Source of the DNA: Chitinophagaceae bacterium
Lineage (GTDB): Bacteria > Bacteroidota > Bacteroidia > Chitinophagales > Chitinophagaceae
Assembly (NCBI GenBank): GCA_019752045.1
Contig: JAIEMP010000003.1
Span: 310,001 to 374,000 of the forward strand
DNA: 64,000 nucleotides
Direction: 5' to 3'
The notes below the pieces were generated by a model, which saw only the letters and a list, made by a program, of their open reading frames with translations, made no database searches and was not told where the DNA came from. Position numbers and translations under genes: made by a program. Positions 1-64,000 of this stretch are shown here, in pieces. Position 1 is the first letter of the stretch; each line of letters opens with the position of its first letter.

Positions 1-95
1 AAATGCGGAAGGATAAACGGTGGTCCTTAATCAGATAAACTTTATTTACATTGCAGCGTTTTAACATCTCTTTCATCAACTTACATTTAAACGTT

Positions 96-1457
96 ATGAT
101 CAGCTTTTGCCGGATGGCCTGCATACTTGTTTCAATTTTGTTTTCACTTGAGTTACGTGCACAATTAGTGAGTGGTCCAATGCTTGGGCCTGTAGAATTA
201 AGAACAGCAAAACTCTGGATTGAAGTAAAACCCGGCAGCAGAGTAACGCTGCAGTACTGGAAGCAAGGCGAAATAAAATTTTTTAAAACAATGGATAAGC
301 GAACCAACATAGAAGATTGGTTTTCGCCTTTGCTGTTTGATCTGGTTGGTTTGGATGTTCATACAACCTATGAGTACAGATTTGCAATCAATCAAAAAGC
401 TGTAATGCCACCAACAAAAGCAGATGGTTCTTTTACAACAAAAGAACTCTGGCAATGGCGTAAACCGGCTCCGGATTTTTCATTTCTAACCGGCTCCTGT
501 TCTTATGTAAATGAGCCTGCCATTGACCGGCCCGGCAAACCTTATGGTGGCGATTCATCTATTTTCGAAAGCATGGCAAAAGAAAAAGCAGCCTTCATGT
601 TATGGCTGGGCGACAGCTGGTATACCCGTGAAGTAGATTATTTTGATGAATGGGGTTTATGGAACAGGGCCAGTCACGACAGAGCAGCACCTGTGTTACA
701 AAAGTTTTTAAAATCAACATCACATTTTGCAATGTGGGATGATCATGATTATGGACCCAACGATATTGGTACAAATTATATTCTCAAAGAAACTTCCAGG
801 AACGTATTTAAAAACTATTGGCTTAATACCACTTATGGAATGAATAATAAGGGAATTTATTCCATGATCAGTTATGCCGATGTTGATATTTTTATGATGG
901 ATGACAGATGGTGGCGTAGTGCTGATGCAATGAAAGATTCAATTGATGGCAAACCAAATCCTGATAAAATCATGTGGGGCAAAGAACAAATGGATTGGTT
1001 AAAAAATGCATTGTTGTACAGCAGGGCACCGTTCAAGATCATTGCTACAGGAAGTCAGGTGTTAAATCCTGTTTCGCCTTTTGATAAATTATTGAACTGC
1101 CCGGCAGAGTACAATGAGCTGATGCATTTTTTAAAAGAGAATAATATAAATGGGGTGTTGTTTTTAACAGGCGATCGTCATCACAGTGAAATCATAAAAG
1201 CAGATCGGGAAGGTACTTATCCTTTATACGATATAACAGCATCGCCGCTTACAGCAGGTACACATGCCTTCAGCGGTCCGGAAAAAAATAATCCGTATCG
1301 TATATTCGGCTTAGATCAGAAACAGAATTATGCAAAGTTCAGTTTTAGCGGAGAACGAAATCAACGTAAATTAACGGTGGAGTTTTTTGGAGTTGCAGGA
1401 GATAAATTAGGCGAATGGAAAATTGGAGAAAAAGAGTTAACCACCCCAAAAAAGTAA
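96..1457 (+). CDS. PhoD-like alkaline phosphatase / metallophosphatase, secreted
   Basis: Probable phosphodiesterase/phosphomonoesterase of the PhoD family, acting outside the cytoplasm. Visible family motifs in order are FLTGSCSYV, WLGDSWYTREVDYFDEW, MWDDHDYGPND, MMDDRWWR, GSQVLNP and LTGDRHHSEI; the GDSW, DDHDYG and DRHH blocks supply the expected metal-binding Asp and His residues. The N-terminus MISFCRMACILVSILFSLEL followed by RAQ is a signal peptide, which is why I prefer the ATG at 96 (or 114) over the in-frame start at 51. At about 453 residues it has the usual length. One base separates its stop from the next ATG, so the two genes are probably cotranscribed. Family assignment is firm; the substrate is unknown. 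Confidence 0.85.
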   Translation: MISFCRMACILVSILFSLELRAQLVSGPMLGPVELRTAKLWIEVKPGSRVTLQYWKQGEIKFFKTMDKRTNIEDWFSPLLFDLVGLDVHTTYEYRFAINQKAVMPPTKADGSFTTKELWQWRKPAPDFSFLTGSCSYVNEPAIDRPGKPYGGDSSIFESMAKEKAAFMLWLGDSWYTREVDYFDEWGLWNRASHDRAAPVLQKFLKSTSHFAMWDDHDYGPNDIGTNYILKETSRNVFKNYWLNTTYGMNNKGIYSMISYADVDIFMMDDRWWRSADAMKDSIDGKPNPDKIMWGKEQMDWLKNALLYSRAPFKIIATGSQVLNPVSPFDKLLNCPAEYNELMHFLKENNINGVLFLTGDRHHSEIIKADREGTYPLYDITASPLTAGTHAFSGPEKNNPYRIFGLDQKQNYAKFSFSGERNQRKLTVEFFGVAGDKLGEWKIGEKELTTPKK

Positions 1458-1458
1458 C

Positions 1459-1938
1459 ATGACTATTTCGTTTACATACGATCGTAAAAAAGTAATACAG
1501 GCTCTACGGTATCATTTCATTTCTAAAAAAGAAATCAGGATTTTAATTATTCTGGTAAACGTATTTGCCTTGTTTGCGGCTGCCATGTACTTTGGTAATT
1601 TTATTAAACCAATTGCATTAATTCTGAGCTCCTTCTTATGGTTTAGCCTGATGACAGCTTTCTGGTTTATTCTTCCATTTACGGTATACAGCCGTGCACA
1701 TACGTTTAAAGATTCGTTCATTCTCACCTTTCTGGATAGTTATATGCATATCGAAAATCCAAAGGGGAGTAAAGACTGGAACTACAGTGCATTTAAATAC
1801 TTCATTGAAACGCCTCATTTCTTTCATTTATATATTGATGAGCGTTCCTTCTTCCTGATCCCAAAAGAAGCATTTATTGGTACCAATGACTCTCATATTG
1901 CCCGCTTATTTCTTAGGGAAAAATTAGCCCAAAAATAA
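1459..1938 (+). CDS. YcxB-like membrane protein
   Basis: A 159-residue protein with two hydrophobic segments near residues 25-75 (LIILVNVFALFAAAMYF and IALILSSFLWFSLMTAFWFI), then a soluble C-terminal part with W-x-Y-S/A-x-F-K-Y and FFLIPKEAF. This arrangement, ending in the 'fhLYid.rsffliPK.aF' block, is typical of the YcxB-like domain. No enzymatic function is known for the family. It follows the PhoD-like gene by a single base. Confidence 0.7.
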   Translation: MTISFTYDRKKVIQALRYHFISKKEIRILIILVNVFALFAAAMYFGNFIKPIALILSSFLWFSLMTAFWFILPFTVYSRAHTFKDSFILTFLDSYMHIENPKGSKDWNYSAFKYFIETPHFFHLYIDERSFFLIPKEAFIGTNDSHIARLFLREKLAQK

Positions 1939-2272
1939 ATTGATTCTTTTTGAAGTTTCTCACTACATAAATGAGTTATAAAAATTAACATTGGTAAATT
2001 ATTACTAATCAAACACTTAAATATTTAAAATACAGTATTTACGGTTTTTTCTTAGAAAAAATCCGCTAAGTACTTGCCTACGTATATTATATGCAGTAAG
2101 TTTACAATCTGTTAGGTAAATACCCTTAGAGAACGAATTAATCCGAATGTACCAAGAACCAGAACGTATATGCACGAAATTGCATATTCTTCATTTCAAC
2201 GGTTTGTTTCATTTCTTTCTCCAGGCATTTTTAGAACCTATCCGTTGCAAAACCGTACCTAAAAAGAGATTT
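1939..2272. other. Intergenic region and long leader
   Basis: A/T-rich region with no supported coding sequence. It contains a candidate Bacteroidota promoter at 2074-2104. If that promoter is used, the next gene would have a leader of about 160 nt in which I see no recognisable riboswitch. An in-frame ATG at 2147 exists, but the signal peptide begins at 2273. Confidence 0.5.
2074..2104 (+). promoter_or_regulatory. Candidate Bacteroidota sigma-type promoter
   Basis: TTG at 2074-2076, a 20-nt spacer, and TAAGTTTA at 2097-2104, one base off the Bacteroidota -7 consensus TAnnTTTG. It lies upstream of the first T9SS cargo gene. Pattern match only. Confidence 0.35.
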
Positions 2273-3994
2273 ATGAAAACAATTCTACCCTTATTCTTTT
2301 CCATGCTTTTTTTGCATGTACTTCAGGCACAAAGCACTAAAGATCTTCCTGCTCCAACTTCCAATTTACAAAACCTGCCGGCAGGCAGTTATGTTATTCC
2401 AATGGATAACAGTTTACAGGCTAATACCGCAGGTTTTTTCAATTTAAAATCTTACGGATTAATTGTTCACTTGCTGAACAATGGCGTAAAAGTAAAATGG
2501 GCTATCAGAGCTGGCAAAGCGAAAGATGCTTCAGATTTTTCCGGAACTGCTACCCGGCTCCTTCCCACTGCTACAGGTTTACCTTCTGTACTTAATTTTT
2601 TAGCAGGGCCATTCGTAATTTCTGCTCCTGATACTTCCGGTGTTGCTGCATTAGTTCAGTCATTCTATACAAATAATGCACTAACAGGTAATGATCAACC
2701 TGCTGTTTACAGATTATCTCTTGCTTCGCTTAATGTGGATATTCGGTATGATTTATCTGGATTTGTGCCAAAAGCGGCAGTTCTTAACGATGGTACAAAT
2801 ACCTCAATTCATATTGCTTATATGACAAAAGCGTCTGTGCCGGTAAGTAATTATGAAGTTGCATCTGCTACTGATTTGGTACGTCGTTGTTATACGTTTG
2901 CCAGTGAGCCTCATATTTCTTCAACTTCACTGAACACTTCTTTTGTAGATGCAGTTCGTGTGTTTACATCTTATGGAGGTAATTTTTTAGCTCAATGTGA
3001 AGCAATCGAGAGTTACGAAAATCATGCTTCTGGTCGTTTTCAGACTACTGCAGGTATAACAAAAGTAAATATGGCAATTACTTCTGCACAAACAAATTAC
3101 CCCAATACCGATTTATCTTATAACCAGTATCAAGGAATGTTTAGTATAAGACTGGAAGGTAGTGTAAGAAACTGGGTGCTGAACAGCGGAAGTGTATATA
3201 AGAACAATGGACACAATCATGCAACGGGACCATCAAACACTCCAATTGGCGCAAGTGTTTCAAAAATGAATGGTTCAGCACAGGCAGGAGGGTTGGTTTT
3301 CTATTTGGGTAATCATGACTTTTCCTCTATCAGTATGATTGAGTCAATAAACGGGATACGGATGTATATGAATGCCTTTTTAACTCCAACATCACTGAAC
3401 AGGTCTTGTGCAATTGGAAGTTTTTTAACAGCCGTTCTTTCCACAACACTACAAAGTTTTACAGTAAAACAACGTGCTGATCAAGCGCATCTTGCATGGA
3501 CTGCGGATAAAAATTCATCTGTAAATCGTTTTGTTATTGAGCGAAGCACTGATGGAATTAATTTTTCTGCAAGAGGCTCAGTTGCTGCATTAACTGCAAA
3601 TACTGCTGCATCGGATTATCATTTTACTGAAACCATTCAATCTGAGCTGGGTTCTATTTTGTATTACCGACTCCGAATGGAAGATCAACAGGGAAAAATT
3701 GTTTATTCAGAAATCAGGTCCCTTAGAATAAACAGAACAGGTGCTGCTGCATCTGTTGAATTGTTTCCAAATCCGGTTGTTAATCAGCTTTCTATTTCGG
3801 TGCCTGAACAATGGGTGGGAAAACAAATCAGTTATGAAGTGATTGACCTGAGTGGTATTAAACAGTTGTTTTTTAATGGCCTCGTAAATACCTCATCCAA
3901 ACAATTAGATCTTTCACAGCTAAAAAGCGGATTTTATTATATAAGAATGAATTATAACGGGGAGCAAATTACCAGATCAGTATATAAGAAGTAA
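2273..3994 (+). CDS. T9SS type A sorting-domain protein, secreted
   Basis: Secreted protein of unknown function, about 573 residues. The ATG at 2273 is chosen because it gives a clean signal peptide (MKTILPLFFSMLFLHVLQAQ). The central part, roughly residues 30-390, shows no catalytic motif I recognise. It is followed by a fibronectin-like module (RFVIERSTDGINFS ... YYRLRMEDQQGKI) and a C-terminal T9SS sorting domain (LFPNPVVNQLSISV ... LKSGFYYIRM). Family knowledge predicts outer-membrane translocation by the PorT-containing T9SS and surface anchoring or release. The next gene has the same tail architecture but a different central domain. Confidence 0.8.
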   Translation: MKTILPLFFSMLFLHVLQAQSTKDLPAPTSNLQNLPAGSYVIPMDNSLQANTAGFFNLKSYGLIVHLLNNGVKVKWAIRAGKAKDASDFSGTATRLLPTATGLPSVLNFLAGPFVISAPDTSGVAALVQSFYTNNALTGNDQPAVYRLSLASLNVDIRYDLSGFVPKAAVLNDGTNTSIHIAYMTKASVPVSNYEVASATDLVRRCYTFASEPHISSTSLNTSFVDAVRVFTSYGGNFLAQCEAIESYENHASGRFQTTAGITKVNMAITSAQTNYPNTDLSYNQYQGMFSIRLEGSVRNWVLNSGSVYKNNGHNHATGPSNTPIGASVSKMNGSAQAGGLVFYLGNHDFSSISMIESINGIRMYMNAFLTPTSLNRSCAIGSFLTAVLSTTLQSFTVKQRADQAHLAWTADKNSSVNRFVIERSTDGINFSARGSVAALTANTAASDYHFTETIQSELGSILYYRLRMEDQQGKIVYSEIRSLRINRTGAAASVELFPNPVVNQLSISVPEQWVGKQISYEVIDLSGIKQLFFNGLVNTSSKQLDLSQLKSGFYYIRMNYNGEQITRSVYKK

Positions 3995-4000
3995 AGAGAA

Positions 4001-4041
4001 CCAATCCTAGATCGGACATACGTCTTCAGATCCTGGATTGG
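4001..4041 (+). terminator. Hairpin after T9SS cargo gene
   Basis: Near-perfect 13-bp inverted repeat, CCAATCCTAGATC / GATCCTGGATTGG, with a 15-nt loop, starting 7 nt after the stop codon. There is no T-tract, so termination efficiency is uncertain. Confidence 0.45.
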
Positions 4042-4250
4042 AGTAAGTACTATATTAAAAAAAATCTATTTAAGGTCCTTTTTTAATGAATTGATTTTTA
4101 TGATTTTACAAATTGCATTGCAGAAAATACGGGTTTATTTAGAAAAAGTACGGCTAAAATTTGTGCAGTAATTTTAATGGTATTATCTTAGCAGCCAATT
4201 CGTATAAACCGTAAGAAAACTAAGAGTCCCCTAAGTAAGGAAACTAACTT

Positions 4251-4273
4251 TTAAAGGAAATTACTTCCTTTAA
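4251..4273. repeat. 9-bp inverted repeat upstream of T9SS gene
   Basis: TTAAAGGAA, 5-nt loop (attac), TTCCTTTAA: a perfect dyad about 40-60 nt upstream of a candidate promoter. It could be an operator or a hairpin; nothing in the sequence decides between them. Confidence 0.3.
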
Positions 4274-4312
4274 TTTCTCCTCACAAGTTGGTATTCAAAG
4301 TAATCTGAAAGT

Positions 4313-4342
4313 TTTGTCGAAGAGAGTAACAACGTACCTTTT
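4313..4342 (+). promoter_or_regulatory. Candidate Bacteroidota promoter
   Basis: TTTG at 4313-4316, an 18-nt spacer and TACCTTTT at 4335-4342 (consensus TAnnTTTG). It would start transcription about 20 nt before the ATG at 4369. Confidence 0.4.
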
Positions 4343-4368
4343 TTTGATCATTACCCTAAGTGATTCCA

Positions 4369-5778
4369 ATGAAAACAATTTTACACTTTCTTGCGTGCAT
4401 GCTCATAAGCTTGTCTGCAATTTCTCAAACCGGACCTGAATTCATTTTCGTTAACCCGGTTTTAGTGAGTGGTACCCCCTTGAAGCAGGGAGCAATTTAC
4501 CGTTTCAATAATGTAAAGACTGGTGTAGATGCAACCATCCGGTTAAAGAAATTTTCACGGACGGATATCGTGATGCCAACGGTTGATAATTCTGCCCTGG
4601 GTTGGGACAAAGCTTTTCAGCCTGAATTTGGTCTTACAGGTACAGTAGCGCCTTTTCAAAATTGGTACATTGATTTTGAAGTAATTTTTTATCAAGCCGG
4701 TACTAATACAAGAAAGTTTATGGATACCGTTGATTTTACTGCATTGGACGTAGATGGTGATGGAGTTTCTATCAGTGAATATGTAACATATGATCGTCCT
4801 AACTCAATTATTTTTGCTCCCTTAAGTTCGTTGGTTACAGCACCTGCAGGTGTTTTAGGAAGCGTTGCATTATGTGGAGAATGTAATTTGTCGAGCGCAA
4901 TTATCTCCTGTTCAAATTGTGGAGGCACTGGATTAATTTCTGGGATTGACGATGCTAATTGTGATGGAACGGGCAAACTTCACAGTACCTGCGCACATCC
5001 TTATCAAGGGGGTACTGGAACAAGCATTAACGGACCGGTAAATAATTTTGCCGCCATTGATACATCAGCAACGCAGGTCATGTCTGTTTACCGGTATTTT
5101 AACAGAGATAAAATCAATTTCAGATACGGAGCAAAATCCGGAGCATTATCAAGTAATGGATCAGGTGTAAGATTAAATTCAATGTGGTTTCGTAAGTTTA
5201 ACTTGGCACCAATGAATGTGTTGCCTGTAAAGCTAACATCTTTTACTGCCAGCTTACATGCTGATAAAGTTAATCTGCGATGGATGACAGCTTCTGAAAT
5301 TAACGTCAGTCATTTTACAGTTGAAAAAAGCAGCGATGGTAAAAACTTTACTTCTGCAGGTATGGTTTTTGCACAGGGCACCGAAACTGCAGGAAAAAAT
5401 TATGAGTTTACAGATGCTGTAGGTAACGAGAAAAACGCCATCCTTTACTATCGGTTAAAAACGAATGAAAACGATGGATCAGGGCAGATATCAGAGGTGA
5501 AACTTATTCGTTTAAGCAGTAAAACAGAGACAATCGCCATCACAACCTACCCTAATCCAGTTACAAATGAGTTGAGGGTAACAGTGCCTGCAAACTGGCA
5601 GAATAAAAAGGTAACTTATGAAGTACTTGCTGTTAACGGGCAGGTAGCAGCTAAAACAAACAAAACTAACAGCAGTCAAACTGAAAGTTTAAGTGTAAGC
5701 AACTTACAACCAGGGGTCTATATTGTAAAGGTTAGCTGCGAAGGAAATACAGCACAGCAGAAAATCATCAAACAATAA
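4369..5778 (+). CDS. T9SS type A sorting-domain protein with Cys-rich segment
   Basis: Secreted protein of about 469 residues. The ATG at 4369 gives the signal peptide MKTILHFLACMLISLSAISQ; a GTG three codons upstream is less likely. The N-terminal two-thirds has no recognised enzyme motif, but near residues 165-215 it has a cysteine cluster (LCGECN, SCSNCGG, NCDG, STCAH) that could bind metal or form disulfides. A fibronectin-like module (FTVEKSSDGKNFTSAG ... YYRLKTNENDG) and a T9SS C-terminal domain (TYPNPVTNELRVTV ... LQPGVYIVKV) follow. The last two modules resemble those of the upstream T9SS gene. Function unknown. Confidence 0.8.
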   Translation: MKTILHFLACMLISLSAISQTGPEFIFVNPVLVSGTPLKQGAIYRFNNVKTGVDATIRLKKFSRTDIVMPTVDNSALGWDKAFQPEFGLTGTVAPFQNWYIDFEVIFYQAGTNTRKFMDTVDFTALDVDGDGVSISEYVTYDRPNSIIFAPLSSLVTAPAGVLGSVALCGECNLSSAIISCSNCGGTGLISGIDDANCDGTGKLHSTCAHPYQGGTGTSINGPVNNFAAIDTSATQVMSVYRYFNRDKINFRYGAKSGALSSNGSGVRLNSMWFRKFNLAPMNVLPVKLTSFTASLHADKVNLRWMTASEINVSHFTVEKSSDGKNFTSAGMVFAQGTETAGKNYEFTDAVGNEKNAILYYRLKTNENDGSGQISEVKLIRLSSKTETIAITTYPNPVTNELRVTVPANWQNKKVTYEVLAVNGQVAAKTNKTNSSQTESLSVSNLQPGVYIVKVSCEGNTAQQKIIKQ

Positions 5779-5784
5779 AAAAGT

Positions 5785-5810
5785 AAATCCGCCCTGAAAA
5801 GCGGATTTTT
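5785..5810 (+). terminator. Intrinsic terminator
   Basis: AAATCCGC, an 8-nt loop, GCGGATTT and further T residues, 6 nt after the stop codon of the T9SS gene. Confidence 0.8.
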
Positions 5811-5818
5811 CAATAATA

Positions 5819-5850
5819 TTTGGTTTATAAAATAAACTACTCTATGTTTG
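5819..5850 (+). promoter_or_regulatory. Bacteroidota promoter of TonB receptor
   Basis: Exact match to the family consensus: TTTG at 5819-5822, a 20-nt spacer and TATGTTTG at 5843-5850. The predicted start site is about 12 nt before the ATG at 5869, just downstream of an intrinsic terminator, so it starts a new transcription unit. Confidence 0.7.
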
Positions 5851-5868
5851 TAATCTATTTACGAAAAA

Positions 5869-8121
5869 ATGAAACAGTTTACCTTATCAATCATCATCCT
5901 TATCAGCGTTTCAACTGCATTTGCTCAAACCAACATTATTGGTACAGTTACCGATAATAAAAAGCAGCCTGTTGCCGGCGCTTCTCTGGCCATTAAAGAT
6001 TCGTACGATGGTGCAACAGCCGATTCGTTGGGTCGTTTTCGGTTTAAAGCATTCGACAAAGGATCTCAGATCATCATCATCAGTGCAGTGGGATATAAAA
6101 CTGTTGAACTTGCAATTGAATTAAAAGGCGGCGAACTGCAGTTACCTGTACAGCTGAAACAGGAAATAACAGAAATGAGTGCAGTAGTTATTACTGCCGG
6201 CTCTTTTGAAGCCAGCGACCGTAACAGAGTGGCAGCTGTTTTAAGTTCAATTGATATTGTTACTACCGCCAGTGCAAATGGCGATGTAACAGGTGCATTA
6301 AAAACCTTGCCCGGTGCGCAGCAAATAGGAGAAAGTGAAGGCTTGTTTGTACGAGGCGGTACTGCTGCAGAAACAAAAACATTTATTGATGGTACACTGG
6401 TGAACAATTTCTTTTTCACCAGTACACCCGGTATTGCATCAAGAGGGCGGTTTTCACCTTTCATTTTCAAAGGAACAGTTTTCAGTACCGGTGGCTACAG
6501 TGCATTGTATGGCCAGGCATTATCATCTGCCTTGATACTTGAATCAATTGATTTGCCCGAACAATCTTCTGCAAATCTCAACATATCTATATTAAGTCTG
6601 GGAGCTGGCTTTCAAAAACTGTCGAAAGATAAAAGATCATCCTGGGGTGTTAATTATAATTATTCAAACTTAACACCGGCATTTGCAGTAATTAAACAGC
6701 AACAGGATTATTTAAAAGCACCGGTTGCCCACAACATTGATTTAAACTATCGTATTAAGACTTCAAAAAACGGGATGTTAAAGTACTACGGTTACTACAC
6801 AACAAACAGTCTGGCATTTACACAAAACAGTTTAGACTCGATGAATTATAAGGATAAGTTTTCGTTAACCAACGGTAACATGTATCATAACTTATCATGG
6901 AAAGAAAGTTTGAAACATAAGTGGAAGTTTACGGCTGGTGTTTCGCTCTCAACAAATAAAGATGATATCAGTTTTGGAATGCAGGATGCGCAGAAGAATG
7001 ATGTGCTGTTAAATGGTTTGCAGTTTAAAAAATTTGATCTCAATAACAAGGGTTTTTATGCCAATGCCAAACTTGTACTTGAAAAAAAATTCAGGGGATT
7101 AAATGCACTGCGGTTTGGATCGGAATACAATCACAGCGACGATAAAAATAATATTACCATCTATAATGGAACACAGTTTAACAACCGGATAGTTGAAAAT
7201 GTATATGCACTTTTTGCAGAACAGGATGTGTATCTCACCAATAACCTTGCAGCAAAATTTGGCGTACGTGCAGAGCACTCCGCATTATTAAGTAAAACAA
7301 ATGTTGCACCAAGGGTTTCATTGGCATACAAGCTGGGAAAACAAAGCCAGGCCTCTCTTGCGTATGGAATTTTTTATCAGAACCCAGAGTTGCGTTACCA
7401 GCCGGCAATAAATCCATTGATTTTTATGAAAGCTGAACATTATATTGCCCAGTACCAGAAAACAACAAGCCTTACAACATTTCGTTTAGAGGCATTTTAT
7501 AAAAAATATGATAACCTCATTAAAACAAGCAATGTAAACGGCCGGGATACTGCCAGCAGCAACAATGGTTTTGGTGATGCAAGCGGTTTTGAATTTTTCT
7601 GGAGAGATAAAAAGAATGTAAAGAACCTCGACTACTGGATCTCTTATTCTTTTCTCAACACTAAACGTGATTTTCTCAATTTTCCCACAGCCATCACACC
7701 CAATTTTGCTGCCAAACATACTGCATCGCTGGTAATGAAGAAATTTGTAACCAAGTTAAAAACGAACGTAAACCTGTCTTATAATTATGCCAGTGGCCGG
7801 CCGTATTATAATATTCAGTTCGATCCCAATACAAACAAAACCTACTTTGCTGATCGTGGACGGATCCCCGATTACCACAATGTGAGCTTTGCATTAAACT
7901 ATTTACCGGGTATCGGTAAAAAAAATCCAAAAGCATTTGCAGTGTATGTATTAAGTGTGAGTAATATTTTCAACATTAAACAGGTGTACGGCTACAATTA
8001 TTCAGCAAACGGAATGCGCAGACAGGAGTTGGTGCCGCCATCAAGAATGTTTGTATTCATCGGTGCATTTATCAGTTTTGGGGTTGACAGAACAGATGAT
8101 GCCATCAATAACAACTTATAA
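5869..8121 (+). CDS. TonB-dependent outer-membrane receptor
   Basis: A 750-residue outer-membrane receptor. A signal peptide (MKQFTLSIIILISVSTAFAQ) is followed by a carboxypeptidase-regulatory-like beta-sandwich (about residues 21-105, starting IIGTVTDNKKQPVAGASLAI), a plug domain (about 110-225, with LKTLPGAQQIGESEGLFVRGG and YSALYGQALSSALIL) and a C-terminal beta-barrel. The substrate cannot be read from the sequence; no SusD-like partner lies next to it, which argues against a classical SusCD glycan system. It heads a unit with the 2TM and periplasmic genes downstream (24 and 22 nt gaps). Confidence 0.85.
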   Translation: MKQFTLSIIILISVSTAFAQTNIIGTVTDNKKQPVAGASLAIKDSYDGATADSLGRFRFKAFDKGSQIIIISAVGYKTVELAIELKGGELQLPVQLKQEITEMSAVVITAGSFEASDRNRVAAVLSSIDIVTTASANGDVTGALKTLPGAQQIGESEGLFVRGGTAAETKTFIDGTLVNNFFFTSTPGIASRGRFSPFIFKGTVFSTGGYSALYGQALSSALILESIDLPEQSSANLNISILSLGAGFQKLSKDKRSSWGVNYNYSNLTPAFAVIKQQQDYLKAPVAHNIDLNYRIKTSKNGMLKYYGYYTTNSLAFTQNSLDSMNYKDKFSLTNGNMYHNLSWKESLKHKWKFTAGVSLSTNKDDISFGMQDAQKNDVLLNGLQFKKFDLNNKGFYANAKLVLEKKFRGLNALRFGSEYNHSDDKNNITIYNGTQFNNRIVENVYALFAEQDVYLTNNLAAKFGVRAEHSALLSKTNVAPRVSLAYKLGKQSQASLAYGIFYQNPELRYQPAINPLIFMKAEHYIAQYQKTTSLTTFRLEAFYKKYDNLIKTSNVNGRDTASSNNGFGDASGFEFFWRDKKNVKNLDYWISYSFLNTKRDFLNFPTAITPNFAAKHTASLVMKKFVTKLKTNVNLSYNYASGRPYYNIQFDPNTNKTYFADRGRIPDYHNVSFALNYLPGIGKKNPKAFAVYVLSVSNIFNIKQVYGYNYSANGMRRQELVPPSRMFVFIGAFISFGVDRTDDAINNNL

Positions 8122-8145
8122 TTCATTAACCTTAAACATTTCATC

Positions 8146-8445
8146 ATGTCAAATTTTCAACGCATGCCGGATGCAAACGAACCAAGAGACAAACAGCTTT
8201 GGGAAATTGCACAGAAAAGAGCTTCGTTCAAAAGCCATCTTATTACCTATGTTATCGTCAATAGTTTTTTATGGATACTATGGGCCTTAACAGGCAACAA
8301 CAGAAATGATGGCGGAATTCCCTGGCCTTTGTGGGCAACACTGGGCTGGGGTATTGGTATTGTATCGCATTACATGGGCGCCTATGTTTATCCCAAAAGC
8401 AACAGTGTTGAACGGGAATATGAAAAATTAAAAAACAAACAATAA
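8146..8445 (+). CDS. 2TM domain-containing protein
   Basis: A 99-residue protein with the 2TM-domain pattern: a short basic N-terminus (KRASFKSHLITYVIVNSFLW), two transmembrane helices separated by a short loop (residues about 30-45 and 58-75), and the closing motif GIVSHYMGAYVYPK. In family members the domain is often an isolated small membrane protein or is fused to histidine kinases. Function unknown; position suggests cotranscription with the TonB receptor. Confidence 0.75.
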   Translation: MSNFQRMPDANEPRDKQLWEIAQKRASFKSHLITYVIVNSFLWILWALTGNNRNDGGIPWPLWATLGWGIGIVSHYMGAYVYPKSNSVEREYEKLKNKQ

Positions 8446-8467
8446 TCATCTTTAAAAATTAAATAGT

Positions 8468-9106
8468 ATGAAACAGGTACTTCTCGGTTTATTCTTCGCA
8501 ACCATCTTTGCCAATGTATTTGCTCAATCTGAAAGGTATGCAGGCGCTATGCAAAAAAATCTCGAAGCATTTGCTGCAGCAAAAACAGCAGCCGAAATGC
8601 ATGATCTCAGTAATGCATTTGAACGTATTGCAGATGTTGAAAAAACACAGTGGCTTCCTTATTACTATGCAGCTATGACGGAAGTGTTGAATGGTTATAT
8701 GATTACTGATAAAGCCGGTGCTGATGTAATTGCCGACCGTGCTGAATTACTCATTAACAAAGCCGATGCCATTGAAAAAAACAATTCAGAAATTTCCTGT
8801 GTTAAATCAATGATTGCTTCTTTACGGATGATGGTAAACCCCATGCAGCGATGGCAGCAGTACGGAGCATTGTCATCGCAATTAATTGAGCAGGCTAAAC
8901 AACAGGATCCTTCAAATCCCCGCCCATATGCATTATTGGCTCAAAATTTATTTTATACACCGGCGCAGTTTGGCGGTGGATGTGCAACAGCAAAAACGGT
9001 TGCAGAAAAAGGCGTGAAATTATTAAATACGTTTCAACTTAAATCTCCCTTACATCCGGGCTGGGGCAAAACACAGTTTGATATGGTAATGGAACAGTGT
9101 AAATAA
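8468..9106 (+). CDS. Secreted TPR-like protein
   Basis: A 212-residue periplasmic or secreted protein with a signal peptide (MKQVLLGLFFATIFANVFAQ). The mature part is rich in Ala, Leu and Met helices (LSNAFERIADVEKTQWLPYYYAAM; DPSNPRPYALLAQNLFYTP), suggesting TPR-like repeats. Related Bacteroidota proteins are annotated only as hypothetical. It ends at a strong terminator, closing the TonB receptor unit. Confidence 0.65.
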   Translation: MKQVLLGLFFATIFANVFAQSERYAGAMQKNLEAFAAAKTAAEMHDLSNAFERIADVEKTQWLPYYYAAMTEVLNGYMITDKAGADVIADRAELLINKADAIEKNNSEISCVKSMIASLRMMVNPMQRWQQYGALSSQLIEQAKQQDPSNPRPYALLAQNLFYTPAQFGGGCATAKTVAEKGVKLLNTFQLKSPLHPGWGKTQFDMVMEQCK

Positions 9107-9114
9107 TGTGCATT

Positions 9115-9151
9115 AGTCCCGTGTAAAAGAGCACGGGACTCCTTTATTTTT
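9115..9151 (+). terminator. Intrinsic terminator
   Basis: AGTCCCGTG, 8-nt loop, CACGGGACT, followed by cctttattttt. It lies 8 nt after the stop codon. Confidence 0.85.
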
Positions 9152-9152
9152 G
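9145..9152 (+). promoter_or_regulatory. Candidate -7 element
   Basis: TATTTTTG matches TAnnTTTG exactly and overlaps the T-tract of the preceding terminator. A start site near 9159 would leave about 12 nt before the ATG at 9171. No good -33 element is visible. Confidence 0.35.
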
Positions 9153-9170
9153 AAGTTTAAACAACAGCAT

Positions 9171-9755
9171 ATGGAACAGCCCGGTTTTTCTGCAGCAAAC
9201 AGTTTGCAGCTGATTGAAAGTATGATCAACAAAGCACAAAACCGTTTTAATGAAAACGGACATTTGTATTTGCTGTGGGGCTGGGTTATTTTTATTTGCA
9301 GCGTTGTGCATTTTGTTGTTGATTACTGGAACATCTATGACCGGCCGCAGTTTGTATGGTTTGCTACATGGGCCGGATTGATCTATCAAATGATCTATCT
9401 TGCCCGTACTAAAAAGAAAGAATGGGTAAAAACATATACCGATGAAATTATTGGACATGTGTGGATTGTTTTTGTGATAATGATGGCACTTGCCGGATTT
9501 ATTGCCGGTAAATCAGAAGCCTGGCCGTTGATGTATCCGTTGTTTTTGGTTTTATACGGAATGCCTACATTTTTAAGCGGAGCAATTATTAAATTTTCTC
9601 CATTAAAAGCAGGTGCTGTTGGTTGTTGGGTGCTGGCCATTGCATCTGCATTTGTTCCAGCTCATTATCAGGTGTTGTTTCTTGCACTGGCTGTTCTTTC
9701 AGCATGGATTATTCCCGGTTACCTGCTTTGTTCACAGTTTAAAAAACAAAACTGA
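9171..9755 (+). CDS. Multi-pass membrane protein, paralogue 1
   Basis: A 194-residue protein with about five transmembrane helices. The ATG at 9171 (MEQPGFSAANSLQLIESMIN) is preferred over an in-frame TTG at 9150. It shares with the next gene the layout 'short charged helix - LLWGW/ILWGAVITIC TM - basic loop - DEIIGHVWI/DHDIIGYVWI TM - G-P/YPTFLSGA/TIVTGA-a-r/KF - two TMs', so the pair arose by duplication. No function known. Two bases separate stop and next ATG region, indicating tight coupling with the downstream membrane protein and regulator. Confidence 0.7.
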   Translation: MEQPGFSAANSLQLIESMINKAQNRFNENGHLYLLWGWVIFICSVVHFVVDYWNIYDRPQFVWFATWAGLIYQMIYLARTKKKEWVKTYTDEIIGHVWIVFVIMMALAGFIAGKSEAWPLMYPLFLVLYGMPTFLSGAIIKFSPLKAGAVGCWVLAIASAFVPAHYQVLFLALAVLSAWIIPGYLLCSQFKKQN

Positions 9756-9756
9756 T

Positions 9757-10413
9757 ATGGAAGAAAAACAATTATCAGAAAAGGAAAGTCTGCTTATCAT
9801 TCAGCAAATGATCAGCCGTGCAAAAGATGTGTTTGTTGATACAGGCATTGGTCCAATTCTGTGGGGAGCGGTGATTACGATTTGCAGTTTGGTTCAGTTT
9901 CTGCAAATACAATTCGATTTTAAACTTCCATTCGATATCTGGTTGCTTGCTTTAGCGGCCATCATACCACAGGTGTTTATCTCTATAAAAGAACGCAGAG
10001 AACGAAAAGCAAAAGGATGGGATCATGATATTATCGGCTATGTATGGATCTGTTTTGGCATTGGCATTTTTGTCATCAACTTTATAAACAATGTTGCGGC
10101 CGATCAACTCAATCCGATGTTGAGAGAATATCGGGAACTGGCCGGAAAAACAGACATTGTTAACTTCTGGAGTTTTGGAACCTGTTACCTCTTATTTGTT
10201 TTTGGCTATCCTACGATAGTTACCGGAGCCGCCAGAAAATTTAAACTCATGATTTTTGGAGGAGTGTTTTGTTGGGTAAGTGCAATTGTAAGTGCTTTTA
10301 CAGTAGCTAAAATTGATTTTATACTCATGGCACTTTCTGCAACACTTGCATGGCTTATACCGGGCATTATTTTACGAACTAAATATTTAATGCAGAAAGG
10401 GAAGCATGTTTAA
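9757..10413 (+). CDS. Multi-pass membrane protein, paralogue 2
   Basis: A 218-residue protein with about five transmembrane helices, paralogous to the preceding gene (LWGAVITICSLVQF; WDHDIIGYVWICFGIGIF; GYPTIVTGAARKFK). The ATG at 9757, one base after the upstream stop, is the natural start; the longer upstream frame is the other gene's shadow. Its last 8 bases overlap the start of the winged-helix gene. A plausible reading is a sensor or target membrane module controlled by that regulator, but this rests on gene order alone. Confidence 0.7.
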   Translation: MEEKQLSEKESLLIIQQMISRAKDVFVDTGIGPILWGAVITICSLVQFLQIQFDFKLPFDIWLLALAAIIPQVFISIKERRERKAKGWDHDIIGYVWICFGIGIFVINFINNVAADQLNPMLREYRELAGKTDIVNFWSFGTCYLLFVFGYPTIVTGAARKFKLMIFGGVFCWVSAIVSAFTVAKIDFILMALSATLAWLIPGIILRTKYLMQKGKHV

Positions 10414-10690
10414 AGACCTCGATCCCATATTACATTCTCAGCTGCGGCTTGCTGTTATGAGTTTGCTCATAGGAGTAAAGGAAGCGGAGTTTACGTTTAT
10501 TAGAGAAAAAACAGGTTCAACCGCCGGTAACCTGAGTGTGCAGATCAGTAAATTAAAAGAGGCAGGTTATGTTGATGTGATTAAACAGTTTAAAGACAAT
10601 TACCCGCAAACAATTTGTAAAATAACCCCCACCGGTGTTGCTGCTTTTGAAACATATGTAAAAGCATTGCAAACTTATCTTCCCCGGTAA
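10406..10690 (+). CDS. Winged-helix transcriptional regulator (MarR/HTH_34-like)
   Basis: A 94-residue DNA-binding protein consisting of one winged-helix domain: LDPILHSQLRLAVMSLL, a recognition region TGSTAGNLSVQISKLKEAGYV and the wing ICKITPTGVAAFETYVKAL. This 'ldp.iHs..RlaIm..L' opening is typical of small Bacteroidota regulators encoded with membrane proteins and ABC exporters. It overlaps the upstream membrane gene by 8 bp and precedes the ABC transporter by 59 nt, so it likely controls this locus. Confidence 0.8.
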   Translation: MFKDLDPILHSQLRLAVMSLLIGVKEAEFTFIREKTGSTAGNLSVQISKLKEAGYVDVIKQFKDNYPQTICKITPTGVAAFETYVKALQTYLPR

Positions 10691-10749
10691 GTTTCAGATT
10701 TATTCAAACCTTATCTTTACCTGCTTGTTGTTACACAGCAATCAGGTTT

Positions 10750-11685
10750 ATGGAATCAATTATAAAAGTTACCCATCTCACAAAAGTATTTAAAGAAGTT
10801 ACAGCAGTAAACGACTTGTCTTTTACTGTGCAGCAGGGCGATGTGTATGGTTTTCTCGGGCAAAACGGAGCCGGAAAGTCAACCACCATCCGCATGTTGC
10901 TTACATTAATTACTCCCACTGAAGGTGATATTGAAATATTTGGGTACAATCTTCTCAGGCACCGGAAAGAAATTTTACGAAACACCGGAGCGGTGATTGA
11001 ACGCCCCGATTTATACAAATACCTCACTGCATACGAAACACTTGAGTTGTTTGCAAAAATGAGCGGCATACGTGTAAGCAGGCAATCGCTTATGGAGCAA
11101 TTAGAAATGGTGGGGCTTGCGCAAAGAGCAGGCAGTAAAGTAAGAACCTATTCTCAGGGAATGAAACAACGGCTGGGTCTTGCAGTTGCACTTGTACATA
11201 ATCCGCAGCTGATTATTTTAGATGAGCCAACCAATGGATTAGATCCCCAGGGTATTGCTGATATACGTAATCTGATTTTAATGCTGAGTCAGAAACTTCA
11301 GAAAACAGTATTGGTATCCTCTCATCTGCTGAGTGAAATTGAACAGATTGCCAACCGTATGCTGATTATAGACAGAGGTTCAAAACTGGTAGAAGGAACC
11401 GTTAGTGAACTGTTTAGTCCGGATGATACTGTGATCTATATTGAAACAACTGATAATAACGCTGCCGCTCAACTGCTACGCTCAGGTGAATACAGCTCTT
11501 CTATAATAACAATGGAAGCAAGTGGCATTGAGTTAAAGCTCCGCAAAGATCAGATACCTGCATTAACCCGTTTACTGGTTGAAAGTAAAACAGACATCCT
11601 CGGCATCAGTGCACGTCATTCACTCGAAGATTATTTTTTAAAGATCACAACAGCCAATCAACATGTGGAGCCTTTTAAAAATTGA
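10750..11685 (+). CDS. ABC transporter ATP-binding protein (ABC-2 type)
   Basis: A 311-residue ATPase with Walker A (GQNGAGKST, residues about 37-45), the signature YSQGMKQRLGLA, Walker B (LIILDEPTNGLDPQ) and the switch His (VSSHLLSEIEQ). The C-terminal 90 residues form the extra domain common in exporters of the DrrA/bacitracin class. Its end overlaps the permease start by 23 bp, so the two subunits are translationally coupled. Substrate unknown. Confidence 0.9.
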   Translation: MESIIKVTHLTKVFKEVTAVNDLSFTVQQGDVYGFLGQNGAGKSTTIRMLLTLITPTEGDIEIFGYNLLRHRKEILRNTGAVIERPDLYKYLTAYETLELFAKMSGIRVSRQSLMEQLEMVGLAQRAGSKVRTYSQGMKQRLGLAVALVHNPQLIILDEPTNGLDPQGIADIRNLILMLSQKLQKTVLVSSHLLSEIEQIANRMLIIDRGSKLVEGTVSELFSPDDTVIYIETTDNNAAAQLLRSGEYSSSIITMEASGIELKLRKDQIPALTRLLVESKTDILGISARHSLEDYFLKITTANQHVEPFKN

Positions 11686-12538
11686 ATTATTTAAAGTCTT
11701 TAAACGTCCCCGCACATACATTGCGTTTATTGCTGTATGGGCCATTGTAACATTAATACAGGTGGCTATTTATGTAGATGGTGCCAAGTATATGGATTTT
11801 GTATTGAAGGATGTAAAAGACAATTTTGATGTAATCGGTAATCCGCTTAATGGTTATTTTGTTTGTTTTATTATTCTTCAGACACTGTTAATTCATGTGC
11901 CACTGTTAGTTGCCTTGGTAAGTGCTGATATGATTGCGGGAGAAGCCAATATGGGAACACTGCGGCTGCTCATTACCAAACCAATCAGCAGAACCAAACT
12001 TTTGCTGAGTAAATTTTTTGCTTCTGCTATCTATGCACTTATCCTGCTCATCTGGATTGCCATACTGGGCCTTTTTGTATCTATGCTGGTGTTTGGTACA
12101 GACGGGTTGATGAATGCAAAGAGCTATGAAATTATTATTCTCAACGGCAACGATATTTTCTGGCGCTATATCTGTGCATTTGGATATGCTGCCATTGCAT
12201 TGATCACCGTTGCATCACTCGGATTTTTCTTTTCCATTTTTGCAGAAAATTCGCTGGGCCCCATTGTTGCCACCATGAGCGTAATTATTGTATTTACCAT
12301 TCTTACAACCCTTGATATTCCGTTGTTTCAGAGTGTGAAGCATTTATTTTTCACTTCGCACATGATTGGATGGAAAGGATTTTTTGAAATGAAACTGGAT
12401 GCAGACGGTGTTTCAATTCCCGGCACCATCCGGAATTTACCGGCTGTTTTAAAAAGTGCCGGTATTTTAACATTACATATTGTATTATTTACCGGTGCAG
12501 CCATCTATATCTTTAAACGGAAAGATGTATTAAGCTGA
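11663..12538 (+). CDS. ABC-2 type permease
   Basis: A 291-residue integral membrane subunit with about six transmembrane helices. The segment SADMIAGEANMGTLRLLITKPISRTKLLLSKF is the diagnostic ABC-2 permease block linking the second membrane segment to the third. It pairs with the overlapping ATP-binding gene. Confidence 0.85.
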   Translation: MWSLLKIELFKVFKRPRTYIAFIAVWAIVTLIQVAIYVDGAKYMDFVLKDVKDNFDVIGNPLNGYFVCFIILQTLLIHVPLLVALVSADMIAGEANMGTLRLLITKPISRTKLLLSKFFASAIYALILLIWIAILGLFVSMLVFGTDGLMNAKSYEIIILNGNDIFWRYICAFGYAAIALITVASLGFFFSIFAENSLGPIVATMSVIIVFTILTTLDIPLFQSVKHLFFTSHMIGWKGFFEMKLDADGVSIPGTIRNLPAVLKSAGILTLHIVLFTGAAIYIFKRKDVLS

Positions 12539-12560
12539 TTCAGTAGATTATTTAATTTAT

Positions 12561-13253
12561 ATGCGCATGAAATTATTCTTATCACTTGTTTTTGCAGTTC
12601 TTGCTTTCTGCAATACAGCTGAAGCACAAACTGCGGCAGACCTAGTGAAAAATGTAAAAGCAAAAATGGACAGGGTGAATGATTATGTGGCAACCGGAAA
12701 AATGAAAACCGATGTGGTATTTATAAAAGCACCTGTTGCAAACATAAAATCTTACTTTAAAAAACCAAACCGATTTAAAATTAAACGGGACGGAGGTATT
12801 TCTTTACTGCCGAAAGGTGGCGTAAGTGTAAATGTGAGTTCTTTATTGCTTACCGATGAATACACAGCCATTGATGCCGGACAAACAAGTATGTACGGAG
12901 TTGTATTAAAAATTATTAAACTGTTGCCGTTGAACGATAACAGTGATGTGGTATTAACAACCATGTATATTGATGAAAAAAATCTGCTGATCCGTAAAGC
13001 CAGTACAACCACCAAAGAGAACGGTACCTACGATATGGAAATGCAGTTTGGTAAATATGCAGAGTGGGGATTGCCAGATAAGGTTGTGTTCTCATTCAAT
13101 ACCAAAGATTACAAACTGCCCAAAGGAATTACGTTAGAGTATGATGATGGATCAAAAAAACCGGAACTTCCGAAAAATAAAAAAGGAAGAGTAGAAATCA
13201 GCTACAGTTCTTATATCATTAATAAAGGAGTAAGTGACGATCTGTTGAAATAA
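12561..13253 (+). CDS. LolA-like outer-membrane lipoprotein-sorting family protein
   Basis: A 230-residue periplasmic protein with a signal peptide ending at AEAQ. The mature part has a LolA/LolB-like fold pattern: helix AADLVKNVKAKMDRVNDYVA, then strands including YFKKPNRFKIKRDGG and LIRKASTTTKENGTYDMEMQFGKYAEWGLPDKVVF. It follows the ABC-2 permease by 22 nt and may belong to the same unit. Whether it carries lipoproteins or only shares the fold is unknown. Confidence 0.65.
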   Translation: MRMKLFLSLVFAVLAFCNTAEAQTAADLVKNVKAKMDRVNDYVATGKMKTDVVFIKAPVANIKSYFKKPNRFKIKRDGGISLLPKGGVSVNVSSLLLTDEYTAIDAGQTSMYGVVLKIIKLLPLNDNSDVVLTTMYIDEKNLLIRKASTTTKENGTYDMEMQFGKYAEWGLPDKVVFSFNTKDYKLPKGITLEYDDGSKKPELPKNKKGRVEISYSSYIINKGVSDDLLK

Positions 13254-13283
13254 TAAGATTCAGTGCTAGCAACTTCGGCTTGC

Positions 13284-14375
13284 TTACTCTTCTTCCAGCT
13301 TTTCATCTACCATACGTGCAAACATAGAAGCACTTACTTTCTTCATGGGATTACTTCTTGCAGCTGCATAACCTTTTCTGCTGCGGAATATATCAATCCC
13401 TGTAAAGATTGACGCAATTAATGAGGCTTCATCTGCTTTGCCTTTACCGGCAATGTCAAATGCTGTTCCGTGATCGGGGCTGGTGCGGATACTGCTTAAA
13501 CCTGCGGTATAGTTTACGCCTTCTCCCAAAGCCATTGATTTAAATGGAATTAAACCCTGATCATGATACATAGCTAAAACCGCATCAAATTTTTCATACT
13601 GTCCTCTTGCAAAAAAAGCATCGGCACTGTACGGACCAAAACACATGATGTCGTTTTGCTTGGCATCTTTAATGGCAGGTTTTATAATATCTTCCTCTTC
13701 TTTTCCTATTAATCCTTCATCACCTGCATGTGGGTTTAAACCCAGCACTGCAATTTTTGGTTTATCAATACCAAAATCTTTTTTTAATGATTGTTGTATG
13801 ATTTTTAATTTACTGACAATACCATCTCTTGTTAAATGACCGGCAATTTCAGCAACTGGTACATGTTCTGTTACTAATGCTATACGCATGTTTTCGGCCA
13901 CCATAAACATCGCTACATCAGTTGCTTCAAAGGCTGCTTTTAAATAAGGGGTATGTCCGGTGTATTGAAAGCTTTCTGACTGTACATTTTTTTTATGCAG
14001 CGGAGCTGTAACCAGCACATCAATTTGTTTTTCCTTTAAAGCATACACTGCTGCAGTGAGCGATTTAATAGCGTAAAGACCGCCGGTATCGTTCAGTTGC
14101 CCGGGCGTAATGTTTACTTCTTCCTCCCAACAACTGTACACATTCACCATTTTGGTATTTATGCGTTGAAAGTCTCGTACGGCCTGGTAGTTAAAGTTTC
14201 CGTCATTAATGGATTTACGGTAAAAATTAATCAGTTTGTTTGATCCAAAAATAACCGGTGTACAAAAATCCAGTATACGGTTATCGCTAAGGGCTTTAAT
14301 GATGACTTCAGTGCCAATACCATTAATATCGCCGCAGCTAAAGCCAATAACCGGTTTCGTTTCAGGAGTGTTCAT
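13284..14375 (-). CDS. pdxA: 4-hydroxythreonine-4-phosphate dehydrogenase
   Basis: Catalyses the NAD-dependent oxidation of 4-phosphohydroxy-L-threonine in the DXP-dependent pyridoxal phosphate pathway. At 363 residues it is full length. Family motifs are visible: GFSCGDINGIGTEVIIKAL at the N-terminus, the metal-binding His regions TAPLHKKNV / YTGHTPYL, LGLNPHAGDEG, AMYHDQGLIPFK and RTSPDHGTAFDIAGK. It is convergent with the LolA-like gene (30 nt gap). A well-matched promoter lies just upstream. Confidence 0.95.
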   Translation of the reverse strand: MNTPETKPVIGFSCGDINGIGTEVIIKALSDNRILDFCTPVIFGSNKLINFYRKSINDGNFNYQAVRDFQRINTKMVNVYSCWEEEVNITPGQLNDTGGLYAIKSLTAAVYALKEKQIDVLVTAPLHKKNVQSESFQYTGHTPYLKAAFEATDVAMFMVAENMRIALVTEHVPVAEIAGHLTRDGIVSKLKIIQQSLKKDFGIDKPKIAVLGLNPHAGDEGLIGKEEEDIIKPAIKDAKQNDIMCFGPYSADAFFARGQYEKFDAVLAMYHDQGLIPFKSMALGEGVNYTAGLSSIRTSPDHGTAFDIAGKGKADEASLIASIFTGIDIFRSRKGYAAARSNPMKKVSASMFARMVDEKLEEE

Positions 14376-14393
14376 ATAATAAAGCTATTCCTG

Positions 14394-14423
14394 CAAATGT
14401 ACTGGATAGTTGTTTACAGCAAA
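14394..14423 (-). promoter_or_regulatory. Bacteroidota promoter of pdxA
   Basis: On the minus strand TTTG (14423-14420), an 18-nt spacer and TACATTTG (14401-14394). The predicted start site is about 12 nt before the pdxA ATG. Confidence 0.6.
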
Positions 14424-14604
14424 TGACTTCTAAGCGCTTGGTTTGCAATTTATCTATCTGGTGGGTGAAATTACGGGGTTGCAGAAATAGACATTCTACT
14501 GGATTTTCAGGTGGAAAAAAGATGAAAAAGTAAGGGTTAATTCATACCTGAATTTTTGGTTGACATTATGTCTAATGGTAATTTGTGTTTAAATCTTAAT
14601 CCCC

Positions 14605-15000
14605 ATGAAAGCAATCATTTTCATTACAGCAGTAATGCTGAGTGCCGGTGCAGCACAAACAAAACAACTTCCTTTTATTTCATTTGAACCAACGGTAGCA
14701 GTAAAACCTATCCAACAGGAGTTTGGTTATTTCCGTGTACACAGGATGGGTAATGATGCCTCTCTTAACTGGTCGGTAATGAATCCGCTGAATGCAGATT
14801 TTTTTACCATTGAACGTTCTTACGACGGTACCAACTTTGAAGCACTTTGTGATATTCCATGTTCAGGTGCAGCAACGCACAAGTACAGAGATAACACGGT
14901 GTTTCCCGGTTATATCTATTATCGTATAAAATCTTATCAGTACGATGGTACAATGGTTACATCTCCTGTTGAGATGCTGCGCATTGTAAAGCGTGGATAA
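14605..15000 (+). CDS. Small secreted protein with orphan fibronectin-like module
   Basis: A 131-residue protein: signal peptide (MKAIIFITAVMLSAGAAQ), a short linker, and one module with SLNWSVMNPLNADFFTIERS, YDGTNFE and YIYYRIKSYQYDG. This module matches the fibronectin-like domain that precedes the sorting domain in the window's T9SS cargo proteins (FxIERSxDGxNF ... YYRLK), but no T9SS sorting domain follows and a terminator comes 10 nt after the stop. It may be a truncated cargo gene or a free-standing module. Confidence 0.65.
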   Translation: MKAIIFITAVMLSAGAAQTKQLPFISFEPTVAVKPIQQEFGYFRVHRMGNDASLNWSVMNPLNADFFTIERSYDGTNFEALCDIPCSGAATHKYRDNTVFPGYIYYRIKSYQYDGTMVTSPVEMLRIVKRG

Positions 15001-15010
15001 TTTTTTTAAG

Positions 15011-15048
15011 GGTTGTGTGCACACTTGCACACAACCTCCTTTTATTTT
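15011..15048 (+). terminator. Intrinsic terminator
   Basis: Perfect 10-bp stem GGTTGTGTGC / GCACACAACC with a 6-nt loop, followed by tccttttatttt. It separates the orphan-module gene from the next T9SS gene. Confidence 0.85.
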
Positions 15049-15061
15049 AAATCCGGTACTT

Positions 15062-17011
15062 ATGAAACAACTTTTACTCAGTTTGTTTCTTACAACTTTA
15101 TTAAGTGTGCAAACTATTTCTGCACAAATAACCACTCCCGTAATTAAAGCGGGGTTTGGTGTTGATGCAGATTTGCGAAGCAATTTTTTTAATGGATTTC
15201 TTACAGCCGGTAATGATGACTGGTTCAGTAACACTGTTGGCGGAGGTGGTCAGTTTATGATTGATACAACAGGTGCTGCATATATTGTTTCGAGATATGC
15301 CTCTATGCCTGCTACCAGAATGTATCCGTTTTTCAGAGGCATGCGTTATCCGCAATTTTCAGTTGTAAATAATAAAATGTTGATTGATGGTATTTTTATC
15401 CGTGATCACCATGGCGATGATTCAACCGTATTTGCATCAGGTAGTAATAAAAACGGAATGAGCCCCAACAGCTGGTCTACACCAGTATCACAAGGTATTC
15501 CTGATAAGAACGATATACTGGATATGTTTATGCATGTGCGCAGAGATGGTTTCAATTCAAACGATTCATTGTGGATGTTTGGCGGATTATCCATTGATAA
15601 TACAACCGGTAACCGCTACTTTGATTTTGAAATGTATCAAACCGATATCTATTACGATAAACCTTCTCTTAAGTTTTATGGTTATGGTCCCGATGCAGGT
15701 CATACTTCCTGGTTGTTTGATGCATCAGGAAATGTAATAAGGGCAGGAGATATAATTCTTACTGCTGAATACGGCAGTTCTTCTTTATCTTTTTTGGAAG
15801 CAAGGATCTGGGTACACCAGAGTTCGTTATCTGTTACCCCAGTTGCTTTTAACTGGGGCGGACAGTTCGATGGCGATGGTGCCGGTGCTACATACGGTTA
15901 CGCCAATATTGCGCCCAAAACAGCCGGCGCTTTTTATACCGGATTGCAATGTGTAAACAACACCTGGGCAGGCCCGTTTTCGGTTGTGCTGCAGAACAAT
16001 GCAGTTGTGACCAACTACAGTGCCAAGCAGTTTATGGAATTTTCTGTTAATCTCAGCAAGCTTGGTCTAGATCCATTGGTAACGATTGGTGATGCATGTG
16101 CATTGCCGTTTAGAAGGATACTGGTTAAAACAAGAGCTTCAACTTCGTTTACAGCAGAGTTAAAAGACTTTGTTGGACCATTTAGTTTCTTTCGGGCTCC
16201 TCGTGCAGATATAGCAACTGATTTTCCCATACTCTGCCAGAATGGAGTGGCAGAAATTTGGGTCACCAATCCTGTAGTTACATCACTTTATACCTGGAGT
16301 ACACCCAATGGCCGCATTGTAACAGATACTTTAGGAGACAGAATTACTATTGATCAACCGGGTACATACATTGTGCGTCAGCAGTTGATGGATAGCTGCG
16401 GTTCAACTTATGCATCAGATACGATTGTGATAGCTCAAAATAATGCCTGTGATGTATTAAAAGGGAAGCCGCTTCATTTTAATGCAAGAATAAGAGATGC
16501 ACAGGCAGCTGTCATTGACTGGAACAGTGATGATTTTGCAGCAGGAGTGAGTTATGAAATTGAGCGGAGTACCGATGGCCTGCATTATACTTCCGTTGCA
16601 CATCTGCCGGCCAACAGTTCGGGTATTTATTCACATACAGATGATATGAGCAGGGTAACCGGCTATGAACTTTTTTACCGTTTAAAATTTCATGGAACGG
16701 GTGGACACATCTCTTATACAAATACAATCCGTTTACTTCTTGGTTTCAATACAAAACAAATACTGACTGTTGCACCCAATCCTGTGAAAGACCGCTTTCG
16801 ATTAAGTTTTTTTATTGCAAACGAAGGGTTGGTTGAAATGAATTTAATCAGCAGTACCGGCGCACTGGTATACACATCAACTGTAAAGGCTGTTACCGGA
16901 TTAAACGAATGGATAATTGAACGGGAGAACAGTTGGGGAGCAGGTCAATATATTTTGCAGGTGAAAGCAGGAAATGAACTGTTTCGAAAACGAATCATCA
17001 TCACACAGTAA
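15062..17011 (+). CDS. Large T9SS type A sorting-domain protein
   Basis: Secreted protein of about 649 residues. The ATG at 15062 follows a terminator and gives a signal peptide (MKQLLLSLFLTTLLSVQTIS); the longer frame from 14993 would read through the terminator. The large N-terminal region (FGVDADLRSNFFNG, TAGNDDWFSNTVGGGGQFM, then aromatic- and Asp-rich strands) resembles surface proteins of gliding bacteria, followed by an Ig-like segment (VTSLYTWSTPNGRI), a fibronectin-like module (YEIERSTDGLHYTSV) and a sorting domain (VAPNPVKDRFRLSF ... AGQYILQVKAGNE). Function unknown; probably cell-surface. Confidence 0.8.
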   Translation: MKQLLLSLFLTTLLSVQTISAQITTPVIKAGFGVDADLRSNFFNGFLTAGNDDWFSNTVGGGGQFMIDTTGAAYIVSRYASMPATRMYPFFRGMRYPQFSVVNNKMLIDGIFIRDHHGDDSTVFASGSNKNGMSPNSWSTPVSQGIPDKNDILDMFMHVRRDGFNSNDSLWMFGGLSIDNTTGNRYFDFEMYQTDIYYDKPSLKFYGYGPDAGHTSWLFDASGNVIRAGDIILTAEYGSSSLSFLEARIWVHQSSLSVTPVAFNWGGQFDGDGAGATYGYANIAPKTAGAFYTGLQCVNNTWAGPFSVVLQNNAVVTNYSAKQFMEFSVNLSKLGLDPLVTIGDACALPFRRILVKTRASTSFTAELKDFVGPFSFFRAPRADIATDFPILCQNGVAEIWVTNPVVTSLYTWSTPNGRIVTDTLGDRITIDQPGTYIVRQQLMDSCGSTYASDTIVIAQNNACDVLKGKPLHFNARIRDAQAAVIDWNSDDFAAGVSYEIERSTDGLHYTSVAHLPANSSGIYSHTDDMSRVTGYELFYRLKFHGTGGHISYTNTIRLLLGFNTKQILTVAPNPVKDRFRLSFFIANEGLVEMNLISSTGALVYTSTVKAVTGLNEWIIERENSWGAGQYILQVKAGNELFRKRIIITQ

Positions 17012-17021
17012 TAAATTCAGC

Positions 17022-17046
17022 AGCCCTTCTTTACGGAGGGCTTTTT
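17022..17046 (+). terminator. Intrinsic terminator
   Basis: AGCCCTTC, 5-nt loop, GGAGGGCT with following T residues, 10 nt after the T9SS gene stop. Confidence 0.8.
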
Positions 17047-17051
17047 ACTGC

Positions 17052-17059
17052 TACTTTTG
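17052..17059 (+). promoter_or_regulatory. Candidate -7 element of rsmA
   Basis: TACTTTTG matches TAnnTTTG and ends only 4 nt before the rsmA GTG. The implied start site is at or within a few bases of the start codon, so the transcript may be leaderless. The -33 region is weak (ttta). Confidence 0.4.
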
Positions 17060-17063
17060 CAGC

Positions 17064-17819
17064 GTGAACTATACGCTTAAAAAATCATTAGGTCAGCATT
17101 TTCTGAAAGATGAAACGATTTGTTTCCAGATAGTGGAGGCAATCATGGAAGAGCGTCCTCATCAATTGGTAGAGGTGGGCCCCGGAGCCGGTGCGTTAAC
17201 CAAATATTTATTAAAGGAAAAAAGTATAAGCTTTAAAGCAATTGAACTGGATAAAGAAAAAGTAGATTATCTCACTCAAACCTATCCATCCATAAAAGAT
17301 CATCTTATTCACGACAGTATTTTAGATACAGGTGTACCATTCGAAGGACGTTTTATGGTGGTTGGTAATTTTCCTTATAATATCTCATCACAGATTCTTT
17401 TTCGTATACTCGATTGGAAAGATGAGGTAGACTGTGTGGTGGGGATGTTTCAGAAAGAAGTAGCACAACGCATTGCATCTAAAGAAGGCAATAAATCGTA
17501 TGGTATATTGAGTGTGTTGGTGCAGGCTTATTTTGATGTGGAGTATTTGTTTGATGTAAGTGAAAACAGTTTTACACCACCGCCCAAAGTAAAAAGCGGT
17601 GTTATTAAAATGAAACCGGTAAAAGAAATTCCGTTAATGGAAAGTGAAAAGAAATTTACATTGCTTGTAAAAACAGCGTTTAATCAGCGTCGTAAAATGT
17701 TACGGAATGGTGTGCGATCTCTTTTTACCGAAGAGTTTTTAAAAGATCCGTTATTTAATAAACGGGCAGAGCAGTTAAGTGTAAAAGAGTTTGCGGTACT
17801 AACTTTTCAAATGAAATAA
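17064..17819 (+). CDS. rsmA: 16S rRNA (A1518/A1519) dimethyltransferase
   Basis: RsmA/KsgA dimethylates two adjacent adenosines in the 3' hairpin of 16S rRNA using S-adenosylmethionine. The GTG at 17064 gives the canonical start [16 protein letters not shown]; upstream in-frame ATGs would run through the previous gene and its terminator. Motif I ([15 protein letters not shown]), the acidic motif II (KAIELDKE) and catalytic motif IV (NFPYNIS, where NLPYNIS is usual) are present. At about 251 residues it is full length for Bacteroidota. Confidence 0.95.
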
Positions 17820-17856
17820 TTTTATTACCGTATCATTCAGAAAAAAGAATCATCCG

Positions 17857-18780
17857 TTGAAAGTAATTATAACAGCAAAGAGTCATGAGTATCTGCAGCA
17901 AAAGCTGGAGGAGGGGGGCTATACGGTTGTTTATAACCCGCATATTACATACAATGAGTTGACGGAGCAGTTGGACGATGTGGCCGGATTAGTTGTATCA
18001 ACAAGAATTAAAATTGACGCTCCTCTGATTGACAAAGCAAAGCAACTGATCTGGATTGGCCGTTTAGGAAGCGGATTGGAGCTGATTGATTTACCCTATG
18101 CAGAAAGCAAAGACATTAAAGTTTTCAGCAGTCCCGAAGGGAATTGTGATGCTGTAGGTGAGCATGCACTGGCCATGTTGCTGAGCTTAACAAAAAAAAT
18201 TCACAGCAGTTTTGATGAAGTAAAAAACAAACAATGGTTGCGTGAAGAAAACCGTGGCTTTGAACTAAACGGTAAAACCGTTGGTATCATTGGCTTTGGA
18301 AATACCGGACAGGCATTAGCAAAAAAACTCAGGGGTTTTGATGTAACTGTTTTTGCACATGATAAATATCATTTTGGATTTGGAGGCGCACAATTGAAAG
18401 AAGCTTCACTGGAGCAGGTACTCAAGTTCAGTGATGTCATCAGCATGCATTTGCCGCTTACTGCAGAAACTTTTCATTATGCAAATCATGCTTTTTTTGA
18501 AGCAGCAAATCAGAAACCTTTTTTTCTCAATACATCAAGAGGTAAAGTGCATGATACAGTTGCCGTAATAGAAGCATTGAAAAACGGATGGATTGCCGGT
18601 GCCGGTTTAGATGTTTTGGAGAACGAACAACTTTCAACATATACCGAAGGGGAAGAAGAACAGTTTCAATGGCTTCAGCAGCAGCCGAATGTTATTTTAA
18701 CACCCCATATTGCCGGCTACACGCATGAAGCATTTTACAAAATGAGCAAGGTGCTGGCAGATAAACTGGGTTTATTATAA
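17857..18780 (+). CDS. D-isomer-specific 2-hydroxyacid dehydrogenase
   Basis: A 307-residue NAD-dependent dehydrogenase. The Rossmann motif is [17 protein letters not shown]; catalytic-region motifs are [12 protein letters not shown] (Arg equivalent nearby), [19 protein letters not shown] (Glu) and [12 protein letters not shown] (His). The start is a TTG (LKVIITAKS), as there is no ATG or GTG upstream in frame near it. It could be a phosphoglycerate dehydrogenase or a glyoxylate/hydroxypyruvate reductase; it lacks the C-terminal ACT domain of long SerA proteins. It is convergent with the DUF2911 gene, 2 nt apart. Confidence 0.85.
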
Positions 18781-18782
18781 TA

Positions 18783-19349
18783 TTACTCCGCTATTGTAAA
18801 CGAAACGGATAGTTTTATTTTCTCCCATTGAATAGAAAGTACCGCATTGTTTTTCTCTTTCCGCTCAATAAAATACTCAAGTCTTTCAAGAGGCTGTTCA
18901 GTCATTTGTGGCTGCACAGTTATTCGTACAAGATCATCCTTTGCATCATAATCATCAGAGAGGTGCTGCTGATAATTTTTATTAATAATCAATACCCATT
19001 CATCTTTACCGGGAATGGTAAACAAAGCATATTTACCTGCTTCAACTTTTTTTCCGCCGATGAGAATGGCTTTGCTGATTTCGATATTGGTAGCACTATG
19101 TGCACCTGTAACCCACACTTCGTTGTAAGGAACAAGTCCTCCCCAGATATTACGCCCCCTCACTGCAGGTGAATAATAATTGATGCGGATAGTAGCAGCG
19201 CCGATTTCAGCAAGTACTGCGGCTTGAATACTTTTTTTAGAGCTGTCGTTTACAGCATTGGGGTGGTAAGTTGCTTCTTTCTTTTTTTCCTGTGCACATA
19301 GCTGCAAAACGGGTACTAACAGACTTACCAAAAGAACAAATTGTTTCAT
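18783..19349 (-). CDS. DUF2911 domain-containing secreted protein
   Basis: A 188-residue protein with a signal peptide (MKQFVLLVSLLVPVLQLCAQ) and a DUF2911 domain: IRINYYSPAVRGRNIWGGLVPYNEVWVTGAHSATNIEI and VEAGKYALFTIPGKDEWVLIINKN are its hallmarks. Probably periplasmic; the domain has no assigned function. TAATTTTG on the minus strand at 19378-19371 fits a -7 element about 20 nt before the ATG. Confidence 0.85.
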   Translation of the reverse strand: MKQFVLLVSLLVPVLQLCAQEKKKEATYHPNAVNDSSKKSIQAAVLAEIGAATIRINYYSPAVRGRNIWGGLVPYNEVWVTGAHSATNIEISKAILIGGKKVEAGKYALFTIPGKDEWVLIINKNYQQHLSDDYDAKDDLVRITVQPQMTEQPLERLEYFIERKEKNNAVLSIQWEKIKLSVSFTIAE

Positions 19350-19462
19350 GCTGATATATACTTAAGCTGCCAAAATTAGGTAAACTTTTATGTTATTAAG
19401 TTGCTTTTTACAATTGAGCGCTGTTAAAACATTGCTGCAGACCATAAAATATGCATCCGCTA

Positions 19463-19494
19463 TTGCTTTCTTTAATAAAAAGGTTCTATTTTTA
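19463..19494 (+). promoter_or_regulatory. Candidate greA promoter
   Basis: TTG at 19463-19465, a 21-nt spacer and TATTTTTA at 19487-19494, close to TAnnTTTG. Transcription would start around 19501, just ahead of the leader hairpin. Confidence 0.35.
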
Positions 19495-19510
19495 CAATTC
19501 AATAATCATT

Positions 19511-19549
19511 ACAACGCTTCAGCAACCCTGAGGCGTTGTTATTTTTTTT
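19511..19549 (+). terminator. Terminator-like hairpin in the greA leader
   Basis: A 12-bp stem (ACAACGCTTCAG / CTGAGGCGTTGT, one G-T pair) with a 5-nt loop, followed by TTATTTTTTTT. It has all features of an intrinsic terminator on the plus strand, yet no plus-strand gene ends upstream: the nearest upstream gene points away. It therefore sits in the greA 5' leader and could attenuate greA or end a short leader RNA. Confidence 0.65.
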
Positions 19550-19575
19550 GTATTACTGAAAAGAAAGGAGGAATT

Positions 19576-20046
19576 ATGAGTGTTCAATATGTAACAAAAG
19601 AAACACTTGAAAAAATGCAGGCCGAATTACAGCATATGCGTGGAGTTGAGCGCCCTGCTGCATCAAAAGCTATTGCAGAAGCCAGAGAAAAAGGTGATTT
19701 GAAAGAAAATGCTGAGTACGATGCTGCAAAAGAAGCACAGGGAATGCTGGAAGCAAAAATTAAACAGCTCGAAGGTATTATTGCCAATGCACGCATCATT
19801 GACGAAGCAACCATTGATACCAGTAAAGTAACCATACTTACCAGAGTAACTGTTACAAATCTTGCTACTAAAAAACAAATTACCTACCAGATTGTAGGCG
19901 AGCATGAAGCTGATCTCAAAGCCGGAAAAATTTCTGTTACCTCACCCATTGGAAATGGGTTACTGGGCAAAGCCGTGGGCGAAACGGCCGAAGTACAGGT
20001 GCCCGCAGGCGTGGTAAAGTTTAAAGTAGAAGAAATTACAATTTAA
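19576..20046 (+). CDS. greA: Transcription elongation factor GreA
   Basis: GreA stimulates RNA cleavage by backtracked RNA polymerase. The 156-residue protein has the N-terminal coiled coil with the conserved acidic tip (AEAREKGDLKENAEYDAAKEAQ) and the C-terminal FKBP-like domain (ISVTSPIGNGLLGKAVGETAEV). The ATG at 19576 is fixed by the strong ribosome-binding sequence AAGGAGGAATT, unusual in this window. The next gene encodes a HIT protein, a common partner of greA in Bacteroidota. The leader hairpin upstream suggests regulation by termination. Confidence 0.95.
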   Translation: MSVQYVTKETLEKMQAELQHMRGVERPAASKAIAEAREKGDLKENAEYDAAKEAQGMLEAKIKQLEGIIANARIIDEATIDTSKVTILTRVTVTNLATKKQITYQIVGEHEADLKAGKISVTSPIGNGLLGKAVGETAEVQVPAGVVKFKVEEITI

Positions 20047-20071
20047 TTCTATACTAAGATTTTGTTGTATG

Positions 20072-20106
20072 AAAAAGATGAGCCATTAACGCTCATCTTT
20101 TTCTTT
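20072..20106 (+). terminator. Intrinsic terminator after greA
   Basis: AAAAAGATGAGC, 7-nt loop, GCTCATCTTTTT, then cttt. It lies between greA and the HIT gene. Confidence 0.85.
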
Positions 20107-20203
20107 TACATTTATACCTGTAAAATACAGATGGCTGATGAAGCGTTTGATACATCAAGTTCGATCAGCAGTGAACAAACTGAAAATAAAATATGTTGGA
20201 GGC

Positions 20204-20596
20204 ATGAGCATCTTTTCAAAAATTATCAACGGAGAAATTCCCTCTTATAAAATTGCCGAAAATGAAAAGTTTTTTGCTTTTCTGGATGTGTTTCCGATGG
20301 TGGAAGGTCATGTACTGGTTGTGCCTAAACCGGTGATTGATAAATTTTTTGATGTGCCGGATGAATATCTGGCAGAGATGCTGCTGTTTGCAAAACCCAT
20401 TGCAAAAGCAATCGAAGCATCTTTTGATTGCAAACGGGTGGGTATTGCTGCCATTGGACTGGAGGTGCCGCATGCACATCTGCACCTTGTACCTATTCAT
20501 ACAGCAGACGACCTTAACTTTACACGGCCGAAACTAAAAATTACGGAAGAGCAGTTAAAAAATGCACAGCAAAAGATTCTGGAAAAACTAAATTAA
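20204..20596 (+). CDS. HIT family protein
   Basis: A 130-residue histidine-triad nucleotide-binding protein, probably a purine nucleoside phosphoramidate or dinucleotide hydrolase. The N-terminus SIFSKIINGEIPSYKIAE and the catalytic triad VPHAHLHLVPI (H-x-H-x-H) are textbook HIT. The ATG at 20204 has a GGAGG about 6 nt upstream and gives the canonical N-terminus, so the longer in-frame extension is rejected. The next gene begins 8 nt after its stop. Confidence 0.92.
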   Translation: MSIFSKIINGEIPSYKIAENEKFFAFLDVFPMVEGHVLVVPKPVIDKFFDVPDEYLAEMLLFAKPIAKAIEASFDCKRVGIAAIGLEVPHAHLHLVPIHTADDLNFTRPKLKITEEQLKNAQQKILEKLN

Positions 20597-20604
20597 TTAC
20601 AGCA

Positions 20605-20994
20605 ATGAGTCAGTTACAATACGATGAGTTAGGATATAAAAAGAAAGGAAGAAAAAGAAATCCACGTCCGTTTTTAATCACCATTCTCTGTTCACTTTTA
20701 TTTGCATACGGGTTATGGGAAATTGTTTATTCTTTTACAGGTAACATCGTTTTAAAAGGTGGTGTGGATACCTTGTATCCTGCCATCAATGCTTTGATGA
20801 TGGTGTTTGCATTTGTAGGATTGAGTGGTGTATGGAGTATGGAAAAATGGGGCCCCGTCAGTTTTGTTATCGTCATCACTCTGAAACTGTTGGTGGATGC
20901 CATGTTCTCTCACTTCAGCTGGTGGTATGCCATGGGCTATATACCTGCCGTTTTATTTTTACTTGCATTGCCGAAGATGAAAAAAACAGAATAA
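20605..20994 (+). CDS. Small four-helix membrane protein
   Basis: A 129-residue protein with a basic cytoplasmic N-terminus (KKKGRKRNPRP) and about four transmembrane helices (LITILCSLLFAYGLWEIVY; PAINALMMVFAFVGLSGVW; VSFVIVITLKLLVDAMF; YIPAVLFLLALP). I recognise no family. It is likely cotranscribed with the HIT gene and converges with ruvC. Confidence 0.6.
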   Translation: MSQLQYDELGYKKKGRKRNPRPFLITILCSLLFAYGLWEIVYSFTGNIVLKGGVDTLYPAINALMMVFAFVGLSGVWSMEKWGPVSFVIVITLKLLVDAMFSHFSWWYAMGYIPAVLFLLALPKMKKTE

Positions 20995-21004
20995 GCTTTT
21001 TTGT

Positions 21005-21568
21005 TTACCTCCTCACCCGTCCGGGATTTTGTTTTAAAAAATCTTCCCATCCGTTTAATTTGCCTTTACTCTTGAGCAATACATTGGATGTTTGAAAATG
21101 ATGACACAGCGCAACAGACAAAGCATCAGTTGCATCGTAATATTTTGGTTTGGCTTTAAACTGCAGGTAATGCTGCATCATCTTTAACACCTGTTCTTTA
21201 TCTGCATTGCCATTTCCTGTAACAGACTGTTTTACTTTTTTAGGTGAGTATTCAGTTACACCTAACCCTGCGCTCATGGCAGTGGCAATAGCAACGCCTT
21301 GAGCCCTGCCAAGCTTGAGCATACTTTGTACATTCTTTCCAAAAAAAGGAGCTTCAATGGCAAAGTCGGTAGGGTGGTATTGTTCAATGATCTCTTTTAC
21401 TTTTTCATGGATCAGCTGCAGGCGGATGTATACATCTTTGTATTTGGTTAATTTCAACACATCCATTTCAATCAGCTTTGGTTGATGTTGTTCAATACCT
21501 ATAAGACCGTAGCCCATTACAACGGTTCCCGGATCAATGCCTAAAATGATTTTAGAAAAAGTTTGCAA
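21005..21568 (-). CDS. ruvC: Holliday junction endodeoxyribonuclease RuvC
   Basis: Resolves Holliday junctions together with RuvAB. The 187-residue protein has the four acidic catalytic positions in their usual contexts: ILGIDPGT, FAIEAPFFGKN, and YDATDALSVALCHH with two Asp residues. The conserved VKQSVTGNGNADKEQV segment is also present. ruvB lies elsewhere in the window, so the ruv genes are not an operon here. Confidence 0.95.
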   Translation of the reverse strand: MQTFSKIILGIDPGTVVMGYGLIGIEQHQPKLIEMDVLKLTKYKDVYIRLQLIHEKVKEIIEQYHPTDFAIEAPFFGKNVQSMLKLGRAQGVAIATAMSAGLGVTEYSPKKVKQSVTGNGNADKEQVLKMMQHYLQFKAKPKYYDATDALSVALCHHFQTSNVLLKSKGKLNGWEDFLKQNPGRVRR

Positions 21569-21577
21569 ACTGCCCTT

Positions 21578-21585
21578 TATTTTTG
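21578..21585 (+). promoter_or_regulatory. Candidate -7 element
   Basis: TATTTTTG matches TAnnTTTG in the divergent region between ruvC and the flippase-like gene. A start site near 21592 would place about 10 nt before an in-frame CTG at 21602 or 55 nt before the GTG at 21647. Confidence 0.35.
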
Positions 21586-21646
21586 AACAAATAAACCGCT
21601 TCTGAACAAGAAATTCAAAATCTTTATTAATTACTTCCTCGGCCCT

Positions 21647-22591
21647 GTGCTTTTTGTATGGATTAGCATTTCTTTATACAACCAGATTCGCCTGCAACCC
21701 GACTTAGATCTTGCATGGCAGCAAATAAAGCAGGCTGTTGCAGGTAATCAAAGCTGGAAACTATGGCTGGCTATATTACTTATGCCCGTAAACTGGGGAA
21801 TCGAAACATATAAATGGTATATACTGGTGAAAAAACATCAACCCATTTCTTTTGCTAAAGCATTTGAATCGGTGCTGAGCGGCCTGTCACTGGCTGTAAA
21901 TACACCCAACAGAATCGGTGAATATGGTGGCAGAGTCGTGTATCTTGAACCTCACTTCCGGTTAAAAGGAATTGCATTAACATTGGTAAGCAGTGTTGGG
22001 CAGTTACTCATAACACTTGTGTTTGGATTTGTTGCATTGCTGTTGTTGAAATCTTCCTTACAGGATATGCAGCTGGGCGGTACACATTTTTCGGGCATTC
22101 TGTTACAGGTATTTCAATATTCAGTCTTCTTTTTTATCATTCTTACAGGCGTATTTTTTTTCAGAATGCAGTTGCTGGCAAGGATGCTGCGATGGATTCC
22201 ATGGCTCAAAGAAAAATTATCTTTTACAGAAGTACTGGAAAAATTACCCGGCCGGGATTATCTGCAGATATTATTTTACTCATTTTTACGTTTTGTAGTT
22301 TTTGCGTTGCAATATGTGTTGATATGGCAGGCACTGGCTGTTGATGTAAGCTGGTGGCAGGGTTTTTGGAGCGTGGCGTTAATCTTTCTGGTGATGGCCA
22401 TTGTACCGGGCTTTGCCATTGCAGATGTTGGTATTCGGGGCAAAGTTGCCCTCAGCATAATGGGTGTGTTCAGTACAAACAGTATAGCCATCCTGGCGGG
22501 CACAGCGGTCATCTGGTTGCTGAACCTGGTACTGCCCGCATTAGCAGGCAGTTTGCTCTTATTAACGATCCGGATTTTTAAAGACCGTTAA
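21647..22591 (+). CDS. Flippase-like (lysylphosphatidylglycerol synthase TM-type) membrane protein
   Basis: An integral membrane protein of at least 314 residues with about eight helices, in the LPG synthase transmembrane/flippase-like superfamily (ALTLVSSVGQLLITLVFGFVALL; AIADVGIRGKVALSIMGVFS). The first standard in-frame start is the GTG at 21647, but open coding-like frame continues to 21587 and reads LNKKFKIFINYFLGP just upstream, a plausible cytoplasmic N-terminus plus the start of helix 1. No ATG, GTG or TTG exists there; only a CTG at 21602. The true start is thus uncertain. Confidence 0.75.
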   Translation: MLFVWISISLYNQIRLQPDLDLAWQQIKQAVAGNQSWKLWLAILLMPVNWGIETYKWYILVKKHQPISFAKAFESVLSGLSLAVNTPNRIGEYGGRVVYLEPHFRLKGIALTLVSSVGQLLITLVFGFVALLLLKSSLQDMQLGGTHFSGILLQVFQYSVFFFIILTGVFFFRMQLLARMLRWIPWLKEKLSFTEVLEKLPGRDYLQILFYSFLRFVVFALQYVLIWQALAVDVSWWQGFWSVALIFLVMAIVPGFAIADVGIRGKVALSIMGVFSTNSIAILAGTAVIWLLNLVLPALAGSLLLLTIRIFKDR

Positions 22592-22616
22592 ACGTTTTAG
22601 ATAAAGCAGCGAAGAA

Positions 22617-22624
22617 TAATTTTG
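22617..22624 (+). promoter_or_regulatory. Candidate -7 element of DUF3108 gene
   Basis: TAATTTTG matches TAnnTTTG, 28 nt before the ATG at 22653. The -33 region (tttt) is only a partial match. Confidence 0.35.
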
Positions 22625-22652
22625 ATTGATCAATAAACAAACGAGTTTTAAG

Positions 22653-23453
22653 ATGATGAAGTGTACAATGGTTCTGATGTTCAGTTTACTTTCATTTGCA
22701 CCCGTTACCCGGCAAGGCGATGATGAGTTTTGCAGTATCAGAAACAATGTATGGCATAGTACCGAATCCATCAATTACCATGTGTATTATACATTGGCGG
22801 GTATTTATGTATATGGGGGCGAAGCAAATTTCAACATCAATCTGGAACGTTACAATGGCAAACCCGTTTATCATATTATTGGCGATGGAAAAACTACTTC
22901 CTTCTTTGATGGGTTTTTTAAAGTAAGAGATAAATACGAAAGCTTTATTGACACCACTACATTACAGCCATATAAGTTTGTACGCAATATTGTTGAGGGC
23001 GATTTTAAAAAGTTTGAATCAGTTACGTTTAACCAGGCAAGTAATACAGCCACATCGCAGGGCGGTACATTTAAAGTGCCCGAATGTGTGCAGGATGTAT
23101 TAAGCTCAATTTATTATGCACGAAATATTGATTTTAATAAATACAAGCCCGGCGACCGTATTCCGTTTAATATGTTTATTGATGATAAAACATACAATCT
23201 ATACATCCGTTATTTAGGGAAAGAGAAAATTAAAACCAAGTACGGAAGATTCAACGCTATTAAATTTAAACCCCTGCTCATTGAAGGAACCATTTTTAAA
23301 GGTGGCGAAAAAATGACGGTGTGGGTAAGTGATGATGCTAATAAAATTCCGGTACGTATTGAAAGCCCTATTTCTGTGGGCAGTGTTAAGGTAGATATGA
23401 TGGGTTACAAAAACACAAGACATAAATTAACCGGTCTTATCTCCACACGATAG
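22653..23453 (+). CDS. DUF3108 domain-containing periplasmic protein
   Basis: A 266-residue protein; the ATG at 22653 gives a hydrophobic signal segment (MMKCTMVLMFSLLSFAP). DUF3108 features include INYHVYYTLAGIYVYGGEANF near the start, the repeated half TTTLQPYKFVRNIVEGDFKKFE, CVQDVLSSIYYARNI and MTVWVSDDANKIPVRIES near the end. The domain is beta-rich and has no known activity. Its stop abuts that of the convergent metallo-hydrolase gene. Confidence 0.8.
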   Translation: MMKCTMVLMFSLLSFAPVTRQGDDEFCSIRNNVWHSTESINYHVYYTLAGIYVYGGEANFNINLERYNGKPVYHIIGDGKTTSFFDGFFKVRDKYESFIDTTTLQPYKFVRNIVEGDFKKFESVTFNQASNTATSQGGTFKVPECVQDVLSSIYYARNIDFNKYKPGDRIPFNMFIDDKTYNLYIRYLGKEKIKTKYGRFNAIKFKPLLIEGTIFKGGEKMTVWVSDDANKIPVRIESPISVGSVKVDMMGYKNTRHKLTGLISTR

Positions 23454-23454
23454 A

Positions 23455-24357
23455 TCAGCCCAACTCACTCAGGTTGAAACCTTCTTTCATCCGGATACCT
23501 TTTTCAGTTTGTTGCAATGTGCAGCATTCGATTTGCGGATCATGTTCAAAGAAGAGGACAAAATCTTTTGTTACTGCTTCCAACAAAAAATCTTTTTTTT
23601 CATTTAGTGTATGCATCGGTCTTGTATCATAAGCCATTACATAAGGAATAGGCAAATGAGCAACTGATGGTAAAAGATCTGCCATATAAACAATGGTTTT
23701 GTCTTTATACTTTATTTGCGGCAACATCATGGATGAAGTATGTCCATCAGCCAAACGAATGGAAATAGATTCTGAAAAGGGAATAAGGACATCAATTGCA
23801 GAACTTGGTGGATAAGCAGTCCAGCCATCGCTGCTTGAACGGATATAATTATCTCCATTGATAAATTTCAATTGCCCGCTTTCCTGTATTGGTAAAATAT
23901 TTTCTTTTAAGAAAGAGGCTTTCTCTCTGTCGTTGGGTTTTGTTGCCCATTCCCAATGACATTCATTACTCCAGAACGTTGCGTTTTTAAATGCGGGTAC
24001 TAATTGATCCCCTTCACGTTTAATGGAACCGCCACAATGATCAAAATGCAAATGTGTAAGAAACACGTCAGTAATATCATTTTTACTAAAACCATGTTTC
24101 GCTAAGGAGGAGTCTAACGTGTCTGTGCCATGCAGGTGATAATGCCCCAGAAATTTTTCATCCTGTTTATCACCAATACCGTTATCAATTAATATCAAAC
24201 GATCGCCATCTTCAATCAGCAAACAACGCATGGCCCAGCTGCAGAGATTATTTTCATCGGCAGGGTTTAATTTATTCCACATCACTTTTGGCACTACGCC
24301 AAACATAGCACCACCATCTAATTTAAAATAACCGGTATTGATTGTATAAAGTTTCAT
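23455..24357 (-). CDS. MBL-fold metallo-hydrolase
   Basis: A 300-residue metallo-beta-lactamase-fold hydrolase with THLHFDHCGG as the zinc-binding H-x-H-x-D-H motif and later ligands in LADGHTSSMM and FFEHD. It resembles quorum-quenching lactonase-like members, but substrate cannot be inferred. The ATG at 24357 forms an ATGA overlap with the MFS stop codon, so the two are translationally coupled; the longer start at 24402 lies inside the MFS gene. Confidence 0.85.
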   Translation of the reverse strand: MKLYTINTGYFKLDGGAMFGVVPKVMWNKLNPADENNLCSWAMRCLLIEDGDRLILIDNGIGDKQDEKFLGHYHLHGTDTLDSSLAKHGFSKNDITDVFLTHLHFDHCGGSIKREGDQLVPAFKNATFWSNECHWEWATKPNDREKASFLKENILPIQESGQLKFINGDNYIRSSSDGWTAYPPSSAIDVLIPFSESISIRLADGHTSSMMLPQIKYKDKTIVYMADLLPSVAHLPIPYVMAYDTRPMHTLNEKKDFLLEAVTKDFVLFFEHDPQIECCTLQQTEKGIRMKEGFNLSELG

Positions 24358-25649
24358 AACTTCAATGTTTGTACTTTTCTCTGGGTTTGCAAGGTATGCC
24401 AAAGAAAGAGCAGACCCACTGCAAAGAAAATGATCAATACTAAAATAGAGTTTCGCATATCTTTTGTAAGGCCTTCAATGATTCCAAAAGAGAACAGCCC
24501 AATGACAATGGCAAATTTTTCTGTTACATCATAAAAACTAAAGAACGATGCAGTGTCTTTTGTTTGCGGCATCAGTTTGGCATAAGTAGCACGGCTCAAT
24601 GCCTGTATACCCCCCATCACCAAACCAACAAAAGAGGCTACAATATAAAAATGCATTTCAGTTTGAATATAGTAACCGCCAATGCAGGCACACACCCATA
24701 ACAGAACTGTAAAAATCAACACCCGAATATTACCGAATCTGCCCGATAGCCTCGACATCAGCAATGCACCAACAATGGCTACTAACTGCAGTAACACTGC
24801 TGTAATGATCAATTTTACATTTTCAAGATTCAGGATTTTGATACCAAAATCAATGGCTACGAGTAATACGGTTTGCACACCCATGCTGTAAAAAAAGAAG
24901 GCAGTTAAAAAGCGCTTCAATACCGGCATTTTAATCACCTGTTTCCACACAAGCTGCAGTTCATGAAATCCATTCACCAATACATGTTTCTTTAATTTAC
25001 GTTCGTTTTTATCGCTACGGTTCGGTAACCGGTTGAAGGGAATTTGTGCAAAAGCAACCCACCAGATGCCTACCAGTAAAAATGTAATCTTCAACGGTAA
25101 TGCAGGGTCTTCTTTCATCACAACAACCAGTCCAAAACCAACAATCTGTAACAACACACTGCCAATATAACCCATGGTAAAACCTTTGGCACTGATGCGG
25201 TCCATGTCTTTTTCTGCAGCAATTTCAGGCAGGTACGAATTATAAAATACCTGCGAACCATAAAATCCAATACCTGCAAACATGAAACAAACCAAACCAA
25301 GTGTAACATTATTTTTATCAAAGAAAAACATGAGCGAACAACTCAATGCACCCAGATAACAAAAGAAACGCATAAAGTTTTTCTTATTGCCTTTATAATC
25401 TGCAATAGACGAAAGAATAGGAGATAACAGAGCAATGATTAAAAAGCCGGTAGCCAGTACATAATCCTTGAGCTCTGTGTTCACAAACGTTCTTCCAAAA
25501 AGAGTAATACCATCAGGGAAATTTTTGATACCTGTTACAGCAGCATAATAAGCAGGGAAGAATGTTGTGGTAATAACCAGATTGTAAACACTGTTGGCCC
25601 AATCGTACATGGCCCAGCCGTTTACTACTTTTTTTGAAGCAGTCTCCAT
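24354..25649 (-). CDS. UMF1-family MFS transporter
   Basis: A 431-residue, 12-helix transporter of the UMF1/Atg22-like MFS branch, recognised by the opening VVNGWAMYDWANSVYNLVIT and by MGGIQALSRATYAKLMP in the second half. Substrate unknown; members are proposed to export small metabolites. It is coupled by a 4-nt overlap to the metallo-hydrolase. Confidence 0.85.
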   Translation of the reverse strand: METASKKVVNGWAMYDWANSVYNLVITTTFFPAYYAAVTGIKNFPDGITLFGRTFVNTELKDYVLATGFLIIALLSPILSSIADYKGNKKNFMRFFCYLGALSCSLMFFFDKNNVTLGLVCFMFAGIGFYGSQVFYNSYLPEIAAEKDMDRISAKGFTMGYIGSVLLQIVGFGLVVVMKEDPALPLKITFLLVGIWWVAFAQIPFNRLPNRSDKNERKLKKHVLVNGFHELQLVWKQVIKMPVLKRFLTAFFFYSMGVQTVLLVAIDFGIKILNLENVKLIITAVLLQLVAIVGALLMSRLSGRFGNIRVLIFTVLLWVCACIGGYYIQTEMHFYIVASFVGLVMGGIQALSRATYAKLMPQTKDTASFFSFYDVTEKFAIVIGLFSFGIIEGLTKDMRNSILVLIIFFAVGLLFLWHTLQTQRKVQTLKL

Positions 25650-25709
25650 ACAGATGGTTTTAGTGGAGGGCTTTATGCCCGCATGAAAATAGGATAATAA
25701 AACGATATC

Positions 25710-26531
25710 TTATTTGAGATAACCCGTGGCAATAAGAATGAGTAAAACAATACCCATCACGATGCGGTACCAGCCAAACAAACGGAACCCATGCTTTTGC
25801 AAAAAGCCAATAAAAAATTTTATGGCCAGCATGGCTACAACAAATGCAACTACATTACCAATAACAAATGCCTGTGTATATTCACTTGAAGAAAGAATTA
25901 ACTCATAGCCTTTTGTATCAACTCCGTTTTGGTTCCAGTCTTTCAGTAATAAAGAATAGCCGGTTGCTGCTGCCATGGTTGGTACTGCAAGAAAAAATGA
26001 AAACTCAGCTGCTAAAGAGCGGGTGAGTTTTTGTTGCATACCGCCAATAATACTGGCAGCACTGCGACTAACACCCGGTATCATAGCAATACATTGCCAC
26101 AAGCCAATAATGAATGCTTTACCAAACGAAATTTCTTTTTCTTCCTGAATGGTATGTTGTTTAAATACATTGTCTATAAACAACAAGACAATTCCGCCGG
26201 CTAACATGGTAACAGAAACGGTGAGTGGACTTTCAAGTAATGCATCAATTTTATCACTGAACAATTTACCAAGAATCAACGCAGGTAATACAGCAACAAT
26301 CAGTTTGGCATAAAACTGCCAGCTCTTTACATCCATAAATTTTTTCCAGTACAACACAACAACGCTGAGGATGGCACCCAGCTGAATAGCAACCGTAAAC
26401 AGTTTGGTAAAATTATCCGACGGTACATTCATCAACCGTTCTGCAATGATCATATGTCCGGTTGATGAAATGGGCAGATATTCAGTTAAACCTTCTACTA
26501 TGGCAATGATGATGGATTCAAAAGTAGTCAC
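25710..26531 (-). CDS. uppP: Undecaprenyl-diphosphatase
   Basis: UppP (BacA) recycles undecaprenyl diphosphate to the monophosphate carrier for cell-wall synthesis. Both signature blocks are present: [16 protein letters not shown] and [13 protein letters not shown], within a protein of about eight helices. The GTG at 26531 gives the canonical start ([13 protein letters not shown]); the upstream ATG at 26585 would translate the repeat-rich spacer. It follows ftsX and DUF3098 on the same strand, a conserved Bacteroidota order. Confidence 0.92.
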
Positions 26532-26540
26532 AAAGCAGAA

Positions 26541-26639
26541 TTTGAAAATTTGAAAATGAGAATAATTTGAAAATGAAAAAGCCAATTCAAAAATTCGAAA
26601 TCAATTTTCAAATTTTCAAATCGGCTCATTTTCAAATTG
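26541..26639. repeat. A/T-rich 8-bp repeats forming an inverted pair
   Basis: Units of TTTGAAAA on one side (26541-26576) face units of AATTTTCA on the other (26601-26638). The outer arms AATTTGAAAATGAG (26547-26560) and CTCATTTTCAAATT (26625-26638) are a perfect 14-bp inverted repeat. The array fills the gap between the DUF3098 and uppP genes. Confidence 0.6.
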
Positions 26640-26645
26640 TATTTC

Positions 26646-26882
26646 TTAGTCTTTTGGTTTTTTCATGATGGCATAGATCTCAATAATGAGACCTGCAATA
26701 ATGAGAAAAGGAGCCAGGGTTATACGACGGAAGCTGTACACTTCATCCTTATTAAACACATTGGGATCTGCACTTTTACCGCCAATCATCAACAAAAAAC
26801 CAAGAACGATAACTGCAGCTCCAATGGCCATCCACTTGTAATTCTCTTTTGTAAAAATCGTCGCTATTTTTTTCTGACTCAT
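26646..26882 (-). CDS. DUF3098 domain-containing small membrane protein
   Basis: A 78-residue protein with two transmembrane helices (WMAIGAAVIVLGFLLMIGG and ITLAPFLIIAGLIIEIYAIM) separated by DPNVFNKDEVYSFRR, the DUF3098 core. It lies between ftsX and uppP, as in many Bacteroidota. Function unknown; the context suggests a role in envelope biogenesis. Confidence 0.85.
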   Translation of the reverse strand: MSQKKIATIFTKENYKWMAIGAAVIVLGFLLMIGGKSADPNVFNKDEVYSFRRITLAPFLIIAGLIIEIYAIMKKPKD

Positions 26883-27004
26883 AGTCTGTATTTGAGGGTT
26901 GCAAGATAAGGAAGTTTCGAGTTACAGGTTTAAAGTTGAATGTTTCTGCTTTAGTGAAACTCCGCAATTTATTTAACGGTTTAAATAAGCTGGCTTCTGT
27001 GCAA

Positions 27005-27059
27005 TGGGCTCCTCCCTTTGGGGTTCCTGTAAGGAAGGAACAAAGTTCGGGGAGGGGCC
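27005..27059. repeat. G/C-rich palindromic repeat after ftsX
   Basis: Imperfect inverted repeat with outer arms GGGCTCCTCCC and GGGGAGGGGCC and an inner dyad around GTTCCTgtaAGGAA. It abuts the ftsX stop codon and is much richer in G+C than its surroundings. It may be a repeat element that also serves as a terminator. Confidence 0.55.
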
Positions 27060-27060
27060 T

Positions 27061-27939
27061 TTAATACAACTCATCCAGTTTCATCCGTAAATATTTCATC
27101 ACACTGCGGTGCGTGCTGTAGAGGGAAATACCCACTCCAATCACCAATATAGAACCAAAGAGTATCAAATAAATCTTCGGGTCACGCAGGGCTTTCATAT
27201 CAGGTATATAGCTTTCGGCCCAGGTAATTACGGCCCAGATAGCTGCAATGGCAATACCTGCACTGATGAGACCGTTGATGACAGCTCTGATGTTCATGGG
27301 TTTTGCAATAAAGCCTCTGGTGGCACCCACCATTTGCATGGTTTTAATTAAAAAACGGTTGCTGAACATGGCCAAACGAATGGTTGTATCAATAGACACA
27401 ATTACAATGGCACTGAGCATAATAGCCACTATCAGTAATACAATGCCCACTTTACGGGCTCTGTCGTTGAGGGTTATCACCAACGCATTGGGATATTGCA
27501 CCTCGCTGATAACGCCGGGGAACTTTGCCAGCAGATCGGCTGTTATTTTTTCAAGACTGTCTTTCTGCACATAATCTGCTTTGGCATAAAAATCTACACT
27601 TTCCGGTAAAGGGTTTTCATCCAGAATTTTATCCCATGTTTCGTTCCCGTCTTTATTATAAATTTCTTTTGCCATTTCTTTATTTACATAGGCCGATGAC
27701 TTTACATACGGTTGTGCCGCTACATAATTCGTTAAGCTGTCAATGGCTTTTTTATTGGTAGTACTAAGCCAGGCATGAAACTGAATATTTTCACGAAGCG
27801 TATTACCTACTTTCTGAAAATTGAGAAAAATCCAGCCCAGTACACCCAGGATAAATAAAACCAATGCCACGCCAATAATGCTGTAGAGATACGAAGGCTT
27901 GGAGCGTTTCATGGATGCTTTGCTTTGTACTTGCGCCAT
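27061..27939 (-). CDS. ftsX: Cell division protein FtsX (ABC permease-like)
   Basis: Membrane partner of FtsE that couples the divisome to peptidoglycan hydrolases. The 292-residue protein has one N-terminal helix (YLYSIIGVALVLFILGVLGW), an extracytoplasmic domain (about residues 45-165) and three C-terminal helices with the FtsX block TIRLAMFSNRFLIKTMQMVGAT. The ATG at 27939 (MAQVQSKASMKRSKPSYLY) is preferred to the one 14 codons upstream, whose product would have an unusual extension. Confidence 0.9.
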   Translation of the reverse strand: MAQVQSKASMKRSKPSYLYSIIGVALVLFILGVLGWIFLNFQKVGNTLRENIQFHAWLSTTNKKAIDSLTNYVAAQPYVKSSAYVNKEMAKEIYNKDGNETWDKILDENPLPESVDFYAKADYVQKDSLEKITADLLAKFPGVISEVQYPNALVITLNDRARKVGIVLLIVAIMLSAIVIVSIDTTIRLAMFSNRFLIKTMQMVGATRGFIAKPMNIRAVINGLISAGIAIAAIWAVITWAESYIPDMKALRDPKIYLILFGSILVIGVGISLYSTHRSVMKYLRMKLDELY

Positions 27940-28131
27940 GCAGATGAATTTTTTGTAAGTTCTTAGATGAATCTCTGCCAAAGCAACCGCAAAGGCAGGC
28001 GGGCAAATTTAACAGATTTAGCCCTGCAATCCTTAATTTTGTTGCCCACTTAACGATTGTAATCTGCCATTATTTTATGGATGGTGCATAAAGCAGGAAG
28101 AAAGATTTTTTTTAAGTCTTCTTTCACAACG

Positions 28132-28168
28132 CCTCACCCTCATTCCCTCTCCAAAGGGAGAGGGAGGC
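28132..28168. repeat. Palindromic repeat, CCTCACCC family
   Basis: CCTCACCC followed by the 9-bp stem TCCCTCTCC / GGAGAGGGA with loop AAAG. The same sequence architecture occurs inside the dihydroorotase gene at 58379-58410. Confidence 0.7.
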
Positions 28169-28310
28169 CAAGCATGAAATAAAAATATTGCTGTGGTAAT
28201 TAAGCATTTCATCAGTAAATCATTTTTATACAGTTGATGATTACCATAAGTTGATGAACAAGGAATACTTGATGAATTGGAAGATATAAAAGTTGAATAA
28301 TGAGATAAAG

Positions 28311-28348
28311 CACCGCTCTTTCTCCTTCGGGGAAAGAGTTGGAGATAG
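28311..28348. repeat. Palindromic repeat, diverged
   Basis: Dyad CTCTTTC / GAAAGAG enclosing tccttcggg, followed by TTGGAGATAGGGGC. Its layout resembles the CCTCACCC family read in the opposite direction. Confidence 0.45.
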
Positions 28349-28386
28349 GGGCATTAATTACAAAATAAAAATAACCGAAACGGTCA

Positions 28387-31300
28387 ATGGAATACAAGTT
28401 TAGAGAAATAGAAAAGAAATGGCAGGAACACTGGAACGCAACAAAAGCATACAAGGTTTCTAATCCTTCGACAGGCTCAGGACAGGCTCCGCTCAAACCG
28501 AAGTTTTATGTGTTGGATATGTTTCCCTATCCCAGTGGAGCAGGTTTGCATGTAGGTCATCCGTTAGGTTATATTGCCAGCGATATTTATTCCCGTTTCA
28601 AACGACTGAAAGGATTTAATGTACTGCATCCGATGGGTTACGATGCATTTGGTTTGCCTGCCGAACAATATGCCATTGAACATGGGGTACACCCCGCCGT
28701 TAGTACCGAGCAGAACATTGCTAACTTTCGCAGGCAGTTGGATAATATCGGTTTCTGTTACGATTGGGATCGTGAAGTACGCACTTGTGAACCCGGCTAT
28801 TATAAATGGACACAGTGGATTTTTTTACAACTCTTCAATAGTTTTTACAACCGTGTAACAAACAAAGCAGAAAAGATTGATGGGCTTATTGCTGCTTTTG
28901 AAAAAGAGGGAAACGCAATACACCCAATTCCCAATTCCCAATTCCAAATTACTTCGTTTACTGCAGACGAATGGAAAGCCTTCGATGAAAAAACGCAACA
29001 GGACATTCTCATGCAATACCGTCTTGCCTATTGCGGTTACGGCGAAGTAAACTGGTGCGAAGCATTGGGTACTGTATTGGCAAATGATGAAGTAGTGAAT
29101 GGTGTAAGTGAACGTGGCGGCCATCCGGTTGTGAAAAAGAAATTGCGTCAATGGTATTTGCGTATTACAGAATATGCCGATCGTTTACTGGAAGGTTTAG
29201 AGCGCATTGAATTCAGCGAAAGCATGAAAGAAATGCAAAGCAACTGGATAGGGAAGAGTAGTGGGGCTGAGATAACATTTGACATAAAAAAGCCCCCTCT
29301 AACTCCCCCGGAGGGGGAGAACCGACCTGCTTCTGAACTTCATCGGCAAACTGCAAGAGCATCAACTTATGGTTTATTAAAGGAGCTGAGTAAAGAACTT
29401 AAACAATCTCCAACGGAAGAAGAAAATATGCTGTGGCAATATTTGCGATCTCATAAAACAGGTCATCATATTCGCAGACAACATATCATCGACCAATACA
29501 TTGTTGATTTTGTTTGTTTAGATAGAAGAGTAACCATTGAAGTTGATGGAGGTTATCACAACAACGAAGAGCAACGGAAGTATGATGAAGCAAGAACAGC
29601 CTTTCTGAATGAACTGGGTTTTGAAGAGATGAGATTTGCAAATGAAGAAGTAAAGCAGAATACAGATGCAGTTGTTGAAAAAATAATTCAAAAGCTGAAT
29701 AGTAAACCTTCAGTTCGGCAAGTCTCTTCCCCGGGGGGAGATTTAGAGGGGGCTTCTTTGACTGTTTACACCACCCGCCCCGATACCATCTTTGGTGTTG
29801 ACTTTATGGTGATTGCTCCTGAGTTGGATCTGGTTGATCAGATAAAATCAGCTGCACAAACAGCAGCCGTTGATGAATACATTGCTTATGTAAAAAGCAG
29901 AAGTGAACGTGAACGACAGGCGGAGAAAAAAATTACCGGTGTATTTACAGGGGCATATGCAGTAAATCCATTTGATGGAAGAGAAATTCCGATCTGGATC
30001 AGCGAGTATGTATTGGCAGGTTATGGCACAGGCGCAATTATGGCCGTGCCTTGCGGCGATGAACGTGACTTTAAATTTGCAAAGCATTTTAATATTCCCA
30101 TCAGCAATATCATTGGCAAATATTTTAACGGCGAAGAAGCGAATGCAACTAAAGATGCCATCTTAGAGAACAGTGGTTTCTTAGACGGCACTCCCATGCG
30201 TGAAGCTGCTGAAATAGTAATTAATAAACTGGAGGAATTAGAAATTGGTAAACGCAAGGTCAATTATAAAATGCGTGATGCAGCGTTTAGCCGCCAACGT
30301 TATTGGGGTGAACCATTTCCGATTGTTTGGAAAAACGGTATTGCTTATCCATTAAGTGAAGATCAGTTGCCGCTTACATTGCCCAATGTTGAAAGTTATA
30401 GCCCTGGCCCTGATGGTGAAGGCCCACTTGCCAACATTCCAGACTGGATTAATCAGTTTGAGGGTTTGCAAGTCCCATCCTTCGGAGGGGATTTAGGGGA
30501 GGTTCGTGGTGCCGCCTTGGAGACCAATACAATGCCCGGCTATGCAGGTTCTTCGTGGTATTTCTTACGTTACATGGATCCGCATAATGACCAAACATTT
30601 TGTGATCGTTCAGTAAGTGATTACTGGAACCAGGTTGATATTTACATTGGTGGTACTGAACATGCAGTTGGTCATTTATTGTACAGCCGTATGTGGACGA
30701 AAGCTTTGTACGATCTTGGGCATATTGGTTTTGATGAGCCATTTAAGAAATTGGTAAATCAGGGAATGATACAGGGAAGTTCGAGGTTTGTGTATCGGGT
30801 AGTATTTACAAAGGGGGACATTAATAATGATGCTCCATTGTTTATTTCGTTTAACCTGATTTCAAAGTTTTTAAATAAGCAACTAACTGTTGAAGAAACT
30901 AACGAGTTGTTTCAAATTATTCGGGAAAGGGCTGAAGATTATGCAGACTGGACTAGTGTTAAAAACAAAGTAGATTTTTTGATCACTCCTTTACATGTCG
31001 ATGTTAATATAGTTGATGGGAATGTTCTAGATATTGAAGCGTTTAGGAAATGGCGTAATGGAGAGTTTGCTAATGCTAGATTTATTAATTACTATACATT
31101 GTCTGACTTAGATAGTGAGAAGCCTGAGGGAATTTATTTATGCGGCTCTGAAGTAGAAAAAATGAGCAAGAGCAAATTCAACACAGTGAACCCTGATGAT
31201 CTTGTAACTAAATACGGTGCAGATACTTTCCGTATGTATGAAATGTTCCTTGGTCCGGTTGAGATCAGTAAGCCTTGGGACACGAAGGGGATTGAAGGTG

Positions 31301-31869
31301 TACATCGTTTCTTAAAAAAACTCTGGCGCTTGTTTTACTTGCCCGCCGAAGCTTCAGCGAAGGAGGGCGATGAAGGAAAAGCAATTTGGACTAACGAGAA
31401 AGCAACGGATGCCGAATTGAAAGTGCTGCACAAGACGATCAAAAAAATTGAAGACGATACCGAGCGTTTTAGTTTCAACACCGGTGTAAGTACATTCATG
31501 ATTGCTGTGAATGAGTTGAGTGATCTCAAATGCCATAAGAAAGAAATTCTTGAACAGCTACTCATTCTCTTAACACCGTACGCACCCCATGTAAGTGAAG
31601 AGTTGTGGAGTAAGTTAGGCAACGGTGGTTCTATTCTTGATGCTGCATTTCCGAAATTTGAAGCGAAGTATGTTACTGAATCAACCAAAGATTACCCGGT
31701 AGCAATTAATGGTAAAACAAGAACAGAGCTTACACTTGATTTGAGTATAACACAGGCAGAAGTAGAACAGATCGTGTTGAACAATGAAGTAGTACTGAAA
31801 TGGCTCGAAGGCAAGCAGCCAAAGAAAATCATTTATGTAAAGAATAAAATGATCAATGTAGTAATTTAA
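28387..31869 (+). CDS. leuS: Leucyl-tRNA synthetase with in-frame insertions, including a DUF559 endonuclease domain
   Basis: Charges tRNA-Leu. The class I signatures HVGHPLGY (residues about 54-61) and KMSKS (925-929) are intact, as are the CP1 editing-domain start VYTTRPDTIFGVDFM and MPGYAGSSWYFLRYMDP. At 1160 residues it is over 200 longer than a usual bacterial LeuRS. The excess lies in discrete in-frame segments: a palindrome near residues 26-37, a heptamer repeat near 179-188, a 466-bp element near 302-457 coding a DUF559 endonuclease domain, a palindrome near 695-708, and one near 985-994; there is also an expanded stretch near 800-860. All are at variable loops and leave the frame open, so the enzyme is probably functional. 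No intein splice motifs are seen. Confidence 0.95.
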   Translation: MEYKFREIEKKWQEHWNATKAYKVSNPSTGSGQAPLKPKFYVLDMFPYPSGAGLHVGHPLGYIASDIYSRFKRLKGFNVLHPMGYDAFGLPAEQYAIEHGVHPAVSTEQNIANFRRQLDNIGFCYDWDREVRTCEPGYYKWTQWIFLQLFNSFYNRVTNKAEKIDGLIAAFEKEGNAIHPIPNSQFQITSFTADEWKAFDEKTQQDILMQYRLAYCGYGEVNWCEALGTVLANDEVVNGVSERGGHPVVKKKLRQWYLRITEYADRLLEGLERIEFSESMKEMQSNWIGKSSGAEITFDIKKPPLTPPEGENRPASELHRQTARASTYGLLKELSKELKQSPTEEENMLWQYLRSHKTGHHIRRQHIIDQYIVDFVCLDRRVTIEVDGGYHNNEEQRKYDEARTAFLNELGFEEMRFANEEVKQNTDAVVEKIIQKLNSKPSVRQVSSPGGDLEGASLTVYTTRPDTIFGVDFMVIAPELDLVDQIKSAAQTAAVDEYIAYVKSRSERERQAEKKITGVFTGAYAVNPFDGREIPIWISEYVLAGYGTGAIMAVPCGDERDFKFAKHFNIPISNIIGKYFNGEEANATKDAILENSGFLDGTPMREAAEIVINKLEELEIGKRKVNYKMRDAAFSRQRYWGEPFPIVWKNGIAYPLSEDQLPLTLPNVESYSPGPDGEGPLANIPDWINQFEGLQVPSFGGDLGEVRGAALETNTMPGYAGSSWYFLRYMDPHNDQTFCDRSVSDYWNQVDIYIGGTEHAVGHLLYSRMWTKALYDLGHIGFDEPFKKLVNQGMIQGSSRFVYRVVFTKGDINNDAPLFISFNLISKFLNKQLTVEETNELFQIIRERAEDYADWTSVKNKVDFLITPLHVDVNIVDGNVLDIEAFRKWRNGEFANARFINYYTLSDLDSEKPEGIYLCGSEVEKMSKSKFNTVNPDDLVTKYGADTFRMYEMFLGPVEISKPWDTKGIEGVHRFLKKLWRLFYLPAEASAKEGDEGKAIWTNEKATDAELKVLHKTIKKIEDDTERFSFNTGVSTFMIAVNELSDLKCHKKEILEQLLILLTPYAPHVSEELWSKLGNGGSILDAAFPKFEAKYVTESTKDYPVAINGKTRTELTLDLSITQAEVEQIVLNNEVVLKWLEGKQPKKIIYVKNKMINVVI
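28465..28497. repeat. In-frame palindromic repeat in leuS (TTCGACAGGCTCAG family)
   Basis: CCTTCGACAGGCTCAGG followed by ACAGGCTCCGCTCAAACC. In other genomes the reverse reading of this repeat gives the familiar spurious peptide PEPVEG, which also appears here on the minus strand. It adds PSTGSGQAPL between the conserved YKVSN and KPKFYVLDMFPYPSG. Confidence 0.7.
28923..28950. repeat. Heptanucleotide tandem repeat in leuS
   Basis: Three perfect CCCAATT units and one CCAAATT. It encodes HPIPNSQFQI in a naturally variable loop of LeuRS. Confidence 0.65.
29290..29755 (+). mobile_element. DUF559-endonuclease element with inverted-repeat ends inserted in leuS
   Basis: A 466-bp segment bounded by a perfect 11-bp inverted repeat (AAGCCCCCTCT at 29290-29300; AGAGGGGGCTT at 29745-29755), each arm continuing into a G/C-rich hairpin. 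Between the arms, in frame with leuS, lies a complete DUF559 (Vsr-like restriction-endonuclease fold) domain: IRRQHIIDQYIVDFVCLDRR, VTIEVDGGYH and GFEEMRFANEEV, with candidate catalytic D374, E385, D387 and H391 (leuS numbering). The first internal in-frame ATG (29428) would truncate the usual N-terminal helix, so it is probably made only as part of LeuRS. Confidence 0.75.
30470..30509. repeat. In-frame palindromic repeat in leuS, same family as the endonuclease-element ends
   Basis: Read on the minus strand: AACCTCCCCTAAATCCCC, TCCGAAGGA, TGGGACTTGC. This matches the layout of the right arm of the 466-bp element (AAGCCCCCTCTAAATC, CCCCC, GAGACTTGC). It codes for extra residues VPSFGGDLGEVRGA before ETNTMPGYAGSSWYF. 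Confidence 0.65.
31341..31368. repeat. In-frame palindromic repeat in leuS (GAAGCTTCAGCGAAGG family)
   Basis: GCCCGCCGAAGCTTCAGC followed by GAAGGAGGGC, with outer arms GCCC/GGGC and an inner dyad. Adds LPAEASAKEG between FLKKLWRLFY and the following helix; the minus-strand reading gives the familiar repeat-derived peptide SFAEASAGK. Confidence 0.65.
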
Positions 31870-31872
31870 TTT

Positions 31873-31985
31873 GCGGTGGGTCACCCGCTGTATTTTGGGT
31901 GGCCCACCGGATTTCACAACAAGTAAAGCTATTCGACAATCTCTTGCCGGTGAGCCACCCTTGAAGAAAGCGGGTGACTCACCGA
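31873..31985. repeat. REP pair, unit 1
   Basis: First hairpin: CGGTGGGTCACCC / GGGTGGCCCACCG (31874-31909). Second: CGGTGAGCCACCC / GGGTGACTCACCG (31948-31984). Each is a 13-bp near-perfect stem with a 10-11 nt loop, the typical BIME arrangement of two REPs. Confidence 0.85.
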
Positions 31986-32076
31986 ACTCCGCTTTTGATT
32001 TTTATTCAACAAAAAAAAATACAGAAGTTTTTTGCGGGGTGAGCAACTCTAAGGAAATCAAGTCGCTTGATCATTT

Positions 32077-32189
32077 GCGGTGGATCACCCGCTGTATTTT
32101 GGGTGGCCCACCGGATTTCACAACAAGTAAAGCAATTCGACAATCTCTTGCCGGTGAGCCACCCTTGAAGAAAGCGGGTGACTCACCGC
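32077..32189. repeat. REP pair, unit 2
   Basis: Nearly identical copy of unit 1, offset by exactly 204 bp, with hairpins at 32078-32113 and 32152-32188. Differences are a few substitutions such as TGGATC for TGGGTC. Confidence 0.85.
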
Positions 32190-32244
32190 ATTCAGCTTTT
32201 GATTTTTATTCAACAAAAGACAAATCACGAAATTTTGTTTGTTG

Positions 32245-32283
32245 CCGGTGAGCCACCCTTGAAGAAAGCGGGTGACTCACCGC
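32245..32283. repeat. Single REP upstream of RAYT
   Basis: CGGTGAGCCACCC (32246-32258) and GGGTGACTCACCG (32270-32282) with the same loop sequence TTGAAGAAAGC as the second hairpin of each pair. Confidence 0.85.
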
Positions 32284-32355
32284 ATTAACTTCACATTTCC
32301 TTCGGAGTTTTAATTTCTGCAAACAATGGTTATCTTTCTGTAAACATCTTCAGCT

Positions 32356-33036
32356 ATGCCTGTTCCTGAACAATTCAAAGCTCCTTTTGAGTTTCAACAG
32401 CACTATCATATTCTGTTTCGAAGCATTGACGGCATTCCTTTATTTAAAACAGATAAGGAACACCTATTCTTTCTTGAAAAATGGAAACGATTTACAGATC
32501 CTGTTTTCGATACTTGGGCATATTCGCTGTTGGATAATCATACACATTTCATTATACAAGTAAAACAGCAGGTAGAAATAATCCAATTGCTACGTGCTTT
32601 AACTGGAGATGAAACTACCAAGGCAATCAAAGAGTTTCTGGATAAAAAAAAATCGTTGATAGGTCCTGTCATTGAACGACAGATCAACAGCTTTATGGTT
32701 TCGTATGCAAATACCTACAATAATTTCATTCACCGAAAAGGTGGATTGTTTCAACAACCATTCAGAAGAAGTGCAATAGCAGGAGATGCACATTTACAAC
32801 AGGCAATCGTATATGTGCATGCGAATGCACAAAAGCACGGGCTGCAAAATGATTTCAAACTGCATCCACAAAATTCGTATCACACAATAGTCGAAGGGAA
32901 CAATGCAATCATCAATACAGAAGCAGTTCGTAATTTTTTTGGTGGAATTGATAAGTTTATCAGTATTCATTCGGAGCAGGTTGCTTATTTTTACAAACAC
33001 CAATGGCCCAATTCAAAAGTAGAAATTGATTCATGA
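32356..33036 (+). CDS. REP-associated tyrosine transposase (RAYT)
   Basis: A 226-residue Y1/HUH transposase related to IS200/IS605 TnpA. The HUH metal site is His62-Thr-His64 in LLDNHTHFIIQ. The helix with the conserved YxxxxN-like block (VSYANTYNNFIHRKGGLFQQPFRRS) and the candidate nucleophile Tyr153 in AIVYVHANAQKHGL are in family positions. RAYTs process single-stranded REP hairpins and are usually single-copy and domesticated. REP-like hairpins flank the gene on both sides, as expected. The ATG at 32356 is the first start of the frame. Confidence 0.85.
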   Translation: MPVPEQFKAPFEFQQHYHILFRSIDGIPLFKTDKEHLFFLEKWKRFTDPVFDTWAYSLLDNHTHFIIQVKQQVEIIQLLRALTGDETTKAIKEFLDKKKSLIGPVIERQINSFMVSYANTYNNFIHRKGGLFQQPFRRSAIAGDAHLQQAIVYVHANAQKHGLQNDFKLHPQNSYHTIVEGNNAIINTEAVRNFFGGIDKFISIHSEQVAYFYKHQWPNSKVEIDS

Positions 33037-33042
33037 TAGTGT

Positions 33043-33096
33043 TGGTGAGCCACCCTTTCCTTTGCTAAGCTAAGGACAAAACGGGTGACCCACCGC
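33043..33096. repeat. REP downstream of RAYT
   Basis: GGTGAGCCACCC (33044-33055) and GGGTGACCCACCG (33083-33095) with a longer, diverged 27-nt loop. It starts 7 nt after the RAYT stop. Confidence 0.75.
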
Positions 33097-33120
33097 TTCA
33101 CCCTTCAAATTCAAAATAGC

Positions 33121-33537
33121 ATGAAAAAGTTAGTAATAATTGCAGCGTTGGCCTTTGCAGCTTGTGGCGAAAAGAACCCAAACAACAATCAGCCCTTTGT
33201 AAAAGAACGTGCAACAGTTAATCCAACGGCTGTAAAGGAATACAAAACCGGTGCAGATACAGCGCAGTTTAAAGTGCAGTTGTTTGAGCAAAAAGAATCC
33301 CTCAACTACGAGGTTAAGTTTCAATACAAAGATGCAATGGGCGAAAAAATCTTTACCCTGCCCAACATGGGTATCATGCCAAAACCTGAACTGAAAAAAG
33401 GTGCGGATGATCTTTCATGCATCATTGGCTTTTATGATGCCGACAGTACATTTATGGAATACCGTTTAGTGAAAGTTGAAAACGGAAATCTGGTATACAG
33501 ACATTTAAAAGAATATCAAGTAGAAGAGAAGAAGTGA
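33121..33537 (+). CDS. Small lipoprotein of unknown function
   Basis: A 138-residue protein. The ATG at 33121 gives a lipoprotein signal with lipobox AFAAC (MKKLVIIAALAFAACGEK); the upstream ATG at 33085 overlaps a REP. The mature part is polar and probably beta-rich. No family recognised. Confidence 0.65.
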   Translation: MKKLVIIAALAFAACGEKNPNNNQPFVKERATVNPTAVKEYKTGADTAQFKVQLFEQKESLNYEVKFQYKDAMGEKIFTLPNMGIMPKPELKKGADDLSCIIGFYDADSTFMEYRLVKVENGNLVYRHLKEYQVEEKK

Positions 33538-33592
33538 TTGACTCACTCAGCATTTACTCAGGTATATTATACAGGTAAAATACAGGTAAAAT

Positions 33593-33627
33593 ATAAGGGA
33601 GACAGTTCAAAAAACTGTCTCCCTTAT
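33593..33627. terminator. Bidirectional terminator
   Basis: Perfect 15-bp stem ATAAGGGAGACAGTT / AACTGTCTCCCTTAT with a 5-nt A-rich loop, between two convergent genes. It can serve both directions. Confidence 0.8.
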
Positions 33628-33665
33628 TCATTTCTTCTCTGTGTCCTCTGTGCTTCTGCGTGCCA

Positions 33666-34766
33666 CTATTGTTTACGCACAAACCTTATCATCGCACTGC
33701 TGTTCTCTGTACTTTCCAGATTAGCCGTATACCGTACACCGTTTACATAGGCAATCATAAAAGAAGTATTTGGTGGAATAGAGCCCAGGTTCTCTGCCAC
33801 CATCACCAGTTCATTTGTTTCACTTAATGCAGCAACTGCAAACTTTACAACATATGGTTTGTCGCTCAACTTTACATGTTCAAATACCAATTGATTATTC
33901 ATGAACAGTGAAATAGAGTCGCCGTCTATTTCTGCATTATCATAAAAATGAATTTCAATGGTATCTCCCAGCAATGGCAACTCTGTTGTTAATACTTTTT
34001 TCCTTTCAATAAATTTTTCTTTAATGGCCGGCACTTTTGTAATGGTTGCCGGAGCGGTTTCTTTTTTTGCTGGGGCAGGTGCTTCCACTTTGGTTATTTG
34101 TTGCAGCGTATCTTTTTGAACAGGTTGTTGAACGGGAGGATTATCTTTTACAACAACCGGCTCTTCTCTTTTTGGCTGTTGAACAACTTCCGGTTTTGTT
34201 GGGGCAGTAACAACAGGCTCCGGTTGTTTTACTGTTTTATGAATAGAAGCAATACTGTCAATAAACACCGGATCGTTTGCACCTACGGTATAATTTTCAA
34301 TCACATAATCCCATTCATCTCTAAAGGATGGATTTTCCACTTTATCTAAATGCAGGTTGCCTTTGTTTTTCTGTTCTTCTTTTGTTACCGCTTTTCCATC
34401 TAACATCATTATTCCGCCACCCGGACAATTAAAATCAGCTTCCATCAGCAATGGTAATTCTCCCGGTTGAAGAACTGATACTCTTGGTGTTTTTGCTTCG
34501 AGTAATTCATCATCCCACCAGATCACTTCATTGGTTTGCTGATTAAAATATCCTTTCACTGCATAACGACGGTAGTTGGTTGCTGATTCATAGTAATAGG
34601 AAGTGCCGAATAAACTATCGCCCCGTTGAATTAATTTCAACTCCAGTTTTGCCGGGCGCAAACCATTGCCCACTTTTCCTTTCCACACACCTGTAATCAT
34701 TTGTGCTTGGGTGAATAGGCTTAATAAAAGAAAAGCAGCCAGTAAACAGAGGGAATACTTCTTCAT
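33666..34766 (-). CDS. Secreted two-domain protein with Pro/Lys/Thr-rich linker
   Basis: A 366-residue protein with a signal peptide (MKKYSLCLLAAFLLLSLFTQ). The N-terminal domain (ITGVWKGKVGNGLRPAKLEL ... VIWWDDELLEA) looks like a small beta-sandwich or lipocalin-like fold; a linker at about residues 180-255 is rich in Pro, Val, Lys and Thr; the C-terminal domain (IEIHFYDNAEIDGDSISLFM ... SFMIAYVNGVRY) resembles a surface beta-domain. No catalytic motif. Probably periplasmic or surface-exposed. Confidence 0.65.
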   Translation of the reverse strand: MKKYSLCLLAAFLLLSLFTQAQMITGVWKGKVGNGLRPAKLELKLIQRGDSLFGTSYYYESATNYRRYAVKGYFNQQTNEVIWWDDELLEAKTPRVSVLQPGELPLLMEADFNCPGGGIMMLDGKAVTKEEQKNKGNLHLDKVENPSFRDEWDYVIENYTVGANDPVFIDSIASIHKTVKQPEPVVTAPTKPEVVQQPKREEPVVVKDNPPVQQPVQKDTLQQITKVEAPAPAKKETAPATITKVPAIKEKFIERKKVLTTELPLLGDTIEIHFYDNAEIDGDSISLFMNNQLVFEHVKLSDKPYVVKFAVAALSETNELVMVAENLGSIPPNTSFMIAYVNGVRYTANLESTENSSAMIRFVRKQ

Positions 34767-34865
34767 ACAATAGTGCTTAAACGAAATGTTGATGTAAATA
34801 TTTTTTGCTGATGTTAATCTTTCAACAAAAGCAGCAGGTTTTTTGTATTAGTAAGAAATTAGCAT

Positions 34866-35345
34866 ATGGCACAGGCAAACAGTCAATTAATTGAAGCGCT
34901 GCGTGAAACAGCAGCCCGTCTCCGCAACGGTGCGGCTTATGCATGGGGTAACCATGGCGCCTGCAACTGCGGCAATCTTACACAGGTTGTTACCAAATTA
35001 AGCAAGGAAGAAATACTGGCGTATGCCCACACCGGTTTTGGGGAGTGGACAGAGTTGGCCGAAGATTATTGTGCTGTTACGAATGCGCCCGCCGGTTTGC
35101 TTATCAGTAAACTGCAGGAAATTGGTTTAACACCGAGTGATATTCATAACCTTGAATATCTGGAAGACAAAACCGTGTTGCAACAATTGCCCGGAGGTTT
35201 CCGCTGGCTGCAACGCAATGTTCGTGAAGATGTGGTTGTTTATTTTGAAACATTTGCAAATATGTTAGAAGACCAGTTAGCAAACAATCTATCTATATCG
35301 TTCGATGAATTATTTCAAGTGAAGCAACCTGAATTTATTCATTAA
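34866..35345 (+). CDS. Conserved hypothetical protein with HGACNCGN motif
   Basis: A 159-residue soluble, mostly helical protein with no signal peptide. The segment YAWGNHGACNCGNLTQVV near residues 25-42 holds a His and a Cys-x-Cys pair that could bind metal. I recognise no characterised family. A strong terminator follows 20 nt downstream. Confidence 0.65.
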   Translation: MAQANSQLIEALRETAARLRNGAAYAWGNHGACNCGNLTQVVTKLSKEEILAYAHTGFGEWTELAEDYCAVTNAPAGLLISKLQEIGLTPSDIHNLEYLEDKTVLQQLPGGFRWLQRNVREDVVVYFETFANMLEDQLANNLSISFDELFQVKQPEFIH

Positions 35346-35364
35346 GTTAACCTGTGAAAAACAA

Positions 35365-35393
35365 AACGCCGGTCAATTGACCGGCGTTCTTTT
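35365..35393 (+). terminator. Intrinsic terminator
   Basis: A perfect 24-nt palindrome (AACGCCGGTCAA / TTGACCGGCGTT) followed by CTTTTT. Confidence 0.85.
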
Positions 35394-35415
35394 TATAAGT
35401 AAAAAATCAGATTGC

Positions 35416-38400
35416 TTACTTTTTAATCGCCTTCAGCATTTCTTCTACTGCTTTTTCAATCTGAGTATCTTTTCCGTTAATGAATGCATCATAAGGGAGT
35501 TCAACACGTACATCCGGTTCTAACTGAAAATTTTCAAGCAAACGATTTTCTTTTACACCAAAGTTGCCGATCATGGGTATGCCAAACACCAGTGTGGGAT
35601 CAATTTGTGTTTCCCACCAAACCGATGTACTGGTGCCGGGCACAGGCATACCAATCAATTTACCAATTCCTTTTGCACGGTATGCATAGGGAAAGGTATG
35701 AGCATCACTGTAATTCGCTTCACTCATCACTACACAACTTGGTTTAAACCATTTACCCTGCGGCTCGCCACCTTCTGCACTAAAGCCGTATGGTTTGAAG
35801 GTGATATAATTTTTTCCATTCAGAAAGTTCGACAGGTCTTCATGCAACCAGCCGCCACCATTGAAGCGTGTATCAACGATCAATGCTTCTTTACCGGCAT
35901 TGCGACCAAGCACTTCTTCATAAACAGTTCTGTAACTGCCATCGTTCATTCCCTGAACATGCACATAGCCAACTTTACCGCCACTCAGTTTATCAACCAT
36001 GTTCCGCATTGTGTTTACCCAACGTGTATACAGTAAACTTTGTTCTGCTGCACCTGTAATTGGTTTTACACTTTCTTCAAAGCGATTGTTTTTTGATGGA
36101 TCAAACACAGACAACAATACATTTCTTCCTGCTTTACGGTTTAATAAAGTTGCCCAATCACTTGCAGCAGTAACCGCATCACCATCTATTTTTTCAATCA
36201 TCATTCCTGCTTTGATCTTGCTGTTGGCAACATCTAATGGTCCGCCAGATATTACTTCGGTAATTTTTAAACCTGCTCCGCCAACAAACTCATCATAAAA
36301 CAAACCAAGCGAAGCTGTTTGATCAGCATTCGGATTTGGTGAATTATATCTACCTCCTGTATGTGATGCATTTAACTCGCCCAGCATTTCACTCAACAAT
36401 TCCTGAAAATCATAATTGTTGTTGATATAAGGAAGGAATCTTGTGTACGCTTGTTTATACATTTCCCAATCAACTCCGTGCAGTTTGGGATCGTAGAATT
36501 TTTTCTTCACCTGCCTCCATGCATGTTCCAAAATGTAAGCACGCTCACCTGCAGTATTCAACACCATTTCACTACGAATGCTGATAGGAGTGATCTTGCT
36601 TGTTTCTGTTTCAAACTTCATTAAACCCTGTTCACTGATTACAAACAAGGCTTTGCCATCACTTGAAGCAATAAAACTGGCACCATTACCTAACCGTGTA
36701 ATGATTTTTGTTTCTCTTGTTCTTGTGTTCATTTCCCATAGATCGGTATAGCGATCTGTATTGGCAGAGTACCAGAGTTTTTCGCCGTTGGTTGAAATGG
36801 CATAACTGCCAATGCTCATGGAGTTGATGGTTAAACGCAGTTTACGGTTATGGATATTTTCAAAATTTGGTTGCCGGTTTTTCTTTGCAATGGAGTCTTT
36901 TACTCTTGTTGCAGAATCTTTTTTTGTTTTGTCTTCCTGATCTTTCAGCAACGCATAATCTTCTTTGATTAAACGAAAACGATCATAACTATCCTGATCA
37001 AAAAACATAATGGAAATATCCGATTCCCGTTCTCCCTGAAAAGCCATTGGACGTTTACCATATTTATCGGTTGACCAGAGCAATGCTCTTCCATCCAGCG
37101 CATAGGTTTGTCCGCCATCAAAAAAACCGCTTTGCGTAACATCTGTACCATCTTTATCAGATCCATCAGCTTTATAAATGACGATTTCTCTGGTACCATA
37201 GCGGCCTTTGCTGCTCACTGTTGCAAGCCATTTACTGTCGGGACTCCAATCAAAACTCTGATCACCATCCCGGTAAGAAAAATTCATACCTGCAGGGATG
37301 ATTGTTTTTGAAGTCTTTGATGCGATATTGTATACGTTTAAAATATTTCTGTCTTCGAGAAACGCAATTTCTTTACCATCGGGAGATACATCGGGTTGAA
37401 ATTCTTCTTTATCCGTCGCAATCACTGTTTCTTCTTTCAGCAATGTAGAGGCATAGAAATACGGTTCTTCTTTCCGTACAATTGTTGAACGGTATATATC
37501 CCAGCTTCCGTTGCGTTCGGTTGAGTAGTAAATGCTTTTACCATCGGCACCAAACTCTACCATGCGTTCCTGTTGCGGCGTATTGGTGATGCGTTTGGTA
37601 ATACCACCATCTACACTTGTTACAAATACTTCGCCACGATAAACAATGGCCACTTCTTTTCCATTAGGTGAAACAGCAAAATCGCCATTGGTAGCAACAA
37701 CAGGTACAATACGTTCTTCATTTGTTTTTGCATCTGCAATAATGTTCACCTTTACTTTCTTTGATTCACCATCATTCTTTAACGTATAAATTTCTCCGTT
37801 CCATGTAAAGCAAAGTGTATTGTCATTTGCTCTTGTTAAATGGCGAACCGGGTGATCTTTAAACGAACTGATCTGCCGTTCTGCAATTTTTAAACGGATG
37901 GGTGCTTTATAAATATTCTGGCTGCCATTTTTTTCAGAGAGATAATACACATACTCATCATCGCTGCTGAACAGCGGTTCACGGTCTTCACCTTCATAGC
38001 TGCTGAACTTAGAATAATTTTTTGTTTTGAGATCATAGATCCAGACATCTCTTGTTAAAGAAGAAGTATGATGTTTGCGCCATGGATCTTCAGTTCCTTT
38101 ACGATCCTGGTATACAATCATTTCACCTTTACTATCGTATTGTGCATGCTCCATGCCTGTGGCAGAGATCAACACACTTCTTCCTCCTTTTACAGGAACA
38201 GTATAGGTCTGTAAAAACAAAGCACCTCTTGGGAAACGAACATTGGTATTTACGGTATGTCTGGCGCTTCCAAATAATACAGATTGGTTATCGATGCTGA
38301 AGTCAAACGGATAATCATTGGCCGAGTTGTAAGTCAATCTTGTTACTTCACCGCCGGTTGATGGAATTGTAAACACATCGAAATTGCCATAACGGTCGCT

Positions 38401-38643
38401 GGCAAACGCAATGGTTTTTCCATCACGGCTCCACACCGGTTGATAGTCGTGTGCTTCATGCATGGTAAGGACCATTGCTGTGCCACCATCTGCATTTACT
38501 TTATACAAATCGCCTTTATAACTGAATACAATTTCTTTTCCATCGGGACTGATGGCGGGGTAACGCATCCACAACGGATTTTCCTGCGCTGAAATTGTTT
38601 GAAAAAAAAGCATCAGTAAAAAACTCAACAGCATTTTATACAT
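35416..38643 (-). CDS. Tricorn-like S41 family peptidase
   Basis: A secreted serine protease of about 1075 residues. After a signal peptide (MYKMLLSFLLMLFFQTISAQ; start at 38643) come two beta-propeller regions with repeated SPDGKEI/SRDGKTI motifs (about residues 25-350 and 370-680), a tricorn C1-like segment, a PDZ domain (LKITEVISGGPLDV ... AGMMIEKIDG, about 765-835) and an S41 catalytic domain in which Ser of EANYSDAHTFPYAY is the likely nucleophile. It degrades peptides, presumably in the periplasm. A single-gene unit divergent from the M23 peptidase. Confidence 0.9.
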   Translation of the reverse strand: MYKMLLSFLLMLFFQTISAQENPLWMRYPAISPDGKEIVFSYKGDLYKVNADGGTAMVLTMHEAHDYQPVWSRDGKTIAFASDRYGNFDVFTIPSTGGEVTRLTYNSANDYPFDFSIDNQSVLFGSARHTVNTNVRFPRGALFLQTYTVPVKGGRSVLISATGMEHAQYDSKGEMIVYQDRKGTEDPWRKHHTSSLTRDVWIYDLKTKNYSKFSSYEGEDREPLFSSDDEYVYYLSEKNGSQNIYKAPIRLKIAERQISSFKDHPVRHLTRANDNTLCFTWNGEIYTLKNDGESKKVKVNIIADAKTNEERIVPVVATNGDFAVSPNGKEVAIVYRGEVFVTSVDGGITKRITNTPQQERMVEFGADGKSIYYSTERNGSWDIYRSTIVRKEEPYFYASTLLKEETVIATDKEEFQPDVSPDGKEIAFLEDRNILNVYNIASKTSKTIIPAGMNFSYRDGDQSFDWSPDSKWLATVSSKGRYGTREIVIYKADGSDKDGTDVTQSGFFDGGQTYALDGRALLWSTDKYGKRPMAFQGERESDISIMFFDQDSYDRFRLIKEDYALLKDQEDKTKKDSATRVKDSIAKKNRQPNFENIHNRKLRLTINSMSIGSYAISTNGEKLWYSANTDRYTDLWEMNTRTRETKIITRLGNGASFIASSDGKALFVISEQGLMKFETETSKITPISIRSEMVLNTAGERAYILEHAWRQVKKKFYDPKLHGVDWEMYKQAYTRFLPYINNNYDFQELLSEMLGELNASHTGGRYNSPNPNADQTASLGLFYDEFVGGAGLKITEVISGGPLDVANSKIKAGMMIEKIDGDAVTAASDWATLLNRKAGRNVLLSVFDPSKNNRFEESVKPITGAAEQSLLYTRWVNTMRNMVDKLSGGKVGYVHVQGMNDGSYRTVYEEVLGRNAGKEALIVDTRFNGGGWLHEDLSNFLNGKNYITFKPYGFSAEGGEPQGKWFKPSCVVMSEANYSDAHTFPYAYRAKGIGKLIGMPVPGTSTSVWWETQIDPTLVFGIPMIGNFGVKENRLLENFQLEPDVRVELPYDAFINGKDTQIEKAVEEMLKAIKK

Positions 38644-38700
38644 AACCTTCGTTTTAGAGTGGTAATTTAGCAACTGCTAATTTAAACAGCAAAGAAACGA

Positions 38701-39399
38701 ATGTCTACTCCACTCATCAATATTCTGGAAAAGAATAAACAGCAGTTTTATCCGGTTGTACCGTTTGAACCGGGCAGGGATCAACTGTTGAAAATGAATT
38801 TTACCGCTACTAATAACGATCTTACAAAAGAAGTGATTGAAGATGTTTCCAAGTTCAGCAACTATGTAGATGAGCAGTTAAGTAAAGCAGGTGCCCGTTA
38901 CGGAATTGGCGGCTATGCCGAACACCGCACGGTGTACAGCCGCAGTAAAGTGTTTGATGCTTCTGATGGAGGCGAACCCCGCCGTTTGCATTTAGGAACT
39001 GATATTTGGGGCAAAGCAGGAACACCAGTGTTTGCGCCGCTTGGCGGCATGGTGCATAGTTTTAAATTCAATGATCATTATGGCGATTATGGGGCAACAA
39101 TTATATTACTGCATCAACTGGAGAGTTTTGCTTTTTATACACTATGGGGCCATTTAAGTTTAAGAGATATTGCACTGGTTGAAGGACAATACATCAACCG
39201 TGAACAGGAATTTGCACATTTTGGTGAACCACATGAAAACGGACATTGGCCGCCACACCTGCACTTCCAGATCATTGAAAATATTGAGTTGCATGAAGGT
39301 GATTATCCGGGAGTATGCAGAATGAGCGACAAAAACTTTTATTTAAAGAATTGTCCTGATCCGGATTTGATTTTGCAGATGAATCAATTTGCAGGATGA
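38701..39399 (+). CDS. M23 family metallopeptidase without signal peptide
   Basis: A 232-residue LytM/M23-fold protein. The zinc ligands are visible as HLGTDIWG (H-x-x-x-D) and HLHFQ (H-x-H), with GH in WGHLSL. M23 enzymes usually cleave peptidoglycan cross-links outside the cytoplasm, but no signal peptide or membrane helix is present here, so the location and substrate are open. The ATG at 38701 follows the divergent S41 gene start by 57 nt. Confidence 0.8.
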   Translation: MSTPLINILEKNKQQFYPVVPFEPGRDQLLKMNFTATNNDLTKEVIEDVSKFSNYVDEQLSKAGARYGIGGYAEHRTVYSRSKVFDASDGGEPRRLHLGTDIWGKAGTPVFAPLGGMVHSFKFNDHYGDYGATIILLHQLESFAFYTLWGHLSLRDIALVEGQYINREQEFAHFGEPHENGHWPPHLHFQIIENIELHEGDYPGVCRMSDKNFYLKNCPDPDLILQMNQFAG

Positions 39400-39405
39400 G
39401 TGCTG

Positions 39406-39468
39406 AACTTTGCCAAAGTTAAAGCTTGTTGACAGATATATAAAAGCATGTACAACTTTGGCAAAGTT
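39406..39468. repeat. Pair of inverted AACTTTGSCAAAGTT palindromes
   Basis: AACTTTGCCAAAGTT (39406-39420) and AACTTTGGCAAAGTT (39454-39468). Each is a 7-bp dyad around one base, and the two are exact reverse complements, so the whole can also fold as one larger hairpin. It follows the M23 stop and could terminate transcription. Confidence 0.6.
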
Positions 39469-39474
39469 GGATGC

Positions 39475-39498
39475 ATCACTCATTATTCATCACTCATC
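39475..39498. repeat. Degenerate heptamer repeat (ATCACTC)
   Basis: ATCACTC ATTATTC ATCACTC: degenerate units of the same heptamer that forms the array in pyrD. Confidence 0.45.
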
Positions 39499-40159
39499 AT
39501 TTCACAATCAAATAATTAAACATGGGCGTTCCCAACACCTGCATGGCACCAACCCAAAACGGAACGATGCCTTCTGTTAAACGTGCCGATTGAATAGAAC
39601 CAAAGTCGAGTATATATTCCGGGTTCCAGTGAAAGTTATGTGCAAGCAGTTCCCGTACGGCGTTTTTTGCCGCCACATCATTACCGCAGATGAATAAATG
39701 ATGATGGGCATTATTAACGAGTTGTGCATTCACCATCAGATTAGCTGTAACTGTATTCAACGCCTTCACCACTTTTGCTCCGGGTAATTGCTGTTGTATT
39801 TCTTCACCCAAAGACCATGTGTTTGAATATTGAGATAACAATGATGGCGGCATGCCGTTTGAAAAATCAAGCGGATTGGTTACATCAATGACAATTTTAT
39901 TATTAAAATTTTCTGCACCTGCCTGTTTCAATACTTCAGTAACAAACACTCCGTTAAAACAGGCAAAAATAAGTTCGGCAAATTGAGCGGCATCTTCAAA
40001 GTTGCCATGCTGTGCATTTATTCCATTTGCTTCAACCCATGCAATTGCTTTTTCATTGGTTACACTCCGGCTTCCCAGCATCACCTCATGCCCAGTTTGA
40101 ATGAAGGCAGTTCCAATTGTACGGCCAACAGACCCTGTACCCAGTATTCCTATTTTCAT
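39497..40159 (-). CDS. NADPH-dependent F420 reductase-like oxidoreductase
   Basis: A 220-residue Rossmann protein ([29 protein letters not shown], a GxGxxG motif with SR for NADP preference) of the F420-dependent NADP reductase-like family. [24 protein letters not shown] and [11 protein letters not shown] follow the family pattern. Bacteroidota generally lack F420, so the family name should not be read as its substrate. Divergent from ruvB. Confidence 0.8.
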
Positions 40160-40204
40160 TCCAATACGTTTATTTGTTTAGTTTTACATCAAGTTACAAC
40201 TGAA

Positions 40205-41236
40205 ATGTCGAATCCTAATTTAAATAATGAACGGGAATTATTAAGTGCTGCTGAAAAGGAGTTTGAAAATAATATCCGGCCTTCTACCATTGAAGATTTT
40301 TCCGGTCAAACAAAATTGATCGATAACCTGAAGATTTTTATTAAAGCGGCAAAGATGCGTGGTGAAGCGTTGGATCATGTATTGTTTCATGGTCCTCCGG
40401 GTTTGGGCAAAACAACCTTGAGTCGTATTGTGGCAAATGAATTAGGAGTAAACATTAAAGAAACCAGTGGACCGGTGATTGAAAAGCCCGGCGATCTAGC
40501 AGGCTTACTCACTAATCTTGAAACAAACGATGTATTGTTTATTGATGAGATTCATCGTTTGAGTACAGTGGTAGAAGAATATTTATATGCGGCGATGGAG
40601 GATTATCGTATTGATATCATGATCGACAGCGGACCCAATGCAAGAAGTATCCAGATCAATCTCAATCAATTTACATTAGTTGGTGCCACTACAAGAAGTG
40701 GTTTGTTGAGTGCTCCTTTGCTTTCAAGATTTGCTATTAAATCAAGACTGGAATATTATACTGCAGAAACACTGCAAAAAATTATTCAACGTGCCGCAGG
40801 AATCCTCAATGTAAAAATCACCAGCGATGCATCAAAAGAAATTGCAGGCAGGAGCAGGGCCACACCACGTATTGCCAATGGACTCTTGCGCCGCATGCGT
40901 GATTTTGCAATGGTGCTTGGGAATGGTGTAATTGACTTTGGTGTAACACAACATGGATTAAAAGCATTGAATGTAGATGAGTATGGTTTGGATGATATGG
41001 ACAATAAAATTCTCCTTACGATCATCGATAAATTCAAAGGTGGTCCTGTTGGTATCACAACCATTGCAACAGCAGTGGGCGAAGAATCCGGCACTATTGA
41101 AGAAGTGTACGAACCTTTTTTAATACAGGAAGGATTTCTGCAACGTACTCCAAGAGGAAGAGAGGTAACTGCAAAAGCGTATGAGCATTTAGGTAAGAAA
41201 CCCTACAGCGGAGCAGGTCCAACACTGTTCAGTTGA
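40205..41236 (+). CDS. ruvB: Holliday junction branch-migration helicase RuvB
   Basis: A 343-residue AAA+ motor. Walker A is [14 protein letters not shown], Walker B is [10 protein letters not shown], sensor 1 lies in [19 protein letters not shown], and the C-terminal winged helix ends [20 protein letters not shown]. The ATG at 40205 gives the normal N-terminus; the longer frame from 39983 runs antisense through the oxidoreductase gene. Confidence 0.97.
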
Positions 41237-41248
41237 ATGATGTAACTG

Positions 41249-42061
41249 TTACTTCGCCTGATCCCCTTCGTTTATTTCTGCTGTTTCAAGTTTGGGTTCA
41301 TTCAACTCAACCACCCGTTTTGCTGTTTGGCGGTTACGCATTAACATGTTGAGCATTTCAACTGCAAAAGAGAACGCCATGCCGAAGTAGATATAATTCT
41401 TGAGATGAAGTTCATGCGCTGCTTCTGCATTCCATCCTTCCATCACCAGACTCAAACCAATCATTACAAGAAAAGAAAGTGCCAGCATTTTCAATGTTGG
41501 ATGTTGATGTATAAACGCTGCAATTCTGGGGCTGAACAAAAACATTACCGCCATGGCAATAACCACAGCGGCAATCATAATCTCCACATGTTTGGCTGTA
41601 CCACCTGCTGTAATGATACTGTCGAACGAAAACACAGCATCAATAATAATAATTTCTCCAATGGCTTTTCCAAACGAAATACCTTTTACATTTTTGTTTG
41701 CCTGGTTCGGATCTTCTCCCTCCAGTTTCTGATGAATTTCGTGAACCGATTTATAAATGAGAAACAAACCACCAACTAACATAACAATGCTGGCTAAATC
41801 AAAACCTTTACCAAACCAGCTTTCAGGGATGATATAATTTCCTTTTTGCGAAAGCAACCATCCGAGACCCATCAATAAAAGACTGCGTGAAAGAATACCG
41901 GTGATCATCCATAACCTGCGTGCTTTTTTCTGATCTTTTAAATTTTTTAATCTGCTGAGAATAATACTTACAAAAATCACATTGTCGATGCCAAGCACTA
42001 CTTCCAGTACAACAAGTACAATAAAACTGATAATACTCTCTGATGTAAAAAGATGTTCCAT
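41249..42061 (-). CDS. TerC family integral membrane protein
   Basis: A 270-residue protein with about seven helices. TerC hallmarks are LEVVLGIDNVIFVSIILSRL at the start and the second acidic helix IIIDAVFSFDSIITAGG. Family members are linked to manganese/metal homeostasis in the membrane. Convergent with ruvB (12 nt gap). Confidence 0.88.
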   Translation of the reverse strand: MEHLFTSESIISFIVLVVLEVVLGIDNVIFVSIILSRLKNLKDQKKARRLWMITGILSRSLLLMGLGWLLSQKGNYIIPESWFGKGFDLASIVMLVGGLFLIYKSVHEIHQKLEGEDPNQANKNVKGISFGKAIGEIIIIDAVFSFDSIITAGGTAKHVEIMIAAVVIAMAVMFLFSPRIAAFIHQHPTLKMLALSFLVMIGLSLVMEGWNAEAAHELHLKNYIYFGMAFSFAVEMLNMLMRNRQTAKRVVELNEPKLETAEINEGDQAK

Positions 42062-42125
42062 TATTTTATTTAATTGTCAATATGCAATATGCAACCGGCA
42101 AATCAGCTTGCCCATTGTTTATTCT

Positions 42126-43247
42126 CTATTGCTTATTGATATTGTTACAAATTTTTTTTGCAATTGCAGGTCCTTCATATATAAAGCCCGTCCACACTTG
42201 CAGCAATACTGCACCTGCCTTTAGTTTTTCGTTTGCATCTGCCGCTGTAAAAATTCCTCCGCTTGCTATAACAGGAAGTTGGCCGTTCATTTTTTGTGCA
42301 ATGTACTGTACAATTTCTGTACTGCGTTGCTTTACCGGTAAACCACTAAGGCCTCCTGCACCAATAGCAGCAACAGTTGCAGCATCTGTACCAAGACCTT
42401 CCCGACTGATGGTTGTATTACAAGCAACTAATCCATCCAGTTGAATTTCTCTGGCAAGATCAATCACATCATCCAATTGCGATAGAGTAAGATCAGGCGC
42501 TATTTTCAACAGAATCGGTTTTTGTTTACTTTCAGCACTCAATTTTAAACGCTCTGTACGCAGTGTTTGCAGATGAGATAAAATTTTACGTAATGCATCT
42601 TTCTCCTGCAGTTCACGCAAGCCGGGTGTGTTGGGACTGCTCACATTCACAACAAAATAATCAACGTAATCAAACAACTCATTAAAACAGATCTCATAAT
42701 CTTTCCATGCATCTTCATTGGGAGTGAGTTTGTTTTTGCCGATGTTGCCGCCGATAATGAGTGATGAGTGATGAGTGATGAGTGATGAGTGATGAGTGAT
42801 GAGTGATGTGCCTTGTGCCTTGTTCCTTGCGCCTTGTGCTTCTTTCCATTCTTTCAATCGCTGTGAAACTACCTTCACTCCATCATTATTAAATCCCATG
42901 CGGTTGATGATGGCTTTATCTTTTGGCAAACGAAAGAGTCTTGGTTTGTCATTCCCAGCTTGTGGCTTGGGTGTAACGGTTCCAATTTCTACAAAACCAA
43001 AACCAAGTGTTTCCAGTTCACGCAGGTACTTTGCATTTTTATCAAAACCTGCAGCAAGACCAACCGGATTTTTAAATTGTAATCCCCATTTCTCTACAAC
43101 CGGAGTTTTTGACTTTGGTTGAAAGCCTGCAGCTAACAGTTTTTGAATAAAGCCAATGGAGCACAAGAAACGCAGTGCATTCATAGCAAAGTAGTGCACT
43201 TTCTCAGCGTCAAATAAAAAGAAAAACGAACGGATAAAATTATACAT
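42126..43247 (-). CDS. pyrD: Quinone-dependent dihydroorotate dehydrogenase with in-frame heptamer array
   Basis: Class 2 DHODH, oxidises dihydroorotate with quinone at the membrane. The N-terminal membrane helix region (MYNFIRSFFFLFDAEKVHYFAM) and FMN-site motifs (NPVGLAAGFDKNAKYL, SSPNTPGLRELQ with catalytic Ser region, LKIAPDLT, NTTISREGL, VIASGGIFTAADA) are intact. Near residues 137-164 an in-frame insertion coded by tandem 7-bp repeats reads EAQGARNKAQGT then two copies of SLITHHS, between KEWK and the conserved IIGGNIGKNK. It lies in a surface loop, so activity is probably kept. Two bases follow the upstream (frame-corrected) toxin stop. Confidence 0.95.
   Translation of the reverse strand: MYNFIRSFFFLFDAEKVHYFAMNALRFLCSIGFIQKLLAAGFQPKSKTPVVEKWGLQFKNPVGLAAGFDKNAKYLRELETLGFGFVEIGTVTPKPQAGNDKPRLFRLPKDKAIINRMGFNNDGVKVVSQRLKEWKEAQGARNKAQGTSLITHHSSLITHHSSLIIGGNIGKNKLTPNEDAWKDYEICFNELFDYVDYFVVNVSSPNTPGLRELQEKDALRKILSHLQTLRTERLKLSAESKQKPILLKIAPDLTLSQLDDVIDLAREIQLDGLVACNTTISREGLGTDAATVAAIGAGGLSGLPVKQRSTEIVQYIAQKMNGQLPVIASGGIFTAADANEKLKAGAVLLQVWTGFIYEGPAIAKKICNNINKQ
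42757..42837. repeat. Compound heptanucleotide tandem repeat inside pyrD
   Basis: Seven perfect ATGAGTG units (42757-42805) and, after ATGT, four GCCTTGT-type units (42810-42837). Total length is 81 nt, exactly 27 codons. Three 7-bp units span seven codons, producing a seven-residue peptide repeat. Confidence 0.9.
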
Positions 43248-43249
43248 GA

Positions 43250-43575
43250 TCAGTCAATATGCTTTAAAAGAATACTTAGTTCTTTATCTGATGTAGTTGT
43301 GCGGTCTGCTTTATCATATACATCGAGCAACACAATCCGCATCTGTTCAATACGTACAAGGTGATAATCCGTCCACCTCCACTTTTTCCGGTATTTTTTG
43401 AATTGATTTTCAACCGAACCTTATAACAGTTTTTCCCCAACGAAATACCCTGCAGTGGATCGTTTTCTAACGAGGTGAGAAAAGACGAGAAATCATTCTT
43501 TAATGAAGGGTATTTTTTTGCAAGTTGCTTCAGATGCTTTGTGAATATATCGGTACGTAAAATATTAAAGCTCAT
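43250..43575 (-). pseudogene. RelE/ParE-type toxin gene with probable frameshift
   Basis: The frame opens MSFNILRTDIFTKHLKQLAKKYPSLKNDF, typical of the RelE/ParE toxin fold, and runs to SGGGRIIT; it then continues as LYVLNRCGLCCS and stops at 43276. In the +1 frame from about 43361 the sequence reads LVRIEQMRIVLLDVYDKADR and ends at 43250, which is how toxins of this family end (strand with hydrophobic core, 'YDKAD' motif). One missing base near 43360 explains it. Either the toxin is inactivated, or the base is a sequencing error. Confidence 0.65.
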
Positions 43576-43792
43576 TCAATAGACTTTTTGCAGATTTGAG
43601 TTTTACTTCACCTTTATCTGCTTTTTGTGCTTGCTTATATGATTCAATAAATTCCTTTGCCTGTTTTTTCTTTTTCGGCGACCAGGCAATATCCGGCTCA
43701 GCAACAACAGAAATGAGGTCAAGATCAACTAAACCTTCAATGAGTTTCTTTGCTTTTTTATTCTTGAGCCTTATAGTAAGAACAGTTCCCAT
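43565..43792 (-). CDS. Putative antitoxin of a type II TA pair
   Basis: A 75-residue protein (TIRLKNKKAKKLIEGLVDLDLI then a Lys-rich helix WSPKKKKQAKEFIESYKQAQ). Small size, charge, and an 11-bp overlap with the downstream RelE/ParE-type frame indicate an antitoxin, though the family is not obvious. A -7 candidate TATTTTTG lies on the minus strand at 43813-43806, about 14 nt before the ATG. Confidence 0.6.
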   Translation of the reverse strand: MGTVLTIRLKNKKAKKLIEGLVDLDLISVVAEPDIAWSPKKKKQAKEFIESYKQAQKADKGEVKLKSAKSLLNEL

Positions 43793-43902
43793 TCACAAAT
43801 TTTTACAAAAATACAATTTGGTTTTAAAACGCCTCATTACTTAACTTTGAACTAGAAAGTTGCATAAACAACTATTTAACGATTCAACTCAAAAAAAAAT
43901 CT

Positions 43903-45081
43903 ATGCAGGAAGCATATATCGTTGCCGGTTACCGCACCGCAGTAGGCAAATCAAAACGTGGTGGTTTTCGTTTTACACGTCCCGATGATCTGGCCATTGA
44001 TGTCATCAAAGGTTTGCTGGCATCTGTGCCGCAATTAGATGTGAAGTTGGTAGATGATGTAATTGTGGGAAATGCTGTACCCGAAGCAGAACAAGGATTA
44101 CAGGTGGGCCGTATCATTGCTGCCAAAGCGGTTGGTTTTCATGCACCGGGTATGACGGTGAACCGTTATTGCGCCAGTGGTTTAGAAACCATTGCCATTG
44201 CCACGGCCAAAATAAGAATGGGCATGGCTGAATGTATTGTTGCCGGCGGAACCGAAAGCATGAGCATGGTACCAACAGCAGGTTGGAAAACTGTACCTGC
44301 ATATTCCATTGCCAAAGATGAACCCGATTATTATTTGAGCATGGGATTAACCGCAGAGGCTGTAGCAAAAGAATACAATGTAAATCGTGAAGACCAGGAT
44401 CTGTTTGCTTATAACTCTCACATGAAAGCAAAGGCTGCCATTGAGAACGGATATTTTAAACCGGGTATTCTTCCGATTAATGTAGAAGAAGTGTATCTCG
44501 ATGCAAAAGGAAAACGACAGATAAAAAATTATGTGATTGATACAGATGAAGGTGTGCGTGCCGATACCAATACCGATTCATTGGCAAAATTGAAACCTGC
44601 TTTTGCTGTGAATGGAACAGTGACTGCCGGTAATTCTTCACAAACAAGTGATGGTGCTGCATTTGTTTTGGTGATGAGTGAACGTTTGGTGAGTCAGTTA
44701 GGATTAAAGCCCATTGCACGTTTGGTGAATTGTGTATCAGCAGGTGTGCATCCACGCATCATGGGTATTGGTCCTGTTGAAGCAGTGCCTAAAGTGTTGA
44801 AGCAAGCGAATATGAATCTGAACGATATTGATCTGTTTGAATTAAACGAAGCATTTGCTTCTCAGGCGCTGGCGGTTATTCGCACTCTTCATCTCAATCC
44901 CGATATTGTGAATATTAATGGAGGGGCAATTGCATTGGGTCATCCGCTCGGTTGCACAGGAGCAAAGCTCACTATCCAGATCACCAATGATATGAAACGA
45001 TTGAACAAGAAGTACGGCATTGTTACTGCATGTGTTGGTGGCGGACAGGGTATTGCAGGCATTATTGAAAATATTACGTAG
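43903..45081 (+). CDS. Acetyl-CoA C-acyltransferase (thiolase)
   Basis: A 392-residue thiolase for the last step of fatty-acid beta-oxidation or for acetoacetyl-CoA metabolism. The nucleophilic Cys lies in VNRYCASGLETI (about residue 90), the catalytic His in GHPLGCTGAK and the second Cys in TACVGGGQG. No partner FadB gene is adjacent; it forms its own unit with a terminator. Confidence 0.92.
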   Translation: MQEAYIVAGYRTAVGKSKRGGFRFTRPDDLAIDVIKGLLASVPQLDVKLVDDVIVGNAVPEAEQGLQVGRIIAAKAVGFHAPGMTVNRYCASGLETIAIATAKIRMGMAECIVAGGTESMSMVPTAGWKTVPAYSIAKDEPDYYLSMGLTAEAVAKEYNVNREDQDLFAYNSHMKAKAAIENGYFKPGILPINVEEVYLDAKGKRQIKNYVIDTDEGVRADTNTDSLAKLKPAFAVNGTVTAGNSSQTSDGAAFVLVMSERLVSQLGLKPIARLVNCVSAGVHPRIMGIGPVEAVPKVLKQANMNLNDIDLFELNEAFASQALAVIRTLHLNPDIVNINGGAIALGHPLGCTGAKLTIQITNDMKRLNKKYGIVTACVGGGQGIAGIIENIT

Positions 45082-45102
45082 AAAGTCTTCGATCAATAAA
45101 AG

Positions 45103-45131
45103 AAAAGGGTGGTAATTAACCACCCTTTTTT
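45103..45131 (+). terminator. Intrinsic terminator
   Basis: AAAAGGGTGGT, 5-nt loop, ACCACCCTTTT plus further T, 21 nt after the thiolase stop. Confidence 0.85.
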
Positions 45132-45260
45132 GCGTAATTACCATTTATACAGCGTTTTTGTACAATTTAAGCTCTCAATTTATGAGGATGGAAGTTAAAC
45201 TTTCAGTATTTTTAAGATCAAACAACCGTATCTTCTATCAACCCTTAAACCAAACCAGTT

Positions 45261-46940
45261 ATGGATCGCAGAGAATTTCTCACTGCGGGTAAAAAAGTCA
45301 AACCTGCTTTAACGTCCAAGCCAAAGTCCGGTTCAAGAACTGCTACAGGCATTTCTCCTTATAATGGTCCATGGACCAAAAATGAAGTTGTGCATTTGCT
45401 CAAGCGTACAATGTTTGGTGCAAAAACTGATGATGTTTTTTACTTTATGGGTAAAACCATGGGAGAGGCAGTAGATGAATTATTAAATCCAACTGCTGCA
45501 TTTCCTTCACCACCTGTAAAAGAATATGATGTCAGTGGAGCTGCTGCACCTGATAATGATGTGGCAACAGGATCTACTTGGGTAAACAGTATTAATAATG
45601 ATGGCACCATTCAAAGCCGCAGAAGAGCATCCTTAAAAAAATGGTGGACAGGAACTATGATAAACCAAGACAGAAGCATTCGTGAAAAAATGTTGCTGTT
45701 CTGGCACAATCATTTTGCAACAGAAACAGTTGATGTTGGCAATGCCAATTTATTGTACAAACATGTAAATCTGTTACGCACATTTGCTTTAGGTAATTTT
45801 AAACAACTGGTGAGAGATATTACATTAGATCCTGCCATGCTTGTTTATCTCAACGGCAGGTTTAATACAGCCGTTGCACCCGATGAAAATTATTCCCGTG
45901 AATTACAAGAGCTGTTTACATTAGGAAAAGAAAATAATCCCAACTACACAGAGAATGATGTAAAAGCTGCAGCAAGGGTATTAACAGGATGGCAAATCAA
46001 TACAGGAATCAACAGCTTCCCCTCTTACTTTACTTCTTCAAGACACGATACAGCCAATAAACAGTTTTCTGCTTTTTATAACAACACGGTTATTACAGGA
46101 AGAACAGGTGCAACAGCCGGTGATCTTGAATTAACAGATCTGCTCAATTTAATTTTCAGTAAAAATGTGGAGGTGTCTCGGTTTATTGCAAAAAAAATCT
46201 ACCGCTTTTTTGTGTATGCCGAAATAGATGCAGCAACAGAAGCAAATGTAATAGAACCAATGGCACTGGAATTAAGAACAGGCAACTGGGAAATAAAACC
46301 AGTATTGTCGTTGCTGTTTAAAAGCGAACATTTTTTTGATACACTCAATCAGGGAGCTCAGATAAAATCTCCATTAGATCATATCATTCCAATTTGCAGA
46401 GAATGGAATATTGTATTCCCCAACCCGGTTACTGAATATGCAGATGCATATGGCATGTGGAATTATATAATGTCTGTGGCTGCCAATGCACAACAGAATA
46501 TTGGTGACCCTCCCAGTGTTGCGGGTTGGCCTGCATACTACCAGGTGCCGCAGTTTTATGAGTTATGGGTAAACACAGATACCTTACCCAAACGCAATCA
46601 GTTTAGTGATGTAATGATTGGAAACGGATACTCCAGAAACGGAAAGAAAATTGTGATTGATGCTGTAGAGTTTACAAAAACATTGCCCAACCCCAGTGAC
46701 CCTAATCAGTTAATTGTTGATGTGCTGGATATTATTTTTCAAATGCCCTTGCTGCAGGCATCGAGAGATCAGTTGAAAAAAGATTTTTTACTCTCGGGTC
46801 AGGATCAGGATTATTACTGGACCAATGCATGGCAGGCTTATCTCGCCAATCCATCCACCGCCAACTTTAATATTGTTAATCCGAGATTACGTGGTTTGTA
46901 TAAATATTTTATGAACCTCGCAGAATATCAGCTTGCTTAA
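45261..46940 (+). CDS. DUF1800 domain-containing protein
   Basis: A 559-residue protein with DUF1800 motifs: GPWTKNEVVHLLKRTMFGA at the start, REKMLLFWHNHFATE, NYSRELQELFTLG and GWQIN. It is almost always encoded with a DUF1501 gene, as here (36 nt gap). The function is undefined. The N-terminus MDRREFLTAGKK resembles a twin-arginine start but lacks a clear hydrophobic core. Confidence 0.88.
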   Translation: MDRREFLTAGKKVKPALTSKPKSGSRTATGISPYNGPWTKNEVVHLLKRTMFGAKTDDVFYFMGKTMGEAVDELLNPTAAFPSPPVKEYDVSGAAAPDNDVATGSTWVNSINNDGTIQSRRRASLKKWWTGTMINQDRSIREKMLLFWHNHFATETVDVGNANLLYKHVNLLRTFALGNFKQLVRDITLDPAMLVYLNGRFNTAVAPDENYSRELQELFTLGKENNPNYTENDVKAAARVLTGWQINTGINSFPSYFTSSRHDTANKQFSAFYNNTVITGRTGATAGDLELTDLLNLIFSKNVEVSRFIAKKIYRFFVYAEIDAATEANVIEPMALELRTGNWEIKPVLSLLFKSEHFFDTLNQGAQIKSPLDHIIPICREWNIVFPNPVTEYADAYGMWNYIMSVAANAQQNIGDPPSVAGWPAYYQVPQFYELWVNTDTLPKRNQFSDVMIGNGYSRNGKKIVIDAVEFTKTLPNPSDPNQLIVDVLDIIFQMPLLQASRDQLKKDFLLSGQDQDYYWTNAWQAYLANPSTANFNIVNPRLRGLYKYFMNLAEYQLA

Positions 46941-46976
46941 TCTGATGCAACTGATCATCACTAAACGATTATCATT

Positions 46977-48557
46977 ATGAAACGCAGACAATTTCTCCAA
47001 AATACAATTCCCGCTGCCATTCTTCCTTCATTGGTTGATGGCTTTTCTGTAAAAGTGCTGGGCGATAATCCCATCATGTCGGCAATGCTCAACAGCTATA
47101 TTGAAACCGATCGTGCAATGGTCATCATTCAACTCAATGGTGGTAATGATGGATTAAATATGGTAATTCCATTAGATCAGTACTCCAATTATTTTAATGC
47201 CAGAACCAATATTGTCATTGCACAAAACAGAGTGCTGCCATTAGCAGGAACCAATGCAGTGGGATTGCATCCATCCATGACCGGACTTCAATCGCTTTAT
47301 AATGATGGTAAAATGCGGTTGGTGCAGGCGGTAGGATATCCAAACCCCAACTTCTCACATTTCCGTGCTACTGATATCTGGATGAGTGCTTCCAACAGTA
47401 ACCAGGAGTTAACAACAGGCTGGGGTGGGCGTTATCTCAGCGATCAATATCCCAATTATCCGGTCGGTTATCCTAATACCAGCATGCCCGATCCATTAGG
47501 AATACAAATTGGATCTACCACTTCCTTAACTTTTCAGGGGCCCAGTGTAAATATGGGTATCAGTATTACAAGTGCTACTAATTTTTACAACCTCATTAAT
47601 GGTATTCAGGATCCTGCACCCAACACACCTGCAGGTGATGCGTTGAAATATGTGCGTCTTGTTGCACAACAATCCAATCAATATGCAACACGTATTGTTG
47701 CTGCAGCTAATGCTGTTCCAACACAAGGCACATATCCAACCAATAATACACTGGCCGATCAGTTAAAGATTGTTGCCCGTTTATTAAAAGGCGGATTAAA
47801 AACAAGAGTGTACATGGTGAGCATGGGTGGTTTTGATACACATTCATTGCAAACAAATACAGATACTTCAACTGGTACACATGCTACTTTAATGCAACGT
47901 TTAAGTGATGCCATTAAAGCATTTCAGGATGATCTGCAGGGATTAGGTGTAGCTGATCGTGTAATGGGTATGACGTTTTCTGAGTTTGGCCGCAGAGTAA
48001 AATCAAACGCAAGTGTAGGAACAGATCATGGAGCAGCAGCACCTTTATTTGTATTTGGAAATAAAGTAAACCCCGGCATTACAGGTGTTAACCCAACCAT
48101 ACCTGCCAATGCAACGGTAAATGATAATATTCCCATGCAATACGATTTCAGAAGCGTGTATGCTACACTTTTACAAAACTGGTTTTGTGTGGATAATACA
48201 ACCTTGCAAACCATCATGCTGCAAAACTTTCAGCAGTTAGGATTGTGTGCAAACGGAACTTGCCTTGATCCAACGGGAGTACCTAATATTAACAACTCAG
48301 GTATTTCGCTTATATCAAATTATCCCAATCCGTTTACAGAATCTACCACCATTAGTTTTACCACACAGGGCGGTCATACACTTGTGCAGGTGATTGATGC
48401 ATTAGGCAGGGTGATCAAAACTCCTGTTGATCGTGATTACACACAAGGCAACTACCGCATCAACTTTGAATCTTATGGTATGCCAACCGGAGTTTACTAC
48501 CTGCGTTTCCAAAACGGAAGTACCCAACAGGTGAAGCCGATGTTGAAAGTGCGGTAA
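46977..48557 (+). CDS. DUF1501 domain-containing protein with T9SS sorting domain
   Basis: A 526-residue protein. The start KRRQFLQNTIPAAILPSLV resembles a Tat signal. The DUF1501 body (sulfatase/alkaline-phosphatase-like fold) has VIIQLNGGNDGLNMVIPL, HPSMTGLQSLY, MVSMGGFDTHSLQ, FSEFGRRVKSN and GTDHGAAAPLFVFG. A T9SS sorting domain ends it (SNYPNPFTESTTISF ... PTGVYYLRFQ), so it is exported to the surface. The pair with DUF1800 and the following TonB receptor suggests a surface uptake or processing unit. Confidence 0.9.
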   Translation: MKRRQFLQNTIPAAILPSLVDGFSVKVLGDNPIMSAMLNSYIETDRAMVIIQLNGGNDGLNMVIPLDQYSNYFNARTNIVIAQNRVLPLAGTNAVGLHPSMTGLQSLYNDGKMRLVQAVGYPNPNFSHFRATDIWMSASNSNQELTTGWGGRYLSDQYPNYPVGYPNTSMPDPLGIQIGSTTSLTFQGPSVNMGISITSATNFYNLINGIQDPAPNTPAGDALKYVRLVAQQSNQYATRIVAAANAVPTQGTYPTNNTLADQLKIVARLLKGGLKTRVYMVSMGGFDTHSLQTNTDTSTGTHATLMQRLSDAIKAFQDDLQGLGVADRVMGMTFSEFGRRVKSNASVGTDHGAAAPLFVFGNKVNPGITGVNPTIPANATVNDNIPMQYDFRSVYATLLQNWFCVDNTTLQTIMLQNFQQLGLCANGTCLDPTGVPNINNSGISLISNYPNPFTESTTISFTTQGGHTLVQVIDALGRVIKTPVDRDYTQGNYRINFESYGMPTGVYYLRFQNGSTQQVKPMLKVR

Positions 48558-48575
48558 ACTTTATCAAAATTTTTT

Positions 48576-48606
48576 TTTGGAGGAACAATGCTTGTTTTTA
48601 TATTTG
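48576..48606 (+). promoter_or_regulatory. Bacteroidota promoter of TonB receptor
   Basis: TTTG at 48576-48579, 19-nt spacer, TATATTTG at 48599-48606: an exact consensus match about 25 nt before the ATG at 48631. Confidence 0.65.
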
Positions 48607-48630
48607 CAACGTTGTTTCAAAAAAATAAGC

Positions 48631-51018
48631 ATGAAGAAGTATATACTTTTCGCTCTGGTTTTTATTTCTGTGTACCATAGTAATGGTCAAACTAAAACAT
48701 CTTCTTTTAAAGGGATTGTTCTCAACAGTCTTAATAAAGAAGCATTAGCCGGAGCATCCATTTATATACCAGATTTGCGTAGAGGAACGATGACTGATGA
48801 AAATGGTCGCTTTATATTGAAAGATATTCCACAAGGCAATCATCTGGTAGAATTCTCTTACAGTGGTTTCAGCAGTTTGGTTGAAACAATTTTGATCACC
48901 GGTGAAAAGGAGCAGGAGTTTCAATTAAAACCAACCATTGCAGAAAATGACGAAGTGGTGGTAACAGGAGTATCAACAGCAACCTCATTAAAGAAAATGA
49001 CCACTCCTGTTGTAGTGATGCGGAAGCAGGAATTATTACAAACAGGTTCATCCAACATTATTGAAGCATTAACAAAGAAGCCCGGTGTAAATCAAATGGG
49101 CACAGGCCCGGCTGTGAGTAAACCGGTTATCCGTGGGCTAGGATATAACAGGGTAGTGGTGATCAATGATGGATTAAGACAGGAAGGTCAGCAATGGGGC
49201 GATGAACATGGAATTGAAATAGATGAATACAGTATTCAGAAAGCAGAAATTTTAAAAGGTCCTGCATCACTCATGTATGGCTCCGATGCCATTGCAGGTG
49301 TCATTAACTTTATTACCAATGCACCCATAACGGAAGGAAACATCAAAGCCAATCTGTTCAGTAATTATCAAACCAATAACCGGCAGCGTGGATTGTTTGC
49401 AAATGTTGCCGGCAATAAAAACGGATTTTCCTTTAATGCTTACGGATCATTTAAAGCAGCAGGTGATTATCAGAATCGATATGATGGTCATGTATTCAAT
49501 TCCAAATTCAATGAAAAAAATGCAGGTGGTTTTATTGGGTTAAATAAAAAATGGGGCTACAGTCATCTTGTGTTCAGCACGTTTAATCAACGGCTTGGTT
49601 TGGTTGAAGGTGAAAGAGACAGTAATGGGAAATTTATAAAGTTTGGCGGCACAGGTTTAGAAACAGTTGCAACAGATGCAGACTTCAGATCAACCAACCC
49701 GCTGATTCCATATCAACATATTGTGCATGAGAAGCTGGTAAGTGATAACAGTTTTTTTATGAGAGGTGGAAAATTGAATTTGAATATTGGTGTACAACGT
49801 AACCAACGGATGGAGTTTGGAAATGCAGAGGCACCCGAGGAAAAAGAATTGTATTTCGATTTAAAAACGATCAACTACACGGCACAGTATCATTTAAATG
49901 CTTTACACGATTGGAAACTGTCATTTGGTTTTAGTGGTATGAACCAGGGTAACAGCAACAAAGGAGAAGAAGCAATTATTCCAGACTATTCCTTAAATGA
50001 TGCAGGTGTGTTTGTATTTGCGCAAAAGAAAATTAAGCAGCTGAACCTGAGTGGAGGAATACGTTTTGATAACAGAAATGTTGCAGGGCAGGAGCTGAAA
50101 GATGGAACCGATATAAAGTTTGAATCTTTTAAACGCAACTATGCAAATGTATCAGCCAGTGCAGGTCTTACCTATGAATTTCCAAAAGCTGTATTGCTGC
50201 GTTTCAATCTGGCAAGGGGTTTCAGGGCACCCAATATGGCAGAGCTCAGCAGTAATGGTGCACATGAAGGAACCAATCGGTACGAAGTGGGCAATAAAGA
50301 TCTCAAATCAGAAACCAGTTTTCAGGTAGATGCAGGAATTGAATTAAACACCGAACATATTTCACTGGCAGCATCGTTTTTTAACAATGCCATCAATAAT
50401 TATATCTTTTTTGAGAAAGTACCCGCTTTAAACGGAGCTGATTCAATTATTACAGTTGATGGCGATGATTTTTATCTCTTCCGTTTTGTACAGCAGAATG
50501 CAAATTTATATGGAATGGAACTCTCGGTTGATATTCATCCGCATCCATTGGATTGGCTTCATATTGAAAATTCATTTTCATTTGTGCGTGGATTGCTTAG
50601 CAAACCAATTGAAGGGAACAGGAATATTCCGTTTATCCCGGCAGCCCGTTTGGTAAGTGAGTTACGGTTCGATTTGTTTCAACAGCAAAAAAGTGTTTTA
50701 CGCAATGCTTATTTCAAGGTGGAACTGGATCATAATTTTGCACAGCAACATGCATTCACATCATTTAATACGGAAACAACTACTGCAGCTTATACCTTGC
50801 TGAATGCAGGGCTTGGTACAGATATTTCAAGAAAAGGAAAAACGATTCTCAGCATTTATGTTGTGGCAGCAAACCTCACTGATCTTGCTTACCAGAATCA
50901 TTTAAACCGCTTGAAGTATACGGATGAAAACCCGGCAACAGGAAGGACAGGTGTATTTAACATGGGAAGGAATTTCAGTTTTAAATTAAACGTTCCGCTG
51001 GAGTTTTCCTGGAAATAA
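48631..51018 (+). CDS. TonB-dependent receptor
   Basis: A 795-residue outer-membrane receptor. The ATG at 48631 gives a signal peptide (MKKYILFALVFISVYHSNGQ). A carboxypeptidase-regulatory-like domain (about residues 22-105), a plug (LTKKPGVNQMGTGPAVSKPV ... RGLGYNRVVVINDGLRQEG ... EILKGPASLMYGSDAIAGV) and a barrel follow. The plug motif with GDEHGIEIDEYSI is of the type seen in receptors for metals or metal complexes, but the ligand is not certain. It has its own promoter. Confidence 0.85.
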   Translation: MKKYILFALVFISVYHSNGQTKTSSFKGIVLNSLNKEALAGASIYIPDLRRGTMTDENGRFILKDIPQGNHLVEFSYSGFSSLVETILITGEKEQEFQLKPTIAENDEVVVTGVSTATSLKKMTTPVVVMRKQELLQTGSSNIIEALTKKPGVNQMGTGPAVSKPVIRGLGYNRVVVINDGLRQEGQQWGDEHGIEIDEYSIQKAEILKGPASLMYGSDAIAGVINFITNAPITEGNIKANLFSNYQTNNRQRGLFANVAGNKNGFSFNAYGSFKAAGDYQNRYDGHVFNSKFNEKNAGGFIGLNKKWGYSHLVFSTFNQRLGLVEGERDSNGKFIKFGGTGLETVATDADFRSTNPLIPYQHIVHEKLVSDNSFFMRGGKLNLNIGVQRNQRMEFGNAEAPEEKELYFDLKTINYTAQYHLNALHDWKLSFGFSGMNQGNSNKGEEAIIPDYSLNDAGVFVFAQKKIKQLNLSGGIRFDNRNVAGQELKDGTDIKFESFKRNYANVSASAGLTYEFPKAVLLRFNLARGFRAPNMAELSSNGAHEGTNRYEVGNKDLKSETSFQVDAGIELNTEHISLAASFFNNAINNYIFFEKVPALNGADSIITVDGDDFYLFRFVQQNANLYGMELSVDIHPHPLDWLHIENSFSFVRGLLSKPIEGNRNIPFIPAARLVSELRFDLFQQQKSVLRNAYFKVELDHNFAQQHAFTSFNTETTTAAYTLLNAGLGTDISRKGKTILSIYVVAANLTDLAYQNHLNRLKYTDENPATGRTGVFNMGRNFSFKLNVPLEFSWK

Positions 51019-51183
51019 AATCAATGGCGGTATCAAGACAATTATTAGCAGGGAAGGCTGGAAGAAGAGAAGAAAAAATTATGTAATCTAATCACTCATC
51101 GCCTTATCCTCTATCCTGCAATTATTCCGGAATTGCTTTTGTACCTTTTTTATTTTTATTCTGATGATGTTGTAAATTGGATC

Positions 51184-51624
51184 ATGGAATTACCAATCAA
51201 TACGCCTGCTTTATTATTCCCTGCTATTACATTGCTCATGCTGGCATATACCAATCGTTTTTTGGCCTTGGCATCGTTGGTACGAAGATTACATGATGAG
51301 TATAACAAGCAGCAGCAGGATGCTTCTATCCATAAACAGATTCTTAACCTGCGTGCACGTATCAGTATGATCCGTAATATGCAGGCATTGGGTGTACTTA
51401 GTTTTCTGTTGTGTGTAATCTGTATGTATTTAATCTTTCGCAACTATGCAACTGCAGCAAACTGGGTTTTTGCATTCAGTTTACTCAGCCTGCTCGTATC
51501 ACTTATTTTTTCAATGATTGAAATTTTTCTCAGCACAAGAGCTATTGATGTGGTGTTAAGCGATATGGAACTGGGCAGTAAAAATATTTTTAAACAGATT
51601 CTGGATGATGATGATAAGAAATGA
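51184..51624 (+). CDS. DUF2721 domain-containing membrane protein
   Basis: A 146-residue protein with three hydrophobic helices (ALLFPAITLLMLAYTN; MQALGVLSFLLCVICMYLIF; WVFAFSLLSLLVSLIFSM) separated by the charged helix FLALASLVRRLHDEY ... ILNLRARISMIRNMQ, the DUF2721 pattern. The ATG at 51184 is preferred to a TTG upstream. No function known. Confidence 0.8.
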   Translation: MELPINTPALLFPAITLLMLAYTNRFLALASLVRRLHDEYNKQQQDASIHKQILNLRARISMIRNMQALGVLSFLLCVICMYLIFRNYATAANWVFAFSLLSLLVSLIFSMIEIFLSTRAIDVVLSDMELGSKNIFKQILDDDDKK

Positions 51625-51690
51625 GTGAGGAGTGATGAATAATGAGTAGAGGGCTTCAGTACTGATATCTGATCATTCATTACTCATATT
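51617..51690. repeat. Degenerate heptamer repeat (ATGAGTG / ATCATTC)
   Basis: ATGAGTG AGGAGTG ATGAATA ATGAGTA at the end of the DUF2721 gene and, facing them, ATCATTC ATTACTC. These are degenerate units of the pyrD heptamer, in an inverted arrangement between two convergent genes. Confidence 0.4.
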
Positions 51691-51691
51691 T

Positions 51692-52120
51692 TCAGTAATC
51701 AAATTTCTGCGGTTCGGTTGTATCATATTCATCAGTATAACTTACAAAAAAGTAGAGATAGATGGTGCGGCTTAAACGCATGATCCATGGCTGCAGAATA
51801 AGTAATAAAACTGAATTGATACCGAGCCACCAAAATACCCGATTGTCGTTAATGGAAATGCCAATCAATACCCACCATGCAATAAAAGTGGCAACTGAAA
51901 TCGCAACTGTTAACGCATAGCTTACATAGCCGGTGCCATACCAAAACCCAGGCTCCATATCGTATTGCTGTTTGCATACTTCACATGCATCATGCATATC
52001 AAATGTGTGCTTAAAGTTATAGGCACTGTAATCTTTAAAAAGTTTACCTCTTCTGCATCTTGGACAATGCATACTCAACATACTCCACAAATAATTTGGC
52101 CGGGGTTTAAGCGAACTCAT
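51692..52120 (-). CDS. DUF983 domain-containing membrane protein
   Basis: A 142-residue protein with an N-terminal zinc-ribbon-like part (CPRCRRGKLF ... CEVCKQQY), the segment MEPGFWYGTGYVSYALTV and two transmembrane helices, the DUF983 layout. A -7 candidate TACCTTTG at 52143-52136 on the minus strand favours the ATG at 52120 over 52138. Function unknown. Confidence 0.8.
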   Translation of the reverse strand: MSSLKPRPNYLWSMLSMHCPRCRRGKLFKDYSAYNFKHTFDMHDACEVCKQQYDMEPGFWYGTGYVSYALTVAISVATFIAWWVLIGISINDNRVFWWLGINSVLLLILQPWIMRLSRTIYLYFFVSYTDEYDTTEPQKFDY

Positions 52121-52200
52121 ACTGCACAATTTTTGCAAAGGTAAGTAATGCGTTTTCCGGTGCCGTGATTTCAGTTACCTATATAAACGCAGTTCTTTCT

Positions 52201-54009
52201 TTATGATTGAACAGCTGCAGCAACTTTCTTACGTTCACCAATCTGTTGGCGCCACATGGCGTAATACAACCCTTTTTCTTCAAGCAAGTTTAGATGCGAC
52301 CCTGTTTCAACCACATCGCCTCCTTCCAGTACATAAATACGGTCGGCATGCATAATGGTTGAAAGACGGTGTGCAATCAGGATAGTGATCTGGTTGCGTT
52401 CTGATGAAATATCCCGAATGGTTGAAGTAATCTCTTCTTCAGTAATTGAATCAAGCGAAGAAGTTGCTTCATCAAAGATGAGTAATCTTGGCTGGCGTAA
52501 TAATGCACGTGCAATGGACAAGCGTTGTTTTTCACCACCACTTAATTTTAAACCACCTTCACCGATCATGGTCTCCAATCCTTTTTCTGCTCTTGATAAT
52601 AAACGCTGACAGCTGGCTTTGTTCAACACATCTGTAAGCAACGCATCATCTGCAGTTGGATTTACAAACAATAAATTTTCTTTAATGGTGCCGCTGAACA
52701 ATTGTGTATCCTGCGTTACAAAACCAATCTGGTTGCGGAGGTCTTCAAAGTTGATGGAGTTTTCATCCATGCTGTTGTATAATATATTTCCCTGTTGAGG
52801 ACGGTACAAACCAACCAGTAATTTCATCAACGTTGTTTTGCCCGAACCTGATGGACCAACAAAGGCAACGGTTTCGCCCACTTTAACATCAAAGCTGATA
52901 TTGCTGATGGCATTTTGTCCTGCCGTTTGATGTTTAAACGTAACATCTTTAAACTGCAGCGATTCAATATTGCCAAGGTGCAATGGTTTGGCAGGTGTAG
53001 GCTCCGGTTTCTTTTCCATCAGCTTATGAAAATTGGTGATGCTTGCTTCTGCTTCACGATAAGAGAGAAGAATATTGCCGATTTCCTGTAAGGGCCCAAA
53101 TACAAAAAATGAAAAGATCTGCATGGTTACTAACTGACCCGCATCCATCTTTCCATTATAGATCACCCACATCAACATAAATAAAATGATTTGCCGCAAA
53201 GTATTTACAAATGTTCCCTGTACAAAACTGATGCTGCGGATGCGTTTTACTTTCGTTAACTCAAGCCCAAGAATTTTAAATGTATTTTTATTTAAGCGTG
53301 TTACTTCCTGTTCAGTTAAACCCAGACTTTTTACCAGTTCAATATTGCGGAGACTTTCTGTTGTAGCACCGGCCAGTTGTGTTGTTTGTGCTACAATTGT
53401 TTTTTGTACAGCTTTTACTTTTTTACTCAATGCATTAGAAATAATGATGAGTAAAATAATTCCACCAAAATAAATAAACGGTAAAGTCCAGTGAATAGAC
53501 GATGCGTAAAGAGAAACGATGACAATACCAATAATAACGGGGAACAGAATATTAATGAAAGCAGAAACAAATTTTTCTGTATCGGTTCTTACTTTGGTTA
53601 AGATCGAAAGTGTTTCACCACTGCGCTGATCTTCAAAATCCTGGTAAGGCAGTTTCATGGCATGCTGCAGTCCATCAGTAAATACTTTTGTGCCGAATTT
53701 TTGCGTGGTGAGGTTTTGAAAATAATCCTGAAAGGCTTTTGCAATACGGCTCACCATTGCAACTGATATAGACAAGGTTAACACATACAATACACCGGGT
53801 TCTTTCCAGCTGAAAGAATAAAAGAAACGGTCCCAGTCAAAGTTATGCGTTGGGGGTTTATTGATGCCCTGATGCTGATTAGCCAGATTGATCAGCTTAC
53901 CAAACAGGATAGGATCAATAAGTGAAAAACCGATATTGATGGCAGCCAGTGCCATGGTAAGTGCAATCAAACCTTTGTAAGGTGTGAGGTATTTTATTAG
54001 AAGCTTCAT
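52201..54009 (-). CDS. ABC exporter, fused permease-ATPase (MsbA/MDR-like)
   Basis: A 602-residue half-transporter. Six helices fill residues 1-320; the nucleotide-binding domain has Walker A (GPSGSGKTTLMKLL), signature LSGGEKQRLSIARALL and Walker B (LLIFDEATSSLD), with the H-loop in LIAHRLSTI. Likely exports lipid or drug as a homodimer. The ATG at 54009 (MKLLIKYLTPYKGLI) is preferred over 54042. Confidence 0.9.
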   Translation of the reverse strand: MKLLIKYLTPYKGLIALTMALAAINIGFSLIDPILFGKLINLANQHQGINKPPTHNFDWDRFFYSFSWKEPGVLYVLTLSISVAMVSRIAKAFQDYFQNLTTQKFGTKVFTDGLQHAMKLPYQDFEDQRSGETLSILTKVRTDTEKFVSAFINILFPVIIGIVIVSLYASSIHWTLPFIYFGGIILLIIISNALSKKVKAVQKTIVAQTTQLAGATTESLRNIELVKSLGLTEQEVTRLNKNTFKILGLELTKVKRIRSISFVQGTFVNTLRQIILFMLMWVIYNGKMDAGQLVTMQIFSFFVFGPLQEIGNILLSYREAEASITNFHKLMEKKPEPTPAKPLHLGNIESLQFKDVTFKHQTAGQNAISNISFDVKVGETVAFVGPSGSGKTTLMKLLVGLYRPQQGNILYNSMDENSINFEDLRNQIGFVTQDTQLFSGTIKENLLFVNPTADDALLTDVLNKASCQRLLSRAEKGLETMIGEGGLKLSGGEKQRLSIARALLRQPRLLIFDEATSSLDSITEEEITSTIRDISSERNQITILIAHRLSTIMHADRIYVLEGGDVVETGSHLNLLEEKGLYYAMWRQQIGERKKVAAAVQS

Positions 54010-54085
54010 AATAATGATAAAGGAGTGAGGAGGTTCAAACACTGAACCATCTTTTAAAAATAAGACAAGTTTACAGGAAAACGGA

Positions 54086-54853
54086 TTAATGATGTATCAA
54101 CGAACGGTAGGTATCTGGATTTACTGTCATTTCCTGATGAAAAATCTTGGGATGGCATATATACGCTTTCAGCAGTTCGTTCTTAACAGCATAGGAAAGT
54201 GCATTATCAGCAGGAAACGAAACCGGTGTTTGTAATTTCAGCAGTTTTTCAGCACCCTTCAGCGTTAATGCAAAAGAGTGGGTCATATCATGAAAACCCG
54301 ATTTGCTGATATGTTTTGAAATTTGGCGGGGGTAAAGATTCTTTACCATTTTCTGGTTCCACTTCAGCAACTTCAATGCACTGAGTACAAGATAAAAACG
54401 TTGCTTGCCTTTTCGTCTGCGTTCATTTTTGTCGTAACCCAGATAAAACAGTTCCCAGTCTTTCGGCAGCTCATTAAAAATATCAGGAATAAAACGGAAC
54501 ATGTTTTCATCGGGCACCACATCATCTTCAAACACCAGTACACGTTCGTATTTTTTTTCAACAATCAGTTGCCATAAATTCCGGTGGCTGAGTGCACAGG
54601 CAACTTCACCATGAGACATAGCTTTATCATACCTGTGAAATGCTTTGGCCTTGTGCTCACTGTACAAACCATCTGTTTTTAATTCTTCCATGGAGTGTTC
54701 CTGTTTATCAACACCATAAAAAAATTCAAACTGTAATCCTTGTAAGCGTTCAGTAACATGTTGCTGCCGCTCCGTAGCCCGGCGGATGGTTACTACAAAA
54801 ATCTTATCGAAATACTCGTTGAGAAATTGTAAATATTGTAATGAGGGTTGCAT
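54086..54853 (-). CDS. Glycosyltransferase family 25 protein
   Basis: A 255-residue GT25/LPS glycosyltransferase. IFVVTIRRATERQQHVTERL at the start, SHGEVACALSHRNLWQLIVE and the metal-binding VLVFEDDVVPDE are the family motifs. It probably transfers galactose to a surface glycan. 23 nt separate it from yifB upstream. Confidence 0.85.
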   Translation of the reverse strand: MQPSLQYLQFLNEYFDKIFVVTIRRATERQQHVTERLQGLQFEFFYGVDKQEHSMEELKTDGLYSEHKAKAFHRYDKAMSHGEVACALSHRNLWQLIVEKKYERVLVFEDDVVPDENMFRFIPDIFNELPKDWELFYLGYDKNERRRKGKQRFYLVLSALKLLKWNQKMVKNLYPRQISKHISKSGFHDMTHSFALTLKGAEKLLKLQTPVSFPADNALSYAVKNELLKAYICHPKIFHQEMTVNPDTYRSLIHH

Positions 54854-54876
54854 TTGCTTTGCAAAGATGGGAATTT

Positions 54877-56418
54877 TTAACCAGCCCAGCCCTCCCTGTC
54901 TAAACTTCTGTATTGGATGGCTTCGGCCAGGTGTTCAATTTTAATATCTGCACTTTGCGCAAGATCGGCAATGGTGCGGCTTACTTTTAAAATACGGTCG
55001 TATGCACGGGCACTCAGGTTCAGTTTATCCATGGCTGCTTTTAGTAATGTTTGTCCGGCCTGAGTGATTACACAAATTTCTTTCAACTGTTTGCTGCTGA
55101 TCTGTGCATTGGCATAAATACCTTCAACTCCTTTATAACGTTCGGCCTGAATTTCTCTTGCAATAATCACCCGTTCACGGATGGTTGCAGATGGTTCGCT
55201 GTTTTCTGCACCTGAAAGTTCGCTGAAAGGAACCGGTGTTACTTCTACATGCAGATCAATCCGATCAAGCAGTGGTCCCGAAATTTTATTGAGATATTTC
55301 TGCACAGCACCCGGCGGACAGGTACATTCTTTTTCCGGATGATTGTAATAACCGCATGGACAGGGATTCATGGAAGAGATGAGCATAAACGATGCAGGAA
55401 AATCAATCGCAATTTTTGCACGTGAAATAGTTACTCTCCGTTCTTCCATTGGTTGCCGCATCACTTCCAATACTGTTCGTTTAAACTCAGGCAACTCATC
55501 TAAAAACAAGACACCGTTATGTGCCAGTGAAATTTCACCGGGCTGCGGATTGGTGCCGCCACCAACTAATGCAACATCACTAATGGTATGATGTGGTGAG
55601 CGGAACGGACGTTTGGAGATAAGCGTTGAATTCTCCGGCAACTTACCTGCAACACTGTGGATTTTTGTTGTTTCTAATGCTTCCTGCAAACTCAACGGTG
55701 GAAGGATGGTTGGCAAACGCTTTGCCAGCATGGTTTTGCCGGCACCGGGCGGACCAATTAAAATGGCGTTATGACTTCCTGCTGCTGCAATTTCCAAAGC
55801 CCGTTTAATATTGCTTTGTCCTTTTACATCACTGAAATCAATTTCATATTCATACTGCGAATTAAAAAACTCTTCTCTTGTATTAACAACGGTTGGCTGT
55901 AGTGAAGTTTCATCTTTAAAAAAGTTGATCACATCGCTGATATGTTCCACTCCATACACCTGCAGGTTGTTCACCATGCCTGCTTCTTTTGCATTTTGTT
56001 TGGGAACAATCAATCCTTTAAAATTTTCTTTACGTGCCTGTATGGCAATGGGTAATGCACCTTTAATGGGTTGAATGGTTCCGTCTAAACTCAACTCACC
56101 CATGATCACATAATCGGCCAAGCGTTCAGGGTTTTCGAGTTGTTCTGTTGCACCGAGTATACCAACTGCAATGGATAAGTCGAATGCAGTTCCTGTTTTG
56201 CGGATATCTGCAGGTGCAAGATTCACCACTACTTTTGTTCTTGGATAATAGTGACCCGTTGTTTTAAGAGCGCTTTCGATCCGTTGCTCACTTTCTTTTA
56301 CGGCACTGTCGGGCAAGCCCACCATGAAAAATTTTTGTCCGCCGCTAACGTTTACCTCTACTGTAATAGTAATTGCATTAACTCCGTAAACAGCACTTCC
56401 AAAGGTTTTAACAAGCAT
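54877..56418 (-). CDS. YifB/ComM family Mg-chelatase-like AAA+ ATPase
   Basis: A 513-residue protein with an N-terminal Lon-protease-like S5 domain (KSEQRIESALK-type segment; PADIRKTGTAFDLSIAVGIL), an AAA+ core with Walker A (LIGPPGAGKTMLAKRLP) and Walker B (GVLFLDELPEF), the segment SSMNPCPCGYYNHPEKECTC, and a C-terminal Mg-chelatase domain (LSARAYDRILKVSRTIADLA). In other bacteria ComM promotes branch migration during transformation. Confidence 0.92.
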   Translation of the reverse strand: MLVKTFGSAVYGVNAITITVEVNVSGGQKFFMVGLPDSAVKESEQRIESALKTTGHYYPRTKVVVNLAPADIRKTGTAFDLSIAVGILGATEQLENPERLADYVIMGELSLDGTIQPIKGALPIAIQARKENFKGLIVPKQNAKEAGMVNNLQVYGVEHISDVINFFKDETSLQPTVVNTREEFFNSQYEYEIDFSDVKGQSNIKRALEIAAAGSHNAILIGPPGAGKTMLAKRLPTILPPLSLQEALETTKIHSVAGKLPENSTLISKRPFRSPHHTISDVALVGGGTNPQPGEISLAHNGVLFLDELPEFKRTVLEVMRQPMEERRVTISRAKIAIDFPASFMLISSMNPCPCGYYNHPEKECTCPPGAVQKYLNKISGPLLDRIDLHVEVTPVPFSELSGAENSEPSATIRERVIIAREIQAERYKGVEGIYANAQISSKQLKEICVITQAGQTLLKAAMDKLNLSARAYDRILKVSRTIADLAQSADIKIEHLAEAIQYRSLDREGWAG

Positions 56419-56486
56419 GCAGATAAATCATTGGGTTAAGAATAAACAAGGTAATAAGAAATTTGAATAATGAAGAATAACACTGA

Positions 56487-56575
56487 TACCACGAATTATT
56501 AGAATTACACTAATTTGTGCGAATAAACATGGGTTAATATTTATTCATTCGTTTTAATTCGTGTAATTAGTGCTT
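56487..56575. repeat. Inverted A/T-rich repeat mosaic
   Basis: CACGAATTA and ACACTAATT on the left are repeated, inverted, on the right as TTAATTCGTG and AATTAGTG. It fills the space between the MutS-like gene and yifB. Confidence 0.4.
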
Positions 56576-57890
56576 ACAATTTGTCCAACATCTCCACCAC
56601 TTTCTCTCTCTTCAATATCAAATAACCAAAGCGATCATTGCTGATCCCTTCTTTTAATTGATAACTGAACTCCAGTTGTTCATCTGTGGCTGTTGTTTCA
56701 AAATAACGGAATGAAATATTGGGGTACACTTTCAACTCTTCACCTATCTCATACAAATGTGTTGAAAGAATAAACAATGAGTTTTTTATTTTCAACAAAC
56801 CCTTGATCACTGCCGTGCTGCAATGCATGGCATCCTGTATATTTGTTCCTTTAAATAACTCATCAATCAACACCAGCCATTTGCGGCCATCGGTAATTTT
56901 GATCACCGTATTTTTTATCCGTTGCACTTCATTATAAAAATAACTTTCACCTTTTACAATATTATCCTGCACCTGTATATTACTCAGCAACCCATCAAAC
57001 AAACTCAGCTCCATAGATGCTGCAGGCACTCCCATACCTAGATGCGCAAGATAAACGGCACAACCAACCGATTTTATAAAAGTGCTTTTGCCCGCCATAT
57101 TAGCACCGGTTAAAAATAAAAAATTTGCTTTGGGGTTTAAGGTGATGTTGTATGCTACCGGTGTTTGCAACAATAAATGATACAACCCGTTGGCCTGTAT
57201 TAAAGGCTCATCACTTTCTACCATGCTGGGAAAATGCAGATCGAATGTAGTAACTGCTTTTGCCATGCTGTAATAGGCATCCAGCTGTTGATACAGATCA
57301 ATCAATGTTTCTGCATGTTGTTTAAAATTGTACCGCAGGTAATGACCAAAACGCAACATTTTTGCTGCTGATAGTTTTTTACGTTTGTCTGTTGTAAGGA
57401 TCTGTTGCACTTGTTCATCCTTTAACCGCTTTTCAATATCTGTAACAATTCTTTTAATAAGAGGCGATGAATGTTCAGCGGTTAACAGTTGCTGCAACTG
57501 TTGCATACCCTTTAAGAAATCAATAAAATGATTTACACTGTAACGAACCAGGCTGTAATCGGGTGTATCAAATACCTGGTATAAAAAAGCAGGAACAGGG
57601 GAGTGGCTGTCGGGAATTTTATCGAACGGATAACCATAAAATTTTTCCAGTACAATGATGGTGCCGTTGGTGATTTGCGAGGGCCATGTGTTGAGAACTG
57701 GAATAATTTGCTGCAGCGCTTTTTGTGTTTGCTGAATTTTCTCCAGATGATGATGCGGATGTGTAAGCAGATATTGTAATCGCTCCTTGCCACCATCTGT
57801 GATGCAGAAATTAATGCGGTGTAACAATGAATACTTTTCTTCATTGTTAAAAATTGAAAGATCGTGGTATGTTACTTTATCTATTTCCAT
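56574..57890 (-). CDS. MutS-family ATPase (MutS-related, domains III-V only)
   Basis: A 438-residue protein ending in the MutS ATPase domain: Walker A TGANMAGKSTFIKSVG, Walker B WLVLIDELFKGTN and the following FILSTHLYEIGE. The N-terminal half is helical, like the MutS clamp/lever region. It lacks the mismatch-binding domain I, so it is not canonical MutS; these short paralogues are common in Bacteroidota and their role is unclear. A 15-bp inverted repeat lies just upstream of the ATG. Confidence 0.85.
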   Translation of the reverse strand: MEIDKVTYHDLSIFNNEEKYSLLHRINFCITDGGKERLQYLLTHPHHHLEKIQQTQKALQQIIPVLNTWPSQITNGTIIVLEKFYGYPFDKIPDSHSPVPAFLYQVFDTPDYSLVRYSVNHFIDFLKGMQQLQQLLTAEHSSPLIKRIVTDIEKRLKDEQVQQILTTDKRKKLSAAKMLRFGHYLRYNFKQHAETLIDLYQQLDAYYSMAKAVTTFDLHFPSMVESDEPLIQANGLYHLLLQTPVAYNITLNPKANFLFLTGANMAGKSTFIKSVGCAVYLAHLGMGVPAASMELSLFDGLLSNIQVQDNIVKGESYFYNEVQRIKNTVIKITDGRKWLVLIDELFKGTNIQDAMHCSTAVIKGLLKIKNSLFILSTHLYEIGEELKVYPNISFRYFETTATDEQLEFSYQLKEGISNDRFGYLILKREKVVEMLDKL

Positions 57891-57898
57891 AATTTAAT

Positions 57899-57961
57899 AG
57901 GTATGCCATAGCTTTAACAAGTTGCTTGAATATAGCATAGAGTTTTAGCTATGGCATACCT
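57899..57961. repeat. Perfect 15-bp inverted repeat between dihydroorotase and MutS-like genes
   Basis: AGGTATGCCATAGCT and AGCTATGGCATACCT separated by 33 nt. The near arm ends 8 nt before the MutS-like ATG, covering its ribosome-binding region. It may be a repeat element, a terminator for the upstream gene, or a translation control hairpin. Confidence 0.7.
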
Positions 57962-57976
57962 GAATATATAGCTGAT

Positions 57977-59401
57977 TCATCGTTCAAATTTCAAGCGTTG
58001 TCCTTTCTGAGACTCATCAAACTGTCCGTTGGTCCGTCCATTAGCCGGACAGGCATACACTAACTGTCCGTTTACAAATGTATGTGTAATGCTTGCGGGA
58101 AAAGTAAAACCTTCCAACGGGCTCCAGCCGCATTTGTATAAAATATTTTCTTTGTTTACTGTTGATGGCTGATTCAGATCGACCAATACCAGATCGGCAT
58201 GATAACCTTCCCGTATATAACCTCTTTCCTTTATCTGGAAACAGGTTGCCACCGCATGACTCATTTTTTCTGCAATTTTTTCTAAGGAGATCATTCCTTG
58301 CTGATAATAGTGAAGCATTAATAGTAACGGATGCTGCACCAATGGTAAACCGGCATGTGTTTGTTCATAAAGCCCCGACCTCACCCCATCCCTCTCCAAA
58401 GGAGAGGGGGAAAGAACACCCTCCGCATTTCTGATCAAACCTTTTTCTTCTAAAGTATGCGGTGCATGATCAGTTGCAATTACATCAAGCCTGTCATCGA
58501 GCAATGCTTTCCACAACGCTTCTTTGTTTTCTTTTGCTTTAATAGCGGGGTTGCATTTAATTTGATAACCAAGTGTTGCATAGTCATCTGCAGTAAAATG
58601 TAAATGATGCACACATACTTCACTGGTGATACGTTTATCTTTTAACGGCATCATGTTACCAAACAACTCCAGTTCTTTAGCTGTGCTGATGTGCAGAATG
58701 TGCAAACGTGTATTGTATTGCCTTGCAATCTGTATAGCCATCAATGAAGATTCATAGCATCCATCCACATTTCGGATGAGCGGATGATCGGCAGCAGTTA
58801 ATTCTCCTTTCTCTGCTTTGATGCGTTCGTAATTTTCTTTGATGATGCTTTCACTTTCGCAATGTGTTGCAATAAGCAGTTCACTTTCACGAAAAACTTT
58901 ATCTAATGTATTGTAATTATCTACCAGCATATTGCCTGTACTGGCACCCATAAATATTTTTATTCCGCAGATATCATTCTTGTGCAAATTTGCTTTTAAT
59001 GTATCATCGGCACTTTGATTACTGGTGCCCATAAAAAAGGAATAATTAGCCAGTGAACTTTGTGCAGCAATCTGGTATTTCTGTTCCAGCAATTCAAGGT
59101 TTAATGCATTGGGGATGGTATTGGGCATTTCCATAAAAGATGTAACACCACCGGCAACTGCCGCTATTGCTTCGGTATAAATGCTGGCTTTATGTGTTAA
59201 GCCGGGTTCACGGAAATGCACCTGATCGTCAATAACTCCGGGAAATAAATGCTTTCCTTCTGCGTTTATTTCAGTCACATTCGATCCAAATTCAAGAGAT
59301 GCGGCTATTTTTTCAATGCGTCCGTTCAGGATCAACACATCATTGCTGCTGATGCTGCCCTCATTTACCACGAAACAATTTTTAAGCAGATAATTTTGCA
59401 T
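57977..59401 (-). CDS. pyrC: Dihydroorotase with in-frame palindromic insertion
   Basis: Amidohydrolase of pyrimidine synthesis that cyclises carbamoyl-aspartate, 474 residues. Motifs include LFPGVIDDQVHFREPGLTHK (a Gln stands where the first His of H-x-H is usual), VAGGVTSFMEMPNT, HILHISTAKEL and ATDHAPHTLEEKG. At about residues 324-342 the segment NAEGVLSPSPLERDGVRSG, encoded by a palindromic repeat, interrupts the active-site loop between DHAPHTLEEK and QTHAGLPLVQ. Frame is kept. pyrC-type dihydroorotase is the best call; a hydantoinase/allantoinase is less likely. Confidence 0.88.
   Translation of the reverse strand: MQNYLLKNCFVVNEGSISSNDVLILNGRIEKIAASLEFGSNVTEINAEGKHLFPGVIDDQVHFREPGLTHKASIYTEAIAAVAGGVTSFMEMPNTIPNALNLELLEQKYQIAAQSSLANYSFFMGTSNQSADDTLKANLHKNDICGIKIFMGASTGNMLVDNYNTLDKVFRESELLIATHCESESIIKENYERIKAEKGELTAADHPLIRNVDGCYESSLMAIQIARQYNTRLHILHISTAKELELFGNMMPLKDKRITSEVCVHHLHFTADDYATLGYQIKCNPAIKAKENKEALWKALLDDRLDVIATDHAPHTLEEKGLIRNAEGVLSPSPLERDGVRSGLYEQTHAGLPLVQHPLLLMLHYYQQGMISLEKIAEKMSHAVATCFQIKERGYIREGYHADLVLVDLNQPSTVNKENILYKCGWSPLEGFTFPASITHTFVNGQLVYACPANGRTNGQFDESQKGQRLKFER
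58379..58410. repeat. In-frame palindromic repeat inside dihydroorotase gene
   Basis: CCTCACCCCAT followed by the stem CCCTCTCC / GGAGAGGG with loop AAA. It is a second copy of the element at 28132-28168, here inside a coding sequence. Confidence 0.75.
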
Positions 59402-59431
59402 AACTTATTTTTACTTTTAAATCACTACCGC

Positions 59432-61147
59432 ATGCAATTTAGCAAATGGAGTCTTTGCCCGGTCTTTCTTGTACTATCCTTTTTTTCTGCTGCACAAAGC
59501 AGCTATCTCCAGCAAAATTCAAAACATCTTCATTTTATTGACAGGCTGGAGATCAAAACAGGCAGCGTCAGCGATCTTAATTTCACTACCACACGGCCTT
59601 ACGACCGGAGATATGCTGTTGAATGGCTGGGCGCAAAGGCCGACTCCATGCTGAAGTTAACACCGTTATTTTATAACACCGATACGGCATTAAGGTTGAG
59701 CAAAACAGATCATTACAACCTGCATAGTTTATACCTCAATAATCAGGAATGGGTAAAGGGCGATCGCAGCGTGTTTAACAGCAAGAAGCCGCTGTTAAAA
59801 AACTTTTACAAAACACCTGCCAGCTTCATTGAAAAATATGGCGATGATTTTTTTATCGCTGTAAACCCCATGATCAATTACCGCCAGTCGGTTGAGTTAA
59901 ATAATACAGCACAAAATACATTTATCAATCAACGTGGTTTAAATGTAAGAGGTGGCATTGGCAACCGTGTTGGTTTTTCGGCCATGGTGATGGATGTACA
60001 GGAACGTGGACCGCTGTTTGTGCAAAACTGGATTGATAGTTTGCAGGCTGTGCCCGGTGCTAATTTTTACAAGACGTTTAAACAAACAGGTGTTGATTAT
60101 TTTGATGCAAGAGGATCGTTCACGTTCAAAGCAGCTAAGTATATCAATTTTCAGATCGGGTACGACCGCAATTTCATCGGCAATGGTTATCGCAGTTTAA
60201 TGCTGAGTGATTTTGGCGGCAACCAGTTATTTGTAAAACTGAATACACGCATCTGGAAATTCAACTACCAGAATTTATTTATGGAACTCCACAGCGGTGC
60301 AAAAAGTAATAACACCAATAATCTGGTACCAAAGAAATATGCAGCCATGCATCATTTAAGTATGAATCTGCTGCCGTGGCTGAATGTAGGTGTGTTTGAA
60401 AGTGTGGTGTTTGGACGGAAAGATCGTTTTGAATTTGGATACATGAACCCGGTGATTTTCTTCCGCACTATTGAAGGGAATCTTGGCAGCAGGGACAATG
60501 CCATGGTAGGGGCCGATTTTAAAGCCAACCTGCTGAAGAAAGCGCAGCTGTATGGACAATTGTTGATTGATGAGTTTAATTTTTCAGAACTGCGAAAAGA
60601 TAAAACATGGTGGGGTAATAAAACAGGTATTCAATTAGGATTTAAATACATTGATGTAGCGAACGTCAATAATCTGGATCTGCAGGTAGAGTGGAACCGT
60701 GTTCGTCCGTTTACTTATTCTCATTTTGATTCAGTATCGAGCTACACACATTATAACCAGCCATTGGCTCATCCGTTGGGAGCTAACTTTAATGAGATTA
60801 TTGCTGTTGTTCGCTATCAGCCAATAGGCAAATTGAATGTAACGGGCCGATTAATTTTTTGGCAACAAGGTCTTGATAGCGCAAGTGGCCGCAACGCAGG
60901 TGCAGATATTTTTCGCCTCAATACAGATATGCGTAACAGTAACTATGGTTACAGTTTGTTGAATGGTGTTAAAAGCACAGGCGTTAACATGTCGTTCCTT
61001 GCCAGCTATGAGATCTATGAAAATATTTTTATTGATGCCAATCTGTTGTTCCGTCGGTTTACAAAAGGAGCTGAGGCTGCACAAAATACAACGATGTTTG
61101 GTGTGGGTGTAAGGATGAACTTGTGGTTTAGAGAGTATGATTATTGA
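59432..61147 (+). CDS. Outer-membrane beta-barrel, Wzi/RemB-like
   Basis: A 571-residue protein; the ATG at 59432 gives the signal peptide MQFSKWSLCPVFLVLSFFSA. The mature part is beta-strand rich and fits the capsule-assembly Wzi family, to which the gliding protein RemB belongs: FFIAVNPMINYRQS, GLNVRGGIGNRVGF, YFDARGSFTFKAAKYINFQI, GYDRNFIGNGYRSLMLSDFG. It likely sits in the outer membrane and interacts with surface polysaccharide or adhesins. Divergent from dihydroorotase. Confidence 0.7.
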   Translation: MQFSKWSLCPVFLVLSFFSAAQSSYLQQNSKHLHFIDRLEIKTGSVSDLNFTTTRPYDRRYAVEWLGAKADSMLKLTPLFYNTDTALRLSKTDHYNLHSLYLNNQEWVKGDRSVFNSKKPLLKNFYKTPASFIEKYGDDFFIAVNPMINYRQSVELNNTAQNTFINQRGLNVRGGIGNRVGFSAMVMDVQERGPLFVQNWIDSLQAVPGANFYKTFKQTGVDYFDARGSFTFKAAKYINFQIGYDRNFIGNGYRSLMLSDFGGNQLFVKLNTRIWKFNYQNLFMELHSGAKSNNTNNLVPKKYAAMHHLSMNLLPWLNVGVFESVVFGRKDRFEFGYMNPVIFFRTIEGNLGSRDNAMVGADFKANLLKKAQLYGQLLIDEFNFSELRKDKTWWGNKTGIQLGFKYIDVANVNNLDLQVEWNRVRPFTYSHFDSVSSYTHYNQPLAHPLGANFNEIIAVVRYQPIGKLNVTGRLIFWQQGLDSASGRNAGADIFRLNTDMRNSNYGYSLLNGVKSTGVNMSFLASYEIYENIFIDANLLFRRFTKGAEAAQNTTMFGVGVRMNLWFREYDY

Positions 61148-61193
61148 AACTGAAAAATCATTAAGTTTTGTTTTATAAACGAAAGTTAACGCT

Positions 61194-62687
61194 ATGATAG
61201 ACTTTTATAAAGTCAGAGTAGTCTTTGTAATACTCCTGACGCTCATAATTTTTGCCACAGAAGCACAAATTACTAAACTGGAGTTCGGGAGTGGATATAA
61301 GAAGCAAAAACCCGGCAAAGTAGATTTTATCTCTAATTCAGATAATTCAACTCTGGCAATTATTTCTCAATATGAGAGTAAATGCAAAGTGCATATTGTG
61401 GATAAGGATTTCAAAAAAATTGCTTCATTTGATTTACCTGTAAAAGAAAAATCATTTTATCAGGGAGGAGTTTTTCTGAATGATACATTACGGTTCTATT
61501 TTTTCACATCAACTTATACAGAAACTACGCTAACAACCATCAATTTCCTCTTATCCCAACAAAAGCCTGAAATAAAAAATACAGAAGTGGCTTTATTTAA
61601 TGAAAATATTTTGCATTTAATTGTAAAGGAAGACAGGCTCATCGTTTTTACTTTAAAAAACTCTCAAGAGTCTTTTGCTGCATATACCTATGTGAACGGC
61701 GAACGAAAAAGTATGCATACTTATAATTTCACAGGAAAGGTTCCGGGAAAGATAAAAGCTTTTGACGATTTTGGAATAATGGGCAAAACCAGGCCTGCGC
61801 TTGTAACAAAACAATTTGAACCTGATTTTGAAAATATCATTAATCAAAAACTAAAAACATTTGTCAAACAGGATAGTATTCACATTTTGCGGAATTCCAA
61901 TACAGGCGAAACCGTGACTTACAACCTGAGTTTAAAAAACAGTGGCTGCAGTTATCGAGTAATACATCATGCAAAACCTGAATATAACGAAACCGGTAAA
62001 AACAATTTGAGTGAAGATAATTCCTATCTAAGCGGCAACAGACTGTTTTATATAATCACTTATCCTGATTCGCTGATGTTAATGGTTCATGATTATAACA
62101 GTGGGAAAAAAATAAAAACTTTTACAGGTTATAAGAACGATACAATCTCATTTAAAAATACTCCTTTACTCAACAATGGTGAAGTAGCTACGCAAGGAAT
62201 TTTTAATCGTACAGTAAATAAGCCTGCAGAACAATTTAAACTTTTGCAAAGCGGTCGATTGATGATTTATGCAGAAGAAACAGCAGACGGTGTTGAAGTA
62301 ATGTTGGGCAGCTTTAAAAAATATTATACCGGTGGCACTATGGGTTCTCCGGGAGTACCGGGGGCAACAATTTCAACACCTTATGGAACAGTATCTGTAG
62401 GCGGGTCGCCTGGTAGTATGGGAGGCCGAGGAACTATGGAAGTAAGAGATCACATAGAAATTATAAGTGTACTAAACAAAGATGATTTGGAACATAATAC
62501 TGTAATCAAAAATCCGGTGAGCTCAATAAGGCAACGAAAAATAAAATTTGCAGGTATACGGTTTAAGTTTAATATGCCACTTGAATTAATGTATGCAAAA
62601 TGTGGGGGTAAAGAATATATTCTTTACTATAACAAAGGAGATAAGTTGTACGAAGTATTTGACTTTAATTCGATATTTAAAGAATAA
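61194..62687 (+). CDS. Secreted protein of unknown function with Gly/Pro-rich segment
   Basis: A 497-residue protein with a signal peptide (VVFVILLTLIIFATEAQ). The body is predicted beta-rich with repeating strand patterns (DKDFKKIASFDLPVKE; YNSGKKIKTFTGYKND), suggesting a propeller-like fold. Near residues 378-415 a low-complexity stretch rich in Gly, Ser, Pro, Met and Thr (GSPGVPGATIS ... GGSPGSMGGRG) interrupts it. I recognise no family. Confidence 0.6.
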   Translation: MIDFYKVRVVFVILLTLIIFATEAQITKLEFGSGYKKQKPGKVDFISNSDNSTLAIISQYESKCKVHIVDKDFKKIASFDLPVKEKSFYQGGVFLNDTLRFYFFTSTYTETTLTTINFLLSQQKPEIKNTEVALFNENILHLIVKEDRLIVFTLKNSQESFAAYTYVNGERKSMHTYNFTGKVPGKIKAFDDFGIMGKTRPALVTKQFEPDFENIINQKLKTFVKQDSIHILRNSNTGETVTYNLSLKNSGCSYRVIHHAKPEYNETGKNNLSEDNSYLSGNRLFYIITYPDSLMLMVHDYNSGKKIKTFTGYKNDTISFKNTPLLNNGEVATQGIFNRTVNKPAEQFKLLQSGRLMIYAEETADGVEVMLGSFKKYYTGGTMGSPGVPGATISTPYGTVSVGGSPGSMGGRGTMEVRDHIEIISVLNKDDLEHNTVIKNPVSSIRQRKIKFAGIRFKFNMPLELMYAKCGGKEYILYYNKGDKLYEVFDFNSIFKE

Positions 62688-62818
62688 GATTAATCGAATT
62701 TCACCTTATCTATACTTGATTTTGGGAGTACTGATTAATAATTATAAGATCGGTGTTCATTAAATTAAAAAAGACGAGATCTGGTTTTAATGTATTCAGT
62801 TAAGAGCGATCTTTCTTT

Positions 62819-63535
62819 CTATCCCTCCAAATGTATACTAAACACAATCATTCTTGCCTGCATACGATCCACTACGTTTGAGTAAATGAGGTTGGGATCT
62901 TTGCTGTGTACACTGCCAAACGTATTACTGATTTTAATTTCCGGACTGAAAATAAAACTGGGGAAATAAAAATGAAAGCCCAGACCGGCTTCATAACCAA
63001 AAGCTGAGCGGCTGAGTTTTATCAGATCTTCTGCACGGCGGCTCTGGCTGTTGCTGGCCAAATCAAATTCATATTTACCTCCACCTAAAATATACACTCT
63101 GAAATTGTGAATTCGGTCGCTGCTGAATTTCAGCTGCACAGGAAAACTGAGATAAATACTTTCAATGGTTTTTTCCTGGTAGTTACTGTCGCCGGTTAAC
63201 GGATGATTCAAATAATAATTTACACCACGTGCAGCAAAAATGAGATGCGGATTAATTCTTGCTTCCAGATGATTCACTAAACGTAAGGTGCCAAGCAACC
63301 CCAAACCAAAACCACCTTTGTTCACCGGTGATACCAATGCCACACTATCGTCCTGTAAAAATTTAGGTGAATGGTTGAGTTGAAAGTAAGAGCTGTTTCC
63401 ACTTAGTGTAATACCAAAATAAAACGGTTTCTCCTCATGATTGGGAAGATTGATTTCTTTTTGTGCAAATGAAGTGAAACAACATGCAAAAAGAAAACAG
63501 AGTACGATTATTTGTCGCCGCAATAAATACTGCAT
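62819..63535 (-). CDS. porT: PorT-like outer-membrane protein, T9SS component
   Basis: A 238-residue outer-membrane beta-barrel. The ATG at 63535 gives a signal peptide (IVLCFLFACCFTSFAQ). The barrel shows the PorT/outer-membrane beta-barrel pattern (NHLEARINPHLIFAARGVNYY; SIYLSFPVQLKFSSDRIHNF; SAFGYEAGLGFHFYFPSFIF; ISNTFGSVHSKDPNLI). PorT is needed for secretion of T9SS cargo. Its start overlaps the 3' end of ubiE by 28 bp, a conserved Bacteroidota arrangement. Confidence 0.85.
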   Translation of the reverse strand: MQYLLRRQIIVLCFLFACCFTSFAQKEINLPNHEEKPFYFGITLSGNSSYFQLNHSPKFLQDDSVALVSPVNKGGFGLGLLGTLRLVNHLEARINPHLIFAARGVNYYLNHPLTGDSNYQEKTIESIYLSFPVQLKFSSDRIHNFRVYILGGGKYEFDLASNSQSRRAEDLIKLSRSAFGYEAGLGFHFYFPSFIFSPEIKISNTFGSVHSKDPNLIYSNVVDRMQARMIVFSIHLEG

Positions 63536-64000
63536 ATGCCGAGCGTAAGGGGTTTGCATGTAGTGTTGGTAAAACCGGTTTTATTTAATACAGCAACAAA
63601 TTGTTTTCCTTCAGGAAATGCTTTGATGCTGTTGTTCAGATATTGGTATGCTTTTTTGTTACTCACCGTACCGGCAATTCGTGGGGTAATAAAACCAATG
63701 TACAAATTGCAGAGTTGTCTGAATCCCGGGATCAATGGTTTTGAAAATTCCAGCACCACCAATCTTCCTCCCGGCTTCAGTACACGGTGAATTTCGCTTA
63801 AGCCTTTTTCAAGGTTTTCGAAATTGCGTACACCAAAAGCTACCGTTACAGCATCAAACGTGGCATCTGGAAAGTTTATTGTTTCACTGTCGCCGCTTTT
63901 GAGCTCAATCACGGTCTCTAAGCCTTTGGCACTCACCTTCACCCGGCCACCTTCCAGCATTTTTTCACTGATGTCAATGCCAATAATTTTTTCAGGTTGA
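63508..64000 (-). CDS. ubiE: Demethylmenaquinone methyltransferase, 5' end outside window
   Basis: The C-terminal part of UbiE/MenG, the S-adenosylmethionine-dependent methyltransferase that makes menaquinone. The visible part starts PEKIIGIDISEKML (end of motif I) and includes DAVTVAFGVRNFENLEKGL, GGRLVVLEFSKP and YQYLNNSIKAFPEG. The frame is open to the window edge, so the N-terminus lies beyond it. The last 28 bases overlap porT. Confidence 0.92.
   Translation of the reverse strand, partial: QPEKIIGIDISEKMLEGGRVKVSAKGLETVIELKSGDSETINFPDATFDAVTVAFGVRNFENLEKGLSEIHRVLKPGGRLVVLEFSKPLIPGFRQLCNLYIGFITPRIAGTVSNKKAYQYLNNSIKAFPEGKQFVAVLNKTGFTNTTCKPLTLGICSIYCGDK

Follow-up and report, generated by a model that had tools for sequence, protein, structure and literature searches.

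A DUF559 endonuclease element with inverted hairpin ends, in frame and apparently unspliced in leucyl-tRNA synthetase and other Bacteroidota enzymes

INTRODUCTION

The nearest precedents for the insertion described here are the palindromic elements of Rickettsia, the ShiLan insertion, and the WHO elements of yeasts. The Rickettsia elements are selfish palindromic DNA lying in frame in unrelated genes and translated as fusions; they are ~150 bp long and encode a conserved peptide, and the part of the source consulted does not mention a nuclease (PMC10969869). ShiLan, found in phage DNA methylases, is an endonuclease insertion without a detectable intein or intron, patchily distributed and judged to be actively homing; the same account also mentions a lone LAGLIDADG insertion in which no splicing domain was detected (PMC11855218, 2025). 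ShiLan is unspliced and open in the host frame, but its HNH nuclease is read in another frame than the host protein, and it lies in phage methylases only (PMC11855218). WHO elements home into an essential gene without protein splicing; they replace the 3′ end of FBA1, forming no domain inside the host protein, and hairpin ends are not mentioned in the abstract (PMC7282813). Three further systems bear on the comparison. Inteins with homing endonucleases place an in-frame nuclease beside conserved motifs of conserved genes (PMC3943268). I-Bth0305I, an EDxHD homing endonuclease listed among the intron-type phage enzymes, has additional DNA-binding regions (PMC3943268); in our comparisons, its catalytic domain is similar in fold and profile to the nuclease studied here. 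REP palindromes with their RAYT transposase are palindromic repeats near a small gene (PMC3733652).

The element that we describe, in the leuS gene of a Chitinophagaceae genome, resembles each of these systems in part. It meets the description of the Rickettsia elements, in-frame palindromic insertion into unrelated genes, but carries a nuclease. Compared with ShiLan, the nuclease belongs to another family and is read in the host frame (so that the ShiLan hallmark of a nuclease in a different frame is not met), the ends are inverted hairpins, and the hosts are many cellular, partly essential enzymes. Unlike I-Bth0305I, it has no intron detectable with Rfam and consists of the domain alone; unlike inteins, it has no splicing domain detectable with Pfam. 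A search of the open-access full-text literature found no paper that, by its title and the start of its abstract, deals with DUF559 elements of this kind; bioRxiv and the majority of subscription papers lay outside the scope of that search.

RESULTS AND DISCUSSION

Anatomy of the leuS insertion

All coordinates refer to the window, the whole 64,000-nucleotide stretch that was analyzed. leuS occupies positions 28387 to 31869 on the forward strand as a single open frame with an ATG start, encoding 1160 aa with the insert. An earlier note, written from the DNA alone, had reported a 466-bp in-frame block in this gene and interpreted it as an unspliced endonuclease mobile element. The block is real: it runs in the one open frame from 29290 to 29755 (forward strand), between the LeuRS motifs SNWIGKSSGAEITFDIK and LTVYTTRPDTIFG, as seen against the 11 alleles of the genus in which the site is empty. 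Its outermost sequences, 29290 to 29302 and 29743 to 29755, are perfect inverse repeats (AAGCCCCCTCTAA) of 13 bp, not of the 11 bp given earlier, and the wider arms (29286 to 29320 and 29725 to 29759) are 80% complementary over 35 nt. The left end (29290 to 29320, forward strand) consists of the outer arm followed by a 7-bp hairpin at 29303 to 29319; the right end (29725 to 29755, forward strand) is its inverse and folds poorly, giving only a weak hairpin. Both ends are translated, in the conceptual protein, as linkers.

Between them lies a whole DUF559 endonuclease domain (29380 to 29697, forward strand; aa 332 to 437 of LeuRS), identified by Pfam (PF04480; E = 3.9e-32, 110.8 bits against a curated cutoff of 20.6) and by the structural model and the structure and profile matches given below. 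Residues D374, E385, D387, and H391 are where the earlier note had placed them, and the nuclease indeed lacks a good start of its own: reading of the sequence found no in-frame ATG, GTG, or TTG between the left end and the domain. The nuclease precedes the larger part of the LeuRS editing domain (aa 456 to 616 by Pfam). In a model of the entire LeuRS (pLDDT 79.2, pTM 0.66), the nuclease part was predicted well and was bordered by low-confidence stretches at aa 304 to 319 and 444 to 452, which are largely the translated ends; strands at aa 290 to 301 and 457 to 462 flank them.

The nuclease is conserved and resembles a homing endonuclease

Across 109 analyzed copies of DUF559, the columns matching the four residues named above are 99 to 100% conserved. 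Of 15 pairs for which dN/dS of the domain was attempted, 4 had saturated synonymous sites; 10 of the 11 defined pairs gave values of 0.044 to 0.138, and the remaining one, with almost no change, gave 0.246. Substitution patterns thus place the nuclease under purifying selection. The modeled domain (pLDDT 89.5) had as its top Foldseek match 3hrl, an uncharacterized endonuclease-like protein, followed by the catalytic domain of I-Bth0305I (Foldseek E = 3.0e-4, TM-score 0.75 by target; hmmsearch E = 2.9e-6). The predicted fold therefore has a homing endonuclease as its nearest solved structure of known role; cutting of an empty site is inferred, with comparative support only. The match to Vsr was weaker (Foldseek E = 0.16), PADLOC returned a weak match to defense nucleases (E = 0.00017), and PHROGs returned weak nuclease matches only.

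One LeuRS site has been invaded more than once

leuS was read in the 14 genomes of the genus returned by the search, our own included. The block is present in three of them (our own, G299, and G296), and the site is empty in the other 11, where a loop of ~5 to 8 codons (e.g., GHEQK) stands in place of the element. When filled and empty alleles were compared, no target duplication was visible by eye at the insert. The earlier reading would have been refuted had all relatives shared the insertion as an old domain or had a second leuS existed elsewhere; neither was found to be the case. A whole-protein search of the genome gave a single full match to LeuRS, and the other seven places that it returned were four DUF559 copies and three short, weak matches in other open frames. 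The empty alleles, together with the unlike nuclease lineages described next, rule out an old LeuRS domain.

Among the 109 copies, 28 occupy this LeuRS site (site A) and 10 occupy a second one (site B), located just before ETNTMPGYAGSSW; in three rows of a tree of 81 LeuRS proteins, both sites are filled. On that tree, built with the insert cut out, the presence of the element requires at least 19 changes at site A and 7 at site B; gains cannot be told from losses in these counts, and the sample favors carriers. Three genomes of a different family (L185, L188, and L207) carry the element at site A as well. In the nuclease phylogeny, at least eight changes are required to account for the site A copies, two of which are forced by well-supported branches, and a single clade of site A copies was rejected (AU test, P = 0.023). 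When three same-genus sets were tested by themselves, the AU test did not reach significance (P = 0.084, 0.15, and 0.187; 105 columns). Two long-branch rows were excluded from the AU tests. Nine same-genus pairs with site A filled were compared after exclusion of pairs with fewer than 250 shared host columns. Their hosts are 81.0 to 86.5% identical, and their nucleases fall into two classes, 75.5 to 80.8% identical in four pairs and only 41.7 to 49.5% identical in five. The five low-identity pairs come from three genera, and three of them include the same locus, L081. Because hosts so alike hold nucleases so unlike, we conclude that site A was invaded more than once.

Insert and host identities gave no clear sign of recent transfer within the genus. 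Between the window and G299, the insert is 95.1% identical and the host parts are 91.0 and 84.5% identical; the corresponding values for G296 are 75.8% and 86.2 and 79.8%. In the comparison with G299, the proportion of synonymous sites that changed is 0.18 for the insert itself, 0.153 for the 150 codons that follow, and 0.449 for far parts of leuS; in the 70 codons before the insert the value is 0.472, so the tract of low divergence is one-sided. In seven of eight pairs, not all independent, synonymous change in the insert was below that of the far parts; the exception, L036-L050, had 0.464 in the insert and 0.361 in the far parts. The low divergence of the insert and its 3′ flank in the G299 comparison may be a hint of co-conversion, as read from synonymous sites.

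The same data bear on the idea that the nuclease is a useful accessory domain kept for a host service, such as defense or guarding LeuRS. Purifying selection and the weak defense-nuclease matches would fit such a role; a mobile nuclease would, however, show purifying selection too, and a serviceable domain is hard to square with patchiness within a genus, unlike lineages at one site, and the unrelated host genes described below. We regard this explanation as improbable.

The ends are kept as DNA

The recurring element type is a nuclease between inverted C-rich hairpin ends. Of the 108 copies with both flanks available, 89 had paired inverted ends that beat all 100 shuffles; no significant pair was found in the other 19, which include 6 of 8 MetHc copies. 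The ends vary in type (ACCTCACCCCnnnCCCCTCTCCnnnGGAGAGGGG, GCCCCCTCTAACTCCCCCnnnGGGGGAG, and others), match within one element (0.68, versus 0.30 between elements), and track the nuclease lineage even when the paired copies differ in both host and genus (rho = 0.26, P = 0.005, the minimum possible with 199 shuffles). Relative to the nuclease, the left-end DNA of one end type is read in each of the three possible frames (17, 6, and 12 cases), giving the translations LTPNPSPKERG, TSPPTPLQGSG, and TSPQPLSKGEG. As the same DNA is read in three frames, it is the DNA and not a peptide that has been kept. In the 80 fused elements whose ends are clear, 75 of the left ends and 69 of the right ends can be read through without a stop in at least two forward frames, a count for which there was no control.

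The three reading frames also bear on whether the block might be an intein or intron of an undetected kind, removed after translation or transcription. Its sites do lie beside conserved motifs, as those of inteins do. The block codes for the nuclease alone, however, with no Hint-type or other protein-splicing domain found by Pfam in the leuS frame, and ends that are read in three frames leave no fixed splice residues. Rfam gave no group I or group II intron up to an E value of 1, its three matches all being far below the family cutoffs. The absence of intein or intron signals reported earlier is thus borne out within the scope of these two databases, known types of intein and intron were rejected on this basis, and we consider an unrecognized one very unlikely.

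Related elements occupy many host genes

DUF559 was found in at least 156 of 294 genomes of the family and in at least 198 of 345 across the phylum. In our own genome, a second copy with a similar left end lies in frame in acetyl-CoA synthetase, and three others have short open frames to themselves. For copies in other genomes, host assignment by family search gave internal insertions in MetRS, IcmF, MetH, AroC, CinA, adenine deaminase, ligase-associated DEXH helicase, IspG (GcpE), HsdR, an M23 peptidase frame, RecG, IleRS, ValRS, RdgB, RecJ, and UvrA and N-terminal fusions to ArgB, guanylate kinase, IspF, PriA, GHMP kinase, and a nucleotidyl transferase. With LeuRS and acetyl-CoA synthetase, 24 host protein families were identified, 18 of them with internal insertions. 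In a scan of one genome per species, 62 of 82 DUF559 hits in the best 80 loci were in fused frames, one of them doubtful (L251, aa 850 to 939); this set is biased toward the query, in which fused copies were abundant. From the record titles, we take these 80 loci to belong to Bacteroidota groups. Carriers among named strains include, at the RecG site, Aequorivita todarodis (L213), Tamlana nanhaiensis, and Flavobacterium difficile; in IleRS, Psychroflexus salis (L240); in MetH, Marivirga aurantiaca; and at LeuRS site B, Ilyomonas limi (L262); the hosts of L213, L240, and L283 were checked by family search and those of the other named strains by motif. One HsdR frame (L006) holds, beside its DUF559 element, a GIY-YIG nuclease domain at aa 265 to 331 (E = 6.4e-13), possibly another nuclease family that follows this strategy.

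The 109-copy set was obtained by dropping one antisense frame of L011 and eight loci duplicating others (L001, L002, L004, L005, L007, L019, L029, and L032), and its host labels come from short motifs. In this set, 99 copies lie in frames of at least 200 aa, one of which (L060, 213 aa) shows no clear fusion; the proportion is not a rate, since mainly long-frame copies were fetched. Drafts and metagenome bins make up many of the genomes in the set, which might raise the concern of an assembly or sequencing artifact. Open fused frames occur in dozens of genomes, including single-contig ones and named cultures, and we see practically no room for that explanation.

Recent jumps between genes found no support: the 40 best different-host pairs contained no near-identical copies. 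In these pairs, from which six AroC pairs were set aside as not truly different hosts, the match covers the element or less (340 to 518 bp), reaches ~68 to 76%, and stops near the element ends. A phage or plasmid vector was also rejected; only 3 of 50,697 phage and 38 of 72,556 plasmid records matched, all with less than 60% identity.

These findings allow a second explanation to be weighed, that of a hairpin-ended transposable element that owes its mobility to some other enzyme, or to its nuclease working as a transposase, and that enters tolerant loops by transposition and not by homing. Paired inverted ends, many different host genes, and the solo ends at other sites (see below) are all as such an element would have them, and the inverted ends (13 bp and perfect in leuS) satisfy one criterion for insertion sequences and MITEs. 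The other criteria are not met: Pfam found no transposase inside the element (a trans-acting one was not sought), and target duplication, as noted for leuS, was not seen by eye. Copies in different genes are at best ~70% alike, and the same sites are used repeatedly. Transposition remains possible but is, in our judgment, unlikely.

A homing-type model

Given the alternatives above, we hypothesize that the leuS insert is a homing-type selfish element, composed of a DUF559 nuclease and inverted hairpin ends, that persists as a permanent, unspliced protein domain; we consider this probable. The comparisons support the earlier reading of a mobile element on three grounds, the unlike nuclease lineages at one LeuRS site, the occurrence of the same element in other genes, and ends that are conserved at the DNA level across three reading frames; expression as a fusion and nuclease-driven movement are inferences. 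In the homing model, the element would comprise one endonuclease gene of the DUF559 family, a relative of I-Bth0305I, between two inverted hairpin ends. The insert would occupy a surface loop beside conserved motifs that tolerates an extra domain, and the nuclease would be translated as that domain on flexible linkers encoded by the element's own ends, so that no splicing would be needed. The nuclease would then cut an allele lacking the insert, and repair from the filled allele would copy the insert in; moves to new genes would be rarer than homing into empty alleles. We have no cleavage or expression data, and fusion expression, empty-site cleavage, and any part played by the hairpin ends in moves to new sites are inferred. 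The function of these ends is the weakest point of the homing model: classical homing endonucleases are not known to require ends of this kind, and this counts against it.

More broadly, we think it fairly probable that homing elements that abandoned splicing occur throughout the phylum as permanent domains of essential enzymes, with ends that act at once as DNA signals and as linkers translatable in two or three frames, that they decay to single in-frame scars, and that they have repeatedly reshaped core proteins of Bacteroidota (class I tRNA synthetases, RecG, and MetH). There are many nuclease insertions, under purifying selection and without sign of splicing, inside LeuRS, MetRS, IleRS, RecG, and others. 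If the model is right, live selfish nucleases form domains of core enzymes in this phylum, annotation has missed one class of mobile element, and the insertion sites are evolution-tested places for inserting domains into essential enzymes. Since carriers occur among named cultured species, expression, cleavage, and homing can be tested directly.

Solo ends and other repeats

The end sequence of the window's element has 22 exact matches across the 4.16-Mb genome, of which 3 belong to the two in-frame elements; only exact matches were counted because the backward control also hits the nearly mirror-symmetric motif. For a second end pattern, control and pattern gave equal numbers (15 and 15), and it was therefore used only for finding places. 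We read 35 end loci (20 of the 48 matches of one pattern and all 15 of the other). Twelve lie in open frames of at least 150 aa; three of these belong to the elements in LeuRS and acetyl-CoA synthetase, and the other nine are solo. The nine in-frame solo ends are in MetH, MetRS, LeuRS site B (30470 to 30502, forward strand, where other genomes carry a whole DUF559 element), DNA polymerase I, TrpE, TrpF, a RarA-like ATPase, gamma-glutamyltransferase, and an aminofutalosine deaminase-like hydrolase. Judged by eye from flanking motifs, three of the nine are at sites that hold a whole element in other genomes, namely, LeuRS site B, the MetRS site of L249, and the second MetH site of L278. These solo ends fit a cycle of invasion, decay, and scar formation, or single ends that move independently.

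Across genomes, solo palindromes appeared to be associated with DUF559 (66 of 156 genomes with it versus 16 of 138 without it, P = 2.5e-9). After two sites per DUF559 copy were subtracted, the counts were 18 of 156 and 16 of 138 (P = 1), and DUF559-driven mobilization of solo palindromes in trans thus lost its support. It is not excluded, because the subtraction is harsh, many copies having other end types. In one genome of the family search (G233), at least 54 matches to CCTCACCCCnnnCCCCTCTCC were found along with one DUF559 match among the matches listed, a burst of palindromes.

Solo hairpin ends also lie in frame elsewhere in the LeuRS of the other two carriers of the genus (L172, codons 699 and 1123; L176, codon 979), the only hairpin-positive frames among 38 LeuRS frames at the threshold used. 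The window itself contains four hairpins with pyrimidine or purine arms, compared with a mean of 0.05 in 20 first-order simulations; one of the four (45103 to 45129) is of another kind. Besides that in the leuS element, hairpins of its end type occur at 28144 to 28165, just upstream of leuS, and at 58390 to 58408. Downstream of leuS, two GGTGGGTCACCCGCTG palindromes (within 31871 to 33036) adjoin a RAYT-like gene (32356 to 33036; Y1_Tnp, 22.5 bits, just below the Pfam cutoff of 23). Their sequence is unlike that of the element's ends, and the leuS element, unlike the REP/RAYT pair, holds a nuclease. Within leuS, repeat-like in-frame stretches are also present at 28464 to 28500, 28922 to 28950, and 31345 to 31375 (CTTCGACAGGCTCAGG, CCCAATTCCCAATT, and GCCGAAGCTTCAGCGAAGGAGG, respectively), and this leuS seems to be rich in tolerated insertions.
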